Below, piece after piece: positions 1-25,902 of a stretch of DNA of 25,902 nucleotides. The DNA comes from a virus, in the IMG/VR virus record IMGVR_UViG_3300042946_000481, positions 1 to 25,902 of that record; one strand, written 5' to 3'. The notes below the pieces were generated by a model. The model worked only from the letters and a program-made list of their open reading frames with translations, searched no databases and was not told the origin of the DNA. The translations under genes were made by a program, and so were the position numbers. Numbering within the stretch: position 1 is the first letter of the stretch; each line of letters starts with the position of its first letter.

Positions 1-627
1 ATAATTACCATAAGCTTGTAAGAATGCTGTGAGAAACTGAAACTTTACTGACCGCTCAGACATACCAATCTTTAAAAAGATATCATTAAATGCTTTACAC
101 ATATCTTCTGCATTTGGATTAGTAATCTTGAAACTACCTGTTTTAATGCTTTGAGTACTAGTTTTTATGCCAGCATTATTAACACCAATTGCAGCTAACA
201 TAGTAATTTCTATGTCATACATGTTCTTCCACTTGAATAACTTCATGTAATCTGGCCGGATCATCTTCCATGAATTAATATAATTCATTAAGTCCCAAGA
301 TTTAGATGAGTTATTTAAATAAGCCATCTTTTCTATAAGGTCTTCTTCAGAATCTACAGTTATATCTATAAATGGAATAGGCATTTCCTCTCTCTCTAAT
401 GCAGTAGCTAAATGCTGACCATCAATAATATATCTTTTCTTTTCACCCTCTATTATATCAGTGGTTGTTGTGATAACACATCTTAGTACTCCCATTTTAC
501 GAATACTAGTTATCATTTTTTGTACATGTTTACTGTCAATACCTCTGTTCATGGGTAGTACAGCAAACTTTGAATAATCTGTTGTTGTGTTTACTTTAAG
601 TTCTTTTCCAATCATATTCATAATCAT
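1..627 (-). CDS. ParB-like nuclease-domain protein (partial, C-terminus off the left edge)
   Basis: An uninterrupted 209-codon reading frame starts at 627 and runs off the window without a stop. Internal Met codons at 621 and 615 are alternative starts. Around residues 22-75 it shows the ParB N-terminal pattern: a Leu-Pro-Met-Asn-Arg segment, then IDSKHVQKMITSIRKMG, then YIIDGQHLATALE. The DGQH motif matches the family's nucleotide-binding GxxR/H region (family knowledge). ParB-like proteins in phages bind or nick DNA, or act in partition and regulation; which applies here cannot be read from the sequence. It is the most downstream gene seen in the leftward arm, about 50 bp after the 70-residue gene. 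Confidence 0.6.
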   Translation of the reverse strand, partial: MIMNMIGKELKVNTTTDYSKFAVLPMNRGIDSKHVQKMITSIRKMGVLRCVITTTTDIIEGEKKRYIIDGQHLATALEREEMPIPFIDITVDSEEDLIEKMAYLNNSSKSWDLMNYINSWKMIRPDYMKLFKWKNMYDIEITMLAAIGVNNAGIKTSTQSIKTGSFKITNPNAEDMCKAFNDIFLKIGMSERSVKFQFLTAFLQAYGNY

Positions 628-674
628 ATTTTTTAAGTTATTTTAAATAGCCAAGAGCTCTAGACTCTTTTGAG

Positions 675-887
675 TTATAATTTTAATACCCAATTAAGGG
701 CGTTTACTTTACTTGTCAGAACTGCTACAACATCATTAGCTGCATACATTTCTCCAGGATCAGCTTCTCCCCAATCCTTTTTATCTTTATAGTATCTATT
801 ATGTGCATCATTAGACCACTCTTGAGCTTCTTTTAACTCTAACATAGTCTCATCAAGATTAGCTTTTATTTCTTCTTCTGTTCTCAT
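675..887 (-). CDS. Hypothetical 70-residue protein
   Basis: Small acidic, mostly helical protein with a Glu/Lys-rich N-terminal half of coiled-coil character (MRTEEEIKANLDETMLELKE) and no recognised domain. It sits between the homing endonuclease and the ParB-like gene with gaps of 18 and about 47 bp, so it is probably co-transcribed leftward. The composition suits a small soluble protein. I do not recognise a function. Confidence 0.6.
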   Translation of the reverse strand: MRTEEEIKANLDETMLELKEAQEWSNDAHNRYYKDKKDWGEADPGEMYAANDVVAVLTSKVNALNWVLKL

Positions 888-905
888 AGTATTTATTGAT
901 AAAAA

Positions 906-1607
906 TTAATGCCATTCAGCATATTTAAACTTTAAAAACTTATGTTGTCTTTTATTATTTAGATATGCTTGGATGGTACTTCTATGATACCCATACTTTT
1001 CTGCAACTTCTCTGATTGTTCTAAATAATAAAACTTCTGTACCATTTGTAACATAGATACCAACTCTATTATTTTGAGACTTTTTTCTAGCTGTAGTTGG
1101 ATATATATTATCATATTCAGTATTATCTGCATATTCCCACTTATATCCATAAGCAGTTAATTGTTTTTTACGGCAACACTTAACAATATTAGTTTTTAAG
1201 TAGCCTAGTTCTTTCTCAATGTCTTTTAACTGATCCCAAATTTTTACAACCTCATTGTCTAAGGTTAATTGTTTTACTTTTACATTCATGTTAAAACTTT
1301 GACTGTCACCACCTTCAGCTAAATTTGCAAGAGAACCTGTATTATCAACCATTCTTCCATAAAGAGAAATAAATTCTTTTTCTTTTTGTTGAATAAAAAC
1401 CAAGTCATCACTTTCAAAAAGTATTTCAACTTTAATTTTAGTTTTAGCTGCAATTCTTTTCCAAATTGTATTTCTTTCTCTAAAATTATAAGCTCTATAA
1501 AACTCACTTTTTATTGTAAGAAATATGTTCTGTCTAGTTTTAGTACCAACTCCAATGTAAAAAACTTCATTAGTATCAAGTCTTATATGTCTATATAAAT
1601 AATGCAT
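906..1607 (-). CDS. GIY-YIG homing endonuclease with two C-terminal DNA-binding repeats
   Basis: From Met at 1607 the protein begins MHYLYRHIRLDTNEVFYIG, the GIY-YIG catalytic core in variant form (Tyr3-Leu-Tyr5 and Tyr17-Ile-Gly19), and later has the family's Asn/Glu-containing NLAEGG segment. The C-terminal half has two NUMOD/IENR1-like modules: one near VKQLTLDNEVVKIWDQLKDI and one near REVAEKYGYHRSTIQAYLNN, the latter with helix-turn-helix character. Free-standing phage enzymes of this type cut intronless neighbours to spread themselves. I chose 1607 over the longer start at 1628 because a TATATTTG promoter element covers the 1628 ATG, so a transcript from it could not encode that start. 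It lies just after an HNH gene. Confidence 0.8.
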   Translation of the reverse strand: MHYLYRHIRLDTNEVFYIGVGTKTRQNIFLTIKSEFYRAYNFRERNTIWKRIAAKTKIKVEILFESDDLVFIQQKEKEFISLYGRMVDNTGSLANLAEGGDSQSFNMNVKVKQLTLDNEVVKIWDQLKDIEKELGYLKTNIVKCCRKKQLTAYGYKWEYADNTEYDNIYPTTARKKSQNNRVGIYVTNGTEVLLFRTIREVAEKYGYHRSTIQAYLNNKRQHKFLKFKYAEWH

Positions 1608-1625
1608 ATCTGTTGAATTATACAA

Positions 1626-1656
1626 CAAATATACATCATTTATTTTAAATGACCAA
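1626..1656 (-). promoter_or_regulatory. Bacteroidota-type promoter of the homing endonuclease
   Basis: On the minus strand a perfect TATATTTG (1633 to 1626) is preceded, after 19 bases, by TTGG (1656 to 1653). This fits the known Bacteroidota layout of TTTG, about 19 bases, then TAnnTTTG. It overlaps the end of the HNH gene, giving the endonuclease its own promoter, and it decides the start codon. Confidence 0.6.
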
Positions 1657-2044
1657 GAATTCTTGCTTTTTCTGGATTTTCATGGATCCAAGAATGGCAT
1701 GCACGGCAGACAGCTAACCATGTAGATTGTACAAGGTAATAAGTATCTCTATCTGACCCTGAAAATTTATGATGTACATCTGTAGCATTAACAGAACAAC
1801 CTTTTACTGCTATCTGACATAGACTGAAATCAGTAAGAAATCTTTTTCTCAGTTTTGAGTACTCTAAATCTTTTTTCTTTCTTTTGGAAGAAACCGGAGG
1901 GATAGCAGATTTTGTTGGTTTCTGTGTATTATCTTTACTAGAATGGCAACTCCAGCAATTTTTGCAATACTTGTATCCCTCGTGGTTCTTCCATATGACT
2001 GTTTCTTTCTGACAGCCATCACAGGTTTTAAGCTTTAACTTCAT
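1640..2044 (-). CDS. HNH-type protein with N-terminal zinc ribbon
   Basis: The N-terminus has a Cys-x2-Cys ... Cys-x2-Cys knuckle (CDGC and CKNC, residues about 8-31), followed by a basic linker (SSKRKKKDLEYSKLRKRF). The C-terminal third has Cys ... Cys, then ATDVHHKFSG, then CRACHSWIHENPEKA, matching the HNH layout of a metal-binding His-His and a late Asn/His helix. HNH proteins nick or cut DNA; in phages they are homing enzymes or packaging cofactors. Lying next to a GIY-YIG enzyme and far from TerL, a mobile or recombination (NinG-like) role is more likely (inference). Its start overlaps the upstream gene by 17 bp. Confidence 0.7.
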   Translation of the reverse strand: MKLKLKTCDGCQKETVIWKNHEGYKYCKNCWSCHSSKDNTQKPTKSAIPPVSSKRKKKDLEYSKLRKRFLTDFSLCQIAVKGCSVNATDVHHKFSGSDRDTYYLVQSTWLAVCRACHSWIHENPEKARILGHLK

Positions 2045-2528
2045 TTTTTAATCTTGGTAATGAAACTGGTGCTTCCTGTAAACTTAAAAAGTTTTTAGGC
2101 AGAACACCTTCTTCCATAAAGATAGTGATAATCTCATCTTTACCAATATTTAAATCTTTAAAAGTTAAAGTGTTTTTAAACTTATCATCAGTTTCCGTCA
2201 TGCTAAGTAATGCATCTGTAATTGCACTCTTTGGAAATAATGTTTTGAAGATAAAGTTTGTATACTGTATACTAGCTTTTTGTTTTGCAATATTCAAAAC
2301 TACTTGAGCTCTTTTATATACATTAAGTATACGTTGTTTCTTTTTACTACACATAGTAGCAAGTTCTTGCTCTGTAAGTGCATTTAAGCCATACAATGCT
2401 CTTTTGTATAGATAATTCTGATATACAGAGTATCTATCTTGTTCATATTGCATATATGTTTTACCACCTTGCAATTGATAATTTCTAACGTCCTGTTTTA
2501 ACTTTTCCATTTTATACATAATCATCAA
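2028..2528 (-). CDS. Hypothetical 166-residue protein
   Basis: Basic, helix-rich N-terminal two-thirds (QDRYSVYQNYLYKRALYGLN, then KKKQRILNVYKRAQVVLNIA) and a more acidic C-terminus. No family recognised. Met codons at positions 1, 2, 4 and 7 leave the start uncertain. It follows a terminator by about 20 bp and overlaps the HNH gene start by 17 bp, so it probably heads a short leftward transcript. Confidence 0.65.
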   Translation of the reverse strand: MMIMYKMEKLKQDVRNYQLQGGKTYMQYEQDRYSVYQNYLYKRALYGLNALTEQELATMCSKKKQRILNVYKRAQVVLNIAKQKASIQYTNFIFKTLFPKSAITDALLSMTETDDKFKNTLTFKDLNIGKDEIITIFMEEGVLPKNFLSLQEAPVSLPRLKNEVKA

Positions 2529-2548
2529 ATTTTAAATCATAAAAAAGA

Positions 2549-2566
2549 GAGGGGATTTCTCCCCTC
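2549..2566 (-). terminator. Intrinsic terminator after the 157-residue gene
   Basis: A 7-bp GAGGGGA/TCCCCTC stem with a 4-base loop, followed on the minus strand by a T-rich tract ending in six T. It separates the 157-residue gene from the 166-residue gene. Confidence 0.85.
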
Positions 2567-2589
2567 CCTTACCCAAACTAATGTTTATA

Positions 2590-3063
2590 TTATCCTTCAA
2601 TAGTAAAATCTTCATCAGAAGAAGTAAGAACAGTAGCTTTAGAAGCTGCATATGCTGCACGCAATTGCTCAACATTATCATGCTCAATAGTAGTATCTAC
2701 TGCTGCTTCATTAAAAGTAAATTTAGTTCTACGATAGATAGGAAGCCCACCTAAAGTACAAACTATACCTGTCTCACCTGCAACTTTAAGATCTCTTTCA
2801 GGATTTTTCTTGTTGAATGGAGTCAAAGACTCTTCAATAACAATTTTACCATCTAATGCTTGACCACCATAAAGATTCATTGCTGTTAAATCTTCAATAA
2901 GTGCTGGCATCAATGCAGTAATAGTTTTTCTACGTGCAAAACCATTATCATCAATCATAGTTCTGGTTTGTTGTACACGAACATAACCATAATCAGAATT
3001 ATTTTCTGATACGTTAACTACTGCACCTGTTTCATCTGCTGTTACAAAAACTTTAGAGTTCAT
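2590..3063 (-). CDS. Conserved-looking phage protein, possibly OB-fold ssDNA-binding
   Basis: 157 residues, predicted beta-rich: alternating hydrophobic strands through residues 15-110 (DYGYVRVQQTRTMIDDN, then LDGKIVIEESLTPFNKKN, then TGIVCTLGGLPIYRRTKFTF), followed by a helix and an acidic tail (SSDEDFTIEG). A small beta-barrel with an acidic tail resembles phage single-strand-binding proteins, but I see no diagnostic motif, so this is a suggestion only. It is a monocistronic unit, with a repeated leader motif upstream (3081-3109) and a strong terminator downstream, which suggests abundant independent expression. Confidence 0.6.
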   Translation of the reverse strand: MNSKVFVTADETGAVVNVSENNSDYGYVRVQQTRTMIDDNGFARRKTITALMPALIEDLTAMNLYGGQALDGKIVIEESLTPFNKKNPERDLKVAGETGIVCTLGGLPIYRRTKFTFNEAAVDTTIEHDNVEQLRAAYAASKATVLTSSDEDFTIEG

Positions 3064-3080
3064 CTTTTTTAATTTTAAAA

Positions 3081-3109
3081 AGTTAATAAATAAATAGATT
3101 TTTGAGTAG
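3081..3109 (-). promoter_or_regulatory. ATTTATTTATTAAC leader, copy A
   Basis: The minus-strand leader of the 157-residue gene reads CTACTCAAAAATC, then TATTTATTTATTAACT. Nearly the same sequence precedes the genes starting at 6609 and 8568. A promoter or mRNA leader element is inferred from repetition and position. Confidence 0.45.
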
Positions 3110-3118
3110 AATTTACTA

Positions 3119-3146
3119 TATCATTAGCTACTCACGCTAAATGATA
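3119..3146. repeat. Imperfect hairpin
   Basis: TATCATT-AGC and GCT-AAATGATA form a 10-bp stem with one bulged base and a 7-base loop, between the 93-residue gene and the next leader. It may be a weak terminator or a processing signal. Confidence 0.5.
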
Positions 3147-3155
3147 AGTGTTTAA

Positions 3156-3179
3156 TATTGCATATCGCGATATGCAATA
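3156..3179. repeat. Perfect 24-bp palindrome directly after a stop codon
   Basis: A perfect palindrome with core GCATATCGCGATATGC, extended by four more matching bases on each side, abuts the stop codon of the 93-residue gene. It has no loop and no T-tract, so it looks more like a protein-binding site or replication-related palindrome than a standard terminator. Confidence 0.8.
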
Positions 3180-3461
3180 CTAGTTATCCAAAGAATCAGA
3201 TAAATCAATGATATCATCAAATGGTAAATCATCTGATGGTATATCATTTAGGTCATAATCTTCCATAGGAAGAAATTCTGTATCAATATATTTTTCTCTT
3301 TTGTTGTTTTCAACAGCAGAGCCGGTAAAAGGGTCCCTAATATGTTCACCAAAATCTATTGACATGAGGTATTGTATGTCTTCATCTGTAAGACTCAAGT
3401 ATTCCTCTATTGTGAGGTGAACTACTTTCCCATTAGGGAGCTGATATAACATTACCTGCAT
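3180..3461 (-). CDS. Acidic hypothetical protein, 93 residues
   Basis: The N-terminal half reads MLYQLPNGKVVHLTIEEYLS, then LTDEDIQYLMSIDFG, a compact beta-beta-helix-like segment. The C-terminal third is strongly acidic and probably disordered (YDLNDIPSDDLPFDDIIDLS). No function recognised. Start may be Met1 (3461) or Met4 (3452). A short inverted repeat (CTGCATA/TATGCAG) spans the start region, so initiation could be affected by RNA structure. It is transcribed alone. Confidence 0.65.
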   Translation of the reverse strand: MQVMLYQLPNGKVVHLTIEEYLSLTDEDIQYLMSIDFGEHIRDPFTGSAVENNKREKYIDTEFLPMEDYDLNDIPSDDLPFDDIIDLSDSLDN

Positions 3462-3546
3462 AAATATGCAGATAAATATATAGTATTTATAGTAATCTAA
3501 GTGTTTAAACTAATAATATTTAGCAATATATAGCTAAGCAATGAAA

Positions 3547-3568
3547 AAGGGGATATTGCTATCCCCTT
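3547..3568 (-). terminator. Intrinsic terminator after the 140-residue gene
   Basis: A 9-bp perfect stem AAGGGGATA/TATCCCCTT with a 4-base loop, followed on the minus strand by a short T-run. It ends the transcript carrying the 140-residue gene. Confidence 0.85.
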
Positions 3569-3609
3569 ATCATTTAGTCAGGAAAAGTATATTCACAGAA
3601 TACACTATC

Positions 3610-4032
3610 TTAAAACTCCTTAATTACTTCAATTTGACATGATCTTATGTAATTATATTCTTCAACTGTATTTCCATTAATATCAGTAAGTCTAAATGTA
3701 ACTTTGTACATGTCTTTATGATAACCACGGAAATCTCCAACCTTACCAACCAACATATTGTTCTTATCTCGATTATCCATATAAAGTTGTTTTAAATTGT
3801 TAGATATGTATCCAAGATCATCATAGTTTACATGACAGAAAGAACCTTCTGGTATTACTTTAGGAAGTGGATGACCAATATATACTTTAGTAAGTAACTC
3901 CACACTGTTATTATCCTCACATATTATTGGAGTTAATAACTTAATCATCTCTTCCCTATTATCACCAATAATTACTTTATCCAATATTTTAGCAACATCT
4001 GTTTCATCAAATTGTATGTGTGTCTTAATCAT
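3610..4032 (-). CDS. Hypothetical 140-residue protein
   Basis: The N-terminal half is helical (VAKILDKVIIGDNREEMIKL) and the C-terminal half looks beta-rich (MYKVTFRLTDINGNTVEEYN). No motif or family recognised. The start overlaps the preceding gene by 8 bp, indicating translational coupling with it. It is the last gene of a unit that includes a tRNA and the 77-residue gene. Confidence 0.65.
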   Translation of the reverse strand: MIKTHIQFDETDVAKILDKVIIGDNREEMIKLLTPIICEDNNSVELLTKVYIGHPLPKVIPEGSFCHVNYDDLGYISNNLKQLYMDNRDKNNMLVGKVGDFRGYHKDMYKVTFRLTDINGNTVEEYNYIRSCQIEVIKEF

Positions 4033-4258
4033 TGTTTCTTCTGTAATCTAGAATTTTGTTTAACAAACCTTCATTATAGTTTGTCCAAAACTTCTTGTTA
4101 ATTACTCTATTTCTTAGATTAGGTCCTCCTTTAAACTTGTAAACGGTAGTATATCCCTGTTTTACTGGTTGACCATTTTCATCTATCACATTACATTTAA
4201 GGTCAAATCCCATGACTGATGTCATGAGATTGTATTCATTATATCTCATATATCTCAT
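4025..4258 (-). CDS. Hypothetical 77-residue protein
   Basis: The frame is open further upstream to 4294, but that ATG lies inside the tRNA gene, so I place the start at 4258 (MRYMRYNEYNL) or the next Met at 4249. It is a basic protein with a pair of beta-strand-like segments (NVIDENGQPVKQGYTTVYKF). No family recognised. Its stop overlaps the downstream gene's start by 8 bp. Confidence 0.6.
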   Translation of the reverse strand: MRYMRYNEYNLMTSVMGFDLKCNVIDENGQPVKQGYTTVYKFKGGPNLRNRVINKKFWTNYNEGLLNKILDYRRNND

Positions 4259-4270
4259 TTTAAAGGTTAG

Positions 4271-4344
4271 TGATCCCGTTTGGATTCGAACCAAAGACCT
4301 ACTGCTTAGAAGGCAGTTGCTCTATCCAGCTGAGCTACGGGACC
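4271..4344 (-). tRNA. tRNA-Arg, anticodon TCT
   Basis: The minus strand folds as a complete cloverleaf: a 7-bp acceptor stem GGTCCCG/CGGGATC (one G-T pair), a D-arm GCTC...GAGC, an anticodon arm ACTGC CTTCTAA GCAGT, and a T-arm TTTGG TTCGAAT CCAAA, with discriminator A. The anticodon TCT (plus-strand aga at 4308-4310) reads AGA, which is common in this AT-rich phage. CCA is not encoded. It sits between two protein genes in the leftward arm and probably shares their transcript. Confidence 0.97.
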
Positions 4345-4420
4345 AAATAAAGTAGACTATTGCACCTTTTATCTACTCATTGCGGTCATGGATGCACGCA
4401 TTTGGGGAGGTTATTGTAAA

Positions 4421-4717
4421 CTATGCAAATTTATGTTGCAATATTCTGTTTACAAGTTGGATATGATATACTACATCTTGTTTAGTAACAGTACCTGTTT
4501 CATTTTCTAATTCATGTAAAGAATCTTCAACACGTCCCATTAAACTTGACAATTCTGCAAGTATATCATTTTGAGGGGAGGATTTTGCAATATCATTGGA
4601 TTTTAGATGTTTTCTCCAATTATATTTAGGTTTTTCTACTGTTACTTCTACAGAAACATTCTTTCTTCTTGTGTAACTTCTTTTTGGTTTTTCTGCTTTT
4701 TCTGTTTTTCTAGCCAT
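4421..4717 (-). CDS. Hypothetical 98-residue protein with a basic N-terminal tail
   Basis: The first 40 residues are highly basic (MARKTEKAEKPKRSYTRRKN), as in nucleic-acid-binding tails. The C-terminal 50 are amphipathic helices (ILAELSSLMGRVEDSLHELE). Non-specific DNA or RNA binding by the tail is inferred. A shortened copy of the leader motif (AGTTAATAAATAT in plus-strand reading) lies just upstream. Confidence 0.6.
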   Translation of the reverse strand: MARKTEKAEKPKRSYTRRKNVSVEVTVEKPKYNWRKHLKSNDIAKSSPQNDILAELSSLMGRVEDSLHELENETGTVTKQDVVYHIQLVNRILQHKFA

Positions 4718-4732
4718 TTTTTTTTAAGCTTT

Positions 4733-4750
4733 AGTTAATAAATATATTTA
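4733..4750 (-). promoter_or_regulatory. ATTTATTAAC leader, short copy D
   Basis: ATATATTTATTAACT upstream of the 98-residue gene resembles the longer leader copies at 3081, 6627 and 8584, but lacks the outer CAACT part. Confidence 0.3.
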
Positions 4751-4759
4751 AATTATTTC

Positions 4760-5002
4760 TCATAGAAGAATCCATACAAATAAACTAGCAAGGAGCACAA
4801 TAAAGGCATATGTTGCTATTTTGTAGGGAAGTATTCTATTTTGAAATTCCAATTGACCTGTCAAACTTTCAATTTTGTAATCTATGTCTGACAGTTGATA
4901 TGCTGCTATTTCAGCACTTTTACCAAAATAATTTTGTTTAATCAAGTGATTTCTTTCTTGACGCAGTTTCTTTATTGCAGTTTTTAATTCTCTTCTAGTC
5001 AT
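4760..5002 (-). CDS. Small tail-anchored membrane protein, 80 residues
   Basis: A long charged helix with coiled-coil character (RRELKTAIKKLRQERNHLIK, then DIDYKIESLTGQLEFQN) is followed by one C-terminal membrane segment (IATYAFIVLLASLFVWILL) that ends the protein. The topology would put the helical domain in the cytoplasm. No function recognised. One base separates it from the upstream gene, so the pair is co-translated. Confidence 0.65.
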   Translation of the reverse strand: MTRRELKTAIKKLRQERNHLIKQNYFGKSAEIAAYQLSDIDYKIESLTGQLEFQNRILPYKIATYAFIVLLASLFVWILL

Positions 5003-5003
5003 T

Positions 5004-5342
5004 TTAAAAAGGTAAATCAGTTAAATCTACATGCATATCTACTGCATTTATTGACTTGTCAAGTAAGTCAGCCTTTTTCCAAGCAAGTTTTTCCATTTTG
5101 GCATTGATTTGATATATTTCTCTATTTCTCCAAAATGTTTGTATTAAATCACCATAACCATCTTTTCTCCAAGAAAGTGCACCTTCTATCCTATGCAATT
5201 GTGGCTTTGAGTATATTCTTACAACATCAAATCCAAATGTATCTCTGATAGCTTGTGCATCTTCACTAGTAAGATTCATGTTTAGTTTAAAAATGCTATA
5301 ACCTGCAATGTGGTGTAATCCAAAGGGAACTGTTTTATTCAT
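5004..5342 (-). CDS. Hypothetical 112-residue protein ending in an SSB-like DLPF tip
   Basis: Mixed alpha/beta protein. The N-terminal half contains SEDAQAIRDTFGFDVVRIYS, the middle is aromatic and basic (LSWRKDGYGDLIQTFWRN), and the C-terminus reads VDLTDLPF. Bacteroidota single-strand-binding proteins usually end in an acidic stretch plus LPF, which docks repair and replication enzymes (family knowledge). A phage protein with that tip could bind the same partners; this is inference from four to six residues. Its leader region contains a large inverted-repeat structure (5383-5639). Confidence 0.6.
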   Translation of the reverse strand: MNKTVPFGLHHIAGYSIFKLNMNLTSEDAQAIRDTFGFDVVRIYSKPQLHRIEGALSWRKDGYGDLIQTFWRNREIYQINAKMEKLAWKKADLLDKSINAVDMHVDLTDLPF

Positions 5343-5382
5343 AAGTTTATTTTTAAGTTGTAATCAGATAATTAAATAGTTA

Positions 5383-5639
5383 TTAAGTGACAAGAATATA
5401 TAGCTAAAATCAAATACAAAATCAAATTCAAAGACCTTCTCTTCTACAAAGGCAAATACAAATACTAAGTCTCAATGTTAGCCAATTGCATGTATAATGC
5501 CTATAACCTGTCTAACGTGGGAGTTCTATCTCAGTTTTTATAAAGTTTGAAGAGAAGCGGTAAAAATTAATTTTAATAATTTTACTAATTAGTATGTGAT
5601 AATCAATCACAATTTTAATTAAAAATTCTTGTCACTTAA
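5383..5639. ncRNA. Candidate structured RNA closed by a 15-bp helix
   Basis: The 355-bp gap 5343-5697 holds no convincing gene. TTAAGTGACAAGAAT (5383-5397) is the perfect reverse complement of 5625-5639. Nested inside, CTTCTCTTC (5436-5444) pairs with 5549-5557, GTTAG pairs with CTAAC around 5474 and 5512, and a GCAT/ATGC hairpin sits at the apex. On the minus strand a further TGTGAT/ATCACA hairpin lies near the 5' end. Neighbours run leftward, so the RNA probably reads minus, as a long leader of the 112-residue gene or a free RNA. No known family recognised. Confidence 0.5.
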
Positions 5640-5645
5640 CATAAA

Positions 5646-5680
5646 GAGCAAGAGAATCAGCTTGTGCCTATCTCTTGCTC
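5646..5680 (-). terminator. Hairpin after the 303-residue gene
   Basis: GAGCAAGAGA pairs perfectly with TCTCTTGCTC (10 bp). The minus strand continues CTTTATGTT, a weak T-tract. It lies directly before the 15-bp helix of the candidate RNA and probably separates it from the upstream gene. Confidence 0.6.
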
Positions 5681-5697
5681 ACCTATTATGTAGGTTC

Positions 5698-6609
5698 CTA
5701 TTTTTCAGGAGTAATAAACGAGTTTATTATTGTCTGAAATCTAGGATCAACATTGATTCTCAATGCTGCAGCAGCTTTAATATCCAACTCTCGTTGACTA
5801 TTAAACTCCATAGTAAGTCTAAGCACTTCACCATGATATGCATCCATAGCTAACTGATATTCTTCATTGAGTTTTTTCTCAATGATTAAGAATTCAGCAG
5901 CATTATCTGCATTCAATTTCTGAATACGTGCATTCTCATCACTAACTAAGTTTTTAACCTTAGCTTTGTAATAGTTTACACGTTGCTCATACACTCTATG
6001 TTCTTCAGCAATGAATTCATGAAGTTCCATCAAATCTTGTGATTCATGATGCTTGGTAACTTTGACCGGAGTCTTTTTACCTTCTTCAACTTCAAACCAC
6101 TCAATACTAGGAGTATTAGGTAGTTGCTTTCTCAACTCAGACAACTTACCACTTTTGTGAATAAATTGACCTAAGTGAGAAGCCATTGCTTCAGCTTGTA
6201 AGTACTCAGAATACTCACTATCACTTAGTTGCTTCCAACCCCATGATTCTGTTACACCTGGTAACTCATCAAAGTCGGGAGCATAAACCCTTTCAGGCTT
6301 AACTAAGTGAGATAAATCAGGAGTAGCTCTCCTTAATTCATCCATGTAAGCTTCTTTACCCTTGATAGCTTCCATAAGGAAAGCTTGACAAGCATGTAAA
6401 TCACCTTTGAACTTTAGTTTCTCAATTACATTATCAGGAATAGACATTCCTTCTTGTAACAAGTAACTTTGTCCATCAACAGTAATTGTTTTACTGCAGT
6501 TGTTGTAAGAATCCAACTCACGTTGAATCTCAACAGCATTTTGATTACACAAGTTAGATACTGATTGTGCTTGGGACATGCTTAAACCCTTAGTAGATAA
6601 ATTTCTCAT
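5698..6609 (-). CDS. Hypothetical 303-residue helical protein
   Basis: Almost entirely helical. Early helices surround MSQAQSVSNLCNQNAVEIQR, and a long coiled-coil-like section near residues 195-265 includes LNEEYQLAMDAYHGEVLRLT. There are no catalytic motifs or membrane segments. It stands alone, with leader copy B upstream and a hairpin terminator downstream. Possible roles include a scaffold-like or host-interaction protein; I do not recognise it. Confidence 0.65.
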   Translation of the reverse strand: MRNLSTKGLSMSQAQSVSNLCNQNAVEIQRELDSYNNCSKTITVDGQSYLLQEGMSIPDNVIEKLKFKGDLHACQAFLMEAIKGKEAYMDELRRATPDLSHLVKPERVYAPDFDELPGVTESWGWKQLSDSEYSEYLQAEAMASHLGQFIHKSGKLSELRKQLPNTPSIEWFEVEEGKKTPVKVTKHHESQDLMELHEFIAEEHRVYEQRVNYYKAKVKNLVSDENARIQKLNADNAAEFLIIEKKLNEEYQLAMDAYHGEVLRLTMEFNSQRELDIKAAAALRINVDPRFQTIINSFITPEK

Positions 6610-6626
6610 TTGTTTTGGTTTTTGAG

Positions 6627-6655
6627 AGTTAATAAATAAATTGATTTTTAAGTTG
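6627..6655 (-). promoter_or_regulatory. ATTTATTTATTAAC leader, copy B
   Basis: The minus strand reads CAACTTAAAAATC, then AATTTATTTATTAACT, close to copy A at 3081-3109. It sits 18 bp upstream of the ATG at 6609. Confidence 0.45.
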
Positions 6656-6694
6656 AAAAAATGAGCACTTTATTGTCATACTCAGGACATAGAG

Positions 6695-7495
6695 TTAAAA
6701 TGGTAATGGAAAGAATTTATCTTCTAATCCATCAATCCATTGTCTGTCAGCAAATGAATGTATTTCTTTAGTAGGAAATACTTTCTTTGCACATTCAGTA
6801 GCTATTGCATCATCATATACACCATAATCACCTGATCTACCATATAAAATCACATTATCATCTATGATTTTAATCCAACCACCATTAATAGTATACCAAC
6901 CATCTGCTCTAAAGATACTACTGATATCACTGTGACCATTAGATACAAATCCATATGGGTCCCAACAGAATCTAAATTCTGTTTCATTACGGTTTGTTTG
7001 AATGATAAACTTGATACCATCATGGTTCTGAAAATTACTGAAGTCAAGATTCTGAGAATATACTTGATGAGCAATACTTCTCATTTTATTTCTTGTATGA
7101 TTAAGCTCATCACTTTTATCTTTCCACCATTTTTTATATTCATCTTTGGTAGGTTCATCAATTTCAAATGGTATATCTTGATAATCATCTGATTCTTCTA
7201 CAACAACTGATTGTTCTGCTTTGACTGCATCTTGAATCATACCTAATCTAACAGCTAGAGTTAGTATTTGATTCTCTTGTTCAACTTGTATTTTATATTT
7301 ATCAGGTTGAACAACTGATAAAAATGTATCCATGTCATCTTTAGTAACATGAGTATTCCAATTACCACCTGCAAATGATTTAAAATCAGATACTGGTACT
7401 TGAAACACATTGTGTTTGGTAGATAATGTAATTGTATCTCTACCATATGTCTCTACTTCATAAAGACCTTGTCTTGAGTGTAAATGAATTTTCAT
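6695..7495 (-). CDS. Hypothetical 266-residue protein with a PHPT1/Janus-like C-terminal segment
   Basis: The N-terminal 60 residues look beta-rich. The middle is acidic then helical (KDEYKKWWKDKSDELNHTRN). Near residues 205-245 the segment NGGWIKIIDDNVILYGRSGD, followed by YGVYDDAIATECAKKVFP, resembles the GGG-x-I...I-x-VYG-x-S-x-x-xG...A motif of the phosphohistidine phosphatase/Janus family. The catalytic His of that family is not evident, so enzymatic activity is doubtful. The C-terminus ends FFPLPF. The candidate large structured RNA lies directly upstream, so this gene may be on the same transcript. Confidence 0.6.
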   Translation of the reverse strand: MKIHLHSRQGLYEVETYGRDTITLSTKHNVFQVPVSDFKSFAGGNWNTHVTKDDMDTFLSVVQPDKYKIQVEQENQILTLAVRLGMIQDAVKAEQSVVVEESDDYQDIPFEIDEPTKDEYKKWWKDKSDELNHTRNKMRSIAHQVYSQNLDFSNFQNHDGIKFIIQTNRNETEFRFCWDPYGFVSNGHSDISSIFRADGWYTINGGWIKIIDDNVILYGRSGDYGVYDDAIATECAKKVFPTKEIHSFADRQWIDGLEDKFFPLPF

Positions 7496-7588
7496 TTTAA
7501 GTTTATTTATAAGTGATTAATAAGTTCCTATAAGTTGAATACCCTTTACACGCAGTTGTAAACACAGCCATTATTTTTGCCTATGCTC

Positions 7589-8156
7589 CTTTGGTTAATT
7601 ACTCCAAAGACATTTAATCTGTTTACTTACCACACGTCTATGGCTTTCTATTCAGATATATTACAACTGATGTAAAATACCCCTCTGCACTCAGTTGTAA
7701 TAGTATTTCACCATCATATAGAACAGCCATTTTCAGCCTGTATAAGTGTCTGCTTTCAAGACATAAACTTGGTCAATTATCATAGGATGCATTATTTCCC
7801 TTGCCTGATAACATACTGAAGTCAACACTTTTTATTCTATACAACTTCCCACGATTAAGTGGTTACTTGCGGTATTCCTACCTTATTACAACTGCCTGAC
7901 CTTGGGAATCAGGAATGGTGCATTAGTATGAGCAGTTTGTCTACATGCTCAGGTATACGCAGAATTACTCACTGCCTTTCTATTGCGTACTCTCACAAGG
8001 TTGCAATCCTTGACATCTTTACCATATTCGTCAATACCTAAAAGGTGCACGCGGAAAGAACTATAGTACCTGCTTGGATGAGAGTAAATAAATGGCTGTT
8101 TATGCTATAAACATTTAATACATAGTAATTTGTATGATGAATATTTAACAGGCTAG
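7589..8156 (-). ncRNA. Candidate large multi-branched structured RNA
   Basis: The 792-bp gap 7496-8287 has no credible gene and many stems. A perfect 11-bp helix (7722-7732 with 8090-8100) closes a domain of about 360 bases. Inside are TGTCT/AGACA (7747/7759), TTATCA/TGATAA (7777/7806), and a 6-bp helix GGTATT/AATACC (7871/8033) that encloses four hairpins: 7895/7909, 7929/7946, 7956/7984 and 7996/8008. On the left are a 10-bp hairpin (7661-7670/7691-7700) and a 6-bp one (7589/7604). Minus orientation is inferred from the CTAGCC leader at 8151-8156 and the upstream terminator. Size and style recall the phage ROOL and GOLLD RNAs, but family membership is not established. Confidence 0.55.
8151..8156 (-). 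promoter_or_regulatory. CTAGCC leader motif, degenerate copy 6
   Basis: The minus strand reads CTAGCCTGTTAAATATT, compared with CTAGCCCGTAACATAAATT at 10075. Like the other copies downstream of a terminator, it follows one (8202-8224), but what lies after it is the candidate large RNA and not a gene. Confidence 0.45.
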
Positions 8157-8201
8157 CTAAACCTGCAGTACTCAACACCCCTATATAACCATAAAAATAA
8201 A

Positions 8202-8224
8202 GCAAGTCTCAACAGCTAACTTGC
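8202..8224 (-). terminator. Intrinsic terminator after the 49-residue gene
   Basis: GCAAGT pairs with ACTTGC over an 11-base loop and is followed on the minus strand by TTTATTTTTAT. It lies 64 bp past the stop of the 49-residue gene. Confidence 0.75.
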
Positions 8225-8287
8225 ACACCCAGTTTTCAACTGTACCTATGAATACTCAGTAGGTTGGGTTAATAAGGCTGACAGAAA

Positions 8288-8437
8288 TTAATCTGCCAGC
8301 ATAGGTGTTAGCATACATGCCCAAAATAGACAGGATATGCCAATAGACGGGAGTACATTATGCCCAAAAGACATAAGCACTCCCATAAATGTGCCTAGTA
8401 ATAAGACACCAAATAGATAGTGAGCTATACTTTTCAT
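8288..8437 (-). CDS. Tiny membrane protein, 49 residues
   Basis: An ATG at 8437 opens a 49-codon frame ending TAA at 8288. It contains two hydrophobic segments: IAHYLFGVLLLGTFMGVLMS (residues 4-23) and a second near residues 31-46 (SIGISCLFWACMLTPM). Two short membrane helices with a tight turn suit a small inner-membrane peptide. The start overlaps the stop of the preceding 44-residue gene in an ATGA arrangement, strong evidence that both are translated. Function unknown; host-envelope modification or superinfection exclusion are possibilities only. Confidence 0.6.
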   Translation of the reverse strand: MKSIAHYLFGVLLLGTFMGVLMSFGHNVLPSIGISCLFWACMLTPMLAD

Positions 8438-8568
8438 AGCTCAATCACCATTTGCGGTAAACCATTCTTGTCCAATACTCTCTTAACAGTTTTACCATTA
8501 GAGTATTTAACATACTGTACAAGGGATAGATTACCTTGATACAATTCAATCAGAGTTTTAAAAATCAT
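8434..8568 (-). CDS. Small 44-residue protein
   Basis: A 44-codon frame from ATG at 8568, beginning MIFKTLIELYQGNLSLVQYV and ending QMVIEL. It is basic in the middle (KYSNGKTVKRVLDKNG) with two beta-strand-like runs. Support is positional: leader copy C lies just upstream and an ATGA overlap links it to the 49-residue membrane protein. No family recognised. Confidence 0.6.
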   Translation of the reverse strand: MIFKTLIELYQGNLSLVQYVKYSNGKTVKRVLDKNGLPQMVIEL

Positions 8569-8583
8569 AACGTAAGATTTTAA

Positions 8584-8612
8584 AGGTTAATAAATAAATA
8601 TATGATGAGTTG
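8584..8612 (-). promoter_or_regulatory. ATTTATTTATTAAC leader, copy C
   Basis: The minus strand reads CAACTCATCATAT, then ATTTATTTATTAACC, 15 bp before the ATG at 8568. It shares CAACT and the 14-base core with copies A and B. Confidence 0.45.
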
Positions 8613-8627
8613 TTATTTTAAAAACAT

Positions 8628-8644
8628 GCAGGCCTTTCACCTGC
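8628..8644 (-). terminator. Intrinsic terminator upstream of the 44-residue gene
   Basis: GCAGG/CCTGC with a 7-base loop, followed on the minus strand by ATGTTTTTAAAA. It ends the transcript that carries the 80-residue gene and the structured 8654-8706 element. Confidence 0.65.
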
Positions 8645-8653
8645 TTGGGATAT

Positions 8654-8706
8654 AATCCTCAATGGTATGACATTATTGGTTAGTCATACAAGTTGCGGAG
8701 AGGATT
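8654..8706 (-). ncRNA. Nested hairpin element in the 3' region of the 80-residue gene
   Basis: AATCCTC (8654-8660) pairs with GAGGATT (8700-8706). Inside, GTATGAC (8665-8671) pairs with GTCATAC (8683-8689), giving a long two-part stem. The terminator at 8628-8644 follows on the minus strand. It could be a 3'-UTR stability element or a small RNA released from the transcript end. No tRNA features fit. Confidence 0.4.
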
Positions 8707-8789
8707 ACTGCCTCTCACTCTGTAAGTATAAGTTACATAGTTAATCTGTTCCTATCATTTGTTCAAGGATACTGATTAGTATTGAGTAG

Positions 8790-9032
8790 TTAAAGATTAT
8801 CCTTACAGATAATGCTATCAAGGTCACTATATGTACCATGATAGACATTACCTTGTAAAGATTCAACTTTAATGCTGTCTTCAGACACTTCAAGAAAGTA
8901 TTCTGTCTTGATGTGCTGAGAGGCTTTCCCGGGAGTTTCTTTCTTTACAATAACATGTAATACTACATGTATAAGTACACAGAAAGAAACTGCTCCAAGT
9001 ATAAAGCCTATAAGAAATGAATCTCTATTCAT
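8790..9032 (-). CDS. Single-pass membrane protein, 80 residues
   Basis: After a short polar start, residues 6-30 form one hydrophobic segment (FLIGFILGAVSFCVLIHVVL), followed by Lys-Lys and a soluble 50-residue domain with beta-like strands (KTEYFLEVSEDSIKVESLQG). The positive-inside rule would put the soluble part in the cytoplasm. No lipoprotein motif. Function not recognised. The long gene-free stretch 9033-9434 lies upstream and may be its leader. Confidence 0.65.
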   Translation of the reverse strand: MNRDSFLIGFILGAVSFCVLIHVVLHVIVKKETPGKASQHIKTEYFLEVSEDSIKVESLQGNVYHGTYSDLDSIICKDNL

Positions 9033-9039
9033 ATATGTG

Positions 9040-9434
9040 TGTTTAGTTTGGTTACACAGGTTTAGCTATATAAAATCTATATAATACTAAAGTATTATAA
9101 TACAATAATACAAGATAAGTAGAAGGTATAAGGTAGTAAGTAGTGATAGTATACATAATAAACAGATATATACATACTTATTTCCGCATTTTGTAACTAT
9201 CTGATTATCAATACTAAAGTCTACTTGCTACACACGGTGGAGACAAAAGATTTTAATCAAAAAGTTAGAAACCTGAAACCTGATACATGCAAGTAGCAAG
9301 TATATTTCTTTATACCCTGAGCCTATTAACTGTAAAATTTAAAACACAATGTTTAAAATAACTACATATTACTTGTATGTTTCTTGTATTAGCACTCTAT
9401 AAAGAGTGCAATAGCAAACTATGTTATGGGCTAG
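9040..9434 (-). other. Gene-free stretch with inverted repeats (candidate leader or RNA)
   Basis: No credible gene in about 390 bp; the best minus-strand frame is 34 codons. It begins at a CTAGCCC leader (9428-9434) that follows a strong terminator. Structural elements are GCACTCT/AGAGTGC (9392-9409), a perfect 10-bp TACTTGCTAC/GTAGCAAGTA pair (9222-9231 with 9293-9302), CAGATA/TATCTG (9163/9198) and the palindrome GTATTATAATAC near 9090. It is probably transcribed leftward towards the 80-residue gene. Confidence 0.4.
9428..9434 (-). promoter_or_regulatory. CTAGCCC leader motif, copy 5
   Basis: The minus strand reads TTCTAGCCCATAACATA, 38 bp beyond the 9472-9499 terminator. A GC-containing hairpin (9392-9409) follows closely, as AT-rich hairpins do after the other copies. 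Confidence 0.5.
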
Positions 9435-9471
9435 AAGAAAGAGGGTTATGTTTCAGGTAGGAAAAAATAAA

Positions 9472-9499
9472 AAGAGTAACCACGTTAGTGGCTACTCTT
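9472..9499 (-). terminator. Strong intrinsic terminator after the 170-residue gene
   Basis: AAGAGTA pairs with TACTCTT and CCAC with GTGG, separated by one mismatch pair, forming a long stem followed on the minus strand by TTTTATTTTTT. Confidence 0.88.
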
Positions 9500-9517
9500 A
9501 TTATTTTAGTGCTAAGA

Positions 9518-10030
9518 CTACTTGTTAGTCTTTGCACCTTTGGTAGATGTTGTCTCAACATCTTCCAAATTAGCATCTTCAGATGCTTCTGCAGTGAAGT
9601 CATCTTCACTATCTTCATCATCAAGCAAGCTTGATGCAGATGAAGACACAGGTGTGCTATCAGCATACCTTTTTGCAGACTCGGCTGCAATTGCCTGACC
9701 TAAGTCAGCACCGAGGCTCTTGGCAACAAGAGCATCAAATTGCAGTTCGGACTTGTCTAAAGTCCAAGAACCTGCATTGTCACCCGCCTGTACTTGGTAC
9801 AAAGGGTGCCACATATTCTTGCCCGGTAACGGGTAAGCAGTGAAATAAAGTGGAACTTTATTTCCATTACTGAGGATGAGCTTGCCATCCACAGTAGATT
9901 TAAAAACAGGTTCGCTGTTTTTAAAGTTGTTAGCAACGTAAGATGCTAACTCAGTTGAAGTGCCACGCACTTCATAGATGGCTAAGGTTCCACCTTTGCC
10001 AACTTTTAGAAATTTTGCTTGTAAAGCCAT
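9518..10030 (-). CDS. 170-residue protein with an acidic C-terminal tail (possible ssDNA-binding type)
   Basis: Residues 1-100 are beta-rich (AKFLKVGKGGTLAIYEVRG, then DGKLILSNGNKVPLYFTAYP, then WHPLYQVQAGDNAGSWTLD). An Ala-rich helix follows, then a low-complexity tail with an acidic core (SLLDDEDSEDDFTAEASEDA) ending in Lys. A compact beta domain plus acidic tail is the shape of many phage single-strand-binding proteins, but no diagnostic residues are visible. Base use is less AT-rich than most neighbours, suggesting high expression or a different history. It is monocistronic, between a CTAGCCC leader and a strong terminator. Confidence 0.65.
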   Translation of the reverse strand: MALQAKFLKVGKGGTLAIYEVRGTSTELASYVANNFKNSEPVFKSTVDGKLILSNGNKVPLYFTAYPLPGKNMWHPLYQVQAGDNAGSWTLDKSELQFDALVAKSLGADLGQAIAAESAKRYADSTPVSSSASSLLDDEDSEDDFTAEASEDANLEDVETTSTKGAKTNK

Positions 10031-10068
10031 AATTTATAAAATTTAATTGATTTATCAATTTATGTTAC

Positions 10069-10075
10069 GGGCTAG
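10069..10075 (-). promoter_or_regulatory. CTAGCCC leader motif, copy 4
   Basis: CTAGCCCGTAACATAAATT lies 38 bp before the ATG of the 170-residue gene. An AATTGAT/ATCAATT hairpin lies between the motif and the start. Confidence 0.55.
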
Positions 10076-10092
10076 AATAAAAGGGAAAAAAA

Positions 10093-10113
10093 GAAGAGTT
10101 AGAATAACTCTTC
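10093..10113 (-). terminator. Intrinsic terminator after the 63-residue gene
   Basis: A perfect 9-bp GAAGAGTTA/TAACTCTTC stem with a 3-base loop, followed on the minus strand by TTTTTTTCCC. Confidence 0.9.
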
Positions 10114-10130
10114 AGAAGAATTGGAGGATG

Positions 10131-10322
10131 TTAATCCTCTAAGTCTTCATTATAATGGAATGAGCCTGTCTCAATCCATTCTAGAACTTCGCCTTTATAG
10201 GCATGTTCTATACATGTGCCGTCAGCTTGCCTGATGGTATATGTCTCTCTGCCATCAACATCATCTTGATGGCTTATTGTACCTGTACACAGGTAGAATA
10301 CAAAAATTAATTTTGTTAGCAT
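10131..10322 (-). CDS. Small possibly secreted or anchored protein, 63 residues
   Basis: Begins MLTKLIFVFYLCTGTISHQD, a short hydrophobic N-terminus resembling a signal peptide or membrane anchor with a Cys at position 12. The following 45 residues are acidic (DDVDGRETYTIRQADGTCIE, tail NEDLED). The hydrophobic stretch is only about 10 residues, so export is uncertain. It is monocistronic with its own CTAGCCC leader and terminator. No family recognised. Confidence 0.55.
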   Translation of the reverse strand: MLTKLIFVFYLCTGTISHQDDVDGRETYTIRQADGTCIEHAYKGEVLEWIETGSFHYNEDLED

Positions 10323-10363
10323 AATAAAATTGATTTACTTAAAATGATTTCATTTTAAGTTAA

Positions 10364-10370
10364 GGGCTAG
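10364..10370 (-). promoter_or_regulatory. CTAGCCC leader motif, copy 3
   Basis: CTAGCCCTTAACTTAAAA, 41 bp before the ATG at 10322. CTTAAAATG pairs with CATTTTAAG directly after it, giving a 9-bp AT-rich hairpin in the leader. Confidence 0.55.
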
Positions 10371-10384
10371 AAAGAAAGGGAAAA

Positions 10385-10407
10385 AGAAAGGGATAAAATC
10401 CCTTTCT
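10385..10407 (-). terminator. Intrinsic terminator after the 101-residue gene
   Basis: A perfect 10-bp AGAAAGGGAT/ATCCCTTTCT stem with a 3-base loop, followed on the minus strand by TTTTTCCC. Confidence 0.9.
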
Positions 10408-10411
10408 ATGA

Positions 10412-10717
10412 TTATGGTGCTAAAGCATAATCATCATTGGCTTTAGCCATCACATTCTCATAACTTTTGTCTGCAAGGCAATAGATATGAGAATCAACAT
10501 GTATGCAAGTTATGCCCTTGGCAATAAGTTCATACATCTTGTTAACAGTGTATGGCCCTGGCCATTCACATCTGTTTAACATAAGAATACTTTTGTATTC
10601 TTCTGATAACAATGGCATTAAGACTTTGGTGTAGCCACAGTCTAATATGGCCATTGATGCTTGTGGAACTTCAGTTATCACAGGCATAGTTTTTGACATG
10701 TCAAAAAGTGTTTTCAT
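10412..10717 (-). CDS. Hypothetical 101-residue protein
   Basis: Alpha/beta character: ASMAILDCGYTKVLMPLLSE, a helix NKMYELIAKG, then a strand-like ITCIHVDSHIYCLAD. Three Cys are scattered without a zinc pattern. No family recognised. It is expressed as a single-gene unit with its own CTAGCCC leader and terminator. Confidence 0.6.
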   Translation of the reverse strand: MKTLFDMSKTMPVITEVPQASMAILDCGYTKVLMPLLSEEYKSILMLNRCEWPGPYTVNKMYELIAKGITCIHVDSHIYCLADKSYENVMAKANDDYALAP

Positions 10718-10745
10718 AACAATAAATTTATTTATGTTATGTTCT

Positions 10746-10752
10746 GGGCTAG
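10746..10752 (-). promoter_or_regulatory. CTAGCCC leader motif, copy 2
   Basis: CTAGCCCAGAACATAACA, 28 bp before the ATG at 10717. The palindrome AATAAATTTATT lies in the leader. Confidence 0.55.
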
Positions 10753-10760
10753 AAAGAAAA

Positions 10761-10779
10761 AAAGGGATGAAATCCCTTT
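10761..10779 (-). terminator. Intrinsic terminator after the 89-residue gene
   Basis: A perfect 8-bp AAAGGGAT/ATCCCTTT stem with a 3-base loop and a minus-strand T-run. An overlapping alternative hairpin CCCTTT/AAAGGG lies just upstream. Confidence 0.88.
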
Positions 10780-10791
10780 AGAAAGGGAATC

Positions 10792-11061
10792 TTACTTCCC
10801 TTTCTTCTTAGCTGTGGTAGGCTTGCCTAACATCAGTTCACCATATGCATATATGCAATATACAAATATGGTGTCAGGCAAAGGTGGAGTTTTACTCTTT
10901 GCATGCTTAAGCTCAACAACAAAATGTTTGTTGTGCTTTAGCTTGACACCTTTGCACCTGGTCTTGTCTATAACGAAAGGCTTTAGGCCTGCACTGGGAT
11001 AGACAACCCAGGTTTTCTTTGAGTTTGGGTTATTAATAACCCGAATGATAAGATTATTCAT
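10792..11061 (-). CDS. Basic hypothetical protein, 89 residues (first leftward gene)
   Basis: Strand-rich and basic: NLIIRVINNPNSKKTWVVYP, then DKTRCKGVKLKHNKHFVVEL, ending TTAKKKGK. The many Lys and a compact beta pattern could suit nucleic-acid binding, but no motif is recognised. It is the first gene of the leftward arm after the strand switch, so it may be expressed very early (inference from position). Confidence 0.6.
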   Translation of the reverse strand: MNNLIIRVINNPNSKKTWVVYPSAGLKPFVIDKTRCKGVKLKHNKHFVVELKHAKSKTPPLPDTIFVYCIYAYGELMLGKPTTAKKKGK

Positions 11062-11093
11062 AAGATAAAATTTAATATTTTATATTATGTTCT

Positions 11094-11100
11094 GGGCTAG
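11094..11100 (-). promoter_or_regulatory. CTAGCCC leader motif, copy 1
   Basis: CTAGCCCAGAACATAATA, 32 bp before the ATG at 11061. An AT-rich hairpin (ATAAAAT/ATTTTAT) follows. It lies at the edge of the strand-switch region. Confidence 0.55.
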
Positions 11101-11321
11101 TCAGAAGAGCTGTCCTATGTCAGAGCTTGTGATGACATGACAGCTAGTGTAGCATGCACAGCATGCTACGGTCATAGAAACATTTCCTAGCAGGAAATTT
11201 TCTTAGACAGATGGTCAGATGCAATCTGCCAGCTGGCTCAGGCTGGGGGGTACCACCAGTCCGGCAAAGGGGTGGGGGCCCCTGCAGCCGGGATCCATCT
11301 CCTCCTCTAACATAAAATAAT
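11101..11321. other. GC-rich, palindrome-dense strand-switch region
   Basis: The gene-free stretch 11062-11376 separates the two arms. It contains a 9-bp perfect hairpin GTAGCATGC/GCATGCTAC (11149-11169), a 7-bp hairpin ATTTCCT/AGGAAAT near 11181-11197, CAGAT/ATCTG (11216-11228), the palindrome GCCAGCTGGC (11228-11237), then a very G-rich segment with GGTACC, GGGGCCCC, CTGCAG and GGATCC. G-runs of 6, 4, 5 and 3 could form a quadruplex. Composition is unlike the AT-rich remainder. Origin, packaging-related or regulatory RNA roles are all possible; none is shown. Confidence 0.6.
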
Positions 11322-11353
11322 TTTGGTGCCAAAGAAAATTTTTGTATATTATA
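11322..11353 (+). promoter_or_regulatory. Promoter of the rightward arm
   Basis: TTTG (11322-11325), exactly 19 bases, then TATATTATA (11345-11353), 24 bp before the first rightward ATG. The same TTTTTGTATATTATA block recurs before the genes at 14379 and 16010. The spacing matches Bacteroidota promoters, but the -7 element ends in TATA in place of TTTG. Confidence 0.65.
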
Positions 11354-11376
11354 GTGTAACCCATTAAAACAAAAGA

Positions 11377-12255
11377 ATGGAGGTTAAAAAAATTGGTAAG
11401 AATGTGCACAACATTATTCTTACTGGAACGACAGCAGAGGTTGCTGTGTTGTCAGACATACATTGGGATAATCCACACTGTGATAGAAAGCTTTTAAAGA
11501 AACATCTTAATTACTGTAAGGAGAATAATATACCTGTAGTTATTGTAGGGGATCTATTCTGTCTTATGCAAGGTAGGGGAGATAATAGGCGGAATAAGTC
11601 AGATATACTCCCGGAACATAATAATGCATTTTACTTGGATTCAATTGTAGAGACTGCCGTAGAGTGGTTCAAACCATATGCTGATATTATCAAGGTGATT
11701 GGTTATGGTAATCATGAGACCGGGATAATTAAGTACCAAGAAACTGATGTGCTTAAGAGATTTGTTGATATGATGAATATTAAGTATAACTCTAAAATAG
11801 AAGCTGGGGGTTATGGTGGCTGGATAATATATAGTTTGCACTATAGAAAAAATGTTGTGTCTTCATTTAAGCATAAGTACTATCATGGTTCTGGCGGAGG
11901 AGGTATTGTAACTAAAGGTGCTTTGAATCTTACCAGAGCGTTAGAGATGTATGAGGATATGGATCTGTTTACTATGGGGCATATACATGAGAACTCTTCC
12001 CGTAATGATGTTAGAGAAAGTTTAACACTAGCTAAAGGATCTTATAAAATTAAACAAAGACAGATACACCACTGTATTACTGGGACATATAAAGAAGAGT
12101 ATGGTGAAGGATCACATGGTTGGCATATAGAAAGAGGGGCTCCTCCTAAACCATTAGGTGGTAGAATAATTACTTTTTCTGTAAAAGATGCAGTTGATGA
12201 AGACAGTAAAAATTATATAGAAAAAAAAGTGGATAGTAGATCTTTTCCAATTTAA
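11377..12255 (+). CDS. Calcineurin-like metallophosphoesterase
   Basis: 292 residues with the full set of family metal-binding motifs in order: SDIHWD (Asp27, His29), GDLF (Asp59), GNHE (Asn112, His113), YYHGSGGGG, and GHIHENS. These coordinate two metal ions for hydrolysis of phosphate esters; the family spans nucleases, cyclic-nucleotide and protein phosphatases. The substrate cannot be told from motifs. The basic, His-rich C-terminal region might contact nucleic acid. It is the first gene of the rightward arm with its own promoter; a hairpin terminator lies downstream. Confidence 0.88.
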   Translation: MEVKKIGKNVHNIILTGTTAEVAVLSDIHWDNPHCDRKLLKKHLNYCKENNIPVVIVGDLFCLMQGRGDNRRNKSDILPEHNNAFYLDSIVETAVEWFKPYADIIKVIGYGNHETGIIKYQETDVLKRFVDMMNIKYNSKIEAGGYGGWIIYSLHYRKNVVSSFKHKYYHGSGGGGIVTKGALNLTRALEMYEDMDLFTMGHIHENSSRNDVRESLTLAKGSYKIKQRQIHHCITGTYKEEYGEGSHGWHIERGAPPKPLGGRIITFSVKDAVDEDSKNYIEKKVDSRSFPI

Positions 12256-12259
12256 TTTA

Positions 12260-12267
12260 TATATTTG
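12260..12267 (+). promoter_or_regulatory. TATATTTG -7 element ahead of a terminator
   Basis: A perfect TATATTTG just after the phosphoesterase stop. No matching TTTG occurs 19 bases upstream, so strength is uncertain. A transcript from here would meet the 12292-12315 hairpin within about 50 bases. Confidence 0.4.
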
Positions 12268-12291
12268 CTTATCTAACAAAAAACGGCAAGG

Positions 12292-12315
12292 GGTCTGGAG
12301 GTGAAAGCCCAGACC
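12292..12315 (+). terminator. Intrinsic terminator between phosphoesterase and HExxH gene
   Basis: GGTCTGG/CCAGACC, extended by G-T and A-T pairs to about 11 bp, followed by TTTTGTTTT. It may end the phosphoesterase transcript or act as an attenuator for the gene at 12338. Confidence 0.8.
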
Positions 12316-12337
12316 TTTTGTTTTAAATAGATTCGTT

Positions 12338-12781
12338 ATGAAAAAGTATGACATGGGTAAATACATTTTGTTAGTAGGTAATAATGCTACTGAAGTATTT
12401 GACCATTATGGTGTTAAAGAAATGCATGGGTTAAACCGTAAAGATGCCCAAGCAGAAGAAGTAGATAAGACTACTGGTAATGGAGTATATATCTATGGTC
12501 TTACTAACTATGATCCTGCTGACAAGAAATTGACGGCAAAGGATCCATACAAACCTTTCTTGTTTTTAAACATGGGTACTTTCAAGAAGTACAGTCTTAC
12601 AGAGAAGGCCACAGCAGTTATGCATGAGACTATCCATATGGGAATCTTACTAAATAACTGGAACATCAAAGATAAAGAAGAAGAAGTTATTACTTTTGCT
12701 GAAGAAGAAGCAAACAAGATAATTGAAAAGCTCGGATTCAGTTCAAAGGAACAACCAAAGAAAAACTTCTTTAAAAAATAA
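12338..12781 (+). CDS. Small zinc-metallopeptidase-like protein (HETIH)
   Basis: 147 residues. MHETIHMG at residues 95-102 is a perfect HExxH zinc motif in a predicted helix (TEKATAVMHETIHMGILLNN), followed 14-20 residues later by Glu-rich EEEVITFAEEEAN, which can supply the third ligand as in gluzincins. There is no signal peptide, and the basic C-terminus ends KKNFFKK. Proteolysis is inferred from the motif only; a non-catalytic metal-binding role remains possible. The stop overlaps the next ATG by one base. Confidence 0.6.
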   Translation: MKKYDMGKYILLVGNNATEVFDHYGVKEMHGLNRKDAQAEEVDKTTGNGVYIYGLTNYDPADKKLTAKDPYKPFLFLNMGTFKKYSLTEKATAVMHETIHMGILLNNWNIKDKEEEVITFAEEEANKIIEKLGFSSKEQPKKNFFKK

Positions 12782-13413
12782 TGGCATATATAGAACACAA
12801 TTTTTTTCCTCTCAAGGTGTTTGTGAGGAATGAGTACATGTACCAAGGTGAAAAAGGTCATGGAGAATTTACCCCGGGGGTAATTATATCTGTAAGATGT
12901 CTACCGGGACAAGCTGCATTGTTCCAGGTATTGTTAGAGAATGGCGTACTTAGAGATAAACTACCAAGCCATGCTTTACTGACAGAACCAGAATTACCAG
13001 AACCAGATCTACCTTTTCACTTCTTACAGATATGGAATTGTTTCTCATATAATTTTACAATCATACACCTATCATATCTTTATGATACCCCTGTAGAAGT
13101 TTATATGAAGGATAGAAAGTTTTATCCAGGTAAATATTATGCTACAATTAATTGGGGTAGTGGGGATATTAATACTGACATATCTTTAGCTGAAGATCCA
13201 CTAGAACACAAAAGCCATCATGTGATTTTATTAGATAATGGGCAAATAGCTCTTCAACCAAATAATAGAATCAAATGGTCTGAACCAAGTTTTGTAACTA
13301 AACCCTTTCCTGAAAGACCAGATTACTTGGTTAACAAAGATTACTATAACTGTGAGGGATTTGATAAGTGGCATACAGAAGATTCAGAAAGAATGTTCTA
13401 TGACAATGAATAA
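12781..13413 (+). CDS. Hypothetical 210-residue protein
   Basis: Soluble, aromatic-rich protein without recognised motifs. The N-terminus is strand-rich (FFPLKVFVRNEYMYQGEKGH), there is a proline-rich patch (TEPELPEPDLPFHF), and further strands occur around PVEVYMKDRKFYPGKYYATI and HHVILLDNGQIALQPN. It is translationally coupled to the HExxH gene (TAATG overlap), which suggests a shared role. Confidence 0.65.
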   Translation: MAYIEHNFFPLKVFVRNEYMYQGEKGHGEFTPGVIISVRCLPGQAALFQVLLENGVLRDKLPSHALLTEPELPEPDLPFHFLQIWNCFSYNFTIIHLSYLYDTPVEVYMKDRKFYPGKYYATINWGSGDINTDISLAEDPLEHKSHHVILLDNGQIALQPNNRIKWSEPSFVTKPFPERPDYLVNKDYYNCEGFDKWHTEDSERMFYDNE

Positions 13414-13449
13414 ATTTTTAACCTTTTAAGTTTAAATAAAAAAAGTTTT

Positions 13450-13457
13450 TATATTTG
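13450..13457 (+). promoter_or_regulatory. TATATTTG -7 element
   Basis: TATATTTG followed by GCC, 35 bp before the ATG at 13492, in an AT-rich gap after the 210-residue gene. The -33 match is poor. Confidence 0.5.
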
Positions 13458-13491
13458 CCTTATATCAAATTTATGTGTTGTTTAAAAGAAG

Positions 13492-13806
13492 ATGACATTA
13501 GCGGAAAAAAAGTTGTGGTTGCTTGTTGCAAAGAAAACAGGATCTAACTTAGAAGCCCGCATGATATATGATGAATTAATTAAACAATTAAACATGGCAG
13601 AAAAATCAATAATGTTATCTATAGTAGAAACTGAAGAGGGAATGGAAATACATATAAATGAAAAAGCTTATGGTAATTTTGGCTTAGTAGGTTTAATAGA
13701 ACAAATTAAGTTATCTTTACTATCAGATCCAGAAATTAAAGTTGAAAAAAAAGAAACAACTATGCCTGCACCTGTACCTACAGTAGGGCAAAAATATGAT
13801 GCATAA
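13492..13806 (+). CDS. Hypothetical 104-residue protein
   Basis: Helical N-terminus (TLAEKKLWLLVAKKTGSNLE, then IYDELIKQLNMAEKSIMLSI), then strands (EGMEIHINEKAYGNFGLVGL) and a Pro-rich tail (PAPVPTVGQKYDA). Not recognised. It probably shares a transcript with the GroES-like gene 18 bp downstream. Confidence 0.6.
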   Translation: MTLAEKKLWLLVAKKTGSNLEARMIYDELIKQLNMAEKSIMLSIVETEEGMEIHINEKAYGNFGLVGLIEQIKLSLLSDPEIKVEKKETTMPAPVPTVGQKYDA

Positions 13807-13824
13807 TAAATAAAAACCAATATA

Positions 13825-14103
13825 ATGAAAAACCTAAGAGGAAAAAGAATCTTAATAACGATACCAGAAATTAAAAAATCACCGGTTGAGTTATCTGCTA
13901 AAGATGAAGAAGCAATAATGCAAGAAGCAATGAAAAAATGGCAAAAGCTTGAAATCTTTGCTGTAGGTGATGAAGTAACTGACTTAAAAAAAGGTGACAA
14001 AGTATATATTCAAACATATGCTTTAGAAACCGGAGAAAAAATTGAAATTGATGGGAAGATTAGAATACTTGTTCCTGATAATTCTATAGCAATAATTTGG
14101 TAA
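13825..14103 (+). CDS. GroES-like co-chaperonin (gp31-type candidate)
   Basis: 92 residues, the usual size for co-chaperonins. The second half follows the GroES pattern: VGDEVTDLKKGDKVYIQTYA, then EIDGKIRILVPDNSIAIIW, comparable to the family's K-x-GD-x-V ... yLilresDIlAvi ending. The N-terminus (GKRILITIPE) could be the first beta-strand, and the segment after it could be the mobile loop. Phages such as T4 encode such proteins to adapt host GroEL for capsid folding (established). Identity here is moderate because the mobile-loop hydrophobic tripeptide is not obvious. Confidence 0.5.
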   Translation: MKNLRGKRILITIPEIKKSPVELSAKDEEAIMQEAMKKWQKLEIFAVGDEVTDLKKGDKVYIQTYALETGEKIEIDGKIRILVPDNSIAIIW

Positions 14104-14295
14104 ATGAAAATAGTATTATTCATAGTAGGTTTATTATTTATTGTTTTAATGTTTTTTTTATCAAGAACATTAAATAAACCTATATACAATAAAATGCATA
14201 ATGTTTGGCATGACGATCCTTACGGAAGAAAAATTGCTGATACATGTATTATCATTATGATTTTTACAGCTTTTTTAATGGGTGTATTATTATAG
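14104..14295 (+). CDS. Two-helix membrane protein, 63 residues
   Basis: Residues 2-20 (KIVLFIVGLLFIVLMFFLS) and 45-63 (ADTCIIIMIFTAFLMGVLL) are membrane helices joined by a polar loop. It begins one base after the GroES-like stop. Function unknown; small phage membrane proteins near this position could be holin-like, but the recognisable holin is elsewhere (19700). Confidence 0.65.
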   Translation: MKIVLFIVGLLFIVLMFFLSRTLNKPIYNKMHNVWHDDPYGRKIADTCIIIMIFTAFLMGVLL

Positions 14296-14336
14296 CCTGT
14301 ATCTCTCTTCTCCAAGGTTAATACAAACGCAGGCAG

Positions 14337-14366
14337 ATCCCCGGTTGCACAACTGGGGATTTTTTT
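14337..14366 (+). terminator. Intrinsic terminator fused to a promoter
   Basis: ATCCCC-G-GTTG with CAAC-T-GGGGAT forms an 11-bp stem, followed by seven T. The T-run leads straight into TATATTATA at 14368. Confidence 0.88.
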
Positions 14367-14376
14367 GTATATTATA
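14345..14376 (+). promoter_or_regulatory. TATATTATA promoter of the fibre block
   Basis: TTTTTTGTATATTATA, the same block as at 11338 and 15970, ends 2 bases before the ATG at 14379. TTG at 14345 lies about 20 bases upstream, inside the terminator hairpin. The mRNA would be nearly leaderless if it starts about 7 bases after the element, so the true start codon could be further in. Confidence 0.55.
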
Positions 14377-14378
14377 TT

Positions 14379-14684
14379 ATGACAGAAAATGTACAGCAAG
14401 GTCAGATAGATGTAATAAGTGGTACAATATTGCATACTGGTATAACTGGTGTAGCACTTAGTAAAGTAGTCAATTTAAGATTTTATAATCCTATAGGTTA
14501 TACTCTAAGACTCGAAAGATATAATGCACTTACTTCTACAACAGAAGTAATATATGAATTATCATTGTCACCTGGTGATACTGTTACTGACTCGTTAACA
14601 TATGCACTAAATTCAGGAGATCAACTAATAGCATATTCAAATATAGCTGGGTCTACTTATTATGTGTATAGTATAGACTATTAA
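14379..14684 (+). CDS. Small virion-type protein, 101 residues
   Basis: Beta-rich and low in charge (VDVISGTILHTG-like opening, NLRFYNPIGYTLRLERYNAL, then YSNIAGSTYYVYSIDY), typical of small phage decoration or tail-fibre accessory proteins. It sits immediately before a fibre gene and shares the promoter at 14345-14376. No specific family recognised. Confidence 0.6.
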   Translation: MTENVQQGQIDVISGTILHTGITGVALSKVVNLRFYNPIGYTLRLERYNALTSTTEVIYELSLSPGDTVTDSLTYALNSGDQLIAYSNIAGSTYYVYSIDY

Positions 14685-14687
14685 GAT

Positions 14688-15809
14688 ATGCAAATAGTTG
14701 ACAAAAACGGAAATGTGTTTGGTGCTGGATTGCAAGTAAATGGTCCAGATGGTAAACCAAAGACTTCTGGTGGAGGAGGTGGTTCCCCAACAGGACCTGC
14801 AGGTGGGGATCTTTATGGTACTTATCCAAATCCTGGAGTAGATTGGAATTTAGGTATTCCTACCTATAACATGTACTTCTATCCACTTACAAATCCTAAT
14901 GGATACATCTCAGGTATAACAAGTCTAGATATAACAACTGCACTCGGATATACCCCATATGATTCTAGTAACCCAGCAGGTTACTTAAATGCTATATCAG
15001 GGTCAATGGTTACTAGTGCTTTAGGGTATGTCCCCTATGATAGCAGTAATCCTGCTGGATATATTGATTCTTCAGCACTAGGACCTTATCTTACATCAGC
15101 AACAGCAGCAAGTACTTATCAAACTAAACTTATTTCTGGTACAGATATTAAAACAGTTAATTCTACATCATTGCTTGGTAGTGGCAATATAGCAGTACAA
15201 CCCACTTTAGTCAGTGGCACAAATATTAAAACAGTAAATAGTAACTCATTACTAGGATCTGGTAATATTGCAGTACAGGCAACTTTAACTAGTGGTGGAA
15301 ATATAAGATCAATTAATAATCAAACTTTATTGACATCTGGCAACTTAAATATATTTCAACAGTTAATAAATACTGGAGGATCGGTTATTACAGGAACAAC
15401 AGCAAATTCAATAAGTACATCCACAACAATAGCCAGTACATTTTTAGGTACTCAAAGCAATTTGCAATTAAGAGTAAAAATTTTAAAGACAATAGGATCT
15501 GCCACTACAGATGTACGGCTTTACATTAATACTACAAATAGTTTATCTGGAGCCACATTGATTGCAACAGCTCAGCAAATGACTACTGCAGGTTCAGTTC
15601 AGAATTTTTGGAGGGATATATTTATCAATGGATCAACAATGTATTTTTTTCCTGCATCAACTGCTGCATCTAGTGATTTAACAAACTACACGGCTGGCAC
15701 ATTTACAATTGCAGCATCAACAGCATACTTTTTTATTGTTGCAATACAGCATGGTAGTACTACTGACTCAGCTCAAATACTTAGAACTCAATTATTTTAT
15801 GCTACATAA
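14688..15809 (+). CDS. Tail-fibre-like protein, 373 residues
   Basis: Starts with MQIVDKNGNVFGAGLQVNGP and a Gly-rich linker, then the phage-fibre motif GDLYGTYPNP. Two copies of a LGYxPYDSSNPAGY segment follow, then three repeats of ISGTNIKTVN-x-SLLGSGNIAV type (residues about 155-220), characteristic of trimeric fibre shafts (family knowledge). The C-terminal 140 residues look like a beta-sandwich (NLQLRVKILKTIGSATTDVR), a likely receptor- or carbohydrate-facing head. It overlaps the next 50-residue gene by 11 bp. Confidence 0.75.
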   Translation: MQIVDKNGNVFGAGLQVNGPDGKPKTSGGGGGSPTGPAGGDLYGTYPNPGVDWNLGIPTYNMYFYPLTNPNGYISGITSLDITTALGYTPYDSSNPAGYLNAISGSMVTSALGYVPYDSSNPAGYIDSSALGPYLTSATAASTYQTKLISGTDIKTVNSTSLLGSGNIAVQPTLVSGTNIKTVNSNSLLGSGNIAVQATLTSGGNIRSINNQTLLTSGNLNIFQQLINTGGSVITGTTANSISTSTTIASTFLGTQSNLQLRVKILKTIGSATTDVRLYINTTNSLSGATLIATAQQMTTAGSVQNFWRDIFINGSTMYFFPASTAASSDLTNYTAGTFTIAASTAYFFIVAIQHGSTTDSAQILRTQLFYAT

Positions 15810-15951
15810 ATTTACATATAACGAAATAGAGTACACAATCACAGGACCAATTGAGGTCATTAGTGATACTCAACTACACGTTGAAACTGATAAGGGTATT
15901 ATTCTAGTGGATGATACAATGGATATATACAAAGAATTAGTTTTTAAATAG
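15799..15951 (+). CDS. Small 50-residue protein
   Basis: Start placed at the ATG at 15799, giving MLHKFTYNEIEYTITGPIEV..., because the longer frame to 15709 lies inside the fibre gene. Beta-hairpin-like strands alternate with Asp/Glu turns. The overlap with the fibre stop implies translational coupling, so it may be a fibre chaperone or accessory (inference). Confidence 0.5.
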   Translation: MLHKFTYNEIEYTITGPIEVISDTQLHVETDKGIILVDDTMDIYKELVFK

Positions 15952-15983
15952 TTTGTTATATAAATTATTTTTCGTATATTATA
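15952..15983 (+). promoter_or_regulatory. Promoter of the collagen-like gene
   Basis: TTTG (15952-15955), exactly 19 bases, then TATATTATA (15975-15983), 27 bp before the ATG at 16010. Same architecture as the promoter at 11322. Confidence 0.65.
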
Positions 15984-16009
15984 GTATATTTAACTAATTA
16001 AAGCATACC

Positions 16010-18262
16010 ATGGACATTTTAAATTTTATATACTGGTTAAGAAGCAGACGTGTAGTAACTTCTGTTGACCCTACTAAAACTCTAATACCAATTGGTATTA
16101 AAGATGATCAAAGAGATGATGAGTTTTTAGCAGCAGGAATATCTGTACAAAATTTTTTAACTCAAGTTGGTCAAGGCCCCGTTGGTCCACAAGGACCCAT
16201 TGGACCTCAAGGACCACAAGGTGTTCAAGGTGTAGCAGGTGTTCAAGGAGCAAATGGTGCGCAAGGTCCTATTGGCCCACAAGGTGCGCAAGGAATTCAG
16301 GGTCCACAAGGTTTAATAGGTCCTCAAGGAGTAGCTGGAGTTGCTGGTGCAACCGGAGCTCAAGGTGTACCTGGACCTCAAGGTATACAGGGACCTGCTG
16401 GAGCTGTTGGTCCAGCTGGATTAAATTGGCAAGGAGCATGGTCAGCTTCAGGAACTTATGTAGTAGATGATGCTGTAGGTTATGGTGGTGCATCATGGTT
16501 TTGTATTAATAATGTTGGTCCTTCTGTAACAACTCCTGATGTAGATCCTACTAATTGGGCATTACTTGCATCACAAGGTGCACAAGGTCCACAAGGAAAT
16601 CAAGGTATACAAGGACCTATAGGTTTAACTGGTCCTCAAGGACCGACAGGTCTTACTGGCCCTCAAGGTATTCAAGGTATTACAGGGGCAACTGGTGCCG
16701 TTGGTCCCGTTGGTCCAACAGGTGCAACTGGTTTACAAGGTCCAATTGGATTAACAGGACCGGCAGGTCCACAAGGAATCCAAGGTCCTGCAGGGCCTCA
16801 AGGTCCAACAGGTGCTCAGGGGCCTCAAGGAGCTCCAGCACCAGCAGGTTTAGTTTGGCAAGGTAACTGGAGTGCAAGTGGTGTATATGCATTAAATGAT
16901 GCAGTAGCATTTGGAGGTTCAACATATTTCTGTACTAATCCTGCAGGAGTAGGTCCTTCCCCTTCAGATCCAGCTTCAGATCCAGGTAACTGGGCACTAT
17001 TAACATCAATTGGAGCTACGGGTCCAGCAGGACCAGCAGGAGCTGCCGGAGCAACTGGACCACAAGGAATAGCTGGACCAGCCGGAGCTACAGGCCCTAC
17101 TGGTGCTACTGGAGCAACTGGAGCAACAGGTGCTACTGGACCACAAGGACCTACAGGAGCAACAGGTCCACAGGGACCAATCGGTCCTGCTGGTTTAACA
17201 TGGCAAGGAGTTTGGGATCCATCTGCAACATATGTACAAAATGATGCAGTTTCTTTTGGTGGAGCTTCCTATTTCTGTTTTGTACCGACTGTAGGACCAT
17301 CTCCTACAGATCCACCATCTGATCCAGGAAGTTGGGCATTGTTAGCTGCTGTAGGAGCAACAGGTCCTGCCGGAGCTGCAGGTGCCACGGGTGCAACAGG
17401 TGCAGCTGGTGCAGTAGGACCACAAGGTCCTGTAGGTCCAGTAGGTCCCGCTGGTGCGACTGGTCCAATTGGTCCTCAAGGTCCAGCTGGTCCATCAGGT
17501 ATTGCAACATTAACCACAAGTGGTACTAGTGGTCTTGCAACTTTAGTTGGTTCTACTTTAAATATTCCTGACTATAGTTTACCATCATGGATTGAAACTA
17601 ATGCATCTGATAAAACTGTTTGGTGTAATGGTAAAACTGACAATATTTCAAATACTGGGTTTGGTGAAGGAACTTTAGCAAGTGTAAGTGGGGGAGGATT
17701 TTCTACAGCAATGGGTAGATTTGCTTTAAGAAACTCAACAACTGCAAGTGGTAATTCAGCTTTTGGAACTCTTTCATTAGCCGGAATAACTACAGGAAAT
17801 GATAATACTGCTGTTGGTTCTCTTTCATTACGACAAGTAGTAACCGGAAGTAGTAATGTTGCTGTTGGGACTAATGCATTAAATGCAAATACTGCAAGTA
17901 ATAATACGGCAATTGGTGCAGCTGCTTTAGCGGCCAATACTACTGGTACTGGTAATGTTGCAGTTGGAAACGGTACTTTATCATCCCTAACAACAGGGTT
18001 AAAAAATACTGCTGTTGGAGGTAGATCATTATTTACAGCTACTGGTTCTAATAACTCAGCTCTAGGTTCTGATACTGAAAGTGGTGCCTTTAACAACTGT
18101 ATTTTACTTGGACAAGGTGCAACAGCTACAGCAAGTGGTCAACTTGTAATTGGTAGTGCAGCAACTAATATCGGTCCAGTTGTACTTTCTACTGAGACTC
18201 AAACTCACTATTTACCAGTAACTATAAATGGTGTAGCATATAAACTTTTATTAACCACATAA
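16010..18262 (+). CDS. Collagen-like modular adhesin or fibre, 750 residues
   Basis: After a 50-residue head, long Gly-x-y collagen blocks alternate with three similar modules of about 50 residues (roughly 138-189, 280-333 and 395-446). Each has W-Q-G-x-W, Y-x-x-x-D-A-V, a Gly-Gly turn, (W/Y)FC and a closing NWALL or SWALL, resembling aromatic carbohydrate-binding modules of the chitin-binding 5/12 type. From about residue 540 come repeats of NxAxGxxxL character ([30 protein letters not shown]), as in YadA-type trimeric heads, ending [17 protein letters not shown]. Collagen stalks trimerise and give long flexible fibres (family knowledge). Function as a receptor or mucus/glycan-binding virion fibre is inferred from these parts and from position. 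Confidence 0.85.
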
Positions 18263-18280
18263 TAACTAAATAATATAATC

Positions 18281-18529
18281 ATGGGAGCACTACCTGAATA
18301 CGAAAATGTAGATAATGCACAGAGTGTAATGCCGGAGTATGGATCTCCACTTACACAAATGTGGCAATATCAAAACAGATCTGCTGATAAATTCTTAAAA
18401 GATGCCGGAGTAAAGTTTGCTGCAAGACAGTATGCAAACAATGCAGCTGCTATTGCGGCTGGTTTAACCAAAGGTGATTTTTATGTAACAGTATCTGGTA
18501 CAGATTTAATTGTTAAAATTGTAAATTAA
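18281..18529 (+). CDS. Small fibre-block protein, 82 residues
   Basis: The C-terminal half follows the pattern NNAAAIAAGLTKGDFYVTVS, then GTDLIVKIVN, common at the ends of phage tail-fibre proteins (family knowledge). The N-terminal half is polar with a helix (TQMWQYQNRSADKFLKDAGV). It lies 18 bp after the collagen-like gene and probably encodes a small fibre component or tip. Confidence 0.6.
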   Translation: MGALPEYENVDNAQSVMPEYGSPLTQMWQYQNRSADKFLKDAGVKFAARQYANNAAAIAAGLTKGDFYVTVSGTDLIVKIVN

Positions 18530-18536
18530 AAAAATC

Positions 18537-18788
18537 ATGGAAATACTAACAATAGATAATATCTCAGCTCAAGTCTATACTATAAATAAACTTTTTGTTG
18601 AGAACAATGATTCAAAAGCAGTAGAGTTAACTAACCTTTTAAGAATGTTATTAAATGCAGGAGTTTATGATTCTGTTCAAGCTGCATATGAAGATGGTGT
18701 TCCTGTAGGAGCTTTTGTAGTTATTGATGATCCAGAAACTCCTGAACTAGAATATAATGTTCAGATTGTAAGACCTGGAACTGTATAA
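18537..18788 (+). CDS. Hypothetical 83-residue protein
   Basis: Helical N-terminal half (DSKAVELTNLLRMLLNAGVY) and a Pro-rich strand-like C-terminal half (AFVVIDDPETPELEYNVQIV). It sits between fibre-block genes with gaps of 7 and 20 bp, so a virion or fibre-assembly role is likely by context only. Confidence 0.6.
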   Translation: MEILTIDNISAQVYTINKLFVENNDSKAVELTNLLRMLLNAGVYDSVQAAYEDGVPVGAFVVIDDPETPELEYNVQIVRPGTV

Positions 18789-18808
18789 TTTAATTAATAT
18801 TTAAAGTC

Positions 18809-19156
18809 ATGTCAAATAGTATAGGAGACTTAAAAAATAGTGGTCTACAGGGAAATAATTGGCCATGGCAGTTTCGAGTTTTAAAAGGGCTGGATAATAT
18901 ATACACTAGTATTGTTCAATATTTTACTCCTCAGTCTAGAACTGCTAATATATTGAATGATGTTGGTCCTGGTGCAGTACCTCCATCTTATGGTTTTTCA
19001 ATTGCTAATATAGGTGGTGCAGCTGGTACTGTTGGTGGACAAACACTTCCTGCAGGTGCAACTATTAACTTTGATGCGGGAGCAATGAATAACTTTTTTG
19101 GGGGAATTGCTTATGATGCAACAGGTACTACATTTTTAATTACTTGGATTTCATAA
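18809..19156 (+). CDS. Virion-type protein, 115 residues
   Basis: Low charge, Gly/Ala-rich and beta-rich C-terminal half (NIGGAAGTVGGQTLPAGATI, then AYDATGTTFLITWIS). The N-terminus includes NNWPWQFRVLKGLDNIYTSI. Composition matches small surface or tail-associated proteins. The stop overlaps the next ATG as TAATG. Confidence 0.6.
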   Translation: MSNSIGDLKNSGLQGNNWPWQFRVLKGLDNIYTSIVQYFTPQSRTANILNDVGPGAVPPSYGFSIANIGGAAGTVGGQTLPAGATINFDAGAMNNFFGGIAYDATGTTFLITWIS

Positions 19157-19698
19157 TGAATACTTTAATATCCATAACACCCAGCACAACTAATAAAGGT
19201 TTATTTGCACAAATTGGAGAAGGTCCAATTGCAACTGGAACTCTTGATACATCTATTGTAGGACCTGGAGTAGGTACACTCACAGTTCCGGCTAATGCAT
19301 TTCAAGTTGGTGATAGTTTTAAAGCTACATTGTATGGGCATATTGATTCTGCTAATAATGAAGATTTAATTGTCAAACTTGATTGCACAACAGCATCATT
19401 AGGTGGTACTGGGACTATAAGTATGCCGCAATGTACTAATCAACATTTTGAATTTGAAATACAATTTACAATTAGATCACTTGGAGGACCTGGTGCTGCT
19501 GCAGTATTAACTGCGGGGTTCTTTACATTTTCTAAAGATGCATCTAATGCATTTGAAGGAGCTGATTTTACTAATGAAGAAAATACACTATTTGATACAA
19601 CAGTACCTCAAACTTTAGATGTAAAAGTGCTTTGGGGTAGCAATGATCCAACAAATAAGATATATGTTGAATCATTTGTGTTGACAAAGATTTTTTAA
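19156..19698 (+). CDS. Beta-rich virion-type protein, 180 residues
   Basis: The start is taken at 19156 (TAATG overlap); a slightly longer frame from 19144 lies inside the previous gene. Strands such as VGTLTVPANAFQVGDSFKAT, HFEFEIQFTIRSLGGPG and TLDVKVLWGSNDPTNKIYVE suggest a beta-sandwich, similar in style to the C-terminal head of the 373-residue fibre. It is the last gene of the fibre block, immediately before the holin, so a receptor-binding tip or fibre accessory is plausible. Confidence 0.6.
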   Translation: MNTLISITPSTTNKGLFAQIGEGPIATGTLDTSIVGPGVGTLTVPANAFQVGDSFKATLYGHIDSANNEDLIVKLDCTTASLGGTGTISMPQCTNQHFEFEIQFTIRSLGGPGAAAVLTAGFFTFSKDASNAFEGADFTNEENTLFDTTVPQTLDVKVLWGSNDPTNKIYVESFVLTKIF

Positions 19699-19699
19699 A

Positions 19700-20248
19700 A
19701 TGAAAACGGCATTATCAAAATTAGTAATATCAGCAGGCTACAGAGACATGGATCATTTTGTTACAAGTGCTTTTCATCCACATTTGGCTGGAACATGCAC
19801 AGGAGTAAGTGCACTATTTGCAGGTATTGCTTATTATTTTAATGTTGTATTTGGCATTGTTCTTCCAGTAGGAATAGGAATCATACTTCTTTTTGGACTT
19901 GAATTCTATACAGGGCTTAAAGCATCAAAAAAAGAAGGTAAAAAATTTGATTCAGAATTGTTTGGAAAAGGCTGGTTTAAGTTATTTGTTTATATGTTAA
20001 TGATAGGAATATCTCATGCAATGGCAACATATATAGAAATAAAGCCTATATTTGGGTTCACTTTTAATATATATGAGTGGTTGCATTATGCATTTTATAA
20101 CTATGTAATTATTAATTTAATCTGGTCAAACCTAGAAAATTTTAAAAGATTAGGATGGACAGAGTATTCTCCAATACTTAAACGTCTATCAAAATATATA
20201 AAAGATGAACCAATAAAACCAACAGATCATGAAGGAGAAAACACTTAA
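19700..20248 (+). CDS. Holin of the phage_holin_4 (TcdE/Cph1) type
   Basis: 182 residues. Hydrophobic segments at about 36-52, 53-68, 95-112 and 126-142 (for example IVLPVGIGIILLFGLEFYTG and LFVYMLMIGISHAMATYIEI). The sequence LEFYTGLKASKKEGKKFDS, then GWFKLFVYM, then IWSNLENFKRLGW, follows the D/E-x-x-TG-x-x-K-A...K-x-G...S...K...Y...N-x-x-R-G pattern of this holin family. Holins make the membrane holes that release the endolysin. The amidase three genes downstream completes the lysis function. Confidence 0.8.
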   Translation: MKTALSKLVISAGYRDMDHFVTSAFHPHLAGTCTGVSALFAGIAYYFNVVFGIVLPVGIGIILLFGLEFYTGLKASKKEGKKFDSELFGKGWFKLFVYMLMIGISHAMATYIEIKPIFGFTFNIYEWLHYAFYNYVIINLIWSNLENFKRLGWTEYSPILKRLSKYIKDEPIKPTDHEGENT

Positions 20249-20462
20249 AGAAAGATGGAATGGTAAAACACCTAAGTTCTGGAAAAGAGTACAAAGGTGG
20301 GCCATTATTACAGGAGCAGTTGCAGGAGCAATTATAGCTGCACCGGTAGCATTACCAGCAGCAGTTATAACAACTGCTACATATATTGCAGCAGTAAGCG
20401 CAACAGTAGCAACAACGGCTCAGTTAACAGTTGATGATTCTAATACTATTGTAAATCCATAA
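20229..20462 (+). CDS. Small membrane protein of the lysis group, 77 residues
   Basis: A basic N-terminus (MKEKTLKERWNGKTPKFWKR) precedes one or two small-residue-rich membrane helices (WAIITGAVAGAIIAAPVALP and AAVITTATYIAAVSATVATT). It overlaps the holin end by 20 bp. It could be an antiholin, second holin or spanin-like component; nothing in the sequence decides. Confidence 0.6.
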   Translation: MKEKTLKERWNGKTPKFWKRVQRWAIITGAVAGAIIAAPVALPAAVITTATYIAAVSATVATTAQLTVDDSNTIVNP

Positions 20463-20472
20463 ATAATATATA

Positions 20473-20778
20473 ATGTCAAAGAAAGAAAAAAAAGTAGAAG
20501 ACTTTGAGGTGGAAGTAAAAACCAAAAAAGTAAATGTAAAGGCCAAGAAAGAAGGTCAAAAAGTTGATGTAGTAGTTGATACTCCTAAAGTTGATGTTGA
20601 AGTTCACAAAGATGAAGAAAAGAAAGAATTCAAATTGGATAGTGAGAAACTTGATGTGAATGTAACTAAAACAGAAGAGGGTACTGTAGTTAGTGTTGAT
20701 GCTAAAAATTCTGCATTAAAAAGAGTAGGACAATGGCTTGCTAAATTCTACACTAAAAAATTCAATAAGAAAAAATGA
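20473..20778 (+). CDS. Lysine-rich low-complexity protein, 101 residues
   Basis: Alternating Val/Lys/Asp strands with internal repetition (FEVEVKTKKVNVKAKK, VDVVVDTPKVDVEVHKDEEK, LDVNVTKTEEGTVVSVDAKN) and a basic amphipathic C-terminus (RVGQWLAKFYTKKFNKKK). Such tails can associate with membranes. It lies between lysis genes and overlaps the amidase start as ATGA, so a lysis-linked role is inferred. Confidence 0.6.
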   Translation: MSKKEKKVEDFEVEVKTKKVNVKAKKEGQKVDVVVDTPKVDVEVHKDEEKKEFKLDSEKLDVNVTKTEEGTVVSVDAKNSALKRVGQWLAKFYTKKFNKKK

Positions 20779-21461
20779 GTTTATTAGATTTAAAAAAAAT
20801 AAAACAAGTTCCATTATCTGAATCTCAGTATATCAAATCTGAAACTAAAAAACTTCAGATTGTCTTACATCATACTGCAGGTAATTCATCAGGTCCCGGA
20901 GTAATTAAAATGTGGGATACTGACGATAGAGGAAGAATAGCAACTTGTGTTACTATATCTGGTAAAGGTATTTCTAAAGATACTTTTGATGGAGAAATAT
21001 GTCAAGCATTTTCATCTAAACATTGGGCTTATCACTTAGGTATTAAACCAGATGTTTTCCGTGCAAATGGATTACCATATAAATCTCTTGATCCATTAGC
21101 AATTGGTATTGAAATTTGTAATTGGGGACCCTTGACTTTAAAAGATGGAAAGTATTACAACTATGTAAATAGAGAAGTACCTATTGATCAAGTATGTAAA
21201 CTAGATAGACCATACAAAGGACATCTTTATTATCATGCTTACACAGATGCTCAAATAGAATCTGTAAAGCAATTATTACTTTATTGGAATAAAATATGGG
21301 ATATTCCACTTACATATAATGAAGATGATATGTGGAGTGTTTCTAAAAATGCTCTTAGTGCAGTTCCTGGATTATATACTCATAATTCATACAGAAAGGA
21401 TAAATCAGATATTTCTCCTCAGCCTAAGATGATTGCAATGCTTAAATCTTTATCAAAATGA
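20775..21461 (+). CDS. N-acetylmuramoyl-L-alanine amidase (endolysin)
   Basis: 228 residues, Amidase_2/PGRP fold. VLHHTAG (His32/His33) provides the first zinc ligand; the middle has IGIEICNWG, a family-typical strand with Glu; and THNSYRKDKSDISP supplies the second His (about 203) with Lys210/Asp212 near the active site. It cleaves the bond between muramic acid and the peptide stem of peptidoglycan at lysis. There is no signal peptide, consistent with holin-dependent release. There is no separate cell-wall-binding domain, usual for phages of Gram-negative hosts. Confidence 0.9.
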   Translation: MSLLDLKKIKQVPLSESQYIKSETKKLQIVLHHTAGNSSGPGVIKMWDTDDRGRIATCVTISGKGISKDTFDGEICQAFSSKHWAYHLGIKPDVFRANGLPYKSLDPLAIGIEICNWGPLTLKDGKYYNYVNREVPIDQVCKLDRPYKGHLYYHAYTDAQIESVKQLLLYWNKIWDIPLTYNEDDMWSVSKNALSAVPGLYTHNSYRKDKSDISPQPKMIAMLKSLSK

Positions 21462-21616
21462 AATTTAGAAATAGTTGGAAAAGTCATAAACCTAGTTGGA
21501 AAACAATCACAATAAGATGTAGAATATCTTTAGTAGATATCTTTTCTTTAGAAATTGATCCGCCTAGAAATTTTTACGCACTTACTATTTTAAATTTTAC
21601 AATTAAGAATAGATAA
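21458..21616 (+). CDS. Small basic 52-residue protein after the amidase
   Basis: An ATG at 21458 overlaps the amidase stop (ATGA) and opens a 52-codon frame ending TAA at 21614-21616. Sequence starts MKFRNSWKSHKPSWKTITIR and ends LTILNFTIKNR; it is basic and strand-like. The overlap and the terminator 28 bp downstream argue that it is the last gene of the lysis transcript. No family recognised. Confidence 0.5.
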   Translation: MKFRNSWKSHKPSWKTITIRCRISLVDIFSLEIDPPRNFYALTILNFTIKNR

Positions 21617-21644
21617 TATTACTTAATCTTCTCTAAGTAAGGTG

Positions 21645-21675
21645 ATCCAGGTATGTACTATGCCTGGATTTTTTT
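21645..21675 (+). terminator. Intrinsic terminator of the lysis block
   Basis: ATCCAGG/CCTGGAT stem, extended inward by four further pairs including G-T, then seven T. It separates the lysis transcript from the packaging transcript. Confidence 0.9.
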
Positions 21676-21706
21676 ATTTAAATATATCTTGTTTAAACTT
21701 TTCTTG

Positions 21707-21714
21707 TATATTTG
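21707..21714 (+). promoter_or_regulatory. TATATTTG promoter of the packaging block
   Basis: TTCTTGTATATTTGTG with a perfect -7 element 22 bp before the ATG at 21737, directly after the lysis terminator. A TTG occurs about 15 bases upstream. Confidence 0.65.
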
Positions 21715-21736
21715 TGTAAACTTAAAATATATAAAA

Positions 21737-22021
21737 ATGGAAAATCAATCTCAAGAAAAAGTATTTACTCCTGAAGAATTAGAAGTAAAAAGAAAAGAAA
21801 TGCTTAATTTCTACAATGAGTCTAAACCTTATTTAACAGCGCAATTAGAGCATGAACAATTATTGTTTCAAATTGATGAAGTAAGATTTAAAAGAACAAC
21901 TGTTCAAATGCAGTATGCAATGTTAATGAATCAAATGGAAAATCCAGGTCAAGCTGAAGATGAGGATACAGATTTTCCACAACCTGAGCAGGCTCCGACA
22001 GCAAGAAAGCTTAAAAAATAA
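21737..22021 (+). CDS. Hypothetical 94-residue protein
   Basis: Start set at 21737 because the longer frame to 21653 covers the promoter and part of the terminator and would add an artefactual hydrophobic leader. The protein is helical (PEELEVKRKEMLNFYNESKP, then QLLFQIDEVRFKRTTVQMQY-like), with an acidic, Pro-rich tail (AEDEDTDFPQPEQAPT) and a basic end. Possibly a small virion scaffold or assembly protein; not recognised. Confidence 0.6.
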   Translation: MENQSQEKVFTPEELEVKRKEMLNFYNESKPYLTAQLEHEQLLFQIDEVRFKRTTVQMQYAMLMNQMENPGQAEDEDTDFPQPEQAPTARKLKK

Positions 22022-22026
22022 TAAGA

Positions 22027-22386
22027 ATGGCTTTAGTAAATCAAGTACAGAAAAAAGTAGTAATGTCTAAAAAAGACGTTATTAAATATCAGATACTTAC
22101 TCATTGTTATATTAATAAAATATCATTGAGTGATTCTGATTTGGAGTGCTTGACTTTGCTTAGTACTATAGGACCAATTGAATTATCAAGTTTCTGTTTT
22201 GAAGCATCAGATGAACACTTAATTTTTAAGTCAGAACAAACTGTTAGAAACTGTATAAATAAGTGTGAAAAGAATGCACTGGTTGTAAAGGATCCAAAAA
22301 ACAAAAAGATAATCAGTGTAAATCCTAGTTTACAAATACAAACTGAAGGGAACATTTTTTTAGATTATAAATTTCTTGGAAGATGA
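22027..22386 (+). CDS. Hypothetical 119-residue protein, possible winged-helix
   Basis: Helical N-terminus (SKKDVIKYQILTHCYINKIS), then helices and a segment QTVRNCINKCEKNALVVKDP-KNKKIISVNP that reads like a recognition helix followed by a beta-wing. DNA binding is therefore plausible but unproven. It overlaps the IHF-like gene as ATGA, and the two may act together. Confidence 0.5.
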   Translation: MALVNQVQKKVVMSKKDVIKYQILTHCYINKISLSDSDLECLTLLSTIGPIELSSFCFEASDEHLIFKSEQTVRNCINKCEKNALVVKDPKNKKIISVNPSLQIQTEGNIFLDYKFLGR

Positions 22387-22754
22387 TACCTAAAAAATCT
22401 ACACAATTATTCAAAGAACTATCAGAAGAACTAAATACACCTTTAGAACTTATACAAGATTTAGTAGAAGAATATTACAAACATATAAGAGGTAATTTAA
22501 CAAATCTTAGTCATCCTAGAATAAATGTTGAAGGATTGGGTCAATTTGTTGCAAGGCCAAGCTTAATTAAAAAATCAATTCAAAGATACAAGAAGGCATT
22601 ATCTTCTCATGACACATCAACTTTTAAAGCATACTACAATAAGAAAATGCTTGAAGAAAAAGTTGAATCTCTTGAAAAAATAGATAAACAACTGGATGAA
22701 TTAGAATTGAAAAAAGAACAATTTAAAAAAAACAAAAATGAAAAATACACTTAG
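22383..22754 (+). CDS. IHF/HU-like DNA-binding protein
   Basis: 123 residues. The first 60 match the HU/IHF fold: two helices (KKSTQLFKELSEELNTPLEL, then IQDLVEEYYKHIRGNL), then the strand turn INVEGLGQFVARPSLI, corresponding to the family's I-x-G-F-G-x-F segment. The C-terminus replaces the canonical DNA-clamping arm with a long charged coiled-coil (LEEKVESLEKIDKQLDELEL). IHF-like genes near structural genes are a known feature of crAss-like phages. A role in DNA bending for packaging or virion DNA organisation is inferred. Confidence 0.6.
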   Translation: MIPKKSTQLFKELSEELNTPLELIQDLVEEYYKHIRGNLTNLSHPRINVEGLGQFVARPSLIKKSIQRYKKALSSHDTSTFKAYYNKKMLEEKVESLEKIDKQLDELELKKEQFKKNKNEKYT

Positions 22755-23031
22755 ACTAATCTGGGAAAACAGAAAACAAATTATAGAAGGTATTACTAAT
22801 AGTGTTTTAAGGGATGAAACTGTAGAAGAAATATCTAGATTAAGATATGATATCTGTGATGAGTGTCCTAGTAAAGGTAAAAAGTGTGCAGTAAAAGGCA
22901 CAGCTCCTTGTTGTAATGAATGTGGTTGCTCTCTTACATTTAAAACCAGATCTCTATCATCTGAATGTCCACTTGGTAAATGGCAAGCTGTAGCTACTGA
23001 AGAAGAAGAAACTAAACTTGATGAGTTATGA
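22738..23031 (+). CDS. Cysteine-rich zinc-ribbon-like protein, 97 residues
   Basis: The centre carries eight Cys: CDEC, then KKC, then APCCNECGC, then SSEC (residues about 40-80), in a treble- or double-zinc arrangement, followed by PLGKW and a Glu-rich tail. The first 35 residues are a helix with basic character (MKNTLRLIWENRKQIIEGIT). It is coupled to the neighbours by overlaps on both sides. Zinc-stabilised, possibly nucleic-acid or terminase-associated; function unknown. Confidence 0.65.
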   Translation: MKNTLRLIWENRKQIIEGITNSVLRDETVEEISRLRYDICDECPSKGKKCAVKGTAPCCNECGCSLTFKTRSLSSECPLGKWQAVATEEEETKLDEL

Positions 23032-23864
23032 GTATTTTTTTTAATGCAAAAGATCATAGTTATAAAAGTTTAGTCACTGAACCGGATATAACATGGTATA
23101 GTGTTACTACAGTAGTATCATCATTAAAGAAACCTTTTGATGCAAAAAAGACTGCGCAAAAAGTTAGTAAGAATTCTAAATCAAAATGGCACGGTATTGA
23201 TCCTAATATAATAGAGGAAATCTGGGCAAACGAAGCTAAGAGAGCTGTAGATTTAGGAACCTGGTATCATAATCAAAGAGAAGCTGACTTATGTTCTCTA
23301 GCTTCAATAGAAAGAGAAGGTACAGTAGTTCCAATATTTGCACCACTACCTTTAAAAGATGGTATAAAATATGCACCGTCACAAAAATTAGAACCAGGAG
23401 TTTATCCTGAACACATGGTGTATCTTAAATCTGCAGGCATCTGTGGACAATCAGATCTCGTAGAAGTAGTCAATGGTAGAGTAAATATTATTGATTACAA
23501 AACAAATAAAGAAATTAAGATGGAGTCATTCAAGGACTGGGAGGGAATCTCAGAGAAGATGCTCCATCCTGTTTCTCATTTAGATGATTGTAATTTTAAT
23601 CACTACTCATTACAACTTAGTATTTATATGTATATGATATTAAAGCATAATCCTAAGTTATTACCAGGAACAATATACATTCATCATATTGTATTTGAAA
23701 CTGATGGTAAAGATAAATGGGGGTATCCTGTTGCAAAATTAGATTCAAACAATGAACCAATTGTAAAAGATGTAAATTTAATACCTGTACCATATTTATA
23801 TGATGAAGTAATTGCAGTAATAAATCATATGAAAGACAGTCCAAACTTCATTAAAAGGAAATAA
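23028..23864 (+). CDS. PD-(D/E)XK nuclease (RecB/Cas4-like)
   Basis: 278 residues. The nuclease core is visible: GQSDLVEV (Asp143), then NIIDYKTNKE (Asp156-Tyr-Lys158), then HYSLQLSIYMYMI, the Q-x-x-x-Y helix of RecB-type enzymes. Upstream, LGTWYHNQREAD (about 80-90) resembles the helix with the His/Glu pair seen before the core. Such enzymes process DNA ends with metal ions. Its position one gene before TerL suggests replication, recombination or packaging of phage DNA. It begins as an ATGA overlap with the Cys-rich gene. Confidence 0.8.
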   Translation: MSIFFNAKDHSYKSLVTEPDITWYSVTTVVSSLKKPFDAKKTAQKVSKNSKSKWHGIDPNIIEEIWANEAKRAVDLGTWYHNQREADLCSLASIEREGTVVPIFAPLPLKDGIKYAPSQKLEPGVYPEHMVYLKSAGICGQSDLVEVVNGRVNIIDYKTNKEIKMESFKDWEGISEKMLHPVSHLDDCNFNHYSLQLSIYMYMILKHNPKLLPGTIYIHHIVFETDGKDKWGYPVAKLDSNNEPIVKDVNLIPVPYLYDEVIAVINHMKDSPNFIKRK

Positions 23865-23865
23865 A

Positions 23866-24381
23866 ATGTTTGCAAAATTATTTGATATTCAGAACGGTGT
23901 AGTTGTTCCAACGGAACACTGCTATACATTAAAAGCACTTAAAGATGTAATGGATGAATATCCAGATGATTATTTAAAAATTTATTTATACTTGTTCTAC
24001 ATGTGCTGTCCAAATCCAGATATGAATCCTTTTTTCTTTGTTCCAGAACAGGATAAGGAATTTATTATTCTAAAAGAAATTGAGGCAGAATTTTCTACTG
24101 AAGACGACACAATCTTTGCAGCACTAAAGTTTTGTGAAAAGATGTATGAAACACCTACATCTAGAGCATACAAAGGTATTGCAACCATGTTAGATAGATT
24201 AGGTAGATATATGGAAAATACTCCAATCACACATGGAAGAGATGGTAACTTTAACTCTTTAATTGCTGCTGCTAAAAATTATGAGGCAATTAGACAGTCT
24301 TTCAAAGGGGCATATAAAGATCTTCAAGAAGAACAATCAAGTAAAGTAAGAGGTGGACAAGGACTAGCATATGACATGTAA
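23866..24381 (+). CDS. TerL-adjacent protein, 171 residues (small-terminase position)
   Basis: Helical protein: TLKALKDVMDEYPDDYLKIY, a Cys/Pro/Phe-rich patch (MCCPNPDMNPFFFVPEQDKE), then helices RAYKGIATMLDRLGRYMENT and SLIAAAKNYEAIRQSFKGAY. It ends by a TAATG overlap with TerL. The place directly before TerL is typical of the small terminase subunit, but I see no helix-turn-helix or other TerS hallmark, so this is a positional suggestion only. Confidence 0.6.
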   Translation: MFAKLFDIQNGVVVPTEHCYTLKALKDVMDEYPDDYLKIYLYLFYMCCPNPDMNPFFFVPEQDKEFIILKEIEAEFSTEDDTIFAALKFCEKMYETPTSRAYKGIATMLDRLGRYMENTPITHGRDGNFNSLIAAAKNYEAIRQSFKGAYKDLQEEQSSKVRGGQGLAYDM

Positions 24382-25902
24382 TGAGTGAGATTTATCAAGA
24401 CATACCAACCTATGACAATGGAGAATGGACAACCACAAGTTTTGAATCCAGAGAAGACTTCAAGCACTTTATACTTAGTGAAATATTCAGTGAGCCCGGA
24501 AAGTATAAATTCAACAAAACTACAAGTGAATTATTTACTTCAGAATCAACAAAGTTTAGAAGAGACGGTGTATACTGTACAGCTCCCTTTAAATCCAAAG
24601 ATTATATAGCATATTGGGATAATCAAAAAACTAGATGCCGAAAAGGTTTATTAATTAAAGAAGGAGGGTTGACATGGTACGTATGTAGGGAATACTACAT
24701 GTGGCTAAACTTTTTACCAATCTTTGATAAAGAACAACAGAAGTTTGACTTTGCTAAAATTAGAGATGCTCAGTATCATATGGCTTTATATGAGTTATTA
24801 GCTGAGTTAGCATACAAACACGTGGCTATTCTTAAAAAAAGGCAGATTGCTTCATCTTATTATCATATGGGTAAACTTATCAATCAACAATGGTTTGAAG
24901 CAGGGGTTACTTTAAAGATAGGAGCAAGTTTAAAAGATTATATTAATGAAAAAGGATCTTGGAAATTTTTACAAGAATATGCTGCTTTCTTAAATGAACA
25001 TACTGCATGGTATAGACCAATGTCTCCTGACAAGGTAATGATGTGGCAGCAAAAAATTGAGGTAAGAAAAGGAGATAGAAAAAATGAAGTTGGTCTTAAA
25101 GGTACTATACAAGGTATGTCATTTGAGAAAGATCCAACAAATGGTGTAGGGGGTCCGGTAAAATACTTCTTTCATGAAGAGGCTGGGATTGCACCAAAGA
25201 TGGATCAGACATATGAGTATATGAGACCAGCAATGAGATCAGGTCTTATTACTACAGGAATGTTTATAGCTGCTGGGTCTGTGGGAGATTTAGGTCAATG
25301 TCTTCCATTAAAAGATATGATATTAAATCCTACATCAAAAGATATTTATGCTGTTGAAACAGATTTAATAGATGATAAAGGTACAACAGGTCTCTCAGGT
25401 TTGTTTATTCCTGAGCAATGGTCTATGCCTCCACATATTGATGAATATGGTAATTCACTTGTAGAAGATGCATTAAATGCACTCAATGAGCAATTTAAGA
25501 TTTGGAAGGAAGAACTTGCACCAGAAGAATATCAATTAAGAATTTCTCAGCACCCAAGAAATATACACGAAGCTTTTGCAAACAGAACAGTATCTGTTTT
25601 TCCAACTCATTTACTAGCTGCTCAACAGAGAAGAATAGAAGAAAAAGAATATGGTGTTGAGTATCTGGATATTTCAACAGATGAAAATGGTAAACCCACT
25701 GTAAAGACAAGTAATAAAAGACCAATATCAGAATTTCCTATAAATAAAAAAACAGAGGATAAAACCGGTTGTCTTGCAGTATGGGAAAGACCAATAGAGA
25801 ATCCAAAATTTGGAATGTATTATGCATCCATTGACCCTGTTGGTGAAGGTAAAACAACAACTTCTGAATCTTTGTGCTCTATATATATTATGAAGTCTTC
25901 AA
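24381..25902 (+). CDS. terL: Terminase large subunit (partial, C-terminus off the right edge)
   Basis: 507 codons are open to the window end. The ATG at 24381 overlaps the previous stop (TAATG). The ATPase domain shows LKKRQIASSYYHMGKL (residues 151-166), in the place of the T4-type SRQLGKT nucleotide-binding loop, and a Walker B-like KYFFHEEAG (261-269, Glu266-Glu267). Near the window end MYYASIDPVGEG (Asp485) matches the first metal-binding Asp of the RNase H-like nuclease domain. Together these give the motor that cuts and pumps phage DNA into heads. The Walker A Gly and Lys are replaced (A157, S158). Confidence 0.88.
   Translation, partial: MSEIYQDIPTYDNGEWTTTSFESREDFKHFILSEIFSEPGKYKFNKTTSELFTSESTKFRRDGVYCTAPFKSKDYIAYWDNQKTRCRKGLLIKEGGLTWYVCREYYMWLNFLPIFDKEQQKFDFAKIRDAQYHMALYELLAELAYKHVAILKKRQIASSYYHMGKLINQQWFEAGVTLKIGASLKDYINEKGSWKFLQEYAAFLNEHTAWYRPMSPDKVMMWQQKIEVRKGDRKNEVGLKGTIQGMSFEKDPTNGVGGPVKYFFHEEAGIAPKMDQTYEYMRPAMRSGLITTGMFIAAGSVGDLGQCLPLKDMILNPTSKDIYAVETDLIDDKGTTGLSGLFIPEQWSMPPHIDEYGNSLVEDALNALNEQFKIWKEELAPEEYQLRISQHPRNIHEAFANRTVSVFPTHLLAAQQRRIEEKEYGVEYLDISTDENGKPTVKTSNKRPISEFPINKKTEDKTGCLAVWERPIENPKFGMYYASIDPVGEGKTTTSESLCSIYIMKSS

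Follow-up and report, generated by a model that had tools for sequence, protein, structure and literature searches.

A phage spacer with a minus-strand row of covarying RNA modules and arms exchanged between related phages

Flaviviral exonuclease-resistant RNAs (xrRNAs) form a three-way junction in which a loop pairs with the strand 3' of P1. The RNA modules described here are phage-encoded, untranslated and structured, like ROOL and GOLLD RNAs; unlike these, they are small and separate with cores of 50-65 nt, they vary in order and presence, and no tRNA island accompanies the locus. GOLLD combines a conserved 3' part with a less conserved 5' part (PMC12286853). T4-like phages carry PeSLs, short conserved intergenic structures with modules shuffled nearby (cited in PMC4503421); PeSLs are promoter-terminator stem-loops around genes, whereas in the present locus the swapped piece belongs to a pseudoknotted RNA, of which it forms an arm. 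Each fold taken singly is of a familiar type, and phages are already known to shuffle modules. The present analysis adds at least four covariation-supported RNA families missing from Rfam 15, in a widespread and little-studied phage lineage, and shows that the RNA arms evolve at a higher pace than the DNA surrounding them.

The window, i.e. the whole stretch of 25,902 nucleotides that was analyzed (IMG/VR record IMGVR_UViG_3300042946_000481), is a fragment of a large phage whose genes left of about 11 kb lie on the minus strand. The terminase, which matches a terminase family of PHROG, is 22-28% identical to its counterparts in Crassvirales and Flavobacterium phages; phages with these modules are distant Crassvirales relatives. 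The sequence-only reading had pointed out nearly 800 bp without a gene and with a lower AT bias, and both observations were confirmed: the gap extends over 792 bp (7496-8287) between a 266-aa gene and a 49-aa ORF, and its GC content is about 0.37 as compared to about 0.30-0.31 left of it. Within the gap, only frames of 55-60 aa occur. Neither ARAGORN nor Rfam matched a tRNA in 7496-8790; the sole tRNA (tRNA-Arg) is located at 4270-4344, about 3 kb downstream. Read on the minus strand, the row starts with module E, followed by two small ORFs (8288-8568), modules G, A and D, and then B, whose 5' and 3' halves are separated by a unique stretch; a B-like second element comes last. The features are as follows.

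8664-8712, minus: module E, conserved segment GGCAGUAAUCCUCUCCGCAACUUGUAUGACUAACCAAUAAUGUCAUACC; stem variants taken from a sequence listing
8434-8568, minus: small ORF, 44 aa, kept between relatives; no Pfam match
8288-8437, minus: small ORF, 49 aa, kept between relatives; no Pfam match; right border of the gap
8092-8192, minus: module G, conserved segment of about 100 nt closed by AUGGUU/AGCCAU, in about 7 islands; structure predicted
7988-8086, minus: module A, three-way junction with pseudoknot; covariation, model match of 33.9 bits (E 2e-5)
8079-8086/7988-7995, minus: P1 of A
8069-8078, minus: J12 of A, UCCAAGCAGG; its GCA pairs with UGC of the P3 loop to form the pseudoknot
8013-8068, minus: swappable arm of A, of a family shared with L031, L035, L074 and L147
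7996-8012, minus: P3 hairpin of A, CAAGG-AUUGCAA-CCUUG
7930-7976, minus: module D, hairpin GGCAG..CUGC, then an H-type pseudoknot (S1 UAC/GUA; pseudoknot GAGCA/UGCUC)
about 7679-7922, minus: module B, three-way junction with pseudoknot; covariation
7918-7922, minus: P1 of B, UGCAC pairing with GUGCA
7895-7913, minus: P2 hairpin of B, CCUGA-UUCCCAAGG-UCAGG
7884-7894/7692-7702, minus: P3 of B
7703-7883, minus: arm of B, about 180 nt, including the inner arm of an 11-bp inverted repeat discussed below
3' end of B, minus: tail GAGGGG; its GGGG forms the pseudoknot with UCCC in the P2 loop
7542-7676, minus: second element resembling B but lacking P2, UUUACAUCAGUUGUAA .. UUACAACUGCGUGUAAA; carries an arm of its own; assigned by sequence similarity to B
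6695-7495, minus: 266-aa gene, left border of the gap
6663-6688, minus: module D2, H-type pseudoknot GUC-CU-GAGUA-U-GAC-AAUAAAG-UGCUC, 6 nt past the stop of the 266-aa gene

The comparison covered about 250 related phage loci. Loci were retrieved via two neighboring proteins; furthermore, pattern scans of IMG/VR for A and B yielded at least about 120 stretches each. In relatives, short conserved blocks form a mosaic across the spacer. Among 22 loci picked by neighboring proteins, a set which includes identical or near-identical contigs, 20 contained A, 11 contained B and all 22 contained at least one of the two, always on the gene strand and never on the opposite one. B was also present in 14 of 15 large contigs, a figure that does not measure prevalence since these contigs were chosen by A/B matches; the 22-locus set is less biased. 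In the large contigs (113-127 kb) A and B are usually single-copy and surrounded by small ORFs of the same orientation, with a divergent gene boundary at a distance of a few kb. A was located 5' of B in 89 of 93 cases. The ORF downstream of B was co-directional at 142 of 147 sites and the upstream one at 129 of 146.

Module A of the window has the P1, J12 and P3 hairpin with RUUGCAA loop that define its family. In the alignment, 98.5% of cells were paired with double changes in 8 of 18 pairs, a result reached by 0 of 500 shuffles; the rows were hand-picked after removal of chance matches, with three variants added, and the sample therefore leans towards structure. The pseudoknot UUGCA (J12)/UGCAA (loop) is replaced by the compensated form UUGUA/UACAG in L055 and L214, whereas J12 of the window is the short form, so that only three pseudoknot pairs are possible there. 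The hairpin loop of A holds the self-complementary UUGCAA.

The element in the window likewise has the parts which define B, namely P1, P2 with the UUCCCAAGG loop, P3 and a tail whose GGG pairs with that loop; the B model produced two partial matches (26.9 and 22.7 bits) split by the 180-nt arm. Frames of B were gathered by anchors that did not require complementarity. Over all 51 distinct frames, 98.2% of cells were paired and 13 of 22 pairs showed double changes; double-change cells numbered 121 as compared to 25.5 in shuffles (reached by 0 of 500), and slid controls gave 31-55% pairing. The outcome was the same when 47 frames picked by hand were counted. About 18 stem sequences of P2 surround the near-constant loop UUCCCAAGG, a listing which serves as an illustration and not as evidence because it requires pairing. 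Additionally, the pseudoknot is changed in a compensated manner in L215 (loop UUCAC, tail GUGG). One-sided changes in pairs of A and B lead to G-U pairs in the sense orientation.

B occurs in variants without P2 (L255), with a further two-helix insert (F-type) and with an endonuclease ORF (L011). The F-type insert is found in P2 of L249, L062, L068, L198, L201, L232 and L259; it consists of GUGGAUAUAAAGACUUCUUA..UAAGAUGUGAAACCAC plus CUGAUUAAU..AUUAAUCAG and is apparently another frame with two arms. The ORF in L011 (3889-4461) encodes a GIY-YIG/NUMOD1 endonuclease and sits within B, on the upstream side of P2; a junction of this kind is also seen in L211.

For D and D2, rows were selected by sequence similarity to the consensus; 98.4% of cells were paired for D, with double changes in 7 of 12 pairs and a covariation score of 0.473 as compared to 0.166 in shuffles, and 98.1% for D2, with double changes in 4 of 8 pairs. 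Their loop-to-tail pairing GAGCA/UGCUC is exchanged for GGACA/UGUCC, AAGCA/UGCUU, AGGCA/UGCCU, GAACA/UGUUC or GAGUA/UACUC. The listed variants of the terminal stem of E are AUGAC/GUCAU, ACAGC/GCUGU, ACAAC/GUUGU and GUAGC/GCUAC. A recurrent block AACCAGGCACAAUCAUGACUCUUAGUGCC..ACCUACCUAGGGAGUUGAGUUACCCGA in L014, L110, L113, L117, L141 and L245 is probably a further structured module. The alignments establish A, B, D and, past the next gene, D2 as covarying modules oriented as the neighboring genes.

The gap had previously been proposed to encode one large multibranched RNA built around an 11-bp pairing. Structured RNA is indeed present, conserved, with strong compensatory change in relatives and outside Rfam, but it lies on the minus strand, and the single-RNA shape, the main helix and a membership in ROOL/GOLLD had to be given up. 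The pairing AACAGCCATTT/AAATGGCTGTT exists at 7722-7732/8090-8100; however, it does not exceed chance and is not conserved. Of dinucleotide shuffles, 9.8% contained one or more perfect inverted repeats of 11 bp, and the region contains four such 11-mers, which partly belong to the real B stem. As a conserved core this helix was rejected: of the five loci in which the outer arm is retained, none has the inner one (7722-7732). The outer arm instead closes module G in the predicted fold (AUGGUU 8187-8192 with AGCCAU 8092-8097), and the real long-range helix is the P3 stem of B, 7884-7894/7692-7702, in the minus-strand reading. Nested 6-bp helices had been taken as exceeding chance, a view not borne out by 125 observed 6-bp matches as compared to 97 expected. 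Folding of the whole region gave MFE z-values of -1.39 (plus) and -2.14 (minus), with 2 of 20 and 1 of 20 shuffles as stable; this barely exceeds shuffled sequence, so that energy alone is not decisive. In place of a single RNA of 360-800 nt, a minus-strand row of independently placed small modules was found.

Comparison of the arms revealed constant cores of A and B between which arms are exchanged among phages as a cassette. Arms formed 47 clusters in 107 elements for A and 87 in 110 for B, and the center of the B arm in the window is unique to this phage among the approximately 250 loci. The window and L023 are almost identical in sequence over 8190-8440 and throughout the cores, with both arms replaced; the A arm of L023 belongs to a family unrelated to that of the window. 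Arms were unrelated in 45 of 48 (A) and 20 of 28 (B) flank-homologous pairs, and conversely both flanks were unrelated in 122 of 136 (A) and 19 of 26 (B) arm-homologous pairs; only exact duplicates were removed, and these counts are descriptive and not independent because pairs share members. Among the arms of A, one family has a covarying fold of its own (double changes in 7 of 14 pairs); by our reading, its internal-loop motif recurs as a permuted version in an arm of B (L014, L037, L183). On average, arms fold only slightly better than shuffles (mean z about -1, equal on both strands).

With somewhat better than even confidence, we favor as a whole the view that the spacer is a minus-strand RNA island of covarying modules with exchangeable arms, in which cores may dock and arms may confer specificity. 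The island would be transcribed together with the co-directional gene row; we consider this step well founded, as A and B can sit only a few bases apart and are found close to ORFs. The arms are likely, with moderate confidence, to be exchanged through homologous recombination in both conserved halves of a core. Tentatively, the constant core may dock on a conserved phage or host factor, with the arm as the specific or decoy part under arms-race selection. This would explain unrelated yet folded arms in near-identical phages; docking and decoy are speculation. D2 may mark or protect the 3' ends of transcripts. The modules might then constitute a two-part phage RNA system, a pseudoknotted core bound by a conserved factor plus a library of exchangeable folded arms which set specificity and are shuffled by phage recombination in an arms race, which would parallel, at the RNA level, the swapping of variable domains in phage proteins. 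Arm exchange could also be neutral. If the arms set specificity, they offer a ready library for target finding; if not, they show in natural variants how much a pseudoknotted core can tolerate.

About as likely as core docking with arm specificity, and likewise held with reserve, is a cis-acting role: A, B, D and D2 would punctuate a polycistronic transcript by exonuclease block, termination or antitermination, or tuning of the next gene, with a working core and the arm as filler. This agrees with the median distance of 151 nt between B and the next ORF, with D2 beginning 6-10 nt past stop codons and with the U-runs that sometimes follow D or D2. Furthermore, the order P1-P2-P3-P1'-tail of B with its loop-to-tail pseudoknot has a topology resembling that of xrRNAs. 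B uses another loop in the pairing and belongs to a bacterial phage; we know of no sequence relation between the two. Against this role, the genes adjoining B vary between phages, which argues against gene-specific regulation, and some arms have their own conserved structure.

It appears improbable that the modules are ribozymes or processing sites like Hatchet, which does occur in some of these islands. Hatchet (RF02678, 81 bits) scored above the gathering cut-off in the same spacers as A and B, at 46-208 in L036 and at 3003-3139 (minus) in L242; a pattern search found eight non-identical copies, each located 0.8-1.6 kb upstream of A or B and encoded on the same strand. Hatchet and A/B share islands, strand, conserved ends and a variable middle, but they differ in their conserved nucleotides and do not match each other; A and B resemble no Rfam ribozyme even at E up to 10, and only 1 of the 15 large contigs contains Hatchet. 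No Hatchet score above the Rfam gathering cut-off was obtained in the window, and no Rfam model of group I or II introns matched either.

Equally doubtful is an explanation at the DNA level, in which the conserved halves would be homology arms and the middle the passenger of a recombination cassette, much like the mobile regulatory PeSL cassettes in T4-like phages. The pattern of arm and flank exchange and the endonuclease ORF inside B of L011 would fit, but compensatory double changes and pseudoknots require folded RNA or single strands, and G-U pairs together with strict orientation point to RNA. Cassette exchange is nevertheless compatible with a function of the RNA. Least likely is one large ornate ROOL/GOLLD-type RNA with A and B as domains: the usually single locus, the fixed strand and A preceding B would suit it, but A and B also occur without each other, ORFs and unrelated modules lie between them, and instead of one contiguous fold with fixed domain order, separate and ORF-interrupted modules were found.

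Rfam 15 contains no family matching the modules; relaxed searches (E up to 10) returned only low-scoring, unrelated matches such as snoRNA and miRNA models, and none to ROOL or GOLLD. The earlier suggestion of a possible new family is supported in that modules backed by covariation have no match there. DNA matches to the modules in the named phages of INPHARED did not exceed chance, and five named relatives contained no match to the B model. The open-licence literature yielded no description of the modules; a 2017 catalogue of 224 candidate RNAs lies outside this scope. In bacterial genomes, the B tail had three exact matches, two of which look like chance as the rest of the module is absent. 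The third is a B with F-type insert; the 8-kb contig that carries it was binned as Neisseriaceae but is probably a stray from a phage.

Elsewhere in the window, two HNH-endonuclease-like genes (PHROG matches; 906-1628 and 1640-2044, minus) belong to the same gene row. Upstream of the island, at 10030-10131 and 10320-10412 (minus), terminator-like hairpins with U-runs are followed by UUCUAGCCC(U/G)UAAC before the next gene; this arrangement of hairpin and UUCUAGCCC is a repeated intergenic layout. At 16010-18262, a 750-aa collagen-like protein with many GPQGP-type repeats is encoded.
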